Source: Oscillospiraceae bacterium
GTDB taxonomy: Bacteria; Bacillota; Clostridia; Oscillospirales; Ruminococcaceae
Reading direction: 5' to 3'
DNA length: 64,000 nt
Assembly: GCA_022508965.1 (NCBI GenBank)
Contig: JAFLUD010000002.1
Span: 1-64,000, forward strand
This document shows, one piece after another, positions 1 to 64,000 of this stretch (within the stretch, counting starts at the first letter, position 1; every line of letters starts with the position of its first letter). A program made the position numbers and the translations under genes. The notes under the pieces are model-generated. The model ran no database searches. It saw nothing but the letters and a program-made list of their open reading frames with translations, and had not been told where the DNA came from.

Positions 1-51
1 TATGACCCTCTGCTTGTAAGGCAGATGCTCTCCCAGCTGAGCTAAACTTCC
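1..51 (-). tRNA. tRNA-Val(TAC), 3' part cut off by window edge
   Basis: Reverse complement reads GGAAGTTTAGCTCAGCTGGGAGAGCATCTGCCTTACAAGCAGAGGGTCATA: D-arm, anticodon stem TCTGC/GCAGA with loop CTTACAA. Confidence 0.9.
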
Positions 52-125
52 TTATAGCCGCATTTCAAGCGACTATTATATTATACCCGTTTCTCTAATA
101 AATGTCAAGCTTTTTTTGAAAAAAA

Positions 126-977
126 TTACTCTTTCAGCAATTTTAACATTTCATCGGCGGAAAAATTGTACTTTTTATTGCAAAAGTGACAACAAACCTC
201 GGTTTCTTCCTGTTCCTCGGCAAGTCGGGCAAGCTCCTTTTTTCCCAATGAAATAAGCACTTCGCGGGTTCGCTCGCGGGAACAATCGCAATAATACTGC
301 GCGTCCCAGCTGTCGAGAATTTCTCCGCCAAGTCCCGAAAGCGCTGTCAGCGCGATCTGCCCGGGATCGAGGCGCTGTTCAAGCATACCGGAAATGCTGT
401 CCATTTTCGCGAGGTTTTCGTCGAGAAGTCTTACCGATTTCTCCGATATCGGCGGGACTACCTGCACCATATATCCGCCTGCCGCTTTTATCCGAGAATC
501 TTCGTCAAACAATATCCCCAGCGCGCATACCGTCGGCAGCTGTTCGGAGACCGAATAGTACGCGGTGATGTCCTGCGCGATATTCCCCGAAACCAACGGT
601 ATCTGCCCGCAATACGGCTCTTTAAGTCCCATGTCCTTGATGACCGTGAAGGTGCCGTCGGAGCCTACCAGTTCCTCCACGCTCGGCGCGCTTGCCTGCG
701 GATCGCCCGCGCAGCACTTGACGTTGCCGCGGTAATCGGACACCGCGGTGAGCGTTCCGCACGGGCCGCCGCCGTTTACTCTGAGCGTCAGCCTGTCGCC
801 CTCGTATTTCAGCATCGCGCCCATTATCGACGCGGCTGTGGTCATTCTTCCGAGCGCCGCGGTCACGGCGGCGGACGCCCCGTGAAGCCGCGCCATTTCC
901 CTTACCATATCGGTGGAATCCAGCGCGGAACAGAGTACCCCTCCGTCCTCGGAAAGCGCTCTTACTATTTTTCCCAT
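126..977 (-). CDS. hslO: Hsp33 redox-regulated chaperone
   Basis: 283 aa; C-terminal zinc motif CDC...CHFC and Hsp33-like N-terminal domain (LTLRVNGGGPCGTLTAVSDYRGNVKC). Confidence 0.93.
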   Translation of the reverse strand: MGKIVRALSEDGGVLCSALDSTDMVREMARLHGASAAVTAALGRMTTAASIMGAMLKYEGDRLTLRVNGGGPCGTLTAVSDYRGNVKCCAGDPQASAPSVEELVGSDGTFTVIKDMGLKEPYCGQIPLVSGNIAQDITAYYSVSEQLPTVCALGILFDEDSRIKAAGGYMVQVVPPISEKSVRLLDENLAKMDSISGMLEQRLDPGQIALTALSGLGGEILDSWDAQYYCDCSRERTREVLISLGKKELARLAEEQEETEVCCHFCNKKYNFSADEMLKLLKE

Positions 978-998
978 ATTCTCACCTGTTCTAATTTT

Positions 999-1736
999 TC
1001 ATCGCTTTTTCGCCGAGATCAGCAGTTTTTCCGAACGCTCGGTCGGCTTGGAGAAGGTCGGGTATTCCCAGACATTAACCACCTCGAAGCCCGCTTGTTC
1101 TAATCTTCGACGGTATTCTTCCTCGGAAAGCGCTATCTCGCGGAAGCTCTCATAGCTGCGCGTGTAGGTTTTTCCTTTCTCGAAGAACATATCAAGCTCG
1201 ATGTTAACGCCGTTGTCGCTCGGGCAAAACTCGTTCTGCCAGACGCAGTAAACATAGCCCAGGTCATAGACGAACGTATTATTCCCGAGGACTTTGCGGT
1301 GCTTGTATACCGTGTTCACGTCGAACACGAACGCGCCGCCGGGCTTTAGATTCTCAGACGCTCTTTTAAAGCACTCGGAGATATCCTCCGCGCTTTTGAG
1401 ATGATTTATGCTGTCGAGCGTGGAGATTATCATGTCGGCGGGGCTTGTGAGCCGCGTCTTGGTCATATCGCGGCGCATCCACCGAACCTTGTCCGACTTT
1501 CCCGACGCGATCGTCAGCATTTCCTCGGAGGCGTCCTGTCCTATCACTTGGAATCCCATATCCGCGAGCCTTACGGTGAGATTGCCCGTGCCGCAGCCTA
1601 AGTCGAGCAGTTTCTTTCCGTCGGACAGGCTGCGTAATATTCTCCGATAATACTCGGCAAGCTCGTCATAAGGAACGTTGAATGTCAGCGCGTCATACGC
1701 CTCGGCGAATTCCCCGTAGCCCGCATTTTGCATCAC
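999..1736 (-). CDS. class I SAM-dependent methyltransferase
   Basis: LLDLGCGTGNLTVRLADMGF motif I and VIGQDASEEML. Confidence 0.9.
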   Translation of the reverse strand: MMQNAGYGEFAEAYDALTFNVPYDELAEYYRRILRSLSDGKKLLDLGCGTGNLTVRLADMGFQVIGQDASEEMLTIASGKSDKVRWMRRDMTKTRLTSPADMIISTLDSINHLKSAEDISECFKRASENLKPGGAFVFDVNTVYKHRKVLGNNTFVYDLGYVYCVWQNEFCPSDNGVNIELDMFFEKGKTYTRSYESFREIALSEEEYRRRLEQAGFEVVNVWEYPTFSKPTERSEKLLISAKKR

Positions 1737-2023
1737 TTTTTACCGTTCAGGCGGTCGAACACTATCTTATAGCCGCCCGCAGCCTGATAATTGAGCGTTT
1801 TATTGACGCGGGAGATCGTTGCGGTGGAGGCTCCGGTTTCCTCGACGATCTTGTTGTAGACGTTGCCGTCGGTCAGCATACTCGCGACGTGGAGCCGCTG
1901 CGCTATCGCGCCCAGCTCCTGCGGCGTGCACAGATCCTCGAAAAACGCTGCGCATTCCTTTTCGTCCTTAAGCGTCAGAACCGCCTTATAAAGCAGCTTC
2001 ATGTTGTCTTCTGTACGTTTCAT
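1733..2023 (-). CDS. YerC/YecD family TrpR-like regulator
   Basis: 96 aa; DLCTPQELGAIAQRLHVASML..YNKIVEETGASTATISRVNKTLNYQAAGGY, typical of the family; overlaps the methyltransferase start. Confidence 0.88.
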   Translation of the reverse strand: MKRTEDNMKLLYKAVLTLKDEKECAAFFEDLCTPQELGAIAQRLHVASMLTDGNVYNKIVEETGASTATISRVNKTLNYQAAGGYKIVFDRLNGKK

Positions 2024-2104
2024 GTCTTTCCCTCCGTAAACAAAAATATATTAATATTATTTTAGCATAATAAAGTAAAAAAGTCAATACCTTTACAAAA
2101 TAAA

Positions 2105-2128
2105 ACAGCCGCCCCTCGGGACGGCTGT
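2105..2128 (-). terminator. Rho-independent terminator downstream of gltA-like gene
   Basis: acagccg...cggctgt stem followed on minus strand by ttttatttt. Confidence 0.75.
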
Positions 2129-2139
2129 CGGTTTTCTAA

Positions 2140-3528
2140 TCAGCCCTTGCTCTTGATATATTCGTCCATCGCTTTGGCGGCGGTCTTTCCTGCGCCCATT
2201 GCGAGAATTACAGTCGCTGCGCCAGTTACCGCGTCGCCGCCCGCGAACACTCCCTCTCTCGAGGTCTGTCCGTTTTCGTCGGCGATAAAGCAGCCGTGCT
2301 TGTTGGTGTCGAGTCCCTTGGTGGTGTTGCGGATAAGCGGGTTGGGGCTGGTTCCTATCGACATTACCACGCAGTCGACGTCCAGCGTGAACTCGCTGCC
2401 CTCCTTTACTATAGGACGGCGGCGGCCGCTTGCGTCAGGCTCGCCAAGCTCCATCTCAACGCACTTCATTCCCGTAACAAACTTATGCTCGTTGCCTAAG
2501 ATCTCAACGGGATTGTTGAGGGTTTTGAAGATGATGCCCTCTTCCTTTGCGTGCTCGATCTCCTCGTTACGCGCGGGCATTTCTTCCTCGCCTCTTCTGT
2601 AAACTATGTAGACATTGTCCGCGCCGAGACGCTTCGCACAGCGCGCGGCGTCCATAGCGACGTTTCCTCCGCCGACTACCGCGACGTTGGTATTTTTCTT
2701 GATCGGCGTGTCGGAATCGGGTTTATACGCTTTCATCAGATTTACTCTGGTGAGGAATTCGTTTGCGGAATATACGCCCTTTAAGTTCTCGCCGGGGATA
2801 TTCATAAAGTTCGGAAGTCCCGCGCCCGAGCCTATGAAGATCGCTTCATAGCCCTGCTCGAACAGCTCGTCGATCTCAATGGTTCTTCCGATAACTACAT
2901 TAGTCTCCACCTTAACTCCCAGAGCCTTGAGATTGTCTACCTCGTGCTGTACGATAGATTTCGGCAGACGGAACTCGGGGATTCCGTAAACCAGAACTCC
3001 GCCTGCAAGGTGCAGGGCTTCAAAGACGGTCACGTCGTAGCCCATTTTCGCGAGATCGCCCGCGCAGGTGAGTCCCGAGGGACCTGCGCCGATTATTGCG
3101 CATTTGTGTCCGTTCTTTGCGGGAGCAGAGGGGGCTTCCGTGCTGTTGGCGTTATGCCAGTCGGCAACGAAGCGTTCCAGTCTGCCTATTCCCACAGGCT
3201 CGCCTTTTATTCCGCGAACGCACTTGCTTTCGCACTGGGTCTCCTGCGGACAAACGCGTCCGCAAACCGCGGGCAGCGAGCTGCTTTTCGCGATGATCTG
3301 ATATGCTCCCTCGAAATCCTTTTCCTTTATCTTGGAAATGAATTCGGGAATGTCGATAGATACGGGGCAGCCGCCGACGCAGGGCTTGTTCTTGCAGCTG
3401 AGGCAGCGATTCGCCTCGTCTACCGTCTGGTCTTCGGTGTATCCAAGCGCGACCTCCTGGAAGTTCTTATTGCGAACATTCGGGTCCTGAACGGGCATTT
3501 CGTTCTTTTTGAGGCTCATATTCGGCAT
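2140..3528 (-). CDS. gltA: NADPH-dependent glutamate synthase small subunit-like / NfnB-type flavoprotein
   Basis: 462 aa; N-terminal ferredoxin-like CLSCKNKPCVGGCPV, GAGPSGLTCAGDLAKMGYDVTVFEA, C-terminal FAGGDAVTGAATVILAMGAGKTAAKAM. Confidence 0.9.
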   Translation of the reverse strand: MPNMSLKKNEMPVQDPNVRNKNFQEVALGYTEDQTVDEANRCLSCKNKPCVGGCPVSIDIPEFISKIKEKDFEGAYQIIAKSSSLPAVCGRVCPQETQCESKCVRGIKGEPVGIGRLERFVADWHNANSTEAPSAPAKNGHKCAIIGAGPSGLTCAGDLAKMGYDVTVFEALHLAGGVLVYGIPEFRLPKSIVQHEVDNLKALGVKVETNVVIGRTIEIDELFEQGYEAIFIGSGAGLPNFMNIPGENLKGVYSANEFLTRVNLMKAYKPDSDTPIKKNTNVAVVGGGNVAMDAARCAKRLGADNVYIVYRRGEEEMPARNEEIEHAKEEGIIFKTLNNPVEILGNEHKFVTGMKCVEMELGEPDASGRRRPIVKEGSEFTLDVDCVVMSIGTSPNPLIRNTTKGLDTNKHGCFIADENGQTSREGVFAGGDAVTGAATVILAMGAGKTAAKAMDEYIKSKG

Positions 3529-3530
3529 AA

Positions 3531-4373
3531 TTACTTCCCCTCCTTAGCGAACAGATTGCAGGCTTCCTCGCGCTTTCTGTTCTCGAATTCTTTATAGATA
3601 GTTCCGCGCTCCATTGCCTCGTCGAAATCTACCAGATGGCCGTCAAAGTCGGGACCGTCGACGCAGGCGAACTTGGTCTCTCCGCCGACCGTCAGACGGC
3701 AGCCGCCGCACATTCCCGTGCCGTCTATCATGATGGGATTCATGGAGACTACGGTCTTTATATCATACTCTTTTGTCAGCTTGCAGACGAACTTCATCAT
3801 GATCAGCGGACCTATCGCGATCACCTCGTCGTACCGGTTTCCCGATTCGATAAGCTCCTTTAAAGCGTCGGTTACAAGCCCTTTTGTTCCGTAAGAGCCG
3901 TCGTCGGTCATGATCTTCATTATGTCTGAGCAAGCCTTGAACTCGTCCTCGAGGATCACAAGATCCTTGTTTCTGAAGCCCGCGACAGTGTGCACTTCGC
4001 AGCCCAGGTTATGCAGCTTCTTGGCAATGGGATAAGCTATCGCGCAGCCTACTCCGCCGCCTACTACCGCGACTTTTTTGAGTCCCTCGGTGTGGGAGGC
4101 AACTCCCAGAGGTCCTACAAAATCGTGAATATAATCGCCCTCGTTCAGGTGATTGAGCTTTTCGGTGGTGGCTCCCACTATCTGAAAGATGATGGTCACG
4201 GTGCCCTTTTCGCGGTCGAAGTCCGCAACGGTGAGCGGTATTCTCTCGCCGTTTTCGTCAACGCGCAGAATTATAAACTGCCCCGGCTCGGCTTTCTTGG
4301 CTATCAGCGGAGCGTCCACGTCCATAAGCGTTACCGTGGGATTAAGTACTTTTTTTCTGACTATTCTATACAT
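3531..4373 (-). CDS. sulfide/dihydroorotate dehydrogenase-like FAD/NAD-binding protein (NfnA/SudB type)
   Basis: 280 aa; VVGGGVGCAIAYPIAKKL and C-terminal MCGGCRLTVGGETKFACVDGPDFDGH Fe-S motif; paired with the preceding flavoprotein. Confidence 0.9.
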   Translation of the reverse strand: MYRIVRKKVLNPTVTLMDVDAPLIAKKAEPGQFIILRVDENGERIPLTVADFDREKGTVTIIFQIVGATTEKLNHLNEGDYIHDFVGPLGVASHTEGLKKVAVVGGGVGCAIAYPIAKKLHNLGCEVHTVAGFRNKDLVILEDEFKACSDIMKIMTDDGSYGTKGLVTDALKELIESGNRYDEVIAIGPLIMMKFVCKLTKEYDIKTVVSMNPIMIDGTGMCGGCRLTVGGETKFACVDGPDFDGHLVDFDEAMERGTIYKEFENRKREEACNLFAKEGK

Positions 4374-4497
4374 TAAAAATAACCTCCCGATTTATTGCGT
4401 ATTAAATTATATCACATATTTTAAAGTTTTTCAAGAGGTTTTTAAGGAAATTTATTACAATCGGGCGGTATTTCACTCATTTTTCACAAAAAAGCCC

Positions 4498-4526
4498 TTG
4501 ACAAAATTTTTTAATTGGATTACAAT
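4498..4526 (+). promoter_or_regulatory. sigma-A type promoter for the ABC transporter pair
   Basis: TTGACA - 17 nt - TACAAT, upstream of 4577 start. Confidence 0.75.
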
Positions 4527-4576
4527 TTTATATGTGTGATTATTTTATCAAAGAATGAATGTGACCCGGGAGGAGA

Positions 4577-6334
4577 GTGTTTATGTTAAAAAGATTGGCT
4601 GCCTGCGTTCGCGACGCTAAGCTCACAGCGATCTTAACGCCGATCTTCGTGCTTGTGGAATCGCTTATCGAAGTGTCGATACCGAGCGTTATGGCGAATC
4701 TTATCGACGAGGGAGTTACCCCCGGAAATATGAGCGAGGTCATAAGATACGGTATTATTCTGACGGTGCTTACAGTCTCGGCTATGTTCTTCGGGGCTAT
4801 GGCGGGATATACCGCGTCGCGCGCAAGCTCGCGCTTTGCGAGAAATCTGCGGCAGGATATGTATTATAACATACAGAATTACAGCTTCGCGAACATCGAC
4901 AAGTTCTCTCCCGCGAGCCTTGTTACGCGCCTTACGACAGATGTTCAGCGTGTGCAGATGTCGTTTCAGATGATCACGAGGATCGCGTTCCGCGCTCCCG
5001 CGATGCTGATATTTGCGTTTGTATTCTCATTCAGAACAAGTCCTAAGCTGTCGCTTACATTTTTAGCGGCTATTCCGTTTTTGACGATAGTGCTTGCAAT
5101 CATTATCAAGATAGCGTTCCCCGTATTCAGAAAAACCTTTGAGACCTACGACGACTTAAACGAGGTCGTTGAGGAGAATGTCCGCGGTATTCGCGTGGTA
5201 AAGAGCTTTGTTCGGGAGGATTATGAGATCGGCAAATTCCGTAAGGTTTCCGACAGGATATACAGCCTGTTTACAAAGGCGGAAAAAACGGTTGCGTTTA
5301 ACGCTCCCGCGATGCAGATCTCGGTCTATTCGTGTATTCTCATGATCTCGTGGCTCGGCGCGCACGCCATTGTTGCGAGCGGGAACGTCGAGGGCGCCGG
5401 ACTTACCACGGGCGGACTGATGTCGCTGTTTACCTATACGATGCAGATACTGTTCTCGCTTATGATGCTTTCGATGATCTTCGTTATGCTGACTATGTCG
5501 AAGGCGAGCGCCGACCGCGTTGTCGAGGTGCTGAACGAAAAGAGCGATATCAACGACGGCGAGCTTAATCTCACCATAGTTCGGGACGGCTCGATAGAAT
5601 TCAAGAACGTTTCCTTTAAATATTTTGAGTCCGCCGAAAGCAGCGCGCTGGACAAGATCAATCTCAAGATCAATTCCGGAGAAACGGTCGGGATCATCGG
5701 CGGCACGGGTTCCTCAAAATCTACGCTGGTGCAGATGATACCGAGACTGTATGACGTGTCGGAGGGAGCGGTTCTGGTAGGCGGCAGGGACGTTCGTGAC
5801 TACAACCTTGAAATACTGAGAAATAACGTCGCGATGGTTCTTCAGAAGAACGTTCTGTTCAGCGGAACTATCTACGAGAATATCCGCTGGGGCGACGAGC
5901 ACGCTTCCGACGAGGAGGTTCAGCGAGTTTGCAAGCTCGCGTGCGCCGACGAGTTTATACAGGGGTTCCCCGACAAATACGATACATACATCGAGCAGGG
6001 CGGCTCGAACGTTTCGGGCGGTCAGAAGCAGCGTCTGTGTATTGCGAGAGCGCTTCTCAAAAAGCCTAAGATACTGATCCTCGACGACTCTACCTCGGCG
6101 GTCGATACCAAAACCGACGCGCAGATACGCAGGGCGTTCAGGGAGGAAATTCCCGATACAACAAAAATAATCATCGCGCAGAGAGTTTCTTCGGTTTGCG
6201 ACGCGGATAAGATCATTATTATGGACAACGGCAGAATCGCAGGTATGGGAACCCACGACGAGCTGTACGAAAACAACAACATTTACCGCGAGATATACGA
6301 TTCTCAGACAAAGGGGGCGGATTCGGATGAGTGA
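4577..6334 (+). CDS. ABC exporter, fused TMD-NBD (degenerate catalytic site half)
   Basis: 585 aa; Walker A-like GGTGSSKSTL, signature NVSGGQKQR, Walker B ILILDDSTSAVD. Confidence 0.93.
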   Translation: MFMLKRLAACVRDAKLTAILTPIFVLVESLIEVSIPSVMANLIDEGVTPGNMSEVIRYGIILTVLTVSAMFFGAMAGYTASRASSRFARNLRQDMYYNIQNYSFANIDKFSPASLVTRLTTDVQRVQMSFQMITRIAFRAPAMLIFAFVFSFRTSPKLSLTFLAAIPFLTIVLAIIIKIAFPVFRKTFETYDDLNEVVEENVRGIRVVKSFVREDYEIGKFRKVSDRIYSLFTKAEKTVAFNAPAMQISVYSCILMISWLGAHAIVASGNVEGAGLTTGGLMSLFTYTMQILFSLMMLSMIFVMLTMSKASADRVVEVLNEKSDINDGELNLTIVRDGSIEFKNVSFKYFESAESSALDKINLKINSGETVGIIGGTGSSKSTLVQMIPRLYDVSEGAVLVGGRDVRDYNLEILRNNVAMVLQKNVLFSGTIYENIRWGDEHASDEEVQRVCKLACADEFIQGFPDKYDTYIEQGGSNVSGGQKQRLCIARALLKKPKILILDDSTSAVDTKTDAQIRRAFREEIPDTTKIIIAQRVSSVCDADKIIIMDNGRIAGMGTHDELYENNNIYREIYDSQTKGADSDE

Positions 6335-8285
6335 TTTGAACGAAAACAAGGAGCAGGCTCCCGTTAAGATGTCCGGAAGACCGCCTAAGGGAGCGCGAGT
6401 TCCCATGAAGATAAACAAAAATACCGTAAAGCGCGTTATGTCTTATCTGAAGCCGTTCAGCGGGCAGCTCGTTTTAGTGGTCGTCTGCATACTGGTCTCT
6501 TCGGGAGCGTCGGTAGCGTCGTCGCTGTTTCTTAAAACGCTTATCGACGATTATATTCTTCCGCTGGTCGGCGTGGATAATCCCGATTACGGCGGTTTGC
6601 TGAGAGCGATCCTTATGATGGGCTTGCTGTTCCTTGCGGGCGCTGTCGCTGCGCTGTGTTACAGCCGCATTATGGCGGGAGTGTCGCAGGGGGTCCTCAA
6701 AAAAATACGCGACCAGATGTTCTCGCATATGCAGACGCTTCCCATAAATTATTTCGACACCCACACCCATGGCGACGTTATGAGCTTCTATACCAACGAT
6801 ACCGACGCTATGCAGCAGATGCTCTCGCAGGCGATCCCGCAGGTCATCTCCTCGGCGGTCACTATTATCACGGTGTTCTGCTCGATGCTTTCGCTGTCGG
6901 TCTGGCTGACGCTTACGGTGGTGGTATTCCTCGTATTCATCATGATGATCACCACGACCGTCGCGGGCAGGGCGGGAAAATACTTCGTGCGCCAGCAGAG
7001 CTCTGTGGCGAATATCAACGGTTATATCGAGGAAATGATCAACGGGCAGAGAGTCGTTAAGATATTCTGCCGCGAGGAAAAGTCCAAGGAGGCTTTCGAC
7101 GGAAAGAACGTTGATCTTTGCGAGAATATGTGCAAGGCGAACACCTACGCCAACATTCTCATGCCGATCAACAACGCGCTTGGATATCTGCTTTACGTTA
7201 TCCTGGCGATCATCGGCGGAGCGCTTGCGATAAACGAGGTTCCGAACGTTGCCTGCTTTGCGGTGAATATTCTGACGCTGGGTTCTATCGCTTCTTTCCT
7301 GCAGCTGTCGAGGAGCTTTGTGGGTCCTATCGGGCAGGTTTCTCAGCAACTGAACGCAGTTGCTATGGCAATGGCAGGTGCGGAGAGAATCTTCACGCTT
7401 ATTGACGAGGAACCCGAGGTCGATGACGGGTATGTTACTCTTGTAAACGCCAAGCGCGTGAACGGCGAGCTTACCGAGACCGCCGAGCGCACCGGCCTCT
7501 GGGCATGGAAGCACCCCCACAGCGCAGACGGCTCGGTCACCTACACCGAGCTTAAGGGGAACGTTGTTCTCGACGACGTGGACTTCGGATATGTTCCCGA
7601 GAAAACGGTTCTTCACAACATAAAAATATACGCCGAGCCGGGTCAGAAGGTTGCGTTTGTCGGCGCTACGGGCGCGGGCAAGACCACCATCACCAATCTT
7701 ATCAACAGATTCTACGACATCGCCGACGGCAAGATACGTTACGACGGCATAAATATCAACAAGATCAAAAAAGCCGATCTCAGGCGGTCGCTCGGAATTG
7801 TATTGCAGGACGTAAATCTCTTTACGGGAACGGTTATGGATAACCTGCGCTACGGCAAGCCCGATGCTACCGATGAGGACTGCATAAACGCCGCTAAGCT
7901 CGCAAACGCAGACGGATTTATCCGTATGCTGCCGGACGGCTATAACACAGTTCTTACGGGCGGCGGAAGCGGGCTTTCGCAGGGACAGCGGCAGCTGCTT
8001 TCTATCGCGCGAGCCGCGGTCGCAGACCCGCCGGTCATGATCCTCGACGAGGCGACTTCCTCTATTGACACCCGAACGGAGGCTATCGTTCAGGCGGGCA
8101 TGGACGCGCTTATGAAAGGGCGCACGGTGTTCGTTATCGCGCACAGGCTTTCGACTGTCAAAAACTCCGACGTTATCATGGTTCTTGATAAAGGTCGGAT
8201 CATCGAGCGCGGCAGCCACGATAAGCTCATCGCCGAAAAGGGTCAGTATTACAGGCTCTATACGGGAGCGTTTGAGCTGGAATAA
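6327..8285 (+). CDS. ABC exporter, fused TMD-NBD (canonical half)
   Basis: 652 aa; Walker A GATGAGKTT, signature GLSQGQRQL, Walker B VMILDEATSSID; start overlaps previous stop. Confidence 0.94.
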   Translation: MSDLNENKEQAPVKMSGRPPKGARVPMKINKNTVKRVMSYLKPFSGQLVLVVVCILVSSGASVASSLFLKTLIDDYILPLVGVDNPDYGGLLRAILMMGLLFLAGAVAALCYSRIMAGVSQGVLKKIRDQMFSHMQTLPINYFDTHTHGDVMSFYTNDTDAMQQMLSQAIPQVISSAVTIITVFCSMLSLSVWLTLTVVVFLVFIMMITTTVAGRAGKYFVRQQSSVANINGYIEEMINGQRVVKIFCREEKSKEAFDGKNVDLCENMCKANTYANILMPINNALGYLLYVILAIIGGALAINEVPNVACFAVNILTLGSIASFLQLSRSFVGPIGQVSQQLNAVAMAMAGAERIFTLIDEEPEVDDGYVTLVNAKRVNGELTETAERTGLWAWKHPHSADGSVTYTELKGNVVLDDVDFGYVPEKTVLHNIKIYAEPGQKVAFVGATGAGKTTITNLINRFYDIADGKIRYDGININKIKKADLRRSLGIVLQDVNLFTGTVMDNLRYGKPDATDEDCINAAKLANADGFIRMLPDGYNTVLTGGGSGLSQGQRQLLSIARAAVADPPVMILDEATSSIDTRTEAIVQAGMDALMKGRTVFVIAHRLSTVKNSDVIMVLDKGRIIERGSHDKLIAEKGQYYRLYTGAFELE

Positions 8286-8290
8286 AACTA

Positions 8291-8320
8291 ACCCCCCGAG
8301 GTTTTTCGGGGGGTAAATTT
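8291..8320 (+). terminator. terminator of ABC transporter operon
   Basis: ccccccga-6 nt-tcgggggg then taaattttt. Confidence 0.8.
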
Positions 8321-8330
8321 TTGTATAAAA

Positions 8331-9248
8331 TTATTGCTTTTCGGAAACCTCTTTTATCCAGCCCGTAATTCCATCCGGCAATCTTTCGTCTGCGGGAACA
8401 CCATTGTCAAATATCAGATTTGTTTGTATCCAATTGATCATACAGTGCTGTCCCATTTCAATTCCAAAATGCACCGAAGAAATTCCTCCATCACCGTTAT
8501 AGACCCACTCAGGGAAAAAGCATATACAATTTTTCATGCTTTTCAGCTCTTCCATGCGCGGAACGATACATTCATCGAAATCCGCCATTTCGTCATGCTG
8601 ACCGTGGGCGACAATAAGCTGCACACCGCTGTCGGAAATACTGTCCAGGGCTTCTTTTGGCGGTACATATCCGGACGAGATCGGAATAGCTCCGTCAAAA
8701 AAGTCTGTATAATCCTCAAGAAGCTGCCATGTGAAATATCCTCCCGCAGAGGCCCCCATAACAAACTTTTTGCCGATATTCTTTTCATGGTCTTTGCACA
8801 CCTTGTCGTAGATACCCTTTATCGGCGCAGAATATATTTCAGACCAGGTTCCCTTAATTTCCCCGTTTTCAAGCCGTTTTTCGTTTGCAAGAGGAACTAT
8901 GACATACGCTCCTCCCATAGACTGCTGATACTTCGGAGATACATACTGTTCCGCGCCGCAGCACATTATACAGTTCACTCCGTCAAGAGCGTTGCTTGCC
9001 CCGTGAAGCCACATAAGCACAGGGTATTTTTTATCCGCAGAAGCACCGTGCTTTACAGGATCATAAACATAGTAGGTAATATCTCCGGACTCCTCGCAGG
9101 TATAGGAATATTCGTCAAAAAGATCAAAATAAATTTTGCTTTTATATGTTGTATGATAGCTTATAAATTCGCCGCTCTTCATATATTTAGCCCATTCGGG
9201 AACAGCGGTGGTATTTTGTGTTAGCTTGCTGAATTCAGGCAATGCCAT
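8331..9248 (-). CDS. alpha/beta hydrolase, esterase (PHB depolymerase/feruloyl-esterase-like)
   Basis: 305 aa; VLMWLHGASNA, nucleophile elbow FVMGASAGGYFTWQL. Confidence 0.75.
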   Translation of the reverse strand: MALPEFSKLTQNTTAVPEWAKYMKSGEFISYHTTYKSKIYFDLFDEYSYTCEESGDITYYVYDPVKHGASADKKYPVLMWLHGASNALDGVNCIMCCGAEQYVSPKYQQSMGGAYVIVPLANEKRLENGEIKGTWSEIYSAPIKGIYDKVCKDHEKNIGKKFVMGASAGGYFTWQLLEDYTDFFDGAIPISSGYVPPKEALDSISDSGVQLIVAHGQHDEMADFDECIVPRMEELKSMKNCICFFPEWVYNGDGGISSVHFGIEMGQHCMINWIQTNLIFDNGVPADERLPDGITGWIKEVSEKQ

Positions 9249-9273
9249 ATAAACCGTTTCCTTTCACTGAACA

Positions 9274-10221
9274 TTATTTTACCAGCTTATCACTGTTGAC
9301 TACCAGAATGTCCTCCGCCATAACTGTAATATCCCCGGAGGCTATCACAGTCAGCCCGCCGCGCAGCAGGACGATTACGCGCATATTGTACTGCTGCTGT
9401 ATCTCCTGCACGGTCAGTCCCGCAAGTCCGTTTTCCTCGCTTGCGGCTATCTCGCCGACCTTCTTGAGATCGGTAAAGCTGCGGTCGGAGTTCTGGTTCT
9501 TGGAATACTGCTCAACAAATCCCGCGCTTATAATACCGGTGGGTATCGCGACCGCTCCCACGCCGAGAAACGCCGTTATTATCGCCATTATTCTTCCGAC
9601 AACAGTTATGGGATAAATGTCGCCGTAGCCGACGGTCAGCAGCGTCGAGACGCTCCACCATATTCCCGAGAACGCGTTTGAGAATACCTCGGGCTGGACG
9701 GCGTGCTCGGCGTTGTACATCCCCACTCCCGACGCCAGCATCAGCACAACTATTATAAACAGCGATGATAGTATCTGGTTCTTTTTCTCCGCCAGTACCT
9801 TTACGATTATGTGGAAGGAATCGTACTGGGCGTTTATTCTGAACAGGTGGAATATCCGCACTACTCTCAACATTCTGAATACGATGAATCCCGAAAGGAA
9901 GAAAAACGGAAGTATCGTCAAAAGGTCCACTATTCCGTCATACGAGCGCAGGAATTTCCACACCGCGCGGCCGCGGCTGAGCTGCGGATAAAGCAGATCG
10001 GCTGTCCAGATGCGCAGGAGATATTCTATACAGAAAATTATCACCGTGACTATCTCGATCACCGCAAACAACGGATAAAACCGCTCCAGCTCTTTGAACG
10101 TCTCGAGGAACATCGCAAGCAGGTTTACGACGATATTCGCGACAATAAAATAATCGAACACCGCGCTCGGCAGGTCGCCGCGCTGTCCTATCTGGATTAT
10201 TTCAAATATTCGTTTTCTCAT
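9274..10221 (-). CDS. voltage-gated-type potassium/ion channel
   Basis: 315 aa; multiple TM helices, S4-like FRMLRVVRIFHLFR, selectivity filter TLLTVGYGDIYP. Confidence 0.9.
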   Translation of the reverse strand: MRKRIFEIIQIGQRGDLPSAVFDYFIVANIVVNLLAMFLETFKELERFYPLFAVIEIVTVIIFCIEYLLRIWTADLLYPQLSRGRAVWKFLRSYDGIVDLLTILPFFFLSGFIVFRMLRVVRIFHLFRINAQYDSFHIIVKVLAEKKNQILSSLFIIVVLMLASGVGMYNAEHAVQPEVFSNAFSGIWWSVSTLLTVGYGDIYPITVVGRIMAIITAFLGVGAVAIPTGIISAGFVEQYSKNQNSDRSFTDLKKVGEIAASEENGLAGLTVQEIQQQYNMRVIVLLRGGLTVIASGDITVMAEDILVVNSDKLVK

Positions 10222-10275
10222 AGGTTTCGCTCCATTATTTGGCTCTTTATAAAAGCTCCCTGTTATAAATCGGAT

Positions 10276-10659
10276 CTATATTGTTAATTCGATCTGATTT
10301 CCCTCTAAATCAATTATGCAGCTTTCATAGTAACCGTCACCGGTCGTTCGCGGTCCGCTTATTACTTCGTACCCGTCAGACTGTAATTTTGAAGTTAAAC
10401 GGTCAACATTTTCTGCGCTTCCCAGGCTGAATGCAATATGAATATATCCCGTTCGGTTAATATCCTTTACGCTGTCAGACATTTGCGGTCTATGCATTAT
10501 TTCTATTCTGGCGCCCTCATCAAACGATAAAAAGTATGAGCGAAAATCAGTTTTTAAGTTGTGATATCCGCTGTTTGCTTTAGCGCCAAAATACTTCACG
10601 AAAAAATCTTTCACCGACTCTATATCAGTTACATACATAGCAATGTGTTCAATTTTCAT
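10276..10659 (-). CDS. VOC (glyoxalase/bleomycin resistance) family protein
   Basis: 127 aa; MKIEHIAMYVTDIESVKDFFVKYFGA ... YYESCIIDLEGNQIELTI. Confidence 0.88.
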   Translation of the reverse strand: MKIEHIAMYVTDIESVKDFFVKYFGAKANSGYHNLKTDFRSYFLSFDEGARIEIMHRPQMSDSVKDINRTGYIHIAFSLGSAENVDRLTSKLQSDGYEVISGPRTTGDGYYESCIIDLEGNQIELTI

Positions 10660-10734
10660 TTTTCTTCCCCTTATTATAGATTCCTATTTATCTTAATTAT
10701 TATTATATCACTACCTCTTAAAAAAGTCAATCAA

Positions 10735-10761
10735 AAAGCCCGAGAGTTTTTCCCGGGCTTT
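10735..10761 (-). terminator. terminator downstream of DUF3795 gene
   Basis: aaaagcccg...cgggctttt hairpin; minus-strand T tract. Confidence 0.7.
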
Positions 10762-10786
10762 TAATTTGACTGTTTTTTTTATGAAT

Positions 10787-11164
10787 TTACCGTTTACCCG
10801 TTAGAATAAAATCAATTAATTCTTCTGCATCGTCAAAATCATCGTAGTCTCCTTTAATGCCCTCGCGGTGGTAAACAACTCCGTTTTTTTCGTTGCGTTC
10901 CAAGCAATCCAACAGCTTTTCCGTGCCGTATCTTCTGACAAACTCGCAAAAAGCCGCCGGTTTAATCTTGCTAAGAAGCCCTTTCGTGCAATTCGGTTCA
11001 CTGCACCCATAGCAGCCAATGTAATTCTTACCCACAGAACATTTTCTGTTCTCACACCAGTCCTTGCCGCGACATTCTCCGGAATTACAGCCGGCACAGG
11101 TTTCGTTTTCCGAACACAAACAACAAGCCAGTCCGCATCTCGCGATCCCAAGTTGTCTTTTCAT
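10787..11164 (-). CDS. DUF3795-like cysteine-rich protein
   Basis: Start taken at MKRQLGIARCGLACCLCSENETCAGC (internal Met of ORF 10787..11191); Cys-rich N-terminus CGLxCxLC. Confidence 0.75.
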   Translation of the reverse strand: MKRQLGIARCGLACCLCSENETCAGCNSGECRGKDWCENRKCSVGKNYIGCYGCSEPNCTKGLLSKIKPAAFCEFVRRYGTEKLLDCLERNEKNGVVYHREGIKGDYDDFDDAEELIDFILTGKR

Positions 11165-11187
11165 ATTTAACCTCCGTAGAATTATTT

Positions 11188-11421
11188 TCAAGCTCTCGAA
11201 GCATATTTTTTTAAAGAGTCGCTAAACTCTTTCAATTCTTTTTTCTTTGCTTCAGAAAGACAATTGAATTCAGTGTTGGTAATCGCTCCTTCCAATGTAT
11301 ATAAATGTACCAAGCAAACCCGAGGATAAGCCTCCTTCAGCTTTAAGAATGCCTGTTTTGAGCCTAGCTCGATAAGCTGCTCCGGACAATCAATTCCGAC
11401 TGACATCAGCTTTCTTGCCAT
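11188..11421 (-). CDS. TfoX/Sxy C-terminal-domain-like protein
   Basis: MARKLMSVGIDCPEQLIELGSKQAFLKLKEAYPRVCLVHLYTLEGAI..; start taken at internal Met of the 93-aa ORF. Confidence 0.8.
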   Translation of the reverse strand: MARKLMSVGIDCPEQLIELGSKQAFLKLKEAYPRVCLVHLYTLEGAITNTEFNCLSEAKKKELKEFSDSLKKYASRA

Positions 11422-11500
11422 TTCTTTTTTCCTGTATAATCTTGACTTATTATAACCATTATACCACATTCATTTTCGTTTGTCAATATGAACAATCAAA

Positions 11501-11524
11501 AAGCCCGAGAGATTTCTCGGGCTT
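11501..11524 (-). terminator. terminator of nucleoside kinase/asparaginase operon
   Basis: aagcccgaga-gatt-tctcgggctt perfect 10-bp stem, minus-strand ttttt. Confidence 0.8.
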
Positions 11525-11544
11525 GGAGGTTTTGTGTTCTTGGA

Positions 11545-12456
11545 TCAGCCGATGAATTCTCTGATGAGAGAATTATCGGGGACGAGGTCTCTGTCGATCG
11601 GCGCGAGGAGTTCCAAAAACTTCTCGATATCGGCGTAATCGGAATAGTCGGCATAGCTCTCGGAGGACTTTTTCAGCTCCGGCAGCAGGATATCCCGATA
11701 AACAAGCGCCTCGTACTTTATAAAGGTGTCAATGTCAAAATCGGCACGGTGTTTGTAGGGCATTATGTAGAGATTTTCGCCGCGTTCTACCGATTTGAAG
11801 AACTCGAACGTCTCCGAAAGATCGCGGCCGCGATACAGCTTGTCGCGCATAAGGCGGCGCATCAGGCGTATCTTGGACGGGTGGAGAAGCTGCTCGCCGT
11901 CGGCAATTCGAGTGCGGACGCTGACATAGATGCAGCGCGTAAAATCCTCGCAATCGCCTGTGAGAAGCGGATTGAGCGCGTGGATCCCCTCTAAAATAAC
12001 AATATCGCCTTTCTGACGTTTGAGGGGCATTCCCTCGCAGCGTTCCTGGCGCGCGAAATCGAACGTCGGGATCTGTATCTCCTCGCAGCGGAAGAGCTTT
12101 TCAAGATGCTCGCGAAACAGCGGGATATCAAGTCTTTGCGGGCTTTCAAAGTCGATCTTTCCGTCCTTGTCGCGGGCGGCCTCGTTTTCGTGCATCGGAA
12201 GAAAATAGTTGTCCATGCTGATGGTGTGAGCCTTGCTGCCGCGCTGTTCCAGCAGGTGCGCAACTCGGTTTGCGGAGGTGGTTTTTCCGGAACCCGAGGG
12301 TCCCGAGATCAATACGATGGGGCGCTCGGCGCGTTCTTCAAAAATCCTTTCCGCAGCCGCCGAGATCTGGTCGGTATAGATCTTCTCTCCCTCCGAAATC
12401 AGCGTTTCGGGGGTCTGAGCCGCCTTATTCAATTCCTCGATCAAAATGCAATTCAT
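11545..12456 (-). CDS. nucleoside (uridine) kinase family protein
   Basis: ISGPSGSGKTTSANRVAHLL P-loop, MDNYFLPMHE; start taken at MNCILIEELNK rather than 12510 because the upstream gene ends there. Confidence 0.85.
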   Translation of the reverse strand: MNCILIEELNKAAQTPETLISEGEKIYTDQISAAAERIFEERAERPIVLISGPSGSGKTTSANRVAHLLEQRGSKAHTISMDNYFLPMHENEAARDKDGKIDFESPQRLDIPLFREHLEKLFRCEEIQIPTFDFARQERCEGMPLKRQKGDIVILEGIHALNPLLTGDCEDFTRCIYVSVRTRIADGEQLLHPSKIRLMRRLMRDKLYRGRDLSETFEFFKSVERGENLYIMPYKHRADFDIDTFIKYEALVYRDILLPELKKSSESYADYSDYADIEKFLELLAPIDRDLVPDNSLIREFIG

Positions 12457-12457
12457 A

Positions 12458-13417
12458 CTATCGCCGCCTTTCATTGTAATGAAACAAACGTCTGAATTCC
12501 TCAAAATCATTTGAATTTGCCAACGCCCACTGCGCGCGTGCCGCCGCGTATTCTGCGGTATATTTTCCCGCTTCCAGCAGCGTGTAACGCCTTGCCGCCA
12601 CGCGCCCGACTTGGTAGCGCCCGAGGTCGGTCCCGCCGTAAAGCGATTGGGTGGCTATTATCACATAAATTCCCTCGTTACACAGCGCGGCGATCTCAGC
12701 CTCGCAATATTCGGGGATCCCGCCTGTGCCGTAGCCCTCGACTATCACCGCGCGAAGTCCCTCAAAACGCGGCACGCGAAGCGCTGTTCCCGGAGTCAGC
12801 TTCGCAACATAAACTCCCTCGAAAAGCTCGCTGTAAAATTTTGTCTCGCCTGTGTGATTTCCGTTGAATTTTAAATAACCGTCGCCGAAGGTTCCCAAAT
12901 CGGGAGAATTTACGCTTCTGAACGCGTCGGGCGCATCGGTGATTATTTTCACCGCGCAGGAGCCGTCGATTATTCTGCCGCCGAAGACGACGCAGACTCC
13001 GAACGTGTTGTCCGCAGATGCGAAAGAAACCGCGCCGCGCAGATTGCCGGGAGCATCGGAGTTCCCGCAGTCAAGCGGGAGCATGCTCCCCGTCAAAGCG
13101 ATCGGCTTGCGGCTGTTTTGGATAAGGCAGGAGAGAGCCGCGGCGGCGTACCCGAGCGTGTCGGTGCCGTGGGTTATCACAAATCCGTCGAACTCGTCAT
13201 ACCTCTCTTCTATTCGCTTTGCGAGCGCTGTCCAATGGCGCGGGGTCATGTTGGTGCTGTCGAGCGAAAAGAGCTGCTCGCCGGTTATCTCCGTGTTTTG
13301 TTCAATTAACGGAATGTTCTGTAACAATTCCGTTATGCCAAACTGGGGGGCGAGTCCCTCGTCGGATTCGGCGCAGGATATCGTTCCCCCGGTTGCCAAT
13401 AACAAGATCTTTTTCAT
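12458..13417 (-). CDS. L-asparaginase type I
   Basis: 319 aa; MKKILLLATGGTISCAESDEGLAP and VITHGTDTLGYAAAALS. Confidence 0.93.
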   Translation of the reverse strand: MKKILLLATGGTISCAESDEGLAPQFGITELLQNIPLIEQNTEITGEQLFSLDSTNMTPRHWTALAKRIEERYDEFDGFVITHGTDTLGYAAAALSCLIQNSRKPIALTGSMLPLDCGNSDAPGNLRGAVSFASADNTFGVCVVFGGRIIDGSCAVKIITDAPDAFRSVNSPDLGTFGDGYLKFNGNHTGETKFYSELFEGVYVAKLTPGTALRVPRFEGLRAVIVEGYGTGGIPEYCEAEIAALCNEGIYVIIATQSLYGGTDLGRYQVGRVAARRYTLLEAGKYTAEYAAARAQWALANSNDFEEFRRLFHYNERRR

Positions 13418-13445
13418 ACCGCTGAACAGTAATTTCTAAAACCGT

Positions 13446-13715
13446 TTACCTCGGCTCTACGATAAACTTCATCGCGGTGCGTTCTTCACCGTCGATCTCA
13501 ACGGTCGTAAACGCGGGTATGCAGATAAGATCCACGCCTACCAGCGCCATATAGCTTCTGGCAATCGCTATGGATTTTACCGCCTGATTTGCCGCGCCTG
13601 CGCCTACCGCCTGAACCTCAACCTCACTGTTTTCGCGAATTACCGCCGCAATTGCTCCTGCGACTGACTTGGGGACAGAATGTGCTGATACCTTTACTAC
13701 TTCCATTTTACTCAC
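13446..13715 (-). CDS. spoVS: stage V sporulation protein S
   Basis: 89 aa; MEVVKVSAHSVPKSVAGAIAAVIRE..VEVQAVGAGAANQAVKSIAIAR. Confidence 0.95.
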   Translation of the reverse strand: MSKMEVVKVSAHSVPKSVAGAIAAVIRENSEVEVQAVGAGAANQAVKSIAIARSYMALVGVDLICIPAFTTVEIDGEERTAMKFIVEPR

Positions 13716-13773
13716 CTTTCGAGACTTTTGCCTCGACCTTTCTGATATTATATCTGTATATTTTTATGAGGAT

Positions 13774-14550
13774 TCAGGCGCTTTTATATATCTTCCTGAA
13801 CCGCTCAATTTTTACGCATTTGCCGCTTTTGTGATCTATCTCCGCGCATACTCCGCAGACCTCGCAGTCTCCCTCCGCGACCGCGTGACGTCTGGGAGAA
13901 TATGTGAGAAATTTCTCTACTATTATATCCTTTTTTACGCCTAAAATAGAATCAATGGGACCTGTCATTCCGACGTCGGTGATATATCCCGTGCCGTCCA
14001 TGATCTGCTCGTCCGCGGTCTGAACGTGGGTGTGTGTTCCGAAAACCGCCGAGACTTTCCCGGAAAGGAAGTGTCCCATCGCCCGTTTTTCGCTGGTAGC
14101 TTCCGCGTGAAAATCCACTATTATTATTCGGGAATTGATTCTTGATAGCAGCTCTTCGGCGCATTTGAACGGGTTGTCTGACGGCTGCATAAACACCGTT
14201 CCGATGAGGTTTATCACCGTTACTCCGAAGGAACCGAAATCCAGCTCGCATACGCCTTTGCCGGGAAGGTATTCTCCGAAATTCGCGGGGCGAAGCAGCG
14301 TGTCCAGCCGCTCGTATTCCTCGTTTATGGAGTTTCTTTGAAAGGAGTGGTTGCCGGTCGTGACAACGTCGGCGCCCGCGTCAAAGATCGCTGCTGCCGA
14401 ACGCGCGTCGATGCCGTTTCCCTGGGCGCTGTTCTCGCCGTTGACGATAACAAGCTGTGCGCCGTATTCCTGCTTGACAGACGGCAGCGTCGCCGCCAGC
14501 GCTTTGCAGCCTATCTCTCCGACAACGTCTCCGATAAATAATATCTTCAT
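13774..14550 (-). CDS. ymdB: YmdB-family metallophosphodiesterase (TIGR00282-type)
   Basis: MKILFIGDVVGEIGCKAL; VDFHAEATSEKRAMGHFLSGKVSAVFGTHTHVQTAD; start at internal Met 14550. Confidence 0.92.
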   Translation of the reverse strand: MKILFIGDVVGEIGCKALAATLPSVKQEYGAQLVIVNGENSAQGNGIDARSAAAIFDAGADVVTTGNHSFQRNSINEEYERLDTLLRPANFGEYLPGKGVCELDFGSFGVTVINLIGTVFMQPSDNPFKCAEELLSRINSRIIIVDFHAEATSEKRAMGHFLSGKVSAVFGTHTHVQTADEQIMDGTGYITDVGMTGPIDSILGVKKDIIVEKFLTYSPRRHAVAEGDCEVCGVCAEIDHKSGKCVKIERFRKIYKSA

Positions 14551-15833
14551 CAGCGGAATATTACCTGGTCGCGTCCCGCGCCTACGCCGATTATCGTTAT
14601 CGGGCAGCCGCAGAGCTCTTCGAGCCTCGTGATATACGCGCGGCATTTTTCTGGCAACTCTTCAAAGGTCTTGCAGTTGGACAGGTCTCCGTCGTAGCCC
14701 TCGATCTCCTCGTAGATCGGCTTGCAATCCGCGAGTTCCTCAAGCGTTACGGGGAAGTCCTTCAAAACAGTGCCGTCGGATTTTTTATAGGCGGTGCAGA
14801 CCTTGAGGCTGCCTATTCCCGAGAGCGTATCGAACTTGTTTATCGCAATCGCGGTAAGACCGTTTACGCGAACCGCATGACGCATGATGACTGCGTCAAA
14901 CCAGCCTGTTCTGCGGGGTCTGCCGGTGGTCGTCCCGAATTCGCCGCCGCGGTTTCTGATAAGCTCGCCCAGCTCGTCGTTAAGCTCCGTCGGGAACGGA
15001 CCGTTTCCTACGCGCGTGGTGTAGCTTTTTCCCACGCCGATGACCTCGTCGATCACCTTGGGGCCTACGCCCGTTCCGACACACGCGCCGCCAGCTATGG
15101 GATGGCTGGAGGTCACGAACGGATAGGTTCCGAAGTCGATGTCCAGAAGCGTTGCCTGTGCGCCCTCAAACAGAATCTCCTTGCCTGCTTTATGCGCTTC
15201 AAAGGTTATTACGGAGCCGTCCGCCATGTATTTCGCGAGCTGCTCGCCGTAGGCTTTGTATTCCTCAAAAATCGCGTCAAGATCCAGTGGAACGCCGCCG
15301 TAGACCTTTTCGATCATGAGGTTCTTAAGCTCGCCGGTGTTCTTCACCAGCTTTTTAAGGCACTCGGGATGAACCAGGTCGTACATTCTTATTCCCACGC
15401 GCTGTGCTTTGTCGGTATAGCAGGGACCTATGCCTCTGCCTGTGGTCCCGACATTAACGCCCGTCTGCTTTGCCTTGAACTCCTCCTCGAGTCGGTCAAG
15501 CTCTCTGTGCCACGGCATGATAATGTCCGCGCGCGCGTCTATTCTGAGATTGTCGCAGGTTACGCCGCGCTTATTCATCTCGGAAATTTCCCCGAGAAGG
15601 ACTTTGGGGTCTACGACTACGCCGCTTCCGATAAGGCAGACGGTCTCGGGGTAGAGAATTCCCGACGGCAAAAGATGGAGCTTATACACCTCGTCTCCGT
15701 GAACGACAGTGTGACCCGCGTTGTTTCCTCCGCTGGAACGCACCACCAAGTCCGCCTTCTGCGCCATGATGTCAATGACCTTGCCCTTGCCCTCGTCGCC
15801 CCACTGGGTGCCGACAATTACTCTTGAGCTCAT
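14550..15833 (-). CDS. purA: adenylosuccinate synthase
   Basis: 427 aa; VIVGTQWGDEGKGKVID, GNNAGHTVV, QTGVNVGTTGRGIGPCY. Confidence 0.97.
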   Translation of the reverse strand: MSSRVIVGTQWGDEGKGKVIDIMAQKADLVVRSSGGNNAGHTVVHGDEVYKLHLLPSGILYPETVCLIGSGVVVDPKVLLGEISEMNKRGVTCDNLRIDARADIIMPWHRELDRLEEEFKAKQTGVNVGTTGRGIGPCYTDKAQRVGIRMYDLVHPECLKKLVKNTGELKNLMIEKVYGGVPLDLDAIFEEYKAYGEQLAKYMADGSVITFEAHKAGKEILFEGAQATLLDIDFGTYPFVTSSHPIAGGACVGTGVGPKVIDEVIGVGKSYTTRVGNGPFPTELNDELGELIRNRGGEFGTTTGRPRRTGWFDAVIMRHAVRVNGLTAIAINKFDTLSGIGSLKVCTAYKKSDGTVLKDFPVTLEELADCKPIYEEIEGYDGDLSNCKTFEELPEKCRAYITRLEELCGCPITIIGVGAGRDQVIFR

Positions 15834-15906
15834 TTTACTGTCCTCATTTCAAGTTAATTTTGCTGTTGTTTATTTTTTACCGCTTATCTCCGAGAATTTC
15901 ACGCGA

Positions 15907-16722
15907 TTACTTGATTATCCTGCCGCCGCGCCTTTTCTCGTCTCTGACGTCGATGGGAGTTTCGTTTCCTCCCATATCGTGAAACAGCGCGGATTCGTTG
16001 TCCTCATCGGGAAGCTCGGGGTTTTTCTCGCCGCTTTTCTCATAGTAAGGATTGATCAGATACTTCTGGATCGCGGGATAGCAGCAGAACACCGACAAAA
16101 ACGCCATCCACGCCGCCGGCAAAAACGGAAACAAAACCGCCATAATGATCGGAAAATTAAATGCCAGCGCTCCGTAACCCAGGAAAACCGCAAGCGTTAT
16201 CAGCTCGCCGGGGAGATTTGCGAATACCAGGATCACTGCGTTTTTGAAAATCCCCGCAAGCCCCAGATCCAGCGCGGCGATCTGCGGATACACATAGAAG
16301 TTTATCATCAAAAACAGCACCTCGGCTACGACCGCTATCACAAAAAGCACCCTTTGAGACGTCTCGCGCGACTCGAGCTGAAAGTAATAGCCGAATGCGA
16401 ACACCGTAAGTCCCAATACGATAACGTCAAGTATCCCGATAAACAGCGACTGTTTGAAGTTCTTCTTGAAATACTGCCAGAAATCATGGAAAATAAACTG
16501 CGGGCGCTCTAAGTAGATATTCCGCATCATGGCTGTCATCGCCGCTGTTGCGGGACCGAATGTCACCAGAGGAATGCAGAAAAGAAAATACACCAGATTT
16601 ATTTTAAAGAGCGTTACGAATTTATTGCCGAATAATTCCCAGAAACGGAAGAAGGGCTTTTTGCGGCGGGGGTTTTTTGAGACTCCCCTGCCTGCAACGT
16701 CGTTATTGTAAAACCATCCCAT
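15907..16722 (-). CDS. YesL-like (DUF624) membrane protein
   Basis: 271 aa; FWELFGNKFVTLFKINLVYFLFCIPLVTFGPATAAMTAMMRN. Confidence 0.82.
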   Translation of the reverse strand: MGWFYNNDVAGRGVSKNPRRKKPFFRFWELFGNKFVTLFKINLVYFLFCIPLVTFGPATAAMTAMMRNIYLERPQFIFHDFWQYFKKNFKQSLFIGILDVIVLGLTVFAFGYYFQLESRETSQRVLFVIAVVAEVLFLMINFYVYPQIAALDLGLAGIFKNAVILVFANLPGELITLAVFLGYGALAFNFPIIMAVLFPFLPAAWMAFLSVFCCYPAIQKYLINPYYEKSGEKNPELPDEDNESALFHDMGGNETPIDVRDEKRRGGRIIK

Positions 16723-16744
16723 AATTTTCCTCTCCCGACTCTTC

Positions 16745-16849
16745 TCAATACAATCCTTGAGCGAAAACGCCGAGGATCATCAGTACCGCAAGTATCAACG
16801 CCAATACCTTGCATACGCGGATCAGTCTTGCGCGCTTTTTGTCGTCCAT
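16745..16849 (-). CDS. 34-aa single-TM small protein
   Basis: Reads MDDKKRARLIRVCKVLALILAVLMILGVFAQGLY*; basic N-terminus plus one hydrophobic helix; directly upstream of DUF624 gene. Confidence 0.5.
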   Translation of the reverse strand: MDDKKRARLIRVCKVLALILAVLMILGVFAQGLY

Positions 16850-16944
16850 TGTCATTCCCCTTTATTAGGCAATACTCGCACGATCTTTGTGCGGTGCCGC
16901 CTTAAAACCGCTTCTTTTATTATACACCAAAATACCGTGTAATG

Positions 16945-19506
16945 TCAAGAGTTATTTGAAACATCTGCCGCGCCGGACGCGCAGACCGCGTACATTTTTC
17001 CGCCGCTTGCAAACGCGAAGGTGAAGCCGGTTTTGTCGTCATACAGCGTTGTTACTTTTTGAAGAGCGCCGAGCGACGCAAATTCCGAGACTACGGATAC
17101 TCCGTCAAAATAGCTGTATGCCGCTCCGCAAAGCTCTCCGTCGGAGATCATCGCTTTTGCGCCGCCGAATGACAGCGTGGAAAGCTGCGCGGCGGTCAGC
17201 GGCTTTGAATACGCGTAGACGGGATCTGCCGTGCCGTTTTCCAGCTTGAGGAGGGTTATTTCGGCGCTGTTCTCGCTTTTTCCGACTACCAGCGCATACT
17301 CGCTGTCGCAGATACCGTCGGCTCTTATAAGTCCCATGGTTATCGGCTCCTCCATGTTGGTGCAGTCTGCCGAGAGGAACACCTGCGTTGTGTCGCTTAC
17401 CAGGAGATTATTCCCGGAAAACCGCATAAACGCGGGCTTATCGGTAAGGCTTACCAGCCTGGAGCACTCTTTAAGATCACTGTCTCGCAAATATATCTCT
17501 CCGTTTTCGCAGACAGCGCCTCCGTTTTCAAAAAACGCGGCGGCGGTTATTTTGCCGCAGTATTGTGTGGTGAGATTCTCGCCGGCTTTGATCAGCAGAC
17601 CCTCATCCTCCTCGCCGTTAAGCGCGAAAATGCCGTTTGCGCTTGCGAATACGGGGTCTCCCAACGCCGCCTTCGCCGAGAGCGTTTCGCCGCTCTCCGA
17701 GGAATACGCGGCGCTTACCGCGTAAGAATACCCCTTGGTCTTGCTTATGATAACGTCCTGCGCGGAGATCGGGAGCGGCTCGTCTTTGCCGAGCTTCGGA
17801 AGATATACGCCGACGTTTTCGACTTTGAAATTCTCATAAAATTTCGGGGTGTAGACAGAGCCTATTCTGATCTCGCTTCCGTCGATCGAAAGGTCGGTGA
17901 GCGCGCCGTCCTGACGGACTGTATAAAGCGTTTCTCCGCCGCGGATCTTCATGTATCCGCAGCTGTCGGAGCTTTCTCCGCTGAAGAACGCTATCAGCGC
18001 GTCGTCCTGCTCGAATGCAGCTACGATCTCTGTGTTCTTGGGGGGCGTGAGTTCTCCGATAGACTGAACGGTTCCGTTTGCAAAGGAATTCGCGGATATC
18101 GAAAGGCTGCCGACGTTATAAACGCTGTTCCCCTCGGAAAACACGCCGAAGCCGTCGCGGTGTATCAGCAGGTTGCCGAAAACCGTATCCAGATCGGGGA
18201 CGTATTCGCAGGCGAGCTCTCCGCCGGGGATCTTTTCGTCATAGGCGTAATAGATCGCGGAGAAGATGGTGTTTTCATCTTCCGCATAGCGGACTCTTCT
18301 GTTGGCAAAAAAGTCGAAGAAAAATCCGGACGCGGCGGAGGCTCCGACAAGCACAGCCGCCCCGACTGCCGACGCTATCAGCCTGCCCTTATGATAAACG
18401 GGTTTTTCACCGTCATCGTCGGCATCGAATTCGTCGTCCTCATCGTCAGTGTCGTCGTCCGAATCCCCGTAAAAACCCACGGGGGAATTATCGGCGTCCT
18501 CCGGCTCTTCCTCTTCTTCGGACTCGGTCTCTTCGGCGAGACGCGCGAGATTTTCCTCGAGGATATCGCGGTTTATCTGAACTATCGCCGTGGTATCGCC
18601 GTTATACGGGCGCGGCGCGATCACCTTGCCCACCATCTCCTCCGGTTCCTCGGGGGCGGGAGATTCGTCGTCATAGGATATCTCTACGGTGAAATGCTTG
18701 CGCTTGGACAGCGGGATATCACTGTCGGAACGAGGCTCGTATTCGTTATCGTCAAGCTCTTCGGCGCTCTCGTATTCTTCGGAGGGTTCTTCATACGGCT
18801 CGGTTTCTCGAGCTTCCTCTTCGCCGAATGTATGATCGGGCTCCTCGGAATATTCCTCGTTTTCCGGGAAAGTCTCGGGCTCGGGTTCCGATTCTTCCTC
18901 ATAATCGCTGTCGGGGATATATTCAAACTCAAAATCGTCTTCTTTATTCGAGATATCTTCGGAACTTTCATCATAATCGGGGAATTCGTCGTCGGGCAAT
19001 TCTTCGTACCCGCCGTCGCCGTCATAGCCGCTGTCTTCGGCAATGGTCTCCTCCATTACCTCCTCGAAGGACGGCTCGTCGTACTCCTCGTATTCCTCCT
19101 CGGGCGCTTCCTCGTCGGGATAATCGCCGTCGGATATCTTTTCGGAATTCTCCAGACGCATTGTGAGCGTGCGTTCCCAGATCTGGCGCGCGGTGTACAA
19201 AATGCGCGTGTAATCCTGGGAGGTCATGCCGGAGCCTTCAAGCGTCAGGATCAGCGACTGGAGATTCATGGCGGGGTTTGCCCTTATCTTATCAACCGCC
19301 GACTGCGGCGCGTGACAGCCCTCCATCAGATACAGAAAGTCGGCGCTGCCTATGCCGAGAGTGCGCAGGCGCGTGAGGAACGTAAACGCGTCCGGCTCGG
19401 GCAGCTCGGCGTTCTCGTCCATTAAAAAATCTATGATGTTTTGAGGAATTACGTTCTCGGGAACTACCTTTTTCATCATCAGCTTGCGCATTTCCCCAAC
19501 TGTCAT
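16945..19506 (-). CDS. membrane-anchored beta-propeller-like protein with long acidic linker
   Basis: 853 aa; soluble N-terminus, ~250-aa D/E-rich region, TM segment RLIASAVGAAVLVGASAASGFFFDFF, C-terminal repeated beta-strand-type blades. Confidence 0.7.
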   Translation of the reverse strand: MTVGEMRKLMMKKVVPENVIPQNIIDFLMDENAELPEPDAFTFLTRLRTLGIGSADFLYLMEGCHAPQSAVDKIRANPAMNLQSLILTLEGSGMTSQDYTRILYTARQIWERTLTMRLENSEKISDGDYPDEEAPEEEYEEYDEPSFEEVMEETIAEDSGYDGDGGYEELPDDEFPDYDESSEDISNKEDDFEFEYIPDSDYEEESEPEPETFPENEEYSEEPDHTFGEEEARETEPYEEPSEEYESAEELDDNEYEPRSDSDIPLSKRKHFTVEISYDDESPAPEEPEEMVGKVIAPRPYNGDTTAIVQINRDILEENLARLAEETESEEEEEPEDADNSPVGFYGDSDDDTDDEDDEFDADDDGEKPVYHKGRLIASAVGAAVLVGASAASGFFFDFFANRRVRYAEDENTIFSAIYYAYDEKIPGGELACEYVPDLDTVFGNLLIHRDGFGVFSEGNSVYNVGSLSISANSFANGTVQSIGELTPPKNTEIVAAFEQDDALIAFFSGESSDSCGYMKIRGGETLYTVRQDGALTDLSIDGSEIRIGSVYTPKFYENFKVENVGVYLPKLGKDEPLPISAQDVIISKTKGYSYAVSAAYSSESGETLSAKAALGDPVFASANGIFALNGEEDEGLLIKAGENLTTQYCGKITAAAFFENGGAVCENGEIYLRDSDLKECSRLVSLTDKPAFMRFSGNNLLVSDTTQVFLSADCTNMEEPITMGLIRADGICDSEYALVVGKSENSAEITLLKLENGTADPVYAYSKPLTAAQLSTLSFGGAKAMISDGELCGAAYSYFDGVSVVSEFASLGALQKVTTLYDDKTGFTFAFASGGKMYAVCASGAADVSNNS

Positions 19507-19550
19507 TGCTTCACCCCATTAATATTTTACTATCGCGTTTTTGCAGCTTT

Positions 19551-20021
19551 TTAATAATCAAGTTCCAGATATTCCAGTGCGCTTATGAGACGTTTTTTTA
19601 CAGCCGTTTTGGACATTCCCGAATACTGGGATATCTCCTCGGGCGTAAATCTTCCCGCTATATACATTGCCGCGCACAGTCTGTCGGCGTTGTCCAGTTC
19701 GAACAGCTTTTGCTTTACCTCGAGACGGTAGTCGTCGGTCACGGCATTTTCGCCGTATTCTTTAAAGAACATCTTTATTCGGGCGCACAGGGTCTTCATC
19801 ATAAATACCCGAAAGGCTTCTTCGCTTCTGAGGCGGTTTATCGCTTTGAAGCCGTCGCGTGCCGCTCCCTGAACAGCTTCGACAGCGTCGGCGTCGTTTT
19901 CCAACGAATAAAACGCCGTGTAGTACATTTCACGATAAACGGTCTCGTATAGGTGCGCGAACGCCTTTGCGTCGCCGTTCGCCGCCATCGAGCTTATATT
20001 CTTGTATTCTTGTTTGTCCAT
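19551..20021 (-). CDS. sigma-70-like (ECF-type) regulator
   Basis: 156 aa; AFAHLYETVYREMYYTAFYSLENDADAVEAVQ region 2-like; FTPEEISQYSGMSKTAVKKRLISALEYL region 4-like HTH. Confidence 0.75.
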   Translation of the reverse strand: MDKQEYKNISSMAANGDAKAFAHLYETVYREMYYTAFYSLENDADAVEAVQGAARDGFKAINRLRSEEAFRVFMMKTLCARIKMFFKEYGENAVTDDYRLEVKQKLFELDNADRLCAAMYIAGRFTPEEISQYSGMSKTAVKKRLISALEYLELDY

Positions 20022-20046
20022 AATTTCCCCCTTGACAGCAGGTGCG

Positions 20047-21819
<1,773 letters not shown>

Positions 21820-21973
21820 ATTCTTTGTCTCCTTTTTGTCATGATATGACGTATTTTTTTACACACACAGTTATTATACCACATTTTAACGTCTTTTTCA
21901 AGGGGAAATTGCAATTTTTTAGGGAATTTTGGGGAAAAGAAAACCCGGAGGGGCAGTCCGGGGGATTCTAAAT

Positions 21974-22252
21974 CTATCGGGGTCTTTTTTCGCCGCAGAT
22001 GTAACAGCTCGGTATTTCGGCTCTTACGTCGCTTCCGCAGTTTGGACAAGCCCAGTACGCATCGTTTTGTGATCCAACACTGCAATGGGTTCTGTTACCG
22101 CACTCAATCAGCCCCAAATACAGAACGCCTCTTTTTATGCTTTTCGCATATTTCGCCATACGGGCAAGCATAATCAAAAAAATAACAGCGAATGCAAGCC
22201 AAGAAACAGTGCTTACAATTATTGCAGAAATCCTCAATATTTTCGTAAACAT
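21974..22252 (-). CDS. small membrane protein with C-terminal zinc ribbon
   Basis: 92 aa; N-terminal TM IVSTVSWLAFAVIFLIMLA; CPNCGSDVRAEIPSCYICGEKRPR. Confidence 0.6.
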   Translation of the reverse strand: MFTKILRISAIIVSTVSWLAFAVIFLIMLARMAKYAKSIKRGVLYLGLIECGNRTHCSVGSQNDAYWACPNCGSDVRAEIPSCYICGEKRPR

Positions 22253-22405
22253 TACAATTCCCTCCCGATGTAATAATTTGTTATAAAAATATTATCATGT
22301 TTCGTTTTTTAAGTCAAATTAATATAGTTACTATTTATGAGCCAATATATTACTTAAATACGCTCTGTCACCGATAAAAGCCGCGTTCAAGCTCCAAAAA
22401 GAATA

Positions 22406-22429
22406 ACCGCCGTACATTTGCACGGCGGT
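22406..22429. terminator. bidirectional hairpin terminator
   Basis: accgccgt-8 nt-acggcggt followed by tctttttt on plus strand; sits at the 3' end of the minus-strand 22435 gene. Confidence 0.65.
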
Positions 22430-22434
22430 CTTTT

Positions 22435-25400
22435 TTAGGTTTCGTTCGCGAGCTTTTTCGCTCGTGTTCTGAGGCGTTCTTTCGTCAGGAAGATCGAAAT
22501 TACCTTCGACAGAAATACCAGTGAATCTATCTGCTCCTGCGTCCAGAAACGGTTGCTTCTGCATTCGTCAAAGCCGACAAAGCCCTTGAACTTGCCGTTG
22601 TCCTTGATAGCGCACTGGAGCACCGATTTTATGTTCTGACCGAGAAGTATGTCGCGGTGAATATCGCTGTCGAGATCGTTGACGTCCTGACAGTAGAAAA
22701 TTCCGTCATCGTCCATGTTGTCGCGGTAATTTCCGCCGAGGTCGATCTCGTAGGAAACGTTCTGGAGCGACGCCTGCTCGGAGCTGATGCCCTCGTTGCA
22801 CCACTCGAAGGTGTTGGAGCAATATTGTCCGTCATCGCTGTCTTCAAAAATATACGCGCGGCTGACATCGAAGGTCTTTCCCATAAGCTCGAGGGCTTGG
22901 AGAATTCCCTCGGTGATGTTGGAGCAGGTATAAAGCGCGCTGAATATGCGCATGGCGAGAGACGCAACGGAGTTTGGATTGCTGCTGAGTACTACGCCGC
23001 TTCTGCCGTGGTTTTCGATGTTTTCGGTGCGGTAGGTGCCCTCGGTCATCTCGCCGGAATCGAACAGCACTGTGCAGTTTTTGCCGCGGTTTTTCGCTTC
23101 GTAAAGAGCGCTGTCCGCTTGCTTCAGAAGCTGGCGGAAATTGCGGTTGTCGGGCTTTACCGCGGCTATACCCACGCTGGTCTTGACGCCGTCGGGCATG
23201 GGCACGTCGATCTGCCTTACCTTTTCGAGAATAAGCGCGCCTTTTTTCTCCGCGAGGGTTCCGGAGGCGTGCGGCATGAATACGAAGAACTCGTCGCCGC
23301 CGTATCTTCCGACAATATCGGTGTCGCGGAAAATGCTTCTAACCGTGGTCGCGAATTTCTTCAAGAACTCGTCGCCGAACATATGACCGAGCGTGTCGTT
23401 TATGCTCTTGAAGTCGTCGATGTCGATCATTATAAGCGAGCCGCTCGTTACTCTTTCAAGCTCCGCTTTGATAAGGTCCTCGGTGGTCGCTTTGTTGTAG
23501 ATGTCCACGCACAGCGAATCGTACATCGCTTTCGCCTGGATCTTTTCGAGGCGCACGGCTTCGTCGTCGACGTCCTCGATCTTTCCGATGATCTCGAATA
23601 TTCCTCCGTCGGAATCGCAGATGCTTTTCATAAACGCCTTGAAGCGTCTCAGATAGCCGTCTACCTCGATCTTTACGGGAAGCTCTCCCGATCCTACGTT
23701 GGTGGACAGCTTCTTGAGCAGCAAGATGAAGTTCGCGCGGTCGGCGTCCTTAAGCAGGGTGAATTTCTCCTCGTCGGACGTCAGTCCCTCAATCGAGATT
23801 ATTTCGTTCGTCTCGTCCTCGCGGCGGCGAATGTAGGTGAATTCGTCTGTTTCGGGCTTGTATTCGAAGATGATGGTTCCCGTTTCTTCTATGAGGACCT
23901 GATACATCTGCTCTTCAACAGCCTTGCGGCGGAGGCTTTGGATCCTGTCGGTAACGTCGGTTACCGCTACATAAAGTATCAGTTCGCCCTGCTGTTCGAG
24001 AACGCGGTATTTTACGTTGAACCAGAACCGCGAGCCGTCAGCGCGAAGCGCTTCGAGAGTGTATTCTCCCTCCGAGCCTTTGTAGAGCTTGTTGTTCTTC
24101 ACAAGCTCCTCGGTGGACAGCACGGGAGCCTTTGTATCGCCGCGCTTGAGCCCGTACATTTCATAGATATTGTCGCTGAGATACAACGGCTCGGGCATTC
24201 CGTGCTCGACGCGGAATATTCCCACGCCAACGGGGATATGGCGCACAGTTCTGCGCATAAGCTCGTCGGTGTGCTCCGCTTTTTTGCGGGCGATCACCTC
24301 GTTGTGTACAAGGTTTATCGTGCAGAGGGATTTAAGCACCTTGCCGTTATTGCGGGTGAGAGTTACCGTAAGTCTGCACCACTTGAAGCTCTCGTCTACC
24401 ATCTTCAAACGCACGGTGACAGACTGGGGTTCCGCCGAGCCGTACACTCTTTCCAAAAATTCGGTGAAGGCGGGGCGGTCTTCGGGGTATACCGCCAAGC
24501 CCTTGCTGAATTCCTCGCGGTTGCGGAACTCGTTCTCCGTGAGCTTGGAAGCATAGTAATCGTTAATGGACGGCGAGCAGACGGTGCGTTTTAGTACATG
24601 GTCTATCTCGATAACGGTGGTGCGGGTCTGCTCGGCGACCGTCTGATACAGGCGGTTCATTTCCGCTACCTGAGTGGAGACCGCAAAGCTGTCTACGCGC
24701 GCGAGATCTCTGATAAACAGCGAATACAGCTCTGCTCTGGAGCGCACCATTACCACGCTGAAGTTGTGATATTCTCCATCTTCTTTATCCTTGACGCGAA
24801 GCTCGGTATAGGTGTCGGTGAAGTCCGGGCTGTTTACGGGGGCGTTATACAGCGCCATTACGATAGGCACGTCGTTGGGATGAATGATTTTTTCCGTCCA
24901 CTCCTTGACCATACAGTCAATGGGCACGGGCTTGAGCATATCCTCTCTGTCGGGATCGCGGCGCGAGGATATCAGTTTAAGGGTCTTATTGCGGAAGTTG
25001 ACCTCGTATACAAGATCATAAAGCCCGGCGGTCGCGTTTGCGGCGCGCTCGGCAATGCGGTTGGAAGCCTCGGCGCGTTTTACTGTAACGTCGTTTGCGA
25101 CAACGACGAAGCGCTCCTCGCCTTGAACGAGAGAATCGGTTTTCTCAAGGTGGATGCGAACTATTCTGCGCTCTCCGTCGCGGCGTTTGATGCGCAGGTC
25201 TCCCGTATCGTTCTTTGCGGAAACTGCCGCGGACAGCATGGAATTTATACGGTCTGTGTCCTCGGGGGAAACGCACAGAACGTCAAAGAATTTGTCGTTC
25301 GCAAAGTCGATATGAAGCTCGCCGCCGGCGTTTGTTATCAGGGCTACGCCGCCGTCAAAGCTGCGCATGATTGCATCGAGATTGGCTTTGTTCTCATGCT

Positions 25401-28400
25401 GCTCGGTAACGTCGGACAAAACGACCATGTAGGTGCGGTCATTCTCGGCTCCGAAGCTCGACCGCGCCGCCGTTATCTCTATCCACACGCTCTTTCCGTC
25501 GTTGCGAACGGTATTGTAGGTAAAGCGGACTGTACCGCCCTTTCTCATCTGATCGGACAGCTGCTCCATATCCTCCTTGTCTGCACCGCGCTCGACGTTC
25601 TTGAAAAAGTCGCTGCCGTTTACCTTCGGCTTGCCAATGGTTCTCCAGAAGCTGTCGTTGCTGTAAAGTACGTTAGGCACATCGTTCTCGCCGATCTCGA
25701 GAATAAGAATTCCCTCGTTGAAATTATTCATCGCGGAGTTTATTCTGTCGTTTGCCTGAGCGAGTGCAAGCTCGGCGTTTTTCTCCGAGTCGACGTTGGT
25801 TCCTACGCCGATAAGACGTATGATCTTTCCCTCGGCATTATAAGAGCGGATCTCGGTGAATCTCCACCAGTAATACTTCCCGTCTTTCTGGTTCAACATT
25901 CTGAACTCGACGGTGAGCTTGCCGCTTGATTGGTTGGCGCGGAACAGCGCGAGCTTGTTGACGTCGTCCGGATGAGTGAACTCGTCAAAGCCCTTTCCTT
26001 CCGCTATATAATCCTTGATCTTATCAAGATCAATGCCGTAATCGCTGAGGTCGCCCACGCGGAAGACGCTTCCGGTCTCGAAGTCGACGTCGGTGATCAC
26101 CGAATCGGTAACGTTCAGCACTTCCTCGATCCGGCTTCTGGACTGCTCGATTATTTTATCGCTCTCGATTTTCTCGGTTATATTGTTGAATGCGATGCAG
26201 AAGATGGGATTCTCCCTGCTTCCGCCGAGCATTCTGTGAATTCCGTCGAGATGCAGAATATTGCCGTTGCGGTCGTATCTGCGAACCGACGCCCGAACAG
26301 CCTTGTCGGTTTTCGCGGCTTCGAGGCAGGCGTTTTTGGAGATCTCCATGTCCTCGGGGGGCATATGATTCCAGACGTTGGTGTTCTCTTCGTTGAAATC
26401 CTCGGGCGAATAGCCCATGATCTGCATATATCCTTCGTTTGCGCGGATAAGCTCCAGCTTTCCGTCAACCATTTCGTATATTCCCAAGCCGCCGAAAACG
26501 CTGCTTATGAACCTGGACACAAGCGCGTTGCTGCCAAGAAGCTCGTTTACTTCCTCTCCCATGCCGTAGGTCTCGACGCCCTCGGCATAGGCGGTGAATT
26601 CCTCCTGCGCGATAAGCTGAGTAAAATCGCTTTCGGGGACGGGTCTTGAGAAATAGTAGCCCTGAATATACGCGCAACCAATGCTCTCCAAAAACTCGTA
26701 CTGCTCCTTTGTTTCAACGCCCTCCGCGAGCATGGGAACATTGAGCCATTTGGACATACGCGCAACGGAGGTCACGATGGTGCCGACTCTGCCGTTTTTC
26801 TCGAAGCCCTGCATGAACTTCATGTCCAGCTTGAGCACGTCTATCGGAATATCCTTGAGCGTATTCAGCGAGGAATAGCCGCTTCCGAAGTCGTCCATAA
26901 GAACGGGATAGCACTTGCGGCGCAATCTTCCGACAGTATCGAGAAGCTGCGCGGGATTGTCGTTGTAGGCGCTCTCGGTGATCTCGATACGGAAGTATTT
27001 CGGCTCTACGCGGTATCTGTCGGTAAGCTCGCTTATTGTGTCAAAAAGATTGGGATTATACAAGCTCATGCGCGACACGTTCACCGAGATCGGGAACGGC
27101 GGCAGACCCTCGTCGCGGCGCTTTTTCTGGTATTTGCACACCTGCTCGAGAACGTACAGATCAAGCTCTGCAATAAAGCCGTTTTTCTCGAACACAGGAA
27201 TAAACTTCGTCGGGGGGATCATTCCCTTTGTGGGATGATTCCAACGAACCAATGCCTCGGCGCTTACGAATTTTTTTGCCTTAATTCCGTAGATCGGCTG
27301 ATAGCAAACATAGAACTCGCCGTTTACAAGCGCGCGGTGGCTCTCGTCGCAGATCTCCTGCTCCTCAAGCATCTGGCGGCGCATTTTTTCGTCGTAATAC
27401 GCTATATGCTCGCGGAAGCTGCCCGTTATCGAACGGCACGCCATCGAAGCGCGGTCGGTCATGTTCTCTACGGACAGGCTGCGGTCGGTGACCTTGTAAA
27501 CCCCTATGTAAAGCTGGATATCGTGGGATACCTCCGTGACCTGAGATACCGCTTTCTGAACGGCGTCAAGTATGGTCTGGGGATGTACGGCGCGCTCGGA
27601 GTAGGGTATGAGCATTATAAAATTGTCGGCGAAAAAGCGCGCGTAAACACCGTTGCCGTTGATCACCGCTCGGAGTGCGTCGGCAACGGAAACCAGAACC
27701 TTATCTCCGACTTCTCTGCCGAGAATATCGTTGATCACCTTGAAGCCGCCGATGTTCAGCTTCAGCATGGAGAATTCCTTGCGGGGATTGTCAAACAGCA
27801 TTTTCTCGGCGTTTTTCATAAACGCCTTGCGGTTGTAAAGCCCCGTGAGCTGATCGAAATACGCGATCTCGCGAAGCTCCGCCTCGATCTCCTTTTCCTT
27901 GGTGATGTTTGAGATGAACGCGTAAAGGCACAGTCTGCCCTCGTCGTTTACAGCGACCTGTCCGCGCATCATCAGCCAAAGCTCCGCGCCGCTGCGGGCT
28001 TTGCATCTGAACGCGTATGTTAAAAGCTGTTTTTTCTCGAGAGCTTCGGCGATCTTTTCTCTGATAACCGTTACGTCATTCTCGGATACTCCAGACGAGG
28101 GGTCGCTTCCGATCTCTCTCATGCAGCTTTCATAATCCGGATAGCCAAGCATTTCCGCAAGACCGAGGTTCGCGAAAAGCGTGTTCATTTTACCGTTGTC
28201 GCCGCGCTCGGCGTATGCGATGCCTCCGGGGGTATTGTCGAGCATTGCCTCCAGATGTACCTCGTTTGCGCGTAGCTGCTTTCCTGCTTCGTTGGCGCGG
28301 AACTCCTGATGCTTTTCGGCGTTGATATCCAGGAATACGCAGCACATCTCGCGTATCCCGTCCTTTTTTTCGCCGAATCCGCCCGCGATCAGCCTGATCC

Positions 28401-29097
28401 ACTGGCAGGAATCGGGGGCGCTTTCATCGCCGACCGTAAAGATGTACGAGAAGTTGTTCGATTTCTCGGCTTCTTCATTGAAGCGTCTGATCCACTCGTG
28501 AGCGGGAATGTCGGAAAACTGGCTGTTGAATTCCTCGGCGGTCATTCCAAACAGCGTCAGAAGCTCGTTGTTGTAAAACGTGCAGTAGGTGTTGCTGCCG
28601 TCGGTATCTATGACGGCGATGCCGCCGGGGATATTGTCCATGAGCGCGGAAAGCTGGCGCTCTGTTCTGAGCTGCTTTCTGAACAGGTCGTTCTCTACGC
28701 GTATCTTATCCAGCTCGCACAGGCGCAAAACGCTTTTTACGCGGTGCTTCAGTGCCCCTATATTATCGGTGCGCGAAACATAATCCACCGCGCCGAGATC
28801 CAGCACGCGCTGCTTTATGTTCGGGCTGTCGTCGGAGGTGACCGCTATTACCGGAACGGCGCACAAGTCAGGGTCGGAGTTTATCCGCTCCAATACCTCG
28901 CAGCCGTCCATGCCGGGCATGATGATATCCAGCAGGACAACGTCTATTTTCCCGATATTGTGGCGCATTATTTCCAACGCCTGCGCGCCGCCCAGAGCAA
29001 ACAATATGTTATAGCTGTCGGACAGCATCGTAGTAATAATTTCGATGTTGGTCAATGTATCGTCAACTACTAAAATAGTTTTAACCTTGTTTTCCAT
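22435..29097 (-). CDS. 2220-aa REC-PAS-(degenerate GGDEF)-EAL-multi-PAS-GGDEF-GAF-like c-di-GMP signalling protein
   Basis: REC: ILVVDDTLTN..VVLLDIIMPGMDG; EAL: SAEALVRWNHP, EITES, DDFGSGYSSL, AEGVE; second GGDEF: RDTDIVGRYGGDEFFVFMP; C-terminal GAF-like segment. Confidence 0.93.
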   Translation of the reverse strand: MENKVKTILVVDDTLTNIEIITTMLSDSYNILFALGGAQALEIMRHNIGKIDVVLLDIIMPGMDGCEVLERINSDPDLCAVPVIAVTSDDSPNIKQRVLDLGAVDYVSRTDNIGALKHRVKSVLRLCELDKIRVENDLFRKQLRTERQLSALMDNIPGGIAVIDTDGSNTYCTFYNNELLTLFGMTAEEFNSQFSDIPAHEWIRRFNEEAEKSNNFSYIFTVGDESAPDSCQWIRLIAGGFGEKKDGIREMCCVFLDINAEKHQEFRANEAGKQLRANEVHLEAMLDNTPGGIAYAERGDNGKMNTLFANLGLAEMLGYPDYESCMREIGSDPSSGVSENDVTVIREKIAEALEKKQLLTYAFRCKARSGAELWLMMRGQVAVNDEGRLCLYAFISNITKEKEIEAELREIAYFDQLTGLYNRKAFMKNAEKMLFDNPRKEFSMLKLNIGGFKVINDILGREVGDKVLVSVADALRAVINGNGVYARFFADNFIMLIPYSERAVHPQTILDAVQKAVSQVTEVSHDIQLYIGVYKVTDRSLSVENMTDRASMACRSITGSFREHIAYYDEKMRRQMLEEQEICDESHRALVNGEFYVCYQPIYGIKAKKFVSAEALVRWNHPTKGMIPPTKFIPVFEKNGFIAELDLYVLEQVCKYQKKRRDEGLPPFPISVNVSRMSLYNPNLFDTISELTDRYRVEPKYFRIEITESAYNDNPAQLLDTVGRLRRKCYPVLMDDFGSGYSSLNTLKDIPIDVLKLDMKFMQGFEKNGRVGTIVTSVARMSKWLNVPMLAEGVETKEQYEFLESIGCAYIQGYYFSRPVPESDFTQLIAQEEFTAYAEGVETYGMGEEVNELLGSNALVSRFISSVFGGLGIYEMVDGKLELIRANEGYMQIMGYSPEDFNEENTNVWNHMPPEDMEISKNACLEAAKTDKAVRASVRRYDRNGNILHLDGIHRMLGGSRENPIFCIAFNNITEKIESDKIIEQSRSRIEEVLNVTDSVITDVDFETGSVFRVGDLSDYGIDLDKIKDYIAEGKGFDEFTHPDDVNKLALFRANQSSGKLTVEFRMLNQKDGKYYWWRFTEIRSYNAEGKIIRLIGVGTNVDSEKNAELALAQANDRINSAMNNFNEGILILEIGENDVPNVLYSNDSFWRTIGKPKVNGSDFFKNVERGADKEDMEQLSDQMRKGGTVRFTYNTVRNDGKSVWIEITAARSSFGAENDRTYMVVLSDVTEQHENKANLDAIMRSFDGGVALITNAGGELHIDFANDKFFDVLCVSPEDTDRINSMLSAAVSAKNDTGDLRIKRRDGERRIVRIHLEKTDSLVQGEERFVVVANDVTVKRAEASNRIAERAANATAGLYDLVYEVNFRNKTLKLISSRRDPDREDMLKPVPIDCMVKEWTEKIIHPNDVPIVMALYNAPVNSPDFTDTYTELRVKDKEDGEYHNFSVVMVRSRAELYSLFIRDLARVDSFAVSTQVAEMNRLYQTVAEQTRTTVIEIDHVLKRTVCSPSINDYYASKLTENEFRNREEFSKGLAVYPEDRPAFTEFLERVYGSAEPQSVTVRLKMVDESFKWCRLTVTLTRNNGKVLKSLCTINLVHNEVIARKKAEHTDELMRRTVRHIPVGVGIFRVEHGMPEPLYLSDNIYEMYGLKRGDTKAPVLSTEELVKNNKLYKGSEGEYTLEALRADGSRFWFNVKYRVLEQQGELILYVAVTDVTDRIQSLRRKAVEEQMYQVLIEETGTIIFEYKPETDEFTYIRRREDETNEIISIEGLTSDEEKFTLLKDADRANFILLLKKLSTNVGSGELPVKIEVDGYLRRFKAFMKSICDSDGGIFEIIGKIEDVDDEAVRLEKIQAKAMYDSLCVDIYNKATTEDLIKAELERVTSGSLIMIDIDDFKSINDTLGHMFGDEFLKKFATTVRSIFRDTDIVGRYGGDEFFVFMPHASGTLAEKKGALILEKVRQIDVPMPDGVKTSVGIAAVKPDNRNFRQLLKQADSALYEAKNRGKNCTVLFDSGEMTEGTYRTENIENHGRSGVVLSSNPNSVASLAMRIFSALYTCSNITEGILQALELMGKTFDVSRAYIFEDSDDGQYCSNTFEWCNEGISSEQASLQNVSYEIDLGGNYRDNMDDDGIFYCQDVNDLDSDIHRDILLGQNIKSVLQCAIKDNGKFKGFVGFDECRSNRFWTQEQIDSLVFLSKVISIFLTKERLRTRAKKLANET

Positions 29098-29240
29098 GAG
29101 AACACTCCTCTATAACGTAAAGATACCTATTTTAATTTTACAATAAAATCACAAAAAAGTCAATAAGAATGGCACAAATTTAGTTAAAATGTCTATATTT
29201 TAAGGGGATTTAGGGGATTTTGACCAAAATAATTTTTAAT

Positions 29241-29269
29241 TTGCGAAATTCTCAAAAATATGTTAAAAT
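29241..29269 (+). promoter_or_regulatory. candidate promoter of sigma factor operon
   Basis: TTGCGA - 17 nt - TAAAAT. Confidence 0.5.
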
Positions 29270-29429
29270 ATTTGTAAGGATTTCTGTTGCTTTCCGTCAA
29301 TAATAGTGAAAGGCGAAAAGCGAGGTGACGTTTCCGATGAATAACAATGCAATTCTACTGCCGTCTGAAAACGGTGAGATTGCGGACAATTTTTTTAGCA
29401 AAGATTTCCATAACATCGAGGTGAAATAT

Positions 29430-29990
29430 ATGACAGACAGCGAGATTGTTTCTCTATTTTGGGAGAGAAACGAAGGAGCAATTTCCGCCGTCAGCGAAAA
29501 ATACGGCAAGTACTGCGCGAAGATAGCGAGAAATATTCTTCATAACGAGCAGGAAACCGAGGAATGTGTGAACGATACTTATATGAGGGCTTGGGAGAAA
29601 ATTCCTCCCGAAAAGCCTAAGATGTTATCCGCGTTTATCGCGAAGCTGACCAGAAACATGGCTATCGACAGATACCGCCATGAACACGCCGAGAAAAGGG
29701 GCGGAGGGGAAATTCCGCTTATTCTCGAGGAGCTGGGCGACTGCATTTCCGACGGCTGCAGCGTGGAGGCTACCGCCGAGCGCCGCGAGATCATTTCGGC
29801 GATCAATAAATTTCTGGGAAGGCTTTCCTCTAAAAACCGTATTATTTTTGTTTCAAGATATTGCTACTGTGAGAGTGCGCGCGAGATATCTTTGCGTTTC
29901 GGGATCAGCGAAAACAGCGTTTGCGTGAGCCTTTCCCGCACGCGCAAGGCTCTGCGCGAGTACTTGATAAAGGAGGGATTTGAGTTTTGA
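29430..29990 (+). CDS. sigma-70 family RNA polymerase sigma factor
   Basis: MTDSEIVSLFWERNEGAISAVSEKYGKYCAKIARNILHNEQETEECVNDTYMRAWEKIPPEKP...; start at 29430 with GAGGTG upstream. Confidence 0.9.
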   Translation: MTDSEIVSLFWERNEGAISAVSEKYGKYCAKIARNILHNEQETEECVNDTYMRAWEKIPPEKPKMLSAFIAKLTRNMAIDRYRHEHAEKRGGGEIPLILEELGDCISDGCSVEATAERREIISAINKFLGRLSSKNRIIFVSRYCYCESAREISLRFGISENSVCVSLSRTRKALREYLIKEGFEF

Positions 29991-32077
29991 AGAACAATGA
30001 ATTATTCGATATACTTGGGGAAATTGACGATAGATTCTATGAGGAAGCGCGCGAGGAAGACATAGAGGCTATGCCGATCAGGCTTAAGGCAGAAAAACCT
30101 CCCGTCTGGCAGATAGTCGCTAAGGCTGCCGCGTGCGTTGCCCTCGTAGCAGCCGTGGGATTCGTGGCGGCGTATTTCATAAACAAGATCGACGTACTAC
30201 CGTACAACCCCAACGAGAATTCGGAAAATTCCGGCTATGCGGAATATACCGAATCCAACAACTTCTCGGTTATGGATATTTATGAGTGCAATAAGGAGCT
30301 GTCAACTAAATACGGCGTTCAATCCAGAAACACCCGCATTATGGATATTAACTTCGACGGTATAGATGAGATAGTAATGCTTACCAAAGCCCCAAGTGTC
30401 GGAGTACATGTATTCTCAAGAACCGTTGACGGAATGAGGGAAACGGGAGTGTTTGCACAGGACGAAAACAGAAGCTATTTGGAATCGCTTGATGACTTGT
30501 ACGAATACAAGGATGAAAACGGCAAGCGCTATTGGTATTACGGCTTCCGCTATCAGGATTATGACAGCGAAATAAAAATGGATGCCAATGTCGCGGCTGC
30601 TGTAAAATTCGACGGGAAAAAATATTACATCGAACATCTGTTGTCGCATGGTCTGCTTATGTATAATACCCCCCAGCGGCTTAACATTAATTTTTACCGA
30701 ATCGGCTGGAACAGCGACGAGCGTGAATTTGGGGTGGATTACAATGATGTTCCCAATGTGGAATTCTATGAGCTTTGGCACAAATATCCCGGGCTTGATG
30801 AAATGCATTGTGAGAACTATTCCAACGACGGCTTTGAGTATAAGCTCGAGAATTACCCGATGATAGAGATGGATAAGGTTCCCGATCTAAGCTCGGAGTT
30901 TGGCTATCTGTTCCCGTCGCTGGAAATGCGCGCGGCGACTATCGACGTGAAGAAATGGGGACCGTATGAGCTGCGCCTGCTCGGTGAGTTTATCCACACC
31001 GAAAGCGCGGAAAATCCCGGGGTTCTCTATGTTGAGTCGCTCACTCTTGCGCTTTGCAAGGACGGCAAAATAATAACCACAGAATGGTTCCACCTCGCCT
31101 GTATGGCAACGGCAGGCGGACGCGACCGCTATGAGCTTTATACCGATATGCTCGATGAGTATATTCAGCTGTTCGATTTGAACAGCAGCGCGGTTGCGGT
31201 ATTCAACTACGACCTGCCCGAGCGCAAGAAGCATTATTCCGGCATTGACTTTGATAACGAATCCACCTTCCTCGCGATCTTTAACAACAACGGGGATATG
31301 ACGCTTGAAGCGCTTATGGGCAACACCTCGGCTACCGGAGGATCTTCGGTCGGCTATAATGTACATCTTTCACACAAGCTGGAGACTAACGGAAACATCA
31401 TCACCGACGTTAATAACGGCATTATGTACTGCTTCTATCCTCAATATTTCGGCGGTAATCCTTGGGATAATCCTCAATTCGTTTCGAGCTATACCTCCGA
31501 GAATCCTAATACCGATCCCAAAGATGATATTAAGACCTTTGACGAGTATGTTATCGACACCGACAAAATCGGCGAGTATACCGTGAAGCTGGTGGGGCGC
31601 GATGTTACCGTTACAAGCGGAATGCATGACGTCTGGGCGGTCATGAAGCACTGCACGCAGATAGAGTACTCCAACGTGTCTCTTGTGTTGGAGAAGAACG
31701 GCGCGGTAATTACCGCCGTTAGCGTAAAGGAGCAGCTTCCCATTATCGTCTGTGAAACGGAGGTTCTCTCCTCTTTCATAAAGCCGTTTGAAATGAAGGA
31801 CGGCGTGGGATTCATTCTCTACACCGATTTGAATTATATGCACGATGTTACATTTGAACAATGCGATCTGTATATGCTCAAATCCGACAAGCCCATAAAG
31901 CTGGTCAGAACCGGAGAACAGCATTGGAGCACTCAAATCTCCCGCGGCGCTGAGGTTGACTACAATTCCAATAAGATCGGAAGCTATGTGATCGACTTTT
32001 CAAACGGAACTTATTATTTGCCGCAGGAAGCGTCCGACGATCATGTAATGGCAAGCGGAGCCAATTATTGTTATTAA
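29987..32077 (+). CDS. membrane-anchored protein encoded with sigma factor (anti-sigma-like N-terminus, large extracytoplasmic domain)
   Basis: 696 aa; 4-bp overlap with the sigma gene; single TM IVAKAAACVALVAAVGFVAAYFI. Confidence 0.75.
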   Translation: MKNNELFDILGEIDDRFYEEAREEDIEAMPIRLKAEKPPVWQIVAKAAACVALVAAVGFVAAYFINKIDVLPYNPNENSENSGYAEYTESNNFSVMDIYECNKELSTKYGVQSRNTRIMDINFDGIDEIVMLTKAPSVGVHVFSRTVDGMRETGVFAQDENRSYLESLDDLYEYKDENGKRYWYYGFRYQDYDSEIKMDANVAAAVKFDGKKYYIEHLLSHGLLMYNTPQRLNINFYRIGWNSDEREFGVDYNDVPNVEFYELWHKYPGLDEMHCENYSNDGFEYKLENYPMIEMDKVPDLSSEFGYLFPSLEMRAATIDVKKWGPYELRLLGEFIHTESAENPGVLYVESLTLALCKDGKIITTEWFHLACMATAGGRDRYELYTDMLDEYIQLFDLNSSAVAVFNYDLPERKKHYSGIDFDNESTFLAIFNNNGDMTLEALMGNTSATGGSSVGYNVHLSHKLETNGNIITDVNNGIMYCFYPQYFGGNPWDNPQFVSSYTSENPNTDPKDDIKTFDEYVIDTDKIGEYTVKLVGRDVTVTSGMHDVWAVMKHCTQIEYSNVSLVLEKNGAVITAVSVKEQLPIIVCETEVLSSFIKPFEMKDGVGFILYTDLNYMHDVTFEQCDLYMLKSDKPIKLVRTGEQHWSTQISRGAEVDYNSNKIGSYVIDFSNGTYYLPQEASDDHVMASGANYCY

Positions 32078-32124
32078 AGCACAGGGTTATCCCCCGTGTT
32101 CCTCCCTGCGGCGTGTCGCCGCAC

Positions 32125-32160
32125 ACGTTCCCAATGAGACGTTGCTTTCGTTGGGAACGT
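32125..32160. repeat. perfect inverted repeat ACGTTCCCAA-16 nt-TTGGGAACGT
   Basis: 10-bp arms at 32125-32134 and 32151-32160; preceded by a second perfect hairpin TGCGGCG-TGT-CGCCGCA at 32107-32123. Confidence 0.8.
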
Positions 32161-32203
32161 TGTTTTCTGTACGGTCATTATGAGATCAATTTCGCAGGCT
32201 GCA

Positions 32204-32230
32204 AAAGGGGCGGTCTATATCGCCCCTTTT
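32204..32230 (+). terminator. terminator
   Basis: aaaaggggcg-gtctat(at)-cgcccctttt then cttttt. Confidence 0.75.
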
Positions 32231-32246
32231 CTTTTTGCGCAATAAA

Positions 32247-32270
32247 AAAGGGACGCTTGCACGTCCCTTT
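32247..32270 (-). terminator. terminator of ispH-rpsA
   Basis: aaagggacg...cgtcccttt with T tract on minus strand. Confidence 0.75.
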
Positions 32271-32283
32271 AATTTTTGATTTT

Positions 32284-34281
32284 TTATTCCTCAGAATCGG
32301 GGGCAGCAGGCTCTTCGGCTTCTGCGGCTTCGGCCTCGGCGGGAGCGGTCAGCGCTCTGATGGAGAGGCTTACGCGGTTCTTCTCCTCGTCAACGTCGAT
32401 GATCTTGACGTCAACCTCCTGCCCTACCTTGAGCACGGTGTTGATGTCGGCAACTCTCTCGGTGGAGATCTGGCTTATGTGGATCAGACCGTCAACGCCC
32501 GGAATGATCTGAGCAAACGCGCCGAATTCCGTGATGGAAACGACTGTCGCCTTAATAACGTCGCCCTTCTGATAGTCGGCGGAGAACTTCGTCCAGGGGT
32601 TGTCGCCGGGATCCTTTGCGGAGAGAGAAACTCTCTTCTTCTCGGGATCGAAAGACTTTACAACGACGCTTATCTTGTCGCCGATCTTTACGATGTCCTT
32701 GGGGTGACCCACTCTGTTCCAGGTGAGATCTGCGGTGTGTACCAGACCGTCGATGGGTCCGATATCAACGAATACGCCGTAATTCTCAATAGAGCGAACC
32801 TCGCCCTCGAACTTCTGTCCGACCTCAATGGTCTCCCAGAACTTTGCTCTTTCGGCGTCGCGCTGCTCGCGGTTTGCCTGACGGATAGAGCCTACGACTC
32901 TGCCGCCGCGCTCGCTCGAAACTTCGATGATCTTGAACTTAACAGCCTTGCCCTTGAGATCGTCCAGCTTTCCGCCGCGGGGAACTCCCGTGTGAGAGGC
33001 GGGGATGAATACGCGGGTGTTCTCGTAAATTACGATAACGCCGCCCTTTACGACCTGAGCGATAGTGCCCTCGATGGTTTCGCCGGACTCCTTGACAGCC
33101 TCGAGCTTCTCAAGTCCGAGAGCCGCGTCAACGCGCTTTTTGGAGAGCTGCGCCGTGCCCACGGAATCGTCGACTTTGATAACGACCGCATCAATTACGT
33201 CGCCGGGCTTTACGATATCCTCAACCTCGGCGTTGGGATCGTTTGTCAGCTCGTCGCGAAGTATGTAGCCTGTCTGCTTCGCGCCGACTTCTACGACCGC
33301 TTCCTTTTTGGAAACGCTTACTACGGTAGCCTTAACTCTTTTGCCGGTATATAATCTGTTAAAAGACTGATCCTGCTCAAGCAGCGAAGCAAAGTCCTCC
33401 TCATTTTCATTGGTGGTGATAATTTCCTTGTTCATTTTCTCATGAACCTCCTTAATGGTATCGGCGGGAGTGGACGCCCCTGCCGTTATTCCGACAATAC
33501 CTGCGGCATTGACGGAGCGCAGATCTTTTATCATCTGCAAAGAAAGCTCCTCGGCGGAGGATACAAAAACTGTCTTGCAATATTCCCCGCAAATTTCCGC
33601 CAGCTTTCTTGTGTTTGAGCTGTTTCTGCCTCCGACGACTATCATCAGCTCTGCTCGCTGTGCAAGGCTTTTCGCGCTTTCCTGGCGCTCGGCGGTTGCA
33701 CTGCATACGGTGTCGTATATTTTCACACAGCGGTATTTTTCTCTTACCTTTTCCGAAAAATCCAAAAACCTGCTGTGGTCGAAGGTGGTTTGAGAAACCA
33801 CGGCGGTTTGGTCGCTTTCGGCAATCTCACCGCTTTCAAACAAATATTCTATCTCAGCAAAATCCCTGCACGCAAACGCTTTGCAGCGCGCGTTTCCCAT
33901 TATCCCGACTACCTCGGGATGCTCCTTATTCCCCAATACTATCAGCTTCGCGCTTTCGGGGAGTGAGGCGGCGATCTTGTGAATTTTCTTTACAAACGGG
34001 CAGGCTGCGTCGATGACCTCGGAGCACTGCTCGCGCGCGATCTGTTCGACTTTTGCCGGAACCCCGTGAGAACGCAGGATCAAAGGCTTTCCGCGGCACT
34101 GCGAAACATCGCTTACCGCGTGTATTCCCTTTTTATCCAGTTCGGCTACTGCGGCTTCGTTGTGGATAAGCTCGCCGAGCGTGAAAACCTCGCCGTATTT
34201 TTCGGCGGCTTCCTCCGCAAGCTGAATGGCGCGCTTTACTCCAAAACAAAAACCCGCGTTTTCGGCAATTTCTGTTCTCAT
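32284..34281 (-). CDS. ispH: bifunctional HMBPP reductase / ribosomal protein S1 fusion
   Basis: 665 aa; IspH part AENAGFCFGVKRAIQLAEEAA.., then several S1 repeats (GYILRDELTNDP..., GVFIPASHTG..., GVFVDIGPIDGLVHTADLTW, GAFAQIIPGVDGLIHISQIS). Confidence 0.96.
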   Translation of the reverse strand: MRTEIAENAGFCFGVKRAIQLAEEAAEKYGEVFTLGELIHNEAAVAELDKKGIHAVSDVSQCRGKPLILRSHGVPAKVEQIAREQCSEVIDAACPFVKKIHKIAASLPESAKLIVLGNKEHPEVVGIMGNARCKAFACRDFAEIEYLFESGEIAESDQTAVVSQTTFDHSRFLDFSEKVREKYRCVKIYDTVCSATAERQESAKSLAQRAELMIVVGGRNSSNTRKLAEICGEYCKTVFVSSAEELSLQMIKDLRSVNAAGIVGITAGASTPADTIKEVHEKMNKEIITTNENEEDFASLLEQDQSFNRLYTGKRVKATVVSVSKKEAVVEVGAKQTGYILRDELTNDPNAEVEDIVKPGDVIDAVVIKVDDSVGTAQLSKKRVDAALGLEKLEAVKESGETIEGTIAQVVKGGVIVIYENTRVFIPASHTGVPRGGKLDDLKGKAVKFKIIEVSSERGGRVVGSIRQANREQRDAERAKFWETIEVGQKFEGEVRSIENYGVFVDIGPIDGLVHTADLTWNRVGHPKDIVKIGDKISVVVKSFDPEKKRVSLSAKDPGDNPWTKFSADYQKGDVIKATVVSITEFGAFAQIIPGVDGLIHISQISTERVADINTVLKVGQEVDVKIIDVDEEKNRVSLSIRALTAPAEAEAAEAEEPAAPDSEE

Positions 34282-34886
34282 ATTATTTCGGGAGCGCTTT
34301 CTTTTAATTGGGCGATCCTGCCCATGATAAGCTCGCTTATGCTGCGTATCTGACGCTTGTCGGTAAGGTCAACGTTGAAGCTCTCCTTGGGGATGGGTTC
34401 TCCGATCGAAACGAGGACCTGCCTGCGCAAAAAACGCTTCTTCCCGTATTTGACAAATACCGGGACCACAGGTACCTTCGCCCGCGCCGCAACCAAAGTA
34501 ACGCCACTTTTGGGCTTGCCAAGCTCGCCGTCCTTTGAGCGAGTCCCCTCGGGGAAGATCACAAAGATCCGCCCGTTGTTCAGGCTCTCCAAAGCGTTGT
34601 CTATCGCGGCGCTGTCCTTCGACCCGCGCTTTACGGGAAACGCTCCGAGCTTTTTGATAAGCCATGTGAACAGGGGGTTTATTCGGAAAAGCTCCTCCTT
34701 AGCCATGAAGGTGTACTTTCCTTTGAAAACGATGCCGACCATAGGCGGATCGTTGTTGGAAACATGATTGGAAGCTATTATATACGAGCCTTTTTGCTTG
34801 GGGATATTCTCCCTGCCTAAAACGATGATTTTAAAGTAAATATGAAAAATTAAGGAAACGATCTCTCGCGCCAGCGCATAGAACAT
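34278..34886 (-). CDS. plsC: 1-acyl-sn-glycerol-3-phosphate acyltransferase
   Basis: SNHVSNNDPPM (HX4D-like, HVSNND) and FPEGTRSKDGEL; start at MFYALAREIV. Confidence 0.9.
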   Translation of the reverse strand: MFYALAREIVSLIFHIYFKIIVLGRENIPKQKGSYIIASNHVSNNDPPMVGIVFKGKYTFMAKEELFRINPLFTWLIKKLGAFPVKRGSKDSAAIDNALESLNNGRIFVIFPEGTRSKDGELGKPKSGVTLVAARAKVPVVPVFVKYGKKRFLRRQVLVSIGEPIPKESFNVDLTDKRQIRSISELIMGRIAQLKESAPEII

Positions 34887-34902
34887 TATCCAAGCCCCTT
34901 TA

Positions 34903-35592
34903 TCAAGTTTTGTTTGAGTTTTGGTTTTGTATAATGCCGCACACCAGCTCCACGGACTGCTCGAAATCCAGCTCGGATGTGTCTGCCAAGACCGCGTCTT
35001 CCGCCTGTTTAAGCGGTGCGGCGGCTCTGTGGGAATCATTGTAGTCGCGCTTTTGCAAGTCCTCGAGAACGTCCTCGAAAACTACTTCCATGCCCTTTGA
35101 CACCAGCTCGTCATAGCGGCGTTTTGCGCGGATCTCGGGCTTGGCGGTGAGGAATATTTTCACGTCCGCGTTCGGGAGAACGACCGTTCCGATGTCGCGC
35201 CCGTCCATGATCACGTTGTTCTTTTCGGCAATCCCGCGCTGCAAGTCCAGAAGAGCCGCTCTGACCTCGGGCACGGCAGATACCGTGCTCGCCGCCATCG
35301 AAACCTCGGGCAGGCGGATTTCCTCGGAAACGTCACTACCGTTCAGAAAAACTCTCTGAACTCCGTCAACCAGACGAATTTCCACCGTGATCTCGGGGAG
35401 CCTCGCGGCTATCGCGCTGCTGTCGCCCATATCCGTGCCGCTTCTCAAGCAGTACAACCCGACCGCTCTGTAAAGCGCGCCGGTGTCGCAATATACGAAA
35501 CCCAAACGCTTTGCGGCGGTTCGCGCAATGGTACTTTTTCCGGCTCCAACGGGGCCGTCGATCGCGACAGATACTAGCTTCAACGCATTCAC
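34903..35592 (-). CDS. cmk: cytidylate kinase
   Basis: 229 aa; VAIDGPVGAGKSTIARTAAKRLGFVYCDTGALYRAV; MDGRDIGTVVLPNADVKIFL. Confidence 0.96.
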   Translation of the reverse strand: MNALKLVSVAIDGPVGAGKSTIARTAAKRLGFVYCDTGALYRAVGLYCLRSGTDMGDSSAIAARLPEITVEIRLVDGVQRVFLNGSDVSEEIRLPEVSMAASTVSAVPEVRAALLDLQRGIAEKNNVIMDGRDIGTVVLPNADVKIFLTAKPEIRAKRRYDELVSKGMEVVFEDVLEDLQKRDYNDSHRAAAPLKQAEDAVLADTSELDFEQSVELVCGIIQNQNSNKT

Positions 35593-35711
35593 TCCGAACA
35601 GGAAAATATTGTAAATAATAGAAAAAGGTATAATTCACCCTTTCTCAATTACTTCATTATAACATACTTATAAAGAAATTGCAAGGGGTTTTTGAAAATT
35701 TTCAAACGGGA

Positions 35712-35888
35712 ACCTCTAAAAGCCGGTTTGAAATGGATAAATTGGCAAAATGCGCCGAATCCAAGGAAAGGCGACGACGCAAGGCTGTATGCAGCGTTTT
35801 GCGCCGTAGGCGCATAATGCGTGCTAGGAGGTTTGACGGAAAATACGACGAGCTATGGCATTTTTTCTCAAACGAGGATTTTAGAGGT
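35712..35888. mobile_element. candidate MITE-like element
   Basis: Perfect 10-bp terminal inverted repeats ACCTCTAAAA/TTTTAGAGGT, with partial extension of the similarity inward (...CC..GTTTGA); 177 bp; no substantial coding capacity. Confidence 0.5.
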
Positions 35889-37125
35889 GACCAAACGTTT
35901 TCACGAAACGCGCTGCCGAGATCCCCGCGAGCCTGCCGGTCGCGAACGCGATCTGAAGATTGAAGCCGCCGGTATAGCCGTCAACATCGACGATCTCCCC
36001 TGAAAAATAAAGCGAAGCACAGAGCTTGCTTTCCATGGTTTTGGGGGAAATTTCCTTTACGCACACACCTCCTCTTGTCACTATCGCCTCGTCGATAGGG
36101 CGAAATTCCTTTATTTTTACGGTCAATTTTTTAAGCAAATCAACCAATCTTTTTCGTTCGGTTTTGGTTATTTCGCTGATTTTTTTGTCAAGGGGGATTT
36201 TCGATAAACCGGACATCGGCTCGCACAGCTCGGAGGGCAGCAGTTTTCTGAGGCTGTCCGAGAATGCCTTGCCGCGAAGCTCGCCGAAATCGCGCAGGAT
36301 CCGCGTGTCCAGCTGTTCCGCGGACAGCGCGGGCTTTAGATCAATGGCTATCGAATAGTCTTCGGGATTGCCCGTAATATGCGCCGAGGCGCTCAAAACC
36401 GTCGCTCCGCCTATGCCGTCGGAGGTAAACGTAAGTTCCCCAAAATCATCATAAACGGCTTTATTACCGCGCATAAGACGAACGGCTGTATTCTTTAAAG
36501 TAAGCCCCTCCGCACGGCTTACCCAATTCTCCTCCGTTATGAGCGGGCAAAGCGACGGGCGCGGGGGGATAACCGTGTGCCCCGCCTGTTCCGCGAGACG
36601 GTATCCAAAGCCGTCCGAGCCGGTTTTCGGGTAGGACGCGCCGCCGGTTGCCAGAATGACTGCTTTTGCGCGGTATTGACCGCTTGGAGTGTTGACTCCC
36701 GTGCAGCGGTTTTCCTCGATAATAAGCGTACGGACGCTGCCCTTGACGGTCTTGACGTCCAGCTCCGCTAAGCGCTTTGCGAGCGCGTTCACAACGTCTG
36801 TCGCCTTATCGGAAACGGGGAAAACACGCCTGCCGCGTTCGGTTTTCAGCGGCACGCCGAGTTCCTCAAAAAAAGCGATCGTATCGCTCGGAGAAAACGC
36901 GTTCAGTGCGCTGTAAAGGAATCTTCCGTTGTTCGGGACGTTCTCAAGCACCGTGTTTACGTCGCAATTATTCGTGATGTTGCAGCGCCCCTTTCCGGTA
37001 ATGGCGAGCTTTCGCCCGAGCCGCTCGTTTTTTTCGACAATGAGAACTTTTGAGCCGATTTCGGCGGCGAATATAGCGGACATCATTCCCGCCGCACCGC
37101 CGCCGACTACGATAATATCATACAT
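35881..37125 (-). CDS. HI0933-family flavoprotein (BaiN/YhiN-like NAD(P)/FAD-dependent oxidoreductase)
   Basis: 414 aa; MYDIIVVGGGAAGMMSAIFAAEIGSKVLIVEKNERLGRKLAITGKGRCNITN. Confidence 0.94.
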   Translation of the reverse strand: MYDIIVVGGGAAGMMSAIFAAEIGSKVLIVEKNERLGRKLAITGKGRCNITNNCDVNTVLENVPNNGRFLYSALNAFSPSDTIAFFEELGVPLKTERGRRVFPVSDKATDVVNALAKRLAELDVKTVKGSVRTLIIEENRCTGVNTPSGQYRAKAVILATGGASYPKTGSDGFGYRLAEQAGHTVIPPRPSLCPLITEENWVSRAEGLTLKNTAVRLMRGNKAVYDDFGELTFTSDGIGGATVLSASAHITGNPEDYSIAIDLKPALSAEQLDTRILRDFGELRGKAFSDSLRKLLPSELCEPMSGLSKIPLDKKISEITKTERKRLVDLLKKLTVKIKEFRPIDEAIVTRGGVCVKEISPKTMESKLCASLYFSGEIVDVDGYTGGFNLQIAFATGRLAGISAARFVKTFGHL

Positions 37126-37978
37126 CTTTTTTATACACTTCGTTGCTGTCCCAGAGCTGTTCGAGCTTTGAGAAGGTCTGCTCCACGCGGCAGCGGTTCG
37201 CTGCGGAAACCATCGCGATAAGCGCGTTTATCAGGCTCATGGGAGCGACAAGGCTGTCTACGAACGAAACCATATCCGAATACGCGTACAGCGAGGTGTG
37301 CGCGAATTGCGTAAGCGGCGAGCTTTCACTGTCGGTGATGGCAATTATGTGCGCTCCGGATTCGTGCGCGAAGCGGCAGGCATTGATAGTGCTGGACGCG
37401 TAGCGCGGGAAGCTCATCGCGATAAGCAGATCGCCCTCGCCGATGTGGATCATCTGCTGATAAAGCTCGGAGGTTCCCACCGCGCCGACAAGAGTAGTCT
37501 TGTCAAAGATCATTCTCAAATAGTAATGCATAAAGCTCGCAAGCAGGCTGGAGGACATCGCTCCCTGAATGTAGATGCGCTTCGCCGCGAGTATCGTGGA
37601 GACCGCGTCTTCAAATTTCTCTTTATCCACGATCTCAAGCGTGCGGCGGATCTTGTCTATATCCTGATTAAGCACGCCGGCGACGGGGTTTTCGTCGCCT
37701 ATCCTGCTTCTGGTAACGTCCATTCTCTGAATAGAAGTGAGGCGGTTTTTTATGTGGCTTTGGAGCGAGCGCTGAAACTGCGGATAGCCCTCATAGCCCA
37801 TCTCGATCGCAAATCTCACCACCGTAGACTCGCTTACGCTGACGGCGTTTCCGAGCTTTAACGCGGTCATATATGCCGCTTTTTCATAATGCTCGAGAAT
37901 AAAATTCGCGATGAGCTTCTGCCGTTTTGAGAACTGCGGGAGCTTTTCTTCTATTGCTTTAAGCAAATCCTCATTCAT
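37118..37978 (-). CDS. MurR/RpiR family transcriptional regulator
   Basis: FSKRQKLIANFILEHYEKAAYMTALKLGNAVSVSESTVVRFAIEMGYEGYPQFQ HTH plus SIS domain; start at MNEDLLKAIEEKL. Confidence 0.92.
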   Translation of the reverse strand: MNEDLLKAIEEKLPQFSKRQKLIANFILEHYEKAAYMTALKLGNAVSVSESTVVRFAIEMGYEGYPQFQRSLQSHIKNRLTSIQRMDVTRSRIGDENPVAGVLNQDIDKIRRTLEIVDKEKFEDAVSTILAAKRIYIQGAMSSSLLASFMHYYLRMIFDKTTLVGAVGTSELYQQMIHIGEGDLLIAMSFPRYASSTINACRFAHESGAHIIAITDSESSPLTQFAHTSLYAYSDMVSFVDSLVAPMSLINALIAMVSAANRCRVEQTFSKLEQLWDSNEVYKKDV

Positions 37979-38047
37979 TTTCAAAAACCTCTTTTCGGGT
38001 GAATTCCCATTATTGTCTGTTATTATCATACTACTTTAAAATAGAAT

Positions 38048-38106
38048 TTGCAAGTGTTTTTGCAGAATTTTTTTGGAAAACTTGCAAAAAATTGCAGTTT
38101 TTTGCA
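38048..38106. promoter_or_regulatory. cluster of five TTGCA iterons, candidate operator
   Basis: TTGCA at 38048, 38060, 38082, 38092, 38102 (spacings 12, 22, 10, 10 nt), including TGCAA-AAAA-TTGCA inverted repeat. Confidence 0.45.
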
Positions 38107-38195
38107 GTCGGCGGGGTGTTATGATTAAGTCAAGGGAAAGGCAAAAGGGTTTTGCGATCGGCTGCCGTTCCCGAAAATTTGAAAGAAAAGGAGGA

Positions 38196-39563
38196 ATGAA
38201 CTTGGGGATCAGAAGTTTGCTGTTCGGAAGCAGGCACTCCGATCGCGACGCAGCTCTGGCGGCGTTTTATTCGGGCGATCTGGCAAGATGGAACGACATC
38301 TACCGCGGCGGCGGCGACTGGCGTTATACGCGAAAGGGCGGCATGAACGGCGGCATGAGAAAGGTCGCTTCGCTGGGCGCCGCAAAAGCGGTCTGCGCCG
38401 AGCTTGCAAGGCTGTGCTTTACCGAAGGCTCGGAGCTTTCCTGCGCCGACAAGGAAACAGAGGCTTTTCTCAAGCGGACGCTGGACGCGAACGGATTTTA
38501 CGAAAGGTTTTCGGATTTTCTGGAGAAGATGTTCGCGCTGGGCGGTGGCGTTGTAAAGGTCTACTGGGACGGCGGCGTTAAGCTGGATTTCGTCACCGCC
38601 GACTGCTTTGTTCCGACAAAATGGGACAGCCGCGGCATAAGCGGCGGAGCGTTCGGCTCGGCTGTATGCGAGAACGGAAAAGACTATATTCTCGCGGAAA
38701 CTCAAGAGCTTACAAGCGAGGGGCTGGTTACCGAAAACAGGCTGTTCCGTGAGAGCGGCGGAGAGCTTCCGCTGTCGGAGCTTTATCCCGATATGACCGA
38801 GAAAAGCGTTATCAAGGGCCTTACAAAACCGCTGTTCGTATATTTCAGAGCGGGGGCGGGCGATCTTGCAAAATGCGCGCCGCTGGGAAGCTCGGTGTTT
38901 GCGGGGGCGGAGGATACTCTCAAATCTCTGGACATCGTTTTCGACAGCCTTTCGCGGGAATTTGTTCTCGGGAAAAAGCGCATAATCGTGCCGTCCTACG
39001 CGGTTCGCGGGGAGTATGATTCCAAGGGCGAGCTGAGGCGTTATTTCGACGTAAACGACGAGGTGTTTGAGGCGCTTTCAACGTCGGATACCGATGATCT
39101 GAAGATCACGGACAACACCGCGCAGCTTCGCGTTTCCGAGCACGTTGATGCGCTCGGCGAGCTGCTGGATCTGCTGTGTATGCAGGTGGGACTTTCGGAG
39201 GGCGCGCTGTCCTACAAAAGCGGAACCATCCGCACGGCAACCGAAGTCATCAGCAAAAACAGCCGAACCTACCGCACCACAGGGTTCTACCGAAAGATGA
39301 TCTCAAAGGGGCTTTCGAGAGTCGCGGAGAACATCTGCCTGCTGGGCAAAATGTCGGGAGAGCTTTCGCAGGGGGCTTCCGAGACAGCGACCATCCGCTT
39401 TGCCGACGGAATCTGCGAGGACGAGGGCACTAAGATCGAGCGCGCTCAAAAGCTGTTCTCAAACGGCTTGATATCGAGAGCAAGGGCGATTTCCGAGATA
39501 TACGGGATCTCCCTTGACGAGGCAAGATCAATGGAAAAGGAGGATTTTAATGATGAACGATAA
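38196..39563 (+). CDS. phage portal protein
   Basis: Start after AAAGGAGG; portal-like architecture (SPP1 gp6-like): LDLLCMQVGLSEGALSYKSGTIRTATEVISKNSRTYRTTGFYRKMISKGL. Confidence 0.85.
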   Translation: MNLGIRSLLFGSRHSDRDAALAAFYSGDLARWNDIYRGGGDWRYTRKGGMNGGMRKVASLGAAKAVCAELARLCFTEGSELSCADKETEAFLKRTLDANGFYERFSDFLEKMFALGGGVVKVYWDGGVKLDFVTADCFVPTKWDSRGISGGAFGSAVCENGKDYILAETQELTSEGLVTENRLFRESGGELPLSELYPDMTEKSVIKGLTKPLFVYFRAGAGDLAKCAPLGSSVFAGAEDTLKSLDIVFDSLSREFVLGKKRIIVPSYAVRGEYDSKGELRRYFDVNDEVFEALSTSDTDDLKITDNTAQLRVSEHVDALGELLDLLCMQVGLSEGALSYKSGTIRTATEVISKNSRTYRTTGFYRKMISKGLSRVAENICLLGKMSGELSQGASETATIRFADGICEDEGTKIERAQKLFSNGLISRARAISEIYGISLDEARSMEKEDFNDER

Positions 39564-40005
39564 CGAAACCGCCCTGACGGACGTTCAAAACGCTCCCGAC
39601 GGCGCGGAGGAGGACGGCATTCCCGCCGTTCCCGAAACGGTCGAGGAAAAGCCCGCGGACAAGCCCGCCGAGGAAGTCTCAAAGACGGCTGAGGATTCTC
39701 AAGCGGCAGTGAAACAGGACGAGCTTCTCGAAGAGATCGGTACGCTGAAAAGCGAGCTTATGCTGTCGAAGATCAAGATAGCGCTTTTGCTTTCGGGAAC
39801 TCTCCGCGAAAAGCTGGACGAGGGCGCGGCTCTCGCGGCGGGACTTTGCGCAACGGGAAAAACTCCCGAGGAGGCTGCCGCGGAAATAGCTCTCGCTTAT
39901 CCGCACCTGCGGGCTATCCGTCAGGAGATACCTCAATTTGCGGCAGGCGGCTCGGGAAGCTCGGACGGGTTTTCCGCAATCCGCAAAATATTCTCCGCAA
40001 AGTAA
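39550..40005 (+). CDS. phage scaffold-like protein
   Basis: Acidic N-terminus, coiled-coil DELLEEIGTLKSELMLSKIKIALLLSGT; located between portal and capsid. Confidence 0.6.
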   Translation: MMNDNETALTDVQNAPDGAEEDGIPAVPETVEEKPADKPAEEVSKTAEDSQAAVKQDELLEEIGTLKSELMLSKIKIALLLSGTLREKLDEGAALAAGLCATGKTPEEAAAEIALAYPHLRAIRQEIPQFAAGGSGSSDGFSAIRKIFSAK

Positions 40006-40357
40006 AAATCATTAAAATAGAGGCGGGTAGGGCGGGAATCAGAATAACGCGGAAACGGCTTTTTGCGGCTTTACGGTGCGACAAATTTAATCGGCATGGC
40101 AGAAAGCGGCGCAAAAGCCGGCTCCGCAAAGCGAGCCGTTTGCAGACGGCTTCCGTCCTTTGGTTTTTCGTTCCACACTCGGAACATTGCCAAAGGCAGA
40201 CACTCGAATCGTGCGTTACTTCTATATCGCACGTTCCCTAACGGCAACAGAATCTCGGCGGCGCATACCTTAAGCGGTTTGCTCTTAAATACCGGCGCGG
40301 CAGCCGAGGATCGCATTGCCGATTACTTTAATACATTTTTGGAAAGGAAGATTTATT

Positions 40358-41245
40358 ATGGCAACCACTAACGAATACGCAAAGATTTTTCAGAAAGAAC
40401 TGGACAAGCAGATAGTTGAGGGCTCTACCTCCGGCTGGATGGAGAACAACGCTTCTCAGGTGATCTACAACGGCGGAAACGAGGTAAAGCTCCCTAAGAT
40501 CACTCTCAAGGGTCTCGGAAAATACGACCGCGACAGCGGCTATGCAGGCGGCGCGGTTACTTACGCTTACGAGACGTTAAAGCTCACTCAGGACAGAGGC
40601 AGACGCTTTCGTATTGACGCGCTTGACGTTGACGAAAGCGGCTTCGGACTGGCAGCGGCAAACGTCGCGGCAGAGTTCCAGCGCACACAGGTGATCCCCG
40701 AGATCGACGCTTACAGATACTCTACTCTCGCAGAGGCGGCAACCATCACCAAGTCTGCTTACAATCCCGACAAGGCTAACCTGCTGTCCACTCTTCTCGG
40801 ACAGATCAGCGCGGTGCGCGAGGCTGCGGGTGACGAGAGTGAGCTGGTCGTAGCGATCGCACGCTCGGTTTACGATAAGCTGATGCTTGCTTCCGAGGTC
40901 ACTCATTCCATCGACTGCGGCAGCTTCTCTCAGGGCGACCTGGAGCTTTCCGTTAAGACCATCGCGGGTGCGGTCATTATCCCCGTTCCCTCCGCGAGAA
41001 TGAAGACCGAGTATACCTTCAGCGACACCGACGGCTTTACCGCATCGCCTACCGCAAAGCAGATCAACTGGATCATCTGCCCCAAGAACGCTCCCATTGC
41101 GGTTTCCAAGACCGATAATGTGAAGATCATTACCCCCGAGCAGAACCAGTTCGCAGACGCTTGGGATATCGACTACCGCAAGTATCACGATCTGTTTATT
41201 CCCGAAAACAAAAAGGCGGCGATCGCTGTCTGCACCGCTTCTTAA
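40358..41245 (+). CDS. phage major capsid protein (HK97-fold-like)
   Basis: MATTNEYAKIFQKELDKQIVEGSTSGWMENNASQVIYNGGNEVKLPKITLKGLGKYDRDSGYAGGAVTYAYETLKLTQDRGRRFRIDALDVDES; typical capsid N-terminus. Confidence 0.85.
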   Translation: MATTNEYAKIFQKELDKQIVEGSTSGWMENNASQVIYNGGNEVKLPKITLKGLGKYDRDSGYAGGAVTYAYETLKLTQDRGRRFRIDALDVDESGFGLAAANVAAEFQRTQVIPEIDAYRYSTLAEAATITKSAYNPDKANLLSTLLGQISAVREAAGDESELVVAIARSVYDKLMLASEVTHSIDCGSFSQGDLELSVKTIAGAVIIPVPSARMKTEYTFSDTDGFTASPTAKQINWIICPKNAPIAVSKTDNVKIITPEQNQFADAWDIDYRKYHDLFIPENKKAAIAVCTAS

Positions 41246-41327
41246 TGCAGCATAGTCCTACTTGATTTCCCATAATTGATCGGGCGGTATATGACCTATG
41301 CCGCCCGATATTTTAAAGGAGGTTTTT

Positions 41328-41780
41328 ATGATTATTTCCAAAGAAGAATTCTACGATATGGGCTTTGAGATCGACAAGCAGTATGAAGGTCTGCTGGAGA
41401 ACTGCATAAAGCGCGCGGAGTTCGTGCTTGGGAGCCTTACCGACGGCAGAGCGGGCATCATCGCCATGTCGGAAACTCCCGCCGCGGATTTTGTAAAGCA
41501 GGCTGCGGCGTTCCAGACCTACGATATCTTAAAAGGTGAGATTACGCTGGCGAAATCCGAATCGGAATCCTCCGCCGACAGCAAGTCCTCAAAGAGCGAC
41601 GAGCGCGTTTCGATCGGAGATTTTACCTATTCCACCGGAACCTCCACCAGCACCTCCAACAAAAGCTCCTCGTCGTCCGGCGAAGGCTCGTCCTCCAAAA
41701 CGGCGGATAACAGCAAGACCGTTGTAAGACTGCTTCGCGCGGCGGGCTGCTTTTACGGAGGAATGGAGGTGGCAGAATGA
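41328..41780 (+). CDS. phage head-tail connector-like protein
   Basis: MIISKEEFYDMGFEIDKQYEGLLENCIKRAEFVLGSLTDGRAG; position after capsid; Ser-rich C-terminus. Confidence 0.55.
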   Translation: MIISKEEFYDMGFEIDKQYEGLLENCIKRAEFVLGSLTDGRAGIIAMSETPAADFVKQAAAFQTYDILKGEITLAKSESESSADSKSSKSDERVSIGDFTYSTGTSTSTSNKSSSSSGEGSSSKTADNSKTVVRLLRAAGCFYGGMEVAE

Positions 41781-42115
41781 ATATAAAGCCCATTCCCGAC
41801 GAGCTTTTGGGAGAGAATATCACGCTGATAACTCCCTCGGCAGGCGGAAGCTACCGAAAAAGGATCTACAACGTCCGCGTTGAAAAGCTCGCGGCGATAA
41901 CCGATTATTCCACACAAAAAGTGCGCGACAACACCGTTATCACGGTCTGGTACGATTATTCCAATTCCTATCCGAGCGCGGAGTTTCCCGTAGGAGCGCA
42001 AGTGGAATACGACGGCGAGATATTCGAGATAATCGAACAGAAAATTTACAGCGCAGGAGCTCCCCACCACTGCAAATTCAAGGCGCGCAAAATTTCGGAT
42101 ACGGAGGTGTATTGA
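41777..42115 (+). CDS. phage head-tail completion/neck-like protein
   Basis: 112 aa; overlaps previous stop; position in the cassette. Confidence 0.45.
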   Translation: MNIKPIPDELLGENITLITPSAGGSYRKRIYNVRVEKLAAITDYSTQKVRDNTVITVWYDYSNSYPSAEFPVGAQVEYDGEIFEIIEQKIYSAGAPHHCKFKARKISDTEVY

Positions 42116-42116
42116 T

Positions 42117-42257
42117 ATGGCTGACGAGAAAAGCAAGAACGAAAAGTCCATAGGTTCCCGGGCAGCGGAGGAGAGCTATAAGGCGGCTAAGCTCTTAAAG
42201 CAGGGAAGCCGCGAGCTAGACAGGCAGATGAACACCAAGAAACTCAAGAACCGCTGA
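42117..42257 (+). CDS. 46-aa charged protein
   Basis: Reads MADEKSKNEKSIGSRAAEESYKAAKLLKQGSRELDRQMNTKKLKNR*; tightly packed between two ORFs. Confidence 0.5.
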   Translation: MADEKSKNEKSIGSRAAEESYKAAKLLKQGSRELDRQMNTKKLKNR

Positions 42258-42270
42258 ACGGAGGGGGATT

Positions 42271-42615
42271 ATGAGAATTACAATTGACGATGCCGAATTC
42301 GGCAATGTAACGGAGCTGAACGTCAAGCGAGAGCTTCGTCGGACGGATATCCGCTATAACACGCAGGGGGATATGCTGATAGACCTTGTAAACAGAAAAT
42401 ATCTGCTGGAGGTCACCTTCGGGCTGCTCAGCGAGAGCGAGCTTTCGACGCTTCGGGAGCTTTCAAAGAAGATATTCGTTTCGGTGACGTTCGACTCCCC
42501 CGAGGGCGAGATCACAGAGGATTTTCACATCTCCGACGAGCCTGCGCCCGCGCTTACCCGGGTAAACGGCGTGCGTATGTACGGCGGAGTTAAGCTAACT
42601 ATGAAACAGAGGTGA
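42271..42615 (+). CDS. phage tail-associated protein, unknown
   Basis: 114 aa; MRITIDDAEFGNVTELNVKRELRRTDIRYNTQGDMLIDLVNRKYLLEVTFGLLSESEL. Confidence 0.5.
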   Translation: MRITIDDAEFGNVTELNVKRELRRTDIRYNTQGDMLIDLVNRKYLLEVTFGLLSESELSTLRELSKKIFVSVTFDSPEGEITEDFHISDEPAPALTRVNGVRMYGGVKLTMKQR

Positions 42616-42619
42616 TACT

Positions 42620-44119
42620 ATGGTTGAGGTTTCCGAAAAGTATATGGAATTGGCGCAGGAAAGCGGCAGGCACGTCTACTGCAAAATAATCGCGGGAAAC
42701 GAGACCTTTCTCGACGACAGGATCCTCGAATTCGATTTTGACGACGTGTGCCACCCCGATTGGTACACCATCGGGACTACCTGCTCGAACCGCTTCAGCT
42801 TTTCCGTTAAATACGCGGGTGAGCTGGAGGTAAACGACGTTGTAATGCCGTATGTCAGCTTCGATAACGAGGAGTGGTGTCCGCTGGGGATATTCTATGT
42901 GGCAAGGCGCTACGTCCGCGGAAATTACGCGTCCATTATCTGCTATGACAAGTTCTATTCTCTGGACGTGGAATATTTCCCGTCTGTTCAGCTTCCCACA
43001 ACGACCGACGTTATCCTGAAGGACGTATGCTCAATGGCGGGACTTACCTGCGAAAAATTCGGGCGCGCTTACAGCGTGGAAAAAATTCCCGAGGGCTGCA
43101 CTCTGAGAGATATGATCGGTTACATTGCCGCTATGAACAGAAGCGTTGCAAAGCTCGACCGCTCGGGCGCACTGGTAATGAAGGCGTACACGCAGATGAA
43201 CTTTTTCTTCCTGTATGAAAAGAACTGCATGGATTTCAGCAGGAATATGTCTTACTCGAGAATAACCGCCCTTAAGGTGGATACCGGCGACGAGATCCTC
43301 GAGGGAGGCTCGGGCGGAGAGCTGGCGACTTTGGAATTGTACAACCCTTTTATGACGCAAAAGCGTGTTGACGATATGATCATGGAATTTGCGCCGTTCA
43401 GATTTTACGGCGCGGATATTGTCATGCAGGGAATGCCGTTTTTGGAATCGGGAGACTACATATTCTTTTACGAGAATGACAGAATGTTCTACCCAATCGC
43501 CATCGGAGAAATCGAATATCACTACGACGGAGCGCTTACGGCGACGCTTCATTCCAAAAACAAAAGCTATACCGACGCCGCCGTTCATCAAAACGACCTT
43601 GACGCCGCGCTGGAGGAGATACGCGCTCAGCTCGGAAACATCTACCTCAAGCAAACAAACGAGCAGGCGCTGAACTTGAACGCAGAGCCGCTGACTGTCG
43701 CGGATTTTGAATTCAACACTAAAGTGAAAAACACCTTCGCGCAGATCGACGCGAACTTTACTATCGACGCTTCCTCCGGGCGCACGCTTAACATCGACCT
43801 TTATGTGAACGGCGAAAAGGTCTCGAGAACGGCGGTGCATATTTCCTCTGGTTCGAGGGAGATGCTGCATTTTTACTACCTCGCGGACAAGCTCCCAAAA
43901 GGGAAAAACCATATCGAGGTGAAATTCAGCCTTGCCTCGGGAACCGCATCGATAGCCAAGCAGCAGCTTATCGCTACGCTTGTTGGAAAGGGAATGGCGG
44001 GCGGGAACAGCGACATTAACGACAGAGCGAGCTTTTTTGAAAAGCTCGGCACCTACAACATAAAAGCAAGCGCGCAGATAGTCCTCGCGGGGATTTCCGA
44101 GCAGCTGCAATCAAATTGA
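42620..44119 (+). CDS. phage baseplate/tail-hub-like protein
   Basis: 499 aa; hub-like segments (VARRYVRGNYASIICYDKFYSLD, TTDVILKDVCSMAGLTCE, EGCTLRDMIGYIAAM); C-terminal domain of jelly-roll type. Confidence 0.55.
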   Translation: MVEVSEKYMELAQESGRHVYCKIIAGNETFLDDRILEFDFDDVCHPDWYTIGTTCSNRFSFSVKYAGELEVNDVVMPYVSFDNEEWCPLGIFYVARRYVRGNYASIICYDKFYSLDVEYFPSVQLPTTTDVILKDVCSMAGLTCEKFGRAYSVEKIPEGCTLRDMIGYIAAMNRSVAKLDRSGALVMKAYTQMNFFFLYEKNCMDFSRNMSYSRITALKVDTGDEILEGGSGGELATLELYNPFMTQKRVDDMIMEFAPFRFYGADIVMQGMPFLESGDYIFFYENDRMFYPIAIGEIEYHYDGALTATLHSKNKSYTDAAVHQNDLDAALEEIRAQLGNIYLKQTNEQALNLNAEPLTVADFEFNTKVKNTFAQIDANFTIDASSGRTLNIDLYVNGEKVSRTAVHISSGSREMLHFYYLADKLPKGKNHIEVKFSLASGTASIAKQQLIATLVGKGMAGGNSDINDRASFFEKLGTYNIKASAQIVLAGISEQLQSN

Positions 44120-44132
44120 AAGGAGTGATCCT

Positions 44133-45452
44133 ATGAAAGGGAAAGCAACGCTTATTCTTACGAACAAAGATACGGGCAGGATCGTAAAGCAGATAGAAGA
44201 ACACAACATGGTGACCCACGCGCTTGACAAGATCCTTCAGGTCCCGGATATAGTGAAGATCAATATGCCGACTACGGACTATTACGGAAAGCTCTTTCCG
44301 CTGTGGAGCAATCTTCTTTCGGGAATCGTTTTGTTTGGAAACAACCTGGAGGAAAACGCATACAAGTTTATGATCCCTCCGAATGTGACCCCTATCGGTT
44401 CGGCAGGAAAAGAATACACCGGCGCCAATCCCAAGCGCGGAACTCTCAACCTGAGCCAGAGCGGTCCTATTGAAAACGGATATAGGTTTGTGTGGGATTT
44501 TGCCCCCGAAAAAGCCGTCGGGACAATACGGAGTCTGGGGCTTACAAATTATCTGTACGGAAATCTGGGATTTTCGGAGGACACGGGAACGGATAAGGCC
44601 TTTACTGTCAACCCTCAGTTTATGAACGCCATGAACAACACGTCGATATATCCGTTTATAAATGTCCCCGGAACTTTTTACGGGAAGATCGAAAACAACA
44701 ACTATTATTCTTTTTGGCTTGCATCGGGAGGCATTACTCTGTACATAAATAAGGCTCCCGATCTGAGCGCTCTGAAGATACTTGACAGTGCCGCAGAGAT
44801 GATGGAGCCGGTGACGGTCTCGCAGATACCCGTTACCCTTCCGTTTACCGTAACGAATGTTGCACATCATTTCTACGACCCGAACACCGACATACTTTAT
44901 TTCTTTTGCAACGAGATGGATTCCTCTCGTAAATACAACATTTTTCATTATGCGGGCGTCAATGTCAATACCGGAGCGGTCATAAGGCAAGGCTCGGCGT
45001 CTATCACATTTGAGCAGGCATACAATTACTTGGGATTCGCGTTCTTCAATAACAGATTTTATGTAAGTCTGAACAGCATCCCTGCCAGCAGAATGCTGGT
45101 ATTCGACCCGTCGGGGCAGCTTATAGAAACCAAGGAGCTTCCCGCAAACCACGCTCTTGACTTCTTTGTGGCAGACGGTTATCTTATGGCAAGCGAATCC
45201 TATTCCGGTATCCTGCACAAAAAGTATGTGGATTATAATAATATCCCAATGCTTTATTCGGATATCAACCGCAATACTACCTGCGGAAATATTTCCCTGC
45301 CCTATGCGGTAAAATACAACGTCAACAGCTCAAAGAGCAACCTTGGGCTGGTTTTGAGAACGGATTATCTGGCAACGATAAACAACCTTTCAGAACCGCT
45401 GGAAAAAACCGACCGCCACGCGCTTCAGATACGCTATGAGATCACCAACTGA
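44133..45452 (+). CDS. phage-type receptor-binding/fibre-like protein
   Basis: 439 aa; MKGKATLILTNKDTGRIVKQIEEHNMVTHALDKIL...; last gene of the cassette. Confidence 0.5.
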   Translation: MKGKATLILTNKDTGRIVKQIEEHNMVTHALDKILQVPDIVKINMPTTDYYGKLFPLWSNLLSGIVLFGNNLEENAYKFMIPPNVTPIGSAGKEYTGANPKRGTLNLSQSGPIENGYRFVWDFAPEKAVGTIRSLGLTNYLYGNLGFSEDTGTDKAFTVNPQFMNAMNNTSIYPFINVPGTFYGKIENNNYYSFWLASGGITLYINKAPDLSALKILDSAAEMMEPVTVSQIPVTLPFTVTNVAHHFYDPNTDILYFFCNEMDSSRKYNIFHYAGVNVNTGAVIRQGSASITFEQAYNYLGFAFFNNRFYVSLNSIPASRMLVFDPSGQLIETKELPANHALDFFVADGYLMASESYSGILHKKYVDYNNIPMLYSDINRNTTCGNISLPYAVKYNVNSSKSNLGLVLRTDYLATINNLSEPLEKTDRHALQIRYEITN

Positions 45453-45459
45453 ACAGCAA

Positions 45460-45486
45460 AAATCCCGAGAAAAACTCTCGGGATTT
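45460..45486. terminator. bidirectional terminator ending the phage cassette
   Basis: aaatcccgaga-aaaac-tctcgggattt, perfect 11-bp stem. Confidence 0.8.
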
Positions 45487-45491
45487 ATTCT

Positions 45492-45611
45492 TTACGGTTC
45501 GTAATATTTACATTTCGATGAGGTCGCCGCTTCGGCGTGCGTCAGGTCGTCGAGCATACAATATCCGTCCTTCTGGTGGCGGCAGTTTTCTCCGCATACT
45601 ATTATATTCAT
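45492..45611 (-). CDS. 39-aa cysteine-rich small protein
   Basis: MNIIVCGENCRHQKDGYCMLDDLTHAEAATSSKCKYYEP; four-Cys pattern C..C..C..C; start at 45611. Confidence 0.65.
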   Translation of the reverse strand: MNIIVCGENCRHQKDGYCMLDDLTHAEAATSSKCKYYEP

Positions 45612-45671
45612 ACAACACCTCCGCCGTAATATTTTTATCCGCCGAAATCTTTTTATTCGGGAAAAATTCCG

Positions 45672-45700
45672 TTGACAAATCCTGCCGTTGGTTGTATAAT
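45672..45700 (+). promoter_or_regulatory. consensus sigma-A promoter
   Basis: TTGACA - 17 nt - TATAAT, upstream of 45739. Confidence 0.88.
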
Positions 45701-45738
45701 AATTATAAGCTATTTTAACATTTTTTAGGAGTGTTTTC

Positions 45739-47073
45739 ATGAATGTCTTTGTACGCATTTTAAACTGGATACTCATAGTTTTCGGGATCGGGATTCCCAT
45801 AATTCTCAAAAATGCACCGCTTCCCGTAACGCTGGTCGTTGCAACAGTGCTGGCGCTGTATTTTGTTGTTTTCAACATATTCCCCACCTTTAAAAAATAC
45901 CCCTCGATAAGGCTGAAGATCATGGGCGACGGCGCGGAGCTGATACTGGCGTTTTGGGTGACCTGCGCCGCGGCGGCTCCGTTTGTCGGGATCATCATCT
46001 ATGAGCTTATCCGCGGAAGCACCGATTACACTCCGTATATAGTCTACGGAATCATTCTGCTGATATGCGAGGCAACCATTTTCTGGAACGGCATTATCCG
46101 CGTGTATCTGACCTCCGTTCAATTGGGAATTCAATACCGCGTATTGGGAATACTGCTAGGAATGGTGCCTATCGCAAACCTTATCATGCTGATGATCATT
46201 TACGTTATAGTAAAGCAGGAAACGGATTTTGAAACGCAGAAAATTCGGCTCAACGAAAAACGCAAAGATGATAAGATCTGCGCTACAAAATATCCCGTTT
46301 TGCTGGTGCACGGGGTGTTTTTCCGCGATAGTCGACTTTTGAACTATTGGGGGAGAATTCCCGCTGAGCTTCAGAAAAACGGCGCCGAGATCTATTACGG
46401 AGAACAGCAGAGCGCGCTTTCGGTCGAGGAAAGCTCGGCGGAGCTTGCCAAAAAGATCGAGGAGATAGTCAACAAGACAGGCTGCGGAAAGGTGAATATT
46501 ATAGCGCACTCAAAGGGCGGATTGGATTCGCGCTATGCTATATCGCAGCTAGGCTGCGACAAATACGTCGCGTCGCTTACTACGATAAACACTCCTCACC
46601 GCGGATGTATTTTCGCGGAATATCTTCTGAATGCCGCTCCAGAGAATGTCAAGAAAGTTATTGAGAATACTTATAACAAGGCGTTCTATGCTCTAGGAGA
46701 CAATTCCCCGAACTTTATGGCGGCGGTGAAGTGCCTTACAAACAGCTATTGCGAGGAGTTCAACAAGAACGTTCCGGACGCGGACGGGGTGCTGTATCAA
46801 TCGGTGGGAAGCAAGGCTAACAATTTCCGAAGCGGGCGTTTTCCGCTGAACGTCTCCTATCCCGTTGTCAAAAAATACGACGGCGACAACGACGGTCTGG
46901 TGGCTGTTACCTCCTCGGAATGGGGTGAGAAATTCACGCCGCTCTATCCGTCGGGCAGTCGCGGAATTACCCACGCGGATATGATCGACCTCAACCGCGA
47001 GAATATCAAAGGATTTGACGTTAGAGAATTCTATGTACAGATAGTGGCGGATCTGAAAAACCGCGGTCTGTAA
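45739..47073 (+). CDS. membrane-associated lipase/esterase
   Basis: 444 aa; N-terminal TM helices; VLLVHGVFFRDSRLLNYWGRIPAEL; IIAHSKGGLDSRYAI nucleophile motif. Confidence 0.85.
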   Translation: MNVFVRILNWILIVFGIGIPIILKNAPLPVTLVVATVLALYFVVFNIFPTFKKYPSIRLKIMGDGAELILAFWVTCAAAAPFVGIIIYELIRGSTDYTPYIVYGIILLICEATIFWNGIIRVYLTSVQLGIQYRVLGILLGMVPIANLIMLMIIYVIVKQETDFETQKIRLNEKRKDDKICATKYPVLLVHGVFFRDSRLLNYWGRIPAELQKNGAEIYYGEQQSALSVEESSAELAKKIEEIVNKTGCGKVNIIAHSKGGLDSRYAISQLGCDKYVASLTTINTPHRGCIFAEYLLNAAPENVKKVIENTYNKAFYALGDNSPNFMAAVKCLTNSYCEEFNKNVPDADGVLYQSVGSKANNFRSGRFPLNVSYPVVKKYDGDNDGLVAVTSSEWGEKFTPLYPSGSRGITHADMIDLNRENIKGFDVREFYVQIVADLKNRGL

Positions 47074-47087
47074 AAAACGGAGGTTTT

Positions 47088-48074
47088 ATGGCGGATATTA
47101 CGGTTTCAATGAACAGTACCGAACAGCTCCGCGCTGTTTTCGGGGATTTTGACAGAAATATAAATCTTATTCAAAAAGCGTTTGCTGTGACGATATTCTC
47201 ACGCGGAAGCGATGTGAAGATCACGGGAGACGACGAACCTTCCGTTGCCAAAGCGGAAAAGGCCGTCAAGACTCTCTGTGAGAGCTTTGACCGCGGCGAG
47301 AACATCGAGGAGCAGAACGTCCGCTATGCTATCGCTATGGTAAACGACGGCTCGGAGGGCGAGATCGCCTCAATGTCGGGCGACTGCGTTTGCGTGAGCT
47401 ATTCGGGCAAGCCCATCAAGCCGAAAACCGTCGGGCAGAAAAAATACTGCGATATGATCCGCAAAAACACCATCACCTTCGGCGTGGGTCCCGCGGGCAC
47501 AGGCAAGACCTACCTCGCGGTAGCTCTTGCGGTGACGGCGTTCAAGCAAAAACAGGTGCAGCGTATTATTCTCACGCGCCCCGCAGTCGAGGCAGGCGAG
47601 AAGCTGGGATTTCTTCCGGGCGATCTTCAGAACAAGGTCGACCCGTACTTGCGTCCGCTTTACGACGCGCTTTTTGAGATGTTCGGGCAGGAGGCGTTCG
47701 CGCGGCTGTCGGAGCACGGGGCTATCGAAGTTGCGCCGCTGGCGTATATGCGCGGAAGAACTCTTGACGACAGCTTCATCATTCTCGACGAGGCGCAGAA
47801 CACCACCCGCGAACAGATGAAGATGTTCTTAACGCGTCTGGGGTTCAATTCCAAAATGGTAATAACGGGCGATATCACTCAGATCGACCTTCCCGAGGCT
47901 AAAAAGTCGGGGCTTATCGAGGCGCTTAAGGTTCTCAAAAACGTTGAGGACATCGCGCAGAACCGCTTCACCGAAAAGGACGTGGTTCGGCATAAGCTGG
48001 TTCAGGATATCGTCAAGGCATACGACGATTATCACGGAAGCGCCAAAACGGAGCGCGGAGCTTGGAGGAATTAA
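47088..48074 (+). CDS. phoH: PhoH family ATPase
   Basis: 328 aa; FGVGPAGTGKTYLAVALAV, LAYMRGRTLDDSFIILDEAQNTT. Confidence 0.95.
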   Translation: MADITVSMNSTEQLRAVFGDFDRNINLIQKAFAVTIFSRGSDVKITGDDEPSVAKAEKAVKTLCESFDRGENIEEQNVRYAIAMVNDGSEGEIASMSGDCVCVSYSGKPIKPKTVGQKKYCDMIRKNTITFGVGPAGTGKTYLAVALAVTAFKQKQVQRIILTRPAVEAGEKLGFLPGDLQNKVDPYLRPLYDALFEMFGQEAFARLSEHGAIEVAPLAYMRGRTLDDSFIILDEAQNTTREQMKMFLTRLGFNSKMVITGDITQIDLPEAKKSGLIEALKVLKNVEDIAQNRFTEKDVVRHKLVQDIVKAYDDYHGSAKTERGAWRN

Positions 48075-48538
48075 TGAAGATATATATTGATATGACCGAC
48101 GAGCAAAAGCTCCCGCTGCCGGAGGATATTGAAAAGCTCATCGAGGACTGCGCGCGGGAGGCTCTCAACGAAGAAGAGATCGCGGAGGACGCGGAGCTTT
48201 CGGTGACGTTTACCGACAACGAGAATATCCGAAAGCTGAATAACGAGTTCCGCAAAATCGACCGCGAGACGGACGTGCTGTCGTTTCCGCTGGGCGACGA
48301 GAGCTTTGAGGTGGATCCCGACAACGACGCTGTTCTGCTTGGGGATATCGTTATCTCGCTTGAAAAGGCGCGTTCTCAAGCCGAGGAATACGGTCACAGC
48401 TTTCGGCGGGAGGTGGCGTTCTTGCTGACGCACTCGCTGTTCCACCTACTGGGGTACGATCACGAGACTCCCGACGAGGAAAAGGAAATGTTTGAAAAAC
48501 AGGAAAGGGTCCTGGAAAGGCTTGGAATAACAAGGTAG
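48074..48538 (+). CDS. ybeY: endoribonuclease YbeY
   Basis: REVAFLLTHSLFHLLGYDHETPDE (H3xH5xH-like); start at 48074 overlapping phoH stop. Confidence 0.94.
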   Translation: MKIYIDMTDEQKLPLPEDIEKLIEDCAREALNEEEIAEDAELSVTFTDNENIRKLNNEFRKIDRETDVLSFPLGDESFEVDPDNDAVLLGDIVISLEKARSQAEEYGHSFRREVAFLLTHSLFHLLGYDHETPDEEKEMFEKQERVLERLGITR

Positions 48539-48542
48539 ATTT

Positions 48543-49046
48543 ATGAATTTTTTTAAGAGCTTTTATTACGCGGGACGCGGGATAGCTTCGGCATTGGGGC
48601 AGCGCAATTTCCGCTTTCATATCTGCGCGGCGGCGTTTGTGATATTCTTCGCGGCGAAATTCTACTCGTTCTCCGCGGAACGCTGGGCGATACTGCTGCT
48701 CACCTGCTCGGGCGTTATGGCATTTGAGATCATGAACACCGCTATCGAAAAGCTCTCGGACAAGGTCACCGAGGAGAACAGCCACAGAATTCGTCTCGCA
48801 AAGGACTGCGCGGCGGGCGCGGTTCTGATCTCGGTTATCTTCGCCGTGGGAATAGGCGTCGCGCTTTTCTGGGACGTTGATCGCTTTCGCCTTATCGGAA
48901 TGTATTTCTCCGAGCCGGCAAGATTGGCGGCGCTGCTGCTTGCGGTCGTCATAGCATGGGCGGCGGTGTTTTTGCCGGAGGCTGCCCCAGGTTCCAAAAA
49001 GAAACACGACACAAAAAACGGCAAGCAGAAGCAAAAGGACAATTAA
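48543..49046 (+). CDS. dgkA: diacylglycerol/undecaprenol kinase
   Basis: 167 aa; GIASALGQRNFRFHI..; FEIMNTAIEKLSDKVTEE..RIRLAKDCAAGAVL. Confidence 0.92.
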   Translation: MNFFKSFYYAGRGIASALGQRNFRFHICAAAFVIFFAAKFYSFSAERWAILLLTCSGVMAFEIMNTAIEKLSDKVTEENSHRIRLAKDCAAGAVLISVIFAVGIGVALFWDVDRFRLIGMYFSEPARLAALLLAVVIAWAAVFLPEAAPGSKKKHDTKNGKQKQKDN

Positions 49047-49137
49047 TTTATGAAAGCCAAAGCGGTAGATCGCGGCGGCGTTGTTCGCGGATCTCGCGCT
49101 GATGACCATCCGGTACATTCACATTTAACACGCCCCC

Positions 49138-49162
49138 GCGCCCGCCTCGGGCGCGTTTGTTA
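49138..49162 (+). terminator. terminator-like hairpin
   Basis: gcgcccg-cct-cgggcgc, then gtttgtt. Confidence 0.6.
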
Positions 49163-49342
49163 TGCGTTTATTATAATGAAAAAATTTTTTCAAAAATTTT
49201 GCAACATTTTTGGAAGACGCGCGGTATTATAAGTGAAAGGCGACTTTCCAAAATACATTCTGCAAAGATTTGAGCACACATTCTCGAGAAACATTTCCCG
49301 AAAATACAGTTCATTTCAAAACACGAAAGCGAGGAATTCATT

Positions 49343-50665
49343 ATGAAAAAGTATATTAGTTTATTTGCGGCGGCAGCGGTGGTGCTGTCTCTGGCGGGCT
49401 GTGCAAGCAACAACTCCTCCCGCGACCCGAGCGGCGCTTTGAACGGCGGCGGCAGCTACGGAGCTACGGATATCGGCGGCGCTCCGTCTAAATCGGGGCA
49501 CGGTCTTTCCGGCATATTCGGCAGCAAAGAAGGAGCAGCCGATATGGACGTGTTGGGCGAGACGTTTGGCGCTCTCGGCGACGGGGCGGCTCCCACTATG
49601 TCGGCTGCTCCGGGGGATCATATTTCCACCGAGGAATATATCGGCGAGCCTTCCAACTCCGTAAGCCCTCAGTCGGGTCTGCTCACGGGCGGCGAATGGA
49701 ACGACAACGCCCACTGGACCGACTGGCAGAAGCTGTATGAATCCCGTGAGGAATGGGCGAGCTTTAAGAACGCTTGGAAAAACGGCGCGGATTGCCGCAT
49801 AGCCGTTAAAGTGACCGCCGACGGCAAGCCGCTCGAGGGCGCGAAGGTTACCTGCGAGGGCTGCATTAACTCCGCGGTTACCGACAACAAGGGCATGGCG
49901 TATCTTTTCTACACCGAGATCGACGGGCAGACGAATCCTATTACCGTTTCCTGCGGCAATGTCACAAAGCAGCTTGACGGCGTTTTCGGAAGCGCACAGG
50001 TCGAGGCTGACCTCAGCGGCGCAGTTTCCCCGATCAACAAAAAACTCGATCTTATGATCATGTGCGACACCACCGGCTCCATGGGCGATGAGCTGGAGTA
50101 TCTCAAGGTGGAGCTTGAGGATATCGTAAACAAGATCCAGGCTCAGAACAGCAACATTCCCACGCGCGTTTCGGTGAACTTCTACCGCGACGAGGGCGAC
50201 GAATATGTGGTTCGTCAGTTCCCGTTCTCCGACAACATCAACAACGTTGTAAAGGCTATCCGCGAGCAGAAGGCTATGGGCGGCGGGGATTTCCCCGAGG
50301 CTGTTCACACCGCTCTCGACAGCGCGGTAAACAACCACGACTGGGACGAGGATTCCGTGAAGATAATGTTCCTGGTGCTTGACGCTCCTCCTCACGAGGA
50401 CGCGCAGATCGTTGACAGCGTAAACAAGTATATTTCTCAGGCTGCCGAAAAGGGCATCAGAGTTATTCCCGTGGCTTCCAGCGGAATCGACAAATCTACC
50501 GAGTATCTGCTGCGCACCTTTGCGTTCACCACCGGCGGCACCTACACCTTCCTCACCGACCACTCGGGCATTGGCGGCGAGCACATCGAGGCTACCGTTG
50601 GCGCGTATAACGTCGAAAAGCTCAACGATATGATGGTAAGGATCGTTAAGAGCTATCTTGAATGA
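49343..50665 (+). CDS. vWA-domain lipoprotein
   Basis: 440 aa; lipobox LSLAGCASN; MIDAS-like MIMCDTTGSMGDELEYL. Confidence 0.88.
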   Translation: MKKYISLFAAAAVVLSLAGCASNNSSRDPSGALNGGGSYGATDIGGAPSKSGHGLSGIFGSKEGAADMDVLGETFGALGDGAAPTMSAAPGDHISTEEYIGEPSNSVSPQSGLLTGGEWNDNAHWTDWQKLYESREEWASFKNAWKNGADCRIAVKVTADGKPLEGAKVTCEGCINSAVTDNKGMAYLFYTEIDGQTNPITVSCGNVTKQLDGVFGSAQVEADLSGAVSPINKKLDLMIMCDTTGSMGDELEYLKVELEDIVNKIQAQNSNIPTRVSVNFYRDEGDEYVVRQFPFSDNINNVVKAIREQKAMGGGDFPEAVHTALDSAVNNHDWDEDSVKIMFLVLDAPPHEDAQIVDSVNKYISQAAEKGIRVIPVASSGIDKSTEYLLRTFAFTTGGTYTFLTDHSGIGGEHIEATVGAYNVEKLNDMMVRIVKSYLE

Positions 50666-50682
50666 TATTGGGGGGATTCTCC

Positions 50683-51408
50683 GTGAAAAAAGCGATAATC
50701 GTTCTTACGGTGATTTTGTGCATATTGACGTTTTCCGCCTGCGAAAGCGCTCCGAAAATGAACGGAGGACCCGAGGTGAACGGCAGTGTGAGAATTGCCC
50801 GAAACGCCAAGAGATACGGCTGCGAGGTGGAATTCAACGAATACTTCCGACCCGCGCCGGAAGCGCACAAGATCAAAGCCTGGCTGGGCGGGCTGGAGCT
50901 TCAAAAAACTGAATATCCCAGAGAATTTGACGATATTTCGTATGATCTGGAATTCAAACAGATGAGCGTTCTGGACGATATCACGGAGGTTTCGGTCTAC
51001 ACCTGCGACGGTGAGCAATTTGTCTGGTTCAACAAGGAGCTGTATTCCGTGAAGAATCCCCGCGCGCTGCCGCCCGAGCTGACACTTGAGAGCATCCGAA
51101 TTCCCGAGGACTTTAAAACCGTCGAAATTTACCGCGACGTCAACGACAAGACAGAACGGTTCTCCTTATCCTCCGTTGAAGAGGTCGAGAACTTAAAGGC
51201 TTGGATCGGGAACCTTTTGCTCAAGTCCGCCGGACCCGAAACCTGCGGCACGGGCGTTTATGTCAGCGAGTATTACAGCTTTGAATTCGCGGATTCTCCC
51301 GACAATAAGTGGACGGTTGCGTACAGAGTCTCCAATAACGGCTATACTCTCATATTCAACAACAGAAGCTGGTATTCTGTGCAAAATCCCTCTACACCTC
51401 CTATTTGA
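50683..51408 (+). CDS. lipoprotein of unknown function
   Basis: GTG start at 50683 after GGGGG; VKKAIIVLTVILCILTFSACESAP lipobox; 4-bp overlap of the longer ORF with vWA gene. Confidence 0.7.
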   Translation: MKKAIIVLTVILCILTFSACESAPKMNGGPEVNGSVRIARNAKRYGCEVEFNEYFRPAPEAHKIKAWLGGLELQKTEYPREFDDISYDLEFKQMSVLDDITEVSVYTCDGEQFVWFNKELYSVKNPRALPPELTLESIRIPEDFKTVEIYRDVNDKTERFSLSSVEEVENLKAWIGNLLLKSAGPETCGTGVYVSEYYSFEFADSPDNKWTVAYRVSNNGYTLIFNNRSWYSVQNPSTPPI

Positions 51409-51442
51409 CGCTATCTTCCTACATTTATATACACTCACCTTT

Positions 51443-51471
51443 CCCTATTCCTTTATTAATAAGGAATAGGG
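51443..51471 (+). terminator. terminator
   Basis: ccctattcctt...aaggaataggg then agctttttt. Confidence 0.85.
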
Positions 51472-51709
51472 AGCTTTTTTGCGCTTTAAAAAGCAACGCA
51501 AAAGTGCTCCGAACAGATTGGCAGCTTGGATTGTGTTTTGGTGTGCGTTTGCGACAATATATGCTCTGATGTTGAAAACTAATGTTTATGTTGGTTAGTA
51601 TGTTGAAAACTTTTTGTGCAGGTTATACAATCCGGGGCGTTTTCTTTCGTCAAATATACGTCAAAAAACAGAAAATCGAATTATAAGGGTGAAATTTTAA
51701 AAATCCCTG

Positions 51710-51738
51710 TTGACGAATTTGATTTTTTTGGCTATACT
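51710..51738 (+). promoter_or_regulatory. sigma-A promoter upstream of HPr gene
   Basis: TTGACG - 17 nt - TATACT. Confidence 0.75.
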
Positions 51739-51743
51739 GGAAT

Positions 51744-51844
51744 TAAGAGAGAGGAAGACGCCGACTTTGGGGTTTGCCGAAAGCAATTCCCCGAAGCATA
51801 CAGAAAAATACGGCGGGATCATTCGGGCTGATCCGAATCTCTTA
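51744..51844 (+). ncRNA. candidate structured 5' leader (possible cis-regulatory RNA)
   Basis: Closing helix TAAGAGA/TCTCTTA (51744-51750/51838-51844), inner CGCCG/CGGCG (51759-51763/51811-51815), GGGG/CCCC (51769-51772/51789-51792), hairpin GGATCA/TGATCC (51816-51821/51829-51834). Confidence 0.4.
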
Positions 51845-51911
51845 TAACACAGAAAGAGAACTTCTGAAAGGTTACTCGCTGACAAACACATTTGTAATGG
51901 AGGTTACTGTT

Positions 51912-52175
51912 ATGTGCATGAAAGACATTGAAGTAAAAAACCAGGTTGGTTTACACGCAAGACCCGCTACATTCTTCATTCAGAAGGCGAATGAGTATAA
52001 GTCGTCTATCTGGGTAGAAAAGGAAGAGCGCAGAGTTAACGCTAAGTCCCTGTTGGGTATTCTTTCGCTTGGTATTGTAGGCGGCGCTCAGATCCGCATC
52101 ATCGCTGACGGTTCTGACGAGCAGCTCGCTGTTGACGGTTTGGTTAAACTCGTAGAGAGCGAATTCGCCGAGTAA
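51912..52175 (+). CDS. ptsH: HPr family phosphocarrier protein
   Basis: MCMKDIEVKNQVGLHARPATFFIQKANEYKSSIWVEKEERRVNAKSLLGILSLGIVGGAQIRI; His15-type GLHARPA and Ser46-type AKSLLG. Confidence 0.94.
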   Translation: MCMKDIEVKNQVGLHARPATFFIQKANEYKSSIWVEKEERRVNAKSLLGILSLGIVGGAQIRIIADGSDEQLAVDGLVKLVESEFAE

Positions 52176-52197
52176 TTCAAGGGGAGTTTAAATTTGG

Positions 52198-52216
52198 GGG
52201 TGGGATATTCCCACCC
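52198..52216 (+). terminator. terminator of HPr gene
   Basis: gggtggga-tat-tcccaccc then tttt. Confidence 0.8.
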
Positions 52217-52325
52217 TTTTGTTTTAAATAAGGAAGCTTTTTCCTAAAACTTCATAAATTTTAATGAATTTTAGAAAATTATGCTCACTAACTTTGATAA
52301 TATATACAAAGTATCAGCAAATTAC

Positions 52326-52354
52326 TTGAAATAATACCGGAAATGTGATAAAAT
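52326..52354 (+). promoter_or_regulatory. candidate promoter of M23 peptidase gene
   Basis: TTGAAA - 17 nt - TAAAAT. Confidence 0.6.
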
Positions 52355-52399
52355 AATCATGGTCAATTTATGACAGGAAAGGTATTTTAGGGATCGATT

Positions 52400-54178
52400 A
52401 TGACTTTGGCAGAAGAACTTGTTTCGTCCGGCTCCGGCTCGGCTGAAAAAGAAAAAACCGACCTCTTCGGGGCAATAGCGTCGGTGGGAGAGCTTTTCTT
52501 CGACGCACTCATGAAGATCGTACATATGTTTATCGGCGCGGGAAAATATATCGGCGCGGCGGCAGCTCGCGGCTGGCAGAAGCTCAAAAAGCTGCTGCTT
52601 AATGCGTTTGATAAGGCTGCGGGCGCAGTCATAATGCCGTTTATTCGTTATGCGAAGGCGTTTAAAATGGGCGGAGCGGAGATCTCAAAGGCTGCCAACG
52701 AAAAGGGCTTTGCCGGAGGAGTCGCGGCAGGTATGCGCGTTGCGGGGCGTGTTATTTTCGGAAAGCGCGGGCTTGCGGTCACGCTCGTAAATTGGTGTCT
52801 TCCGATAGTTTCCTGCATTTTCCTGTTCAATATAATCAGCTTCGCAAACAGCCAGACCTACGCGCTTAAGCTTACGGTAAACGGCGATTTCATCGGGTAT
52901 ATCAGCGATGAGACCGTATTCACAAGCGCCGAGAAAATGGTGCAGAAGCGTATCAACTACACGGGCAGCAACACGGACGTTATCACGTTTGAACCTACAT
53001 ATGAGGTCGATATTATCGGCTACGGAAAAATGCTCAATACATACCAGGTCACCGATAAGATCCTCGGGCTTCTTTACGACGATATCCAGGAGGGCTACGG
53101 TCTGTACATCGGGGACGCGTACTTCGGAACGCTGGACGACCACGACAGCGTTGACGCAATGCTGGAGAGTCTGCTCGACAATTACCGCACGGATGATCAC
53201 CCCGACGAAAGCGTTTCTTTTGAAAAGGACATCTCCTTTATCAAAGGAAAATATATGAAGGACAGCTTCGTAGACGAGAGAGATATAATCAATCTTCTTT
53301 CCTCGTACAGAAAGGTCGCGTCGTATTATACGGTCCAGGACGGCGACTCTGCCGCGCTTATCTGCGACAAGGTCGATATGACCTTTGAGGAGCTGGCTAT
53401 GCTCAATCCCGGCTTCAACAGCAGCACACCCGTACACGGCGGCGACAGAATAAAGATCACTCAGGATGAGCCGTTCCTCAACATCGTTATTACCAGAAAG
53501 GAATACTATAACGAGCCTATCCAGTATGATACCATCTACAATGATGACTCGACTATTTACGAGCGCGACAGTCTCGTCATGAGAAACGGCGCAAACGGCG
53601 AACGGGCGGTTACCGCGAACGTTTCCTATATCAACGGCAACGAGGTAAACAGACAGGTTCTCACGAGAACAGTCACAAAAGAACCCGTAACTCGGATAGT
53701 CGCAGTAGGAACAAAGCCACGTTCCGATACGGCGGGCCCCCCGACAGTTATAGAAGAGGGCAAGTTCGTTTGGCCCGTCGGAACCGCCGACGGCGGCGCG
53801 ATAAGCGAGATGCCGTACGGTCACGGCGGATATTACGGACACAAGGGCGTTGATATTGCGGCTCCTGCAGGCACGCCGATAGTTGCGGGCGCTGCGGGTA
53901 CGATCACTCATGTGGGCTGGTACTACGGCTACGGAAATCTCGTAAAGATCCAGCACGACAACGGCTTGGAGACCTACTACGGACACTGCATCGGATTCAG
54001 TTCTACGATATATGTCGGAAAGCGCGTTACCGCAAACGAATGTATCGCATACGTCGGCTCGACGGGTGAATCTACCGGAAACCACCTGCATTTTGAGGTT
54101 CGCAGAAACAACATCGCTCTGTATCCTCTGGATTATCTGCCGGAACACAAATTCCAGCCGAGCTGTATTCGCTATTAA
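52400..54178 (+). CDS. M23 peptidoglycan endopeptidase with LysM and G5 domains
   Basis: 592 aa; YYTVQDGDSAALICDKVDMTFEELAMLNPG (LysM); NRQVLTRTVTKEPVTRIVAVGTK (G5); GHGGYYGHKGVDIAAPAGTPIVA...GNHLHFEVR (M23). Confidence 0.93.
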   Translation: MTLAEELVSSGSGSAEKEKTDLFGAIASVGELFFDALMKIVHMFIGAGKYIGAAAARGWQKLKKLLLNAFDKAAGAVIMPFIRYAKAFKMGGAEISKAANEKGFAGGVAAGMRVAGRVIFGKRGLAVTLVNWCLPIVSCIFLFNIISFANSQTYALKLTVNGDFIGYISDETVFTSAEKMVQKRINYTGSNTDVITFEPTYEVDIIGYGKMLNTYQVTDKILGLLYDDIQEGYGLYIGDAYFGTLDDHDSVDAMLESLLDNYRTDDHPDESVSFEKDISFIKGKYMKDSFVDERDIINLLSSYRKVASYYTVQDGDSAALICDKVDMTFEELAMLNPGFNSSTPVHGGDRIKITQDEPFLNIVITRKEYYNEPIQYDTIYNDDSTIYERDSLVMRNGANGERAVTANVSYINGNEVNRQVLTRTVTKEPVTRIVAVGTKPRSDTAGPPTVIEEGKFVWPVGTADGGAISEMPYGHGGYYGHKGVDIAAPAGTPIVAGAAGTITHVGWYYGYGNLVKIQHDNGLETYYGHCIGFSSTIYVGKRVTANECIAYVGSTGESTGNHLHFEVRRNNIALYPLDYLPEHKFQPSCIRY

Positions 54179-54217
54179 AAGGCTTCTCGCCAGCCTTTTT
54201 AGAAATCTAATTAACAA

Positions 54218-54239
54218 CCCCCGTACTAAGGTACGGGGG
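54218..54239. terminator. bidirectional terminator
   Basis: cccccgtac-taag-gtacggggg between convergent genes. Confidence 0.75.
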
Positions 54240-54243
54240 GTAT

Positions 54244-56196
54244 TTATTGGTTTATGGTCTCCATTGCTGAAATAATGAATTTCACGAAGTCCTCTTTACA
54301 TACGGGCTTGGAGAAGAAATAGCCTTGAATGAAATCGCATTTGAGGCTGGAGAACGTCTCGACCATTTCGCGGGTCTCTATTCCCTCAACTACAATTTCC
54401 ATCTGCATATCCTTGAGCATTTTTACGGTGTTCTGCAAAACGATCCACATCTTGGGATTGTGCTGATCGTCAACAAACGATTTGTCGAGCTTCACTATCT
54501 TCAGCGGAAGCGAGATAACGCGCTTCATGTTGGAATAACCGGTGCCGTAATCGTCCAGCGAGAACGACAGCCCCGCGCGCGACAGCTTGTTGAGGTTTTC
54601 GGTCATTACTCTCTGGGTGTAGGAAGCCGCGGTTTCGGTGATCTCGAGGTTTATGCTGTCGGGAGAAACATTGTATTTCTTCATTGTCGCAAGAATATCA
54701 TTCGCAAGATCGCTGTGCATACACTGAGCAACCGAGAGATTCACCTCGATGTAATCCAGATCCAGCCGCTTATATTCCTCACTGGAAATAAACTTGCAGA
54801 CCTCTTCAAAAACGTACTTTCCGATCTTGTGGATAGCTCCGCTCTTTTCGGCGGCAGTTATAAGAATCTCGGGAGAAATGAACCCGTGTTCCTCGTCAAA
54901 CAGCCTGATAAGCGCCTCCGCGGAGACGAACTTCCCGCGCTCGGTGGAATAGATCGGCTGATAGTATACCTGAAAGCTGTTCTTTTCGAGAGCGCGTTCG
55001 ATTATCGTGTCGATGTTGTTCTGGATCATGAAATCCTTGGCGTTGTATACCTCCGAGGCTTTCATAACCTGACCGGTGTACGGGTGCTTGTCGTGGAAAT
55101 CGTTCCCAAACGCCATAAGCGACTTGAAGCTCTCGATCTCCTCGGGGCAGCGCGCCAGCACAACATACGGCGTGAGGTTCAGATCAAAGCCGTTAAAGCG
55201 CGAGCGCATCTTGAACTCGTTCATGACGTATTCCGCCGCCATCTCCGCCTTGTCGCGGTCGCCCTCGTTGAACACCATTCTAAAGCGGCCTCTGTCCAGA
55301 TAATACAGCATACAGCTGCACTTGAGACTTTTCGCGATCATTTCCAGTCTGGCAGAAATTGATTGCAGCAGCTCTATCGACGACTCGTAGCCGATCATAT
55401 TCTGAATAGTGGGGTAGTTGCCGATGTTCAGCATAACGATATTGACGTGCTTGCCGTTCTCGAAGGTGCGCTTAAGATCAAACGCGTAGGCTGCCTGCTT
55501 GTATAGTCCCGTGTAGGAATCTATGTAGTCCTCCGGGCGCTGAACTCCGACGCTTACCGACAGCAGCGAGATAGCGATCGCGAAGGTCTCCACGCGAAGC
55601 ACCGGCACGAGAACGTGAATTATTACCGCGATAAGCACCAGCGTCGCCATAGAGCAAAGGGAGACAATTCTCCTGAAGCCAAGCTGTTTGCGGTGCTGGA
55701 AGATGTATACAAAATCCGCGGTCAAGTACGGTATCAGGCAGACGTAGACCGCGTCAAAGAGGATCGCGTGCTCATAGCCGCCGTCAACGGTAAATATCCA
55801 ATTTGTGATGGGGTCGGTCGCAACAAGCAGGAAAAGCAAGGAATACGGCAGCATCAGCAATATCTTCTGGGGAAGGCTCTTGCGGACCTTATGCCAGATG
55901 TCCGTAAGGCTGATTACGAAGAACAAATGCAGCGGACCCTGGAGGTTGTGGAAGAGAAGATAAACGATATGTACAAAATAGATCCAGAACTTGCTTGACT
56001 CGTTGCTGTCGACAACCACTATAAGCACATCAAAAACGCAGGCTATCATTCCCGCGAATATTGACGCCAAAAACAGATGATTGGTGGTGCCTTTTGTCAT
56101 CTTGCGGAATACGAGGGAAATAATCAGAACACCCATCACGATAAGTCCCGCCATGTCAAACGAGGCTTTTAGCAGAATAGCCGAAACAGCTGACAT
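54244..56196 (-). CDS. membrane EAL-domain c-di-GMP phosphodiesterase with degenerate GGDEF
   Basis: 650 aa; multi-TM N-terminus; EAL signature SAEALIRLFDEEHG, LDDYGTGYSNM, VEGIE; GGDEF position reads LDRGRFR. Confidence 0.92.
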   Translation of the reverse strand: MSAVSAILLKASFDMAGLIVMGVLIISLVFRKMTKGTTNHLFLASIFAGMIACVFDVLIVVVDSNESSKFWIYFVHIVYLLFHNLQGPLHLFFVISLTDIWHKVRKSLPQKILLMLPYSLLFLLVATDPITNWIFTVDGGYEHAILFDAVYVCLIPYLTADFVYIFQHRKQLGFRRIVSLCSMATLVLIAVIIHVLVPVLRVETFAIAISLLSVSVGVQRPEDYIDSYTGLYKQAAYAFDLKRTFENGKHVNIVMLNIGNYPTIQNMIGYESSIELLQSISARLEMIAKSLKCSCMLYYLDRGRFRMVFNEGDRDKAEMAAEYVMNEFKMRSRFNGFDLNLTPYVVLARCPEEIESFKSLMAFGNDFHDKHPYTGQVMKASEVYNAKDFMIQNNIDTIIERALEKNSFQVYYQPIYSTERGKFVSAEALIRLFDEEHGFISPEILITAAEKSGAIHKIGKYVFEEVCKFISSEEYKRLDLDYIEVNLSVAQCMHSDLANDILATMKKYNVSPDSINLEITETAASYTQRVMTENLNKLSRAGLSFSLDDYGTGYSNMKRVISLPLKIVKLDKSFVDDQHNPKMWIVLQNTVKMLKDMQMEIVVEGIETREMVETFSSLKCDFIQGYFFSKPVCKEDFVKFIISAMETINQ

Positions 56197-56366
56197 TATC
56201 TTCCCTCCTTTCCCGTGAATCCAAAATTAAACACAGCTATACTTATATTATAGTATACCAAATGCAGACAAAAAAGTCAACATATTTTCTAAAATTATCA
56301 ACTTTACACAAATACTTTTGTAGAAAACGACAAATTGAGAATTTTTTAACAATCTTTTCCGAATAT

Positions 56367-56391
56367 AAGAGCGGCAGTATCTGCCGCTCTT
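56367..56391 (-). terminator. hairpin terminator downstream of the GGDEF gene
   Basis: aagagcggcag-tat-ctgccgctctt perfect 11-bp stem; weak T tract. Confidence 0.55.
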
Positions 56392-56416
56392 GATTTCAAC
56401 GCTTGTTAAACTGCGG

Positions 56417-58363
56417 TTAAATGAACGCGTAGTTCGCTTTACCGCTCTTCTTAACGGAGTACATCGCGTCGTCGGCTTTACCGATGAGGTACTCAACACG
56501 GGTGTTGTAGTCGTCCTTGATAACCGCGATACCGATGGAGCAACTTACGGAGAGCTTTTCGCCGATGTCCGCGTCAAAGCCCGCAGCCAGGGTGTCGATT
56601 ATCTTCTGAGCGATCTCAGCGGGCGCGTTTGTCTCGGCGTTTCTGATCATAGCAATAAACTCGTCGCCGCCGTATCTTCCCGCAAATCCCGCGTCGCCCA
56701 CGGTCTGCTTTATTGTCTTTGCAACAAACTTCAGAACCTGGTCGCCTGTCGCGTGAGAGTAGTTATCGTTGAAGTGCTTGAAATCGTCAACGTCTATGAA
56801 CAGAACCGCCATCTCGGTCTTACGCATCTCGGACAGCGAGATCTCGTTGTCGATCTGAGTTTCGATAGTTTCACGGTTGTACAGCTCGGTAAGCGCATCG
56901 TAGCTTGCACGCTCGGTGAGCTGCTGCTCGGACTTCTTCGCACGGTCGATATCCAGCATAACTCCGACAACCTTACTGGGCTTGCCGTCGCTGCCGTTGA
57001 GGGTAGCCGTTCTCATCAGTACCCAGATGAAATCGCCGTAGATGTTCTTTATGCGGTATTCGTTGCGCTCGAAGTTCTTGCCCTTTTCGAGAGCGTCGAG
57101 ATCGTTTCTGTATCTGTCAACGTCATCGGGGTGGAGCTTAGCCTTCAGCAGGAAGCTGTCGCCGAAGTGATCGGACGGCGCGCGGTAGCTGAACTTCTTG
57201 TTGAAGTTGTTGGAGAATACGACCTCGTTGGTCTTAAAGTTCCACTCGAAGATGATGTTGTCCGACATATCCGAAATGGTCTTGTATCTGTCCTCGCTGA
57301 CAACGATCTCGTCAACAAGGCTGTTAAAGGAACGGGAGAGCTGTCCGTATTCGTTGTTGCTGATAGTGCCGATACGCGCCTCGTGGTCGCCGCGGCGGAT
57401 CTTATCGAGGGTCTCCTGGATCTTCTTAAGGGGCGAAATGATCGTGTTGGAAGCTATTGCGGCTGCAATAATGCTCACGATCGCAAGCAGGATAGCCGCT
57501 ACATAAAGGGGCGGGATCGCGCTTCCGTAGAAAGAGCCGTTCATGCTGTCGAGACAGCTCGCTATTGCAACAAGTCCGTTTTCTCCGCCGACCTTTACAA
57601 GAGCGGCGAGGTTGTTGTCGCTTCCGTTCTGGTAAGAAATTATCTCGGAAACGGCGTTGTCCGAAAGAGAATCAATCTTGCCTGTTACGGCAGAGGTGTA
57701 GGTGGAATCGAGGTTCTCCTTCAAGTAGAACAAGCCCGAGCCTGCCGACCAACTGCCCTTGGAATCAACTATAACAACTCTTCCGTTAGCCTTACCGGAG
57801 GTATCGAAGCCGGTATTGCTCAGTGCCTTGGAGATAAGAGCATCGGATTCTTTGGTGTCATAAGAGATCATCGCTGTGTATGAACCGACCTTCTGCTTTA
57901 TGAACATACTGTCCATCTTATTGCTGTCGTTTCCGCTTGCAACTGCGTCAAAATAGAGCGCGCCGTCGGAATATCCGGCATACTGGCTGAAGTTCGCAAC
58001 AGACCTGCCCTCGCCGTCGCCGGCAAGAACAACTCCGTCAGAGCCGATGATCCTAACCGCCGAGATCATAGTGTTGCCCTCTTTGAGCTGCTTTACGAAA
58101 TCTTTCGTTGCATCGTCAAAGCTGCCCGAAGCTGCGGCAGATTTCAAAGGCTCATAAGAAGTAACCTTTTTCAAGTCCGCCTTGGCAGTATCCAGCATCG
58201 CCTGGAGTGCGGTGGTCTGGTTTGAAGCCATGCTTATTACTTCTTTTCTGTACTGCTCGGACGAGTCTTTTTTAATGAAATAATCCGACAGGAACACACG
58301 CGCTACCATCGGTATGATCGCGAAGCATATCGCCGCGATTATGATGATTATTTTTATTTTCAT
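56417..58363 (-). CDS. diguanylate cyclase with extracytoplasmic sensor, HAMP and PAS
   Basis: 648 aa; TM-sensor-TM, HAMP-like SNTIISPLKKIQETLDKIRRGDHEARI, PAS, GRYGGDEFIAMI. Confidence 0.93.
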   Translation of the reverse strand: MKIKIIIIIAAICFAIIPMVARVFLSDYFIKKDSSEQYRKEVISMASNQTTALQAMLDTAKADLKKVTSYEPLKSAAASGSFDDATKDFVKQLKEGNTMISAVRIIGSDGVVLAGDGEGRSVANFSQYAGYSDGALYFDAVASGNDSNKMDSMFIKQKVGSYTAMISYDTKESDALISKALSNTGFDTSGKANGRVVIVDSKGSWSAGSGLFYLKENLDSTYTSAVTGKIDSLSDNAVSEIISYQNGSDNNLAALVKVGGENGLVAIASCLDSMNGSFYGSAIPPLYVAAILLAIVSIIAAAIASNTIISPLKKIQETLDKIRRGDHEARIGTISNNEYGQLSRSFNSLVDEIVVSEDRYKTISDMSDNIIFEWNFKTNEVVFSNNFNKKFSYRAPSDHFGDSFLLKAKLHPDDVDRYRNDLDALEKGKNFERNEYRIKNIYGDFIWVLMRTATLNGSDGKPSKVVGVMLDIDRAKKSEQQLTERASYDALTELYNRETIETQIDNEISLSEMRKTEMAVLFIDVDDFKHFNDNYSHATGDQVLKFVAKTIKQTVGDAGFAGRYGGDEFIAMIRNAETNAPAEIAQKIIDTLAAGFDADIGEKLSVSCSIGIAVIKDDYNTRVEYLIGKADDAMYSVKKSGKANYAFI

Positions 58364-58569
58364 AGATTCTCCCCATTTCTGCTGATAGACTACCCATTCA
58401 ACAAGAGTGTATCTTTATTATATCATAAAAAAATCCATCTGTAAACACTTAAATCACCTCTTAAGGGCATTTTTTTTAATTTTATGAATTTTTCACAAAT
58501 TATTCAATCCTATTTTGTGAAAGTTACATTGTGCAAGCGAAAAAATCTTAAATACTTGGATTTTGGGTA

Positions 58570-58598
58570 TTGAATATAATCTTAGTTTGTGATATAAT
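58570..58598 (+). promoter_or_regulatory. promoter of the MSQDDIE-repeat protein
   Basis: TTGAAT - 17 nt - TATAAT. Confidence 0.7.
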
Positions 58599-58637
58599 TA
58601 AAGTGCGGTAATAATCATCGCGTAAAGGAGAGAGATT

Positions 58638-60266
58638 ATGGGAAGCGTGCTTAAAGGGAACAGATACAGGCTGGTGGACAATCGCTCGTTTGATTTGCCG
58701 CTGCCTATGAAATACGTTCTGCTGAAAGAGGACACGGAAATAGCGGAATATGAGGTCTTGCAGGATGAGAGTGTTACCTGCAAGATAATTACTAAATTCA
58801 AAGAGGATATGATCACGCCTATCCACCGTCCGCTGACCATTTCCGATATCTACTATTTCCTTTCGAGCAGGATCTTTCAGGACAATACTCCGTTTACATA
58901 TTCCGAGCTTTCTTTGCTCGGCATGGACAAATACAACGTCTATGACATAGTCCGCAAGACGCGCGGAGTTACTCCGTATGACGCCTACTGGCTCAGATTC
59001 GACGGGGACAAATGCGACTATGAGACCGCGAAAAATCACTGGAACGATCTGATGTCCAACATTCACCCGGAATCCTCAAAAGTCGAGCCGGCACAGGCGG
59101 AAAAGAAGGTTTCCAAGTCCGACGCCAATGTAAAAGAAATTCTGAGCCAGCACAAGGTGGACGTTGCGGCGAAGTTTGCCGAAACCCCCGCCGAAGTTCC
59201 CGCGGCTCCCCCAGAAACTTCTCAAGAAGAACCCAAGTCCGGCGGAACTATGTCGCAGGACGATATCGAGAGACTGCTTGCCGGCGTTGACGCGGATGCA
59301 GGATCCGCGCTCGAGGCTCCTGCGGAGGAACCTAAATCGGGCGGAACTATGTCTCAAGATGATATAGAGAAAATGCTCGCAGCGGCGACTGCGGCTGTTG
59401 AACCCGAACTTATTTCCGAACCCGCTCCCGAGTCTGTTGAGGAGGCTCCCGCAGAAGCTCCCAAAGAAGAGCCGAAGTCCGGCGGCAAGATGTCTCAAGA
59501 CGACATAGAGAAGATGCTCGCGGCGGCTACCGCGGCTGTTGAACCCGAGCTTATTTCCGAACCGACCCCCGAGCCTGTTGCGGAGGCTCCCGCGGAAACT
59601 CCCAAAGAAGAGCCGAAGTCCGGCGGCAAGATGTCTCAGGACGACATAGAGAAGATGCTCGCGGCGGCTACTGCGGCTGCCGAGCCGGAGCTTATTTCCG
59701 AGCCTGCTCCCGAGCCCGTTGCGGAGGCTCCCGCGGAAGCTCCCCCGGAAACTCCCAAAGAAGAGCCGAAGTCCGGTGGGAAGATGTCTCAGGACGATAT
59801 AGAGAAAATGCTTGCTGCGGCTACTGCGGCTGCCGAGCCGGAGCTTATTTCGGAACCCGCTCCCGAGCCCGTTGCGGAGGCTCCCGCGGAAACTCCCAAA
59901 GAAGAGCCGAAGTCGGGTGGGAAGATGTCTCAGGACGACATAGAGAAGATGCTCGCTGCGGCTACTGCGGCTGCCGAACCGGAGCTTATTTCCGAGCCCG
60001 CTCCCGAACCTGTTGCGGAGGCTCCCGCGGATGCTCCCAAAGAAGAGCCGAAGTCCGGCGGGAAGATGTCTCAGGACGACATAGAAAAAATGCTTGCGGC
60101 GGCTACTGCGGCTGCCGAATCGGAGCTTATTTCCGAGCCCGCTCCCGAACCTGTTGCGGAGGCTCCTGCGGAAACTCCCAAAGAAGAGTCGAAGTCCGGC
60201 GGGAAGATGTCTCAAGCGGATATCGAGGCGCTGCTCAACGGCATGAAAGAGGACGCCGGAACCTAA
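58638..60266 (+). CDS. repeat protein with eight FliM/FliY-N-peptide-like motifs
   Basis: 542 aa; ~190-aa globular N-terminus then tandem EEPKSGGKMSQDDIEKMLAAATAA..PEPVAEAPAETPK units, last unit GGKMSQADIEALLNG. Confidence 0.85.
   Translation: MGSVLKGNRYRLVDNRSFDLPLPMKYVLLKEDTEIAEYEVLQDESVTCKIITKFKEDMITPIHRPLTISDIYYFLSSRIFQDNTPFTYSELSLLGMDKYNVYDIVRKTRGVTPYDAYWLRFDGDKCDYETAKNHWNDLMSNIHPESSKVEPAQAEKKVSKSDANVKEILSQHKVDVAAKFAETPAEVPAAPPETSQEEPKSGGTMSQDDIERLLAGVDADAGSALEAPAEEPKSGGTMSQDDIEKMLAAATAAVEPELISEPAPESVEEAPAEAPKEEPKSGGKMSQDDIEKMLAAATAAVEPELISEPTPEPVAEAPAETPKEEPKSGGKMSQDDIEKMLAAATAAAEPELISEPAPEPVAEAPAEAPPETPKEEPKSGGKMSQDDIEKMLAAATAAAEPELISEPAPEPVAEAPAETPKEEPKSGGKMSQDDIEKMLAAATAAAEPELISEPAPEPVAEAPADAPKEEPKSGGKMSQDDIEKMLAAATAAAESELISEPAPEPVAEAPAETPKEESKSGGKMSQADIEALLNGMKEDAGT
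59226..60266 (+). repeat. in-frame tandem repeat array, ~141-bp period (one 153-bp unit)
   Basis: Eight copies of EE(P/S)KSGG(T/K)MSQ(D/A)DIE at protein level, high nucleotide identity. Confidence 0.93.
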
Positions 60267-60322
60267 ATTATCAAACGAAAACGCGGGGCAGATACTCCTC
60301 GTTTTTTGGAAAGGAGAATATT

Positions 60323-61135
60323 ATGAAAAAATTTCTTGCGGTTGTTCTTTGCATAGCTGTGGCACTGACCCTTACCGGGTGCGGCGATTTTAAGTACGAT
60401 AAAGAAGACAAGCAGATACTTGCGGAATATGTGGGCAAGGGCGGCGACGTTGTAATTCCCGAGGGAATTACCGAAGTAGGCGCCAGATCATTTCGCAATT
60501 GCGAAAGTCTCACAAGCGTGGTTATTCCCGACGGCGTGACTTTTATCAGCACATCCGCTTTTAGCGGGTGCACCAATCTAAAAAGCGTAACTATTCCCAG
60601 CAGCGTTGATAGAATAAGCAACTCCGTCTTTTACGGGTGCACAAGCCTTGAAAGCATTGTAATACCGGAAGGTGTAACCAGAATCTACTCTATGGCTTTT
60701 GCGGAGTGCACAAATCTTACCGAAATAAAGTTACCCAGCACCATAGAGGCGTTCGACATAAACGTTTTCTTAAATACGCCGTGGCTCGAAAATAAGCGCA
60801 AAGAAAATCCGCTGGTTGTCGTAAATAATATACTTGTCGACGGAAAAACCTGTGCAGGCGACGTGGTTATTCCAAACGGTGTGACCTCAATTGAACAAAG
60901 TGCTTTTTCCGGATGCGAGAGCATTGAAAGTGTAACCATTCCCGACGGCGTTACCCGTATTGACTGGTATGCCTTTGGAAGATGCCCAAACCTTAAGAGC
61001 GTTATTCTTCCCGACAGCGCGAGCTATGTAGATCACGACGCATTCCAGGGCAGCAAGAATGTTTCTATAACTTACAAAGGCAGGACCTATTCCTATGATG
61101 AACTGGACGATTTCCGCGAAGCCGCATACAAATAA
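60323..61135 (+). CDS. BspA-like LRR_5 lipoprotein
   Basis: 270 aa; lipobox ALTLTGCGD; repeats SLTSVVIPDGVTFISTSAFSGCTNLKSVTIPSSVDRISNSVFYGCTSLESIVIPEGV. Confidence 0.9.
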   Translation: MKKFLAVVLCIAVALTLTGCGDFKYDKEDKQILAEYVGKGGDVVIPEGITEVGARSFRNCESLTSVVIPDGVTFISTSAFSGCTNLKSVTIPSSVDRISNSVFYGCTSLESIVIPEGVTRIYSMAFAECTNLTEIKLPSTIEAFDINVFLNTPWLENKRKENPLVVVNNILVDGKTCAGDVVIPNGVTSIEQSAFSGCESIESVTIPDGVTRIDWYAFGRCPNLKSVILPDSASYVDHDAFQGSKNVSITYKGRTYSYDELDDFREAAYK

Positions 61136-61144
61136 GTAAAACAA

Positions 61145-61167
61145 CCCCCGCCCAATCGGACGGGGGA
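61145..61167. terminator. terminator between convergent genes
   Basis: cccccgccc-aatc-ggacggggg with one mismatch. Confidence 0.65.
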
Positions 61168-61172
61168 TCATT

Positions 61173-61772
61173 TTATTTCTTATAAAAATCGTCGAGGAAC
61201 TGCTTTAGGAGAGTGACCGAGCCGTCTATTCCCAAAGCGGAGCTGTCAAGGCACAGATGATAGTTTGACGGAGCGCCCCAGCGTTTGTCGGTGTAATAAT
61301 TATAATACGACGTGCGCTGTTTGTCGATCCTCTTGACGTAGTCCGCCGCGTGCTTTTCGGCGATATCGTAGACCTCTATGGCGCGTTTTACTCTGTCATC
61401 AAAAGGCGCGCAGATGAAGATATTCACGACGCCCTCGAAGTCTCTGAGCGCGTAATCGGCACAGCGCCCGATGATCACGCAGGACTGTTCGGAAGCGATT
61501 TTTTGAATGGAATTCAGCTGCGCGAAAAACAGCGTGTCGTCAAACGGCACTCCCCCCTGCCCGTAGGTCGTGGACAGCAGATACAAAAAGCTGTTGGGGC
61601 GTTTTTCATCGTTTTCCTCGAAATGGCTCTTGTGGATACCGCTGTGGTCGGCAGCATGGTCGAGCAGCTTGTTGTCGAAGAACTCCACGCCGAGCTGTTC
61701 GGCAAGGCGCTTGCCTATCTCGCGTCCGCCGCTGCCGTACTGCCTTGTGATGGTGACTATCTTTTTTCCCAT
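61173..61772 (-). CDS. cytidylate kinase-like family protein
   Basis: MGKKIVTITRQYGSGGREIGKRLAEQLGVEFFDNKLL; CVIIGRCADYALRDFEGVVNIFICAPFDDRVKR; start at internal Met. Confidence 0.9.
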   Translation of the reverse strand: MGKKIVTITRQYGSGGREIGKRLAEQLGVEFFDNKLLDHAADHSGIHKSHFEENDEKRPNSFLYLLSTTYGQGGVPFDDTLFFAQLNSIQKIASEQSCVIIGRCADYALRDFEGVVNIFICAPFDDRVKRAIEVYDIAEKHAADYVKRIDKQRTSYYNYYTDKRWGAPSNYHLCLDSSALGIDGSVTLLKQFLDDFYKK

Positions 61773-62107
61773 AAAAATCCCCTCCTTTGCGACCTTTGTT
61801 GTTGATTCTATTATATCATAACCATTCGCTTTTGTCACTAATTTTACCAAACTTTTTCTGTTTTTCGGGGAATTTTTGTGAAAAATTACTATAACAATGC
61901 TGTTCTCTTTGACGAAAATGTTAAATTAATTCCTACAAAACAATTTTGTTTGTGCAATAACAATTAAATTCGTAAATTTATGTAAATGGCAGAATTGTGA
62001 CAGGATTTTAAAAATTAACAAAACCACTGTACATTTTAAAAAAAATCCTGTATAATAGAATTGTAAGAATAAAAAAGCTAAGGATTTGATTACCACAGGA
62101 GCATGGT

Positions 62108-63865
62108 ATGACTGTTAAAGATTTATTGGCAATGCTCGGCGGACTTGCGGTGTTTATGTTCGGAATGCATACGCTGTCGGGCGCGCTGGAGAAGTTCGCG
62201 GGCGGAAAGCTCGAGAACTGGCTTGAAAAAATGACCTCAAACCTGCTTAAGGGCGTTGCTCTGGGCGCGGGTGTTACTGCTATGATACAATCCTCGGCGG
62301 CTACCACCGTCATGCTGGTAGGTTTCGTAAACTCGGGGATAATGAAGCTCTCGCAGGCTATCGGCGTTATTATGGGAGCAAACATCGGTACTACCGCAAC
62401 GGGCTGGATCCTCAGCCTTACGGCTCTCGAAGGGAGCGGGATCGCGGCTGTTTTCAGTCCGACGACCTTTACGCCCGTGCTGGCGATCATCGGCGTTGTG
62501 CTTGCGATGTTCACAAAATCCGACCGCAAAAAGACCTTCGGTACGATACTTATCGGATTCTCTCTGCTGATGTTCGGTATGAACACGATGTCCGGCGCGG
62601 CTTCGGTTCTCCAGGACAACGAGCAGTTCAGAGAATTTATGGTGATGTTCACAAATCCGTTTTTGGGAGTATTGGTGGGCGCGCTGCTGACTGCGGTTTT
62701 GCAGTCGTCGTCGGTTTCCATCGGTATTTTGCAGACGCTTTCAAACCAGACGGGAACTATCACCTACTCGATCGCTCTGCCGATCATTCTCGGTCAGAAC
62801 ATCGGCTCGTGCGTTACCGCGCTTATCTCCGCTATCGGCGCGAACAAATCAGCTAAGCGCGTGGCTATTGTTCACTTGTATTTTAACGTTATCGGAACGC
62901 TGGTGTTCTTATCGCTGTTCTATCTGATAAACGCGCTTGTCGATCTGCCGTTTATGGAGCAGCAGCTCAATTCCGTGGGGATAGCGGTGATCCACACCGC
63001 TTTCAACCTGACGGCAACGCTGTTGTTCCTGCCGTTTACAAAGCAGCTTGAAAAGCTCGCGTGCCTCACTATCCGCGACAAGCCGGGCGAGGAATCGCTG
63101 GAAGTTCCCATGCTGGACAAGCGTCTTCTGAACACTCCGTCTGTAGCTATCGAGCAGTGCCGCAATGTAGCGTACAAGATGGCGGCTCTCACCAAGAAAA
63201 CGCTGCTGATGTCGCTTGACGCGGTCACCAATTACGACGCGAAAATCGCGCAGGATATCATCGACAACGAAAACGCTATCGACCTTTACGAGGATAACAT
63301 CGGCTCGTATATTCTCAAAATAAGCTCCAAGGATCTGTCGGTGAACGACAGCCAGGTGGTCTCAAATCTTCTGCATACCATCGGAGACCTCGAGCGCATT
63401 TCCGACCACGCGGTCAACATCGTCGAAGCCGCGGAGGAAATGCACACCAAGAAGGTGAGATTCTCAAAATCCGCCGAAAAAGAAGTCGGGATCATGATCC
63501 GCGCGGTCACGGAAATTCTCGATATGTCCATCAAAGCCTTTATGACCTCCGACGTTGCGCTCGCAAAGGAAGTCGAGCCTCTCGAGGACGTTATCGACGG
63601 CTTGCGCGCGGAGCTTAAAAACCGCCATGTTCAGCGTTTGCGCGACGGACTGTGCACGATAGAGCTTGGGTTTATTCTGCAGGATCTGCTCACCAATTTC
63701 GAGCGCGTTTCCGACCACTGCTCCAACATCGCGGTCTGCCTTATCCAAATAAAAGAGAACAGTCTGGATACTCACGAGTACATGAACGAGCTTAAAAGGC
63801 TGGAGAAGTCCGAGTTTATGGACGAAGTCAACCTGTACAAGAGCAAGTATGTGCTGCCCGAGTAG
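62108..63865 (+). CDS. Na/Pi cotransporter family protein with C-terminal PhoU-like domain
   Basis: 585 aa; duplicated QSSAATTVMLVGFVNSG / QSSSVSIGILQTLSN motifs and GANIGTT / GQNIGSC; PhoU-like helical C-terminus. Confidence 0.93.
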   Translation: MTVKDLLAMLGGLAVFMFGMHTLSGALEKFAGGKLENWLEKMTSNLLKGVALGAGVTAMIQSSAATTVMLVGFVNSGIMKLSQAIGVIMGANIGTTATGWILSLTALEGSGIAAVFSPTTFTPVLAIIGVVLAMFTKSDRKKTFGTILIGFSLLMFGMNTMSGAASVLQDNEQFREFMVMFTNPFLGVLVGALLTAVLQSSSVSIGILQTLSNQTGTITYSIALPIILGQNIGSCVTALISAIGANKSAKRVAIVHLYFNVIGTLVFLSLFYLINALVDLPFMEQQLNSVGIAVIHTAFNLTATLLFLPFTKQLEKLACLTIRDKPGEESLEVPMLDKRLLNTPSVAIEQCRNVAYKMAALTKKTLLMSLDAVTNYDAKIAQDIIDNENAIDLYEDNIGSYILKISSKDLSVNDSQVVSNLLHTIGDLERISDHAVNIVEAAEEMHTKKVRFSKSAEKEVGIMIRAVTEILDMSIKAFMTSDVALAKEVEPLEDVIDGLRAELKNRHVQRLRDGLCTIELGFILQDLLTNFERVSDHCSNIAVCLIQIKENSLDTHEYMNELKRLEKSEFMDEVNLYKSKYVLPE

Positions 63866-63895
63866 TTTTTAGATATTAGGAATTAGGGATTAGTT

Positions 63896-64000
63896 ATGGT
63901 GGTTTTGAATTTAAACGCGCGGTTTCAGCCTATGCACCGCTTCGAGTTGGAAGACGCGCTGGACAAGATAATGGAACAGTTCGATCTCGGCGAGGTGTGC
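63896..64000 (+). CDS. unknown CDS, truncated by window end
   Basis: Open from ATG 63896: MVVLNLNARFQPMHRFELEDALDKIMEQFDLGEVC... Confidence 0.5.
   Translation, partial: MVVLNLNARFQPMHRFELEDALDKIMEQFDLGEVC

Follow-up and report, generated by a model that had tools for sequence, protein, structure and literature searches.

A probable, apparently tail-less gene transfer agent-like system split over several promoter-linked loci in a genus of gut Ruminococcaceae

Among Gram-positive bacteria, very few gene transfer agents (GTAs) are known. The first GTAs from gut commensals, FpGTA I and II of Faecalibacterium, were reported in January 2026 (Nat Commun 2026, PMC12946183). FpGTA particles are about 40 nm in size, have no identifiable tails, and contain about 8.4-8.9 kb of host DNA, with operon I being found in all 12 Faecalibacterium genomes examined (PMC12946183). 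The gene set includes a TerS in which no DNA-binding domain is obvious, along with TerL, portal, scaffold, and capsid, and a second operon encodes baseplate, fiber, receptor-binding, holin, and endolysin proteins (PMC12946183).

Here, we analyzed a 64,000-nucleotide stretch of DNA (hereafter the window) from the genome of an Oscillospiraceae bacterium, a draft MAG that is ~90% complete and consists of 170 contigs. The window harbors a phage-type virion cassette that is best explained as one part, the operon for head, connector, and baseplate, of a GTA that has been domesticated, is inherited vertically, and occupies at least three chromosomal loci. We consider this reading likely, packaging and delivery being inferred. 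By analogy, and in the absence of orthology data, FpGTA would be the closest described system. Both have a gut Clostridia host and the TerS, TerL, portal, scaffold, and capsid set, and the lysis genes that we found behind a shared promoter motif (an endolysin in the window's genome and fiber-holin-endolysin genes in relatives) resemble FpGTA operon II, in gene content only. In contrast to FpGTA, the window's genus has no linked TerS-TerL-portal-scaffold-capsid operon, an order that we found only outside the genus (in L059, see below). Instead, hub and fiber are joined to the head genes while TerS-TerL are split off, the loci are tied together by the shared promoter motif, and a siphovirus-type origin with stepwise loss of the tail can be traced, by inference.

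Two other systems share parts of this design. The BhGTA (VSH-1) of Brachyspira also has a structural cluster, a single conserved terL outside it, an endolysin, and co-diversification with the host genus (PMC9662315). However, its host belongs to an unrelated phylum, and shared promoter evidence is not mentioned in the relevant passages of PMC9662315. As for RcGTA and other rhodogtaviriformids, their genes are likewise scattered over several host loci and vertically inherited (PMC9662315), and g7 of our cassette resembles the RcGTA tail-tube fold. This similarity is one of fold and design, not shown at the sequence level, and RcGTA retains a tail tube, whereas neither a tube nor a long tape measure was found in the window system.

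The cassette (positions 38196-45452) consists of nine intact, tightly packed plus-strand ORFs, in the order portal, scaffold, capsid, two connectors, a 46-aa protein, a tube-fold Dit-like protein, baseplate hub, and fiber (Table 1). An initial annotation, made from sequence alone, had counted eight ORFs by omitting g7 from its list, but was correct in describing them as intact, tightly packed virion genes on the plus strand, closed by a terminator and flanked by ordinary chromosomal genes. These flanks are syntenic in relatives. The contig (C83, 73,610 bases) extends past the window.

Table 1. Coordinates of the virion cassette and its signals in the window
Feature	Coordinates	Strand	Evidence or remark
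Shared promoter repeat TGCAGTTTTTTGCAG (10-bp direct repeat), upstream of cassette	38093..38107	+	
-10 box TATGAT	38120..38125	+	TGT just before; 27 bases from repeat start
g1, portal protein	38196..39563	+	phrog_533 E 1e-108; Pfam SPP1_portal E 2e-19
g2, scaffold-like protein	39553..40005	+	Homologous to C-terminal part of L059 orthologue
g3, major capsid protein	40358..41245	+	phrog_422 (major head protein) E 3e-102; start read at ATG 40358
g4, head-tail connector (adaptor-like)	41328..41780	+	phrog_541 E 3e-4 (weak)
g5, head-tail connector	41777..42115	+	Pfam Minor_capsid_1 E 3e-4, below family cut-off; phrog_793 E 3e-4 (weak)
g6, 46 aa, probable tape measure vestige	42117..42257	+	C-terminal alignment with sister genus g28
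g7, tail-tube-fold protein (predicted) at distal-tail (Dit) position	42271..42615	+	phrog_1194 E 6e-11
g8, baseplate hub (predicted; gp27/Tal-like), beta-rich C-terminal domain	42620..44119	+	Tail family phrog_6616 E 1e-30
g9, fiber-like protein	44133..45452	+	phrog_19291 E 8e-35, family of unknown function
Intrinsic (hairpin) terminator closing the unit	45460..45486	+	

Several of the weaker assignments lean on L059, a homologous block on contig C41 of genome G520, which belongs to another genus (g254) of the same family. The scaffold identity of g2 is inferred from its L059 orthologue, which matches the head scaffold family phrog_2303 (E 4.5e-18), and the L059 homologue of g4 matches phrog_541 with an E of 4e-10. 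The starts of g3 and g4 are start codons that we read from the sequence. For the two tail-tip proteins we turned to structural models. The AlphaFold2 model of g7 (pLDDT 82) is predicted to adopt a tail-tube/Hcp fold, its Foldseek matches being the tail tubes of phage Mu and other phages, and that of RcGTA with a TM-score of 0.65. The model of g8 (pLDDT 82.5) matches the MuSo2/Mu gp44, T4 gp27, and Listeria gp18 hubs with Foldseek E values of 1e-14 to 1e-10, which predicts a baseplate hub. Sequence searches of solved structures with the portal and capsid gave nothing useful, and an Rfam search of the cassette found nothing. We did not recognize a terminase, protease, tail tube, long tape measure, lysis gene, or integrase in the cassette, and there was no integrase beside it.

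The absence of packaging and lysis genes noted in the initial annotation is thus confined to the locus and does not extend to the genome. When the window's genome was searched for Pfam terminases, one TerL scored over the cut-off, a solitary, intact protein of 408 aa on contig C85, with a GSVRSGKT Walker A and a CDEL motif. Upstream of it lies a gene for a TerS-like protein of ~87 aa, in a position that is conserved across the genus; since this protein has no PHROG family match, its role is inferred from position. Orthologues of this TerL, 68-80% identical, are intact and unlinked to the cassette in 28 genomes; in genome G035, where the TerL locus and the cassette are on one contig, they are ~70 kb apart. 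On contig C99, a third locus encodes a small protein of a phage family (phrog_1863) together with an endolysin of the amidase type (PHROG E 8e-46, Pfam Amidase_2 E 5e-10), shortly past which the contig ends. Cassette, TerS-TerL, and lysis genes are separate loci, too scattered for one fragment of phage-capsid size, the packaged length being unknown. The window's genome also contains an ordinary prophage with its own terminase, on contig C138. The holin family PF05105 was considered as a genus-wide lysis gene and rejected, as only 15 of the 41 genomes have it, that of the window not among them.

The three loci share a promoter class. The motif, TGCAGTWWWWTGCAGT-N11-TANNAT, is a 10-bp direct-repeat promoter. 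Across the genus, TGCAGTWWWWTGCAG stands in front of both the portal and the TerS gene. Genome-wide, we found 118 occurrences in 41 genus genomes versus 2 for a reversed control pattern, and 21 in 147 genomes of the family's other genera. Measured from the motif start, the TANNAT hexamer begins at 27 bases (T 0.93, A 0.90, A 0.75, and T 0.89 over 114 distinct sites), and it is because a -10 hexamer sits at this fixed distance that the motif behaves as a promoter class. The exact motif is found upstream of 27/33 portals and 13/28 TerLs, with near-matches upstream of most of the other TerS genes examined. The motif is perfect at exactly three sites in the window's genome (those of the cassette, TerS-TerL, and C99). 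Since the same motif precedes each, the three loci look like one regulon, an inference from sequence alone. Elsewhere in relatives, the motif heads fiber-like, XhlA-like, holin, and GH25 lysozyme genes, and the fiber-like and lysis genes behind it differ between genomes. In the open-licence literature that we searched, we found nothing pertinent on a GTA promoter motif or regulon in Firmicutes.

Some motif matches call for separate mention. Those inside one conserved coding gene (L228, L234, and L236) were judged not to be promoters. Several sites have no clear downstream gene, and not every site heads a recognizable phage-type gene. In the sister genus (g28), a comparable repeat of different sequence, judged by eye only, lies upstream of TerS. 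A fixed-spacing pattern for it, which was too strict, matched once in 11 genomes, and the result is therefore uninformative on that genus.

Could the cassette be a decaying prophage remnant kept by chance? In favor of this possibility, four genus portals have an internal stop codon, one is fragmentary, some members have no orthologous portal, and only portal and scaffold are visible in two loci (L050 and L051). These missing, interrupted, and fragmentary portals indicate that the system is dispensable in places. However, the portal is present in 33 of the 37 genus genomes searched, mostly with 62-81% identity (leaving out the one fragmentary copy), while other portals in these genomes show ≤42% identity. 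The usual site across the genus is between RpiR and lipase/PhoH/YbeY; some lineages carry the cassette at another site, and some loci are partial or have an interrupted portal. For close pairs, dN/dS is 0.05-0.13 for the portal, 0.03-0.13 for the capsid, 0.05-0.12 for g7, 0.10-0.27 for g8, and 0.16-0.31 for g9, which is the fastest-evolving cassette gene and is undetected in some members. The synonymous divergence (dS) of the cassette is similar to that of flanking host genes. Distance matrices of the portal agree with those of PhoH (r 0.92), LytB (0.88), and TerL (0.81) over 25 genomes (P 1e-4), the agreement with host genes spanning r 0.80-0.92. Our case for co-diversification rests on this agreement and on synteny, not on formal tree congruence. 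Together, the genus-wide conservation, low dN/dS, and matrix agreement show that the cassette is vertically inherited under purifying selection and is not a decaying prophage. With dN/dS far below 1 genus-wide, frames intact in most genomes, and both the promoter and the unlinked terminase conserved, we regard a chance remnant as very unlikely.

The same evidence bears on two other explanations. A capsid-forming satellite would borrow packaging or tails from a helper phage, and the window locus alone, with capsid and connectors but no terminase or tail tube, fits that description. Against it stand the lack of an integrase, the fixed syntenic site, the co-diversification with host genes, and the system's own TerS-TerL, which is conserved in the genus behind the same promoter; we see little room for this option. 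A DNA-free protein compartment made from capsid genes, which could account for the absence of a terminase from the window locus, is just as improbable because portal, connectors, hub, and fiber are retained under selection and the promoter is common to the terminase. The initial annotation had listed a domesticated GTA-like particle alongside a satellite or a maintained remnant. Vertical inheritance, purifying selection, and the co-promoted terminase and lysis operon elsewhere support the first well and disfavor the other two. Of the checks that it proposed, recurrence was confirmed, usually at the same site and under purifying selection, as was the presence of a TerL elsewhere in the genome. 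Neither of the findings that it said would refute its reading, a directly linked terminase or tape-measure module or a sibling genome with a full prophage at the locus, was encountered.

What, then, became of the tail? L059 is a single block, flanked by host genes on both sides, that encodes a TerS-like protein, TerL, portal, scaffold, capsid, two connectors, a 127-aa protein, g7, g8, g9, and a holin; we did not recognize a tail tube or tape measure in it. Some members of the sister genus g28 have a linked block that encodes, besides a major tail protein (phrog_820, best E 1e-24), a protein of 244-253 aa that resembles a tape measure (best tape-measure match E 8e-4). Farther afield, phages and prophages whose packaging genes are related carry genes of tape-measure size (roughly 700-1600 aa), which we named by position and length. 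When a profile of the g28 major tail (tail-tube) protein was searched against the window's genus, there was no match in 38/41 genomes, including that of the window, and the three genomes with a match also hold a second, prophage-type portal. This shows that the related tail module has been lost; an unrelated type of tail tube elsewhere in the window's genome remains possible. The cassette system thus fails the test for an intact siphovirus prophage (i.e., a major tail protein and a long tape measure).

The 46-aa g6 may be what is left of the tape measure. Over its last 26 residues, g6 can be aligned with the C-terminal end of the short g28 tape measure (three-sequence comparison, E 6e-6 to 2e-5), and it occupies the same position, just before g7. 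It was not found in several genus members. We consider g6 likely to be a vestigial tape measure, which stays an inference because the alignment is short. We further infer that the tape measure was shortened stepwise, from long to about 250 aa and then to 46-51 aa or none, and that the founder was a siphovirus-type prophage, as the g28 cluster keeps a major tail protein and the roughly 250-aa tape-measure-like protein. Since g7 models as a tube fold and g8 as a hub, the tail-tip ring and hub would persist without a tube.

We then applied a published definition of GTAs (PMC9662315) to the system. It meets three of its criteria: the proteins are derived from tailed phages (by homology of portal, capsid, connector, hub, and TerL, particle formation being inferred), the genome is endogenized across several loci (C83, C85, and C99, with a common motif and syntenic flanks), and inheritance is mostly vertical with host co-diversification (synteny and the matrix agreement above). 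Further criteria are that the genome cannot be fully packaged in one particle, that mostly random host DNA is packaged, and that it is delivered to other cells (PMC9662315). In the scheme that we propose, one activator, whose identity is unknown, would turn on all three loci together, probably in few cells. Capsids would assemble and be loaded with host DNA by TerS-TerL. Because tail tube and tape measure have been lost, the Dit-hub-fiber complex would seal the connector directly, and the endolysin would open the cell, releasing small particles with no tail or a very short one. All of these steps, namely co-induction, packaging of host DNA, tail-less assembly, lysis, and release, are inferred. 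For this genus, neither particles nor packaged DNA nor transfer has been observed, and the means by which such a particle would deliver DNA without a tail is unexplained.

An alternative is a killing particle of the PBSX type, which packages DNA without transferring it and is kept for strain competition. Like the window system, PBSX of Bacillus subtilis (named in PMC12946183) is Gram-positive and prophage-derived, and its particle holds host DNA, as that of the window system would; it injects no DNA and acts like a tailocin. The fast evolution of the g9 fiber and the variable motif-headed fiber-like and lysis genes are as expected for strain-specific targeting, and the FpGTA authors left the same possibility open for their own particles (PMC12946183). 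However, PBSX-type killing works through a tail, and neither tail tube nor long tape measure was found in the window system, which unlike PBSX is multi-locus. This alternative is thus unlikely, but it is not excluded. Under the preferred reading, a split GTA, what is probably new here is a GTA-like system that is divided three ways, apparently tail-less, and genus-wide, with the window locus as its structural operon. It would provide a second gut lineage with such a system, differently split, in which stepwise loss of a phage tail is documented, with a promoter signature that is a searchable handle for finding dispersed GTA parts.

The same promoter class also leads to replication genes. In related genomes, 21 motif sites lie upstream of initiator-like genes, 14 preceding a cluster of replication-initiator-like genes (DUF6017 in two tested members) and 7 preceding replisome-organizer-like genes. 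Four representatives match phage replication-initiation or DnaD-like families. None was seen behind the motif in the window's own draft genome. A 10-mer is repeated at least four times in 4/18 initiator regions versus 4/502 background ORFs, and most initiator regions lack iteron-like repeats, 14/18 holding at most three copies of any 10-mer. A bolder reading is that the GTA promoter also drives phage- or plasmid-type initiators, some with lambda O-like in-gene repeats, so that GTA output is coupled to local amplification before packaging, or that replicons have hijacked the GTA switch for preferential packaging. We hold this only tentatively and lean slightly against it, the promoter motif being the sole link. 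If it were true, which DNA the GTA packages would become directly testable. A tie to phage-type replication is reminiscent of BaGTA of Bartonella, with its run-off replication (PMC2697382), in that initiators of related genomes share the promoter class; in contrast to BaGTA, the tie here consists of the motif only, without amplification data or an initiator in the window's genome. Some of the motif-headed initiators are single genes amid chromosomal genes. Two similar contigs have a relaxase-like gene, named by eye from its sequence, ahead of the initiator.

A pair of genes adjoins TerS-TerL, the solitary packaging genes (TerS being inferred from position), in about half of the examined loci. 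At L103, where these two genes are divergent from TerS, their products are 379 and 457 amino acids long. The 457-aa protein is strongly conserved (74-86%), and contains peptidoglycan-binding domains together with a weak match to SpoIID.

The promoter motif of the proposed gene transfer agent, a 10-bp direct repeat with a -10 box, is also found before other genes. At 21 loci in related genomes, it is immediately followed by replication-initiator-like genes of phage and plasmid type, with iteron-like repeats inside the gene in four of these (L230, L235, L239 and L294). In three genomes (L227, L242 and L269), the gene downstream of the motif is conserved and glycosyltransferase-like, and in two (L252 and L255) the motif precedes a GntR-like regulator and ABC transporter genes. 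A similar ABC/regulator pair adjoins the lysis operon of the window's genome (L225), in the opposite direction. Within the cassette, scaffold and capsid are separated by a gap of approximately 350 bases with no clear gene; the capsid gene is immediately preceded by a motif copy at L251 and L295.

Features and their positions
Feature	Locus	Coordinates
Scaffold-capsid gap	window	40006-40357
Gene pair divergent from TerS	L103	11603-14102
Separate prophage-like region	L130	G000:C138:10000-29900
Initiator-like genes behind motif, first part	L226, L229, L230, L233, L235, L239, L240, L244, L248, L263, L264	
Initiator-like genes behind motif, remainder	L266, L267, L270, L271, L272, L279, L281, L285, L292, L294	

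The genome carrying the cassette has a separate prophage-like region, with its own terminase and a sheath-like protein identified by eye, which is not related to the cassette. Other genera of the same family also have TerL genes that seem to stand alone, or compact blocks of phage genes amid host genes (L312, L313, L316, L319 and L321), which may represent additional domesticated systems.

Follow-up and report, generated by a model that had tools for sequence, protein, structure and literature searches.

The window, that is, the whole stretch of 64,000 nt analyzed here, carries on its plus strand a gene at 58638-60266 whose open reading frame of 542 aa has no internal break when translated. 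The protein consists of a HipA-N-like domain, a linker, and eight units resembling the docking peptide of FliM and FliY. The repetitive part (59226-60263, plus strand) was delimited by tandem repeat detection, motif pattern, and profile, and follows the scheme [Pro/Glu/Ala linker - SGG(K/T) - MSQ(D/A)DIE..], with the MSQ(D/A)DIE motif starting at residues 205, 238, 285, 332, 383, 430, 477, and 524 (n = 8). Motif pattern and position-specific scoring matrix (PSSM) mark each copy as a putative docking peptide on the same strand: copy 1, MSQDDIERLLAG, at 59250-59285; copies 2 to 7, all MSQDDIEKMLAA, at 59349-59384, 59490-59525, 59631-59666, 59784-59819, 59925-59960, and 60066-60101; and copy 8, MSQADIEALLNG, at 60207-60242, which is nearest to FliM and forms a C-terminal cap conserved across the genus. 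The preliminary description of an array of eight motifs on one protein is thus exact in coordinates and translation.

At the DNA level, the array is a 141-bp tandem repeat of 6.1 copies with 89% match. A degenerate DNA motif pattern has 8 matches in the 2.0-Mb genome, all within the array gene, and none for the reversed control. The pN/pS ratio of the motif core is 0.016 for the six inner copies and 0.098 for all eight, compared to 0.11 for the linker. The codon differences in the core between copies are almost all silent, indicating that the peptide is under purifying selection. The full-length structural model (mean pLDDT of 51, indicative only) has a helix at every one of the eight motifs, separated by linkers of low confidence, so a short helix within a disordered segment, as in a docking peptide, is predicted at low confidence. 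All Pfam and NCBIfam matches on the full protein sit on the repeat copies and are low-complexity artifacts. Single-unit searches of NCBIfam and PDB sequences gave no match, the top PDB match (a PKS fusion protein, E value of 0.56) being taken as chance.

The gene is flanked at most loci by a divergent HAMP-PAS-GGDEF diguanylate cyclase gene, here at 56417-58363 on the minus strand. This neighbor is conserved beside the array gene at 27 loci and is retained where both array and flagella are gone; it may link the array to c-di-GMP. In this species, a protein with a degenerate GGDEF domain and an EAL domain (54244-56196) adjoins the cyclase, giving a c-di-GMP pair beside the array. A search for a sigma-28 promoter box upstream of the array gene found none, and a sigma-A-like -10 element is present instead. 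The region between the divergent genes (58364-58637) holds an inverted pair, TTCACAAA ... TTTGTGAA, conserved in several species and possibly an operator or a divergent promoter element.

The N-terminal domain and the junction

The preliminary description placed a globular domain of ~190 aa ahead of the array; the folded part proved to be shorter, covering about residues 15 to 142 (58680-59063, plus strand), and residues 143 to 199 are modeled as a low-confidence linker. An AF2 model built with 29 homologues shows a mixed alpha/beta fold (pLDDT of 78, pTM of 0.72). Its best consistent Foldseek matches in the PDB are HipA and HipS, with E values of ~0.1 and probabilities up to 0.85, which are weak alone. 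A blast match of the N region (E value of 2.8e-4) is a protein with an HTH and a HipA-like kinase, and hhalign comparison of the domain with ten HipA-like N-terminal regions is significant (probability of 96.4, E value of 1.2e-9, 105 columns). The fold of HipA N-subdomain 1 is thus recovered weakly by structure and significantly by profile-profile comparison, which makes the N domain a relative of the lid domain found at the N terminus of HipA-like kinases. Pfam gave no match for the N domain, nor did a viral fold library. In HipA, N-subdomain 1 is a lid on the kinase, and HipS is a split-off version of it (PMC8262856). This kinship suggests that the N domain is probably a protein-binding module. 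The array chain has no kinase core, and no hipT-like or HTH partner was recognized beside the conserved loci; in view of the missing kinase, we read the domain as a repurposed protein-binding module.

Between domain and array lies a short conserved stretch, SDANVKEILSQHKVDVAAKFAE / SDANVKEILSQHKVDVAAKF, at residues 160 to 181 (59115-59180, plus strand), in which I168, L169, Q171, H172, K173, and D175 are invariant among ten homologues. It forms short helices in the full-length model and is perhaps a second linear motif.

Kinship of the repeat unit with FliM and FliY peptides

In the motor ring, each FliM or FliY subunit is known to contribute a single docking peptide. The motif of these peptides, LSQxEIDALL or EIDALL, binds CheY-P (PMC6700473, PMC9126983). 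An HMM built from FliM peptides only, run over the open reading frames of the neighborhood, did not recover the array at significance, so we turned to a decoy-controlled PSSM and to a profile derived from the array itself. The PSSM was built from six FliM peptides from outside the genus and compared with 82,397 decoy 12-mers. Copy 8 scores above every decoy, bearing out the earlier impression that the last copy is especially close to FliM; the other copies rank at about 11 to 30, with the inner copies in the top 0.04%. The scores of the inner copies are only moderate, and MSQDDIEKMLAA differs from the host's own FliM peptide (LTQAQIDEMLKS; LTQAQIDEML); this counts against a docking function.

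A scan of 391 genomes of the class with the unit profile (cutoff of E <= 1e-4) gave matches outside the array family in two genomes only, both in FliY. One of these FliY proteins (genome G338, L178) has two units, GSGGGVLSQEEIEKLLSG...SSGGALSQAEIEKLLAG, in the linker between its CheC-like and FliN-like domains, and the other (genome G256, L179/L180) has at least three tandem copies of SSGGTLSQEEIEKLMSSMNGDAEPEPEPTP in the same linker, spread across a contig break. FliY of another genus of the same family (G044) carries one linker unit, LSQAEIEALLNG / SSGATLSQAEIEALLNG, with an E value of 2.8e-5. The unit thus shares its sequence type with LSQxEIDALL, since its profile reaches FliY units and copy 8 ranks first against the decoys. 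The proposed likeness to FliM/FliY withstood the possibility of an unrelated repeat family, for the blind profile matches outside the family at E <= 1e-4 are all FliY, and the search for further arrays in the 391 class genomes yielded orthologues in the genus and, beyond them, only the two FliY proteins with tandem copies. The array unit is a relative of the FliY linker unit.

The position of the peptide in FliY varies. It lies at the N terminus in two genomes (G061 and G086), as published for Bacillus subtilis. FliY of G086 (L165) has, ~55 residues after its N-terminal peptide, a similar motif, MLTSDEIAAMFSS, and a FliY-like open reading frame in G058 (L146) apparently encodes two consecutive CheC-type modules in a single chain. 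None of the about 31 readable FliY proteins of the array-bearing genus has a docking peptide, suggesting that the docking function is provided in trans. In several related genera, FliY is peptide-free and the array was likewise not found. These genera weaken the idea that the array replaced the FliY peptide, and relocation from FliY is not proven.

Distribution in the genus and association with flagella

Orthologues of the N-terminal 194 aa (E < 1e-49) were found in 33 of the 43 genomes of the genus and nowhere else among 57 relatives. Three further genomes (G003, G020, and G041) retain the tail of an array truncated by the end of a contig, so an array gene with 3 to 10 units is present in 36 of the 43 genomes of this genus of uncultured Oscillospiraceae. 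Complete genes have about 3 to 10 motifs each; the genomes are all drafts, and the arrays frequently break contigs. The named records are metagenome-assembled genomes of uncultured Oscillospiraceae/Ruminococcaceae, and the labels of several point to the gut of rabbits ("Lapin") or deer. With few exceptions, the array ends in a copy similar to GGKMSQ(D/A)DIEALLNGMKEDA, and in several species a unit variant such as KMLAAA, ALIAAQ, or ALFAAN is common to all inner copies within one species, a uniformity that has the appearance of concerted repeat evolution. Many orthologues (L015, L017, L021, L036, and others) begin the array with an additional, variant unit, NN(T/K/M)M(S/T)ADEIEALLxKSGL, which is absent from the gene in the window.

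The preliminary description noted the lack of flagellar genes; this holds for the 64,000-nt window, where blast detected no flagellar or chemotaxis gene, but not for the genome, which has a full flagellar and chemotaxis set on other contigs. The search that had been proposed for such genes located FliM, FliY, and CheY (the last at L005:6526-6888) on one contig (C100) and CheA also in the host genome, and the host CheY is close to that of Thermotoga maritima (E value of 2e-40). Within the genus, the array gene is present in 36 of the 38 genomes with FliM and in none of the 5 without it (Fisher p of 2e-5, uncorrected for kinship). Four genomes (G002, G005, G007, and G010) lack FliM, CheA, and the array gene, and their loci still hold the GGDEF, RelA, and cytidylate kinase genes. 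In a tree of the GGDEF neighbor, these four flagella-less genomes group as a single clade within the array bearers; the joint loss of array, flagella, and CheA is one clear event, not several. The fifth genome (G038) lacks FliM and keeps CheA, so its missing FliM may reflect incomplete assembly; flagellar loss is firm only for the four-genome clade. Gene order links the array to motility as well. In one species (G011), FliM-FliY-CheY-...-FlhA-flagellar sigma factor-FlgF/G-CheC-CheD is followed by the divergent GGDEF and array genes, and in another (L058) RelA comes next after the array gene, succeeded by an FlhB-like gene, an unassigned 785-aa open reading frame, CheA, CheW, and CheR. By gene content, specific loss, and synteny, the array gene is linked to the flagellar/chemotaxis system.

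Proposed role, alternatives, and known relatives

What could a chain of eight putative docking peptides do? We propose, with a probability of roughly two in three, that this freestanding protein offers CheY-P a multivalent array of docking sites, serving as an antenna for the motor switch or as its competitor. By analogy with FliM and FliY, the units most likely bind CheY-P. Each unit would be a CheY-docking peptide of the FliM/FliY type that lacks order on its own and becomes helical upon binding, and a flexible acidic/Pro-Ala linker would carry it. The N domain would anchor the array to a partner in the switch or chemotaxis machinery, which is a guess, and the array could then gather several CheY-P molecules on one chain. 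As an antenna, it might act in trans, supplying both FliM and the phosphatase FliY with CheY-P, again a guess. Conservation of the N domain favors this anchored antenna. The fuller proposal, namely an undescribed, motor-independent CheY-P array of 3 to 10 peptides on a repurposed HipA-N domain, in which the FliY peptide moved and multiplied in trans and became tunable by copy number, is one on which we are evenly divided.

Among the alternatives, a soluble sink or buffer comes first: a cytoplasmic array would soak up CheY-P, compete with FliM, and lower or smooth switching, possibly tuned by c-di-GMP. The absence of any FliM middle, CheC, or FliMN_C domain by Pfam, or of another switch domain, on the array protein keeps a sink in play, and the many peptides on one chain and the GGDEF gene kept alongside at 27 loci fit it too. 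The conserved N domain and the separate conserved stretch, however, suggest specific attachment, and survival of the GGDEF gene after loss of array and flagella indicates that cyclase and array are not obligate partners; we consider a sink rather unlikely. Still less likely is that the units merely resemble the docking peptide and bind a partner other than CheY-P, either a different protein with a receiver domain or a part of the flagellum, such as the export apparatus or domains of FliY/FliM. The drift of the inner units from the host FliM peptide is in keeping with such a partner, as is the report that T. maritima FliY has no higher affinity for activated than for inactive CheY (PMC7355467). 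Yet near-identical units sit in FliY linkers, the C-terminal copy is close to classic FliM, and CheY, CheA, and FliM are all present in the host genome. The kinship of the N domain with the HipA N-subdomain and HipS could point to a toxin-antitoxin component whose repetitive tail is unrelated, but with no kinase domain on the chain, no hipT-like or HTH partner recognized next to it, and a presence that tracks flagella, this is very improbable. A chance or low-complexity repeat without function has a negligible probability despite the low complexity of the Pro/Glu/Ala-rich linkers, given purifying selection on the motif, genus-wide conservation, and specific loss with flagella.

If the docking array is real, a gut lineage has gained a distinct component, tunable by copy number, that acts between the flagellar switch and CheY-P. 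Detached from the motor and variable in copy number, such an array would exert its own control over CheY-P, and its features suggest a soluble scaffold, antenna, or sink of a novel kind for the CheY signal. A FliM peptide is reported to have a Kd of 27 uM (PMC9126983), and natural variation in the array family could show how switching sensitivity depends on the number of such weak sites for CheY-P. The multi-peptide FliY linkers of other Clostridia would share this theme. A word search of the open-access literature found no paper describing such a docking-peptide array.

The closest relative among known systems is FliY, the CheC-type switch phosphatase of Firmicutes, whose linker units, [acidic/Pro linker - SSGG - LSQEEIEKL(L/M)SG], are nearly identical to those of the array. 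FliY of the three other genomes has one to at least three tandem linker copies, compared to 3 to 10 in the array protein, and its docking peptide is N-terminal in B. subtilis but lies in the linker in the genomes found here; unlike FliY, the array protein has a HipA-N-like domain and neither CheC nor FliMN_C. The N-terminal FliM peptide (FliMN) shares the pattern [LM][ST]Q..I[DE]..[LM]L, most visibly in the last copy, MSQADIEALLNG, but FliM is a C-ring subunit with one peptide at its extreme N terminus, whereas the array holds eight, internal and C-terminal, on a nonswitch protein. HipA N-subdomain 1 and HipS resemble the N domain in fold and profile, yet the array protein has a partner kinase neither in its own chain nor in an adjacent gene. 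Archaeal CheF, too, is an adaptor on a protein of its own, which binds CheY-P and thereby connects it with the motor (PMC9126983). The analogy is functional only and claims no similarity. CheF meets CheY through a helical-bundle interface, whereas the proposed contact of the array would be made by repeated peptides.
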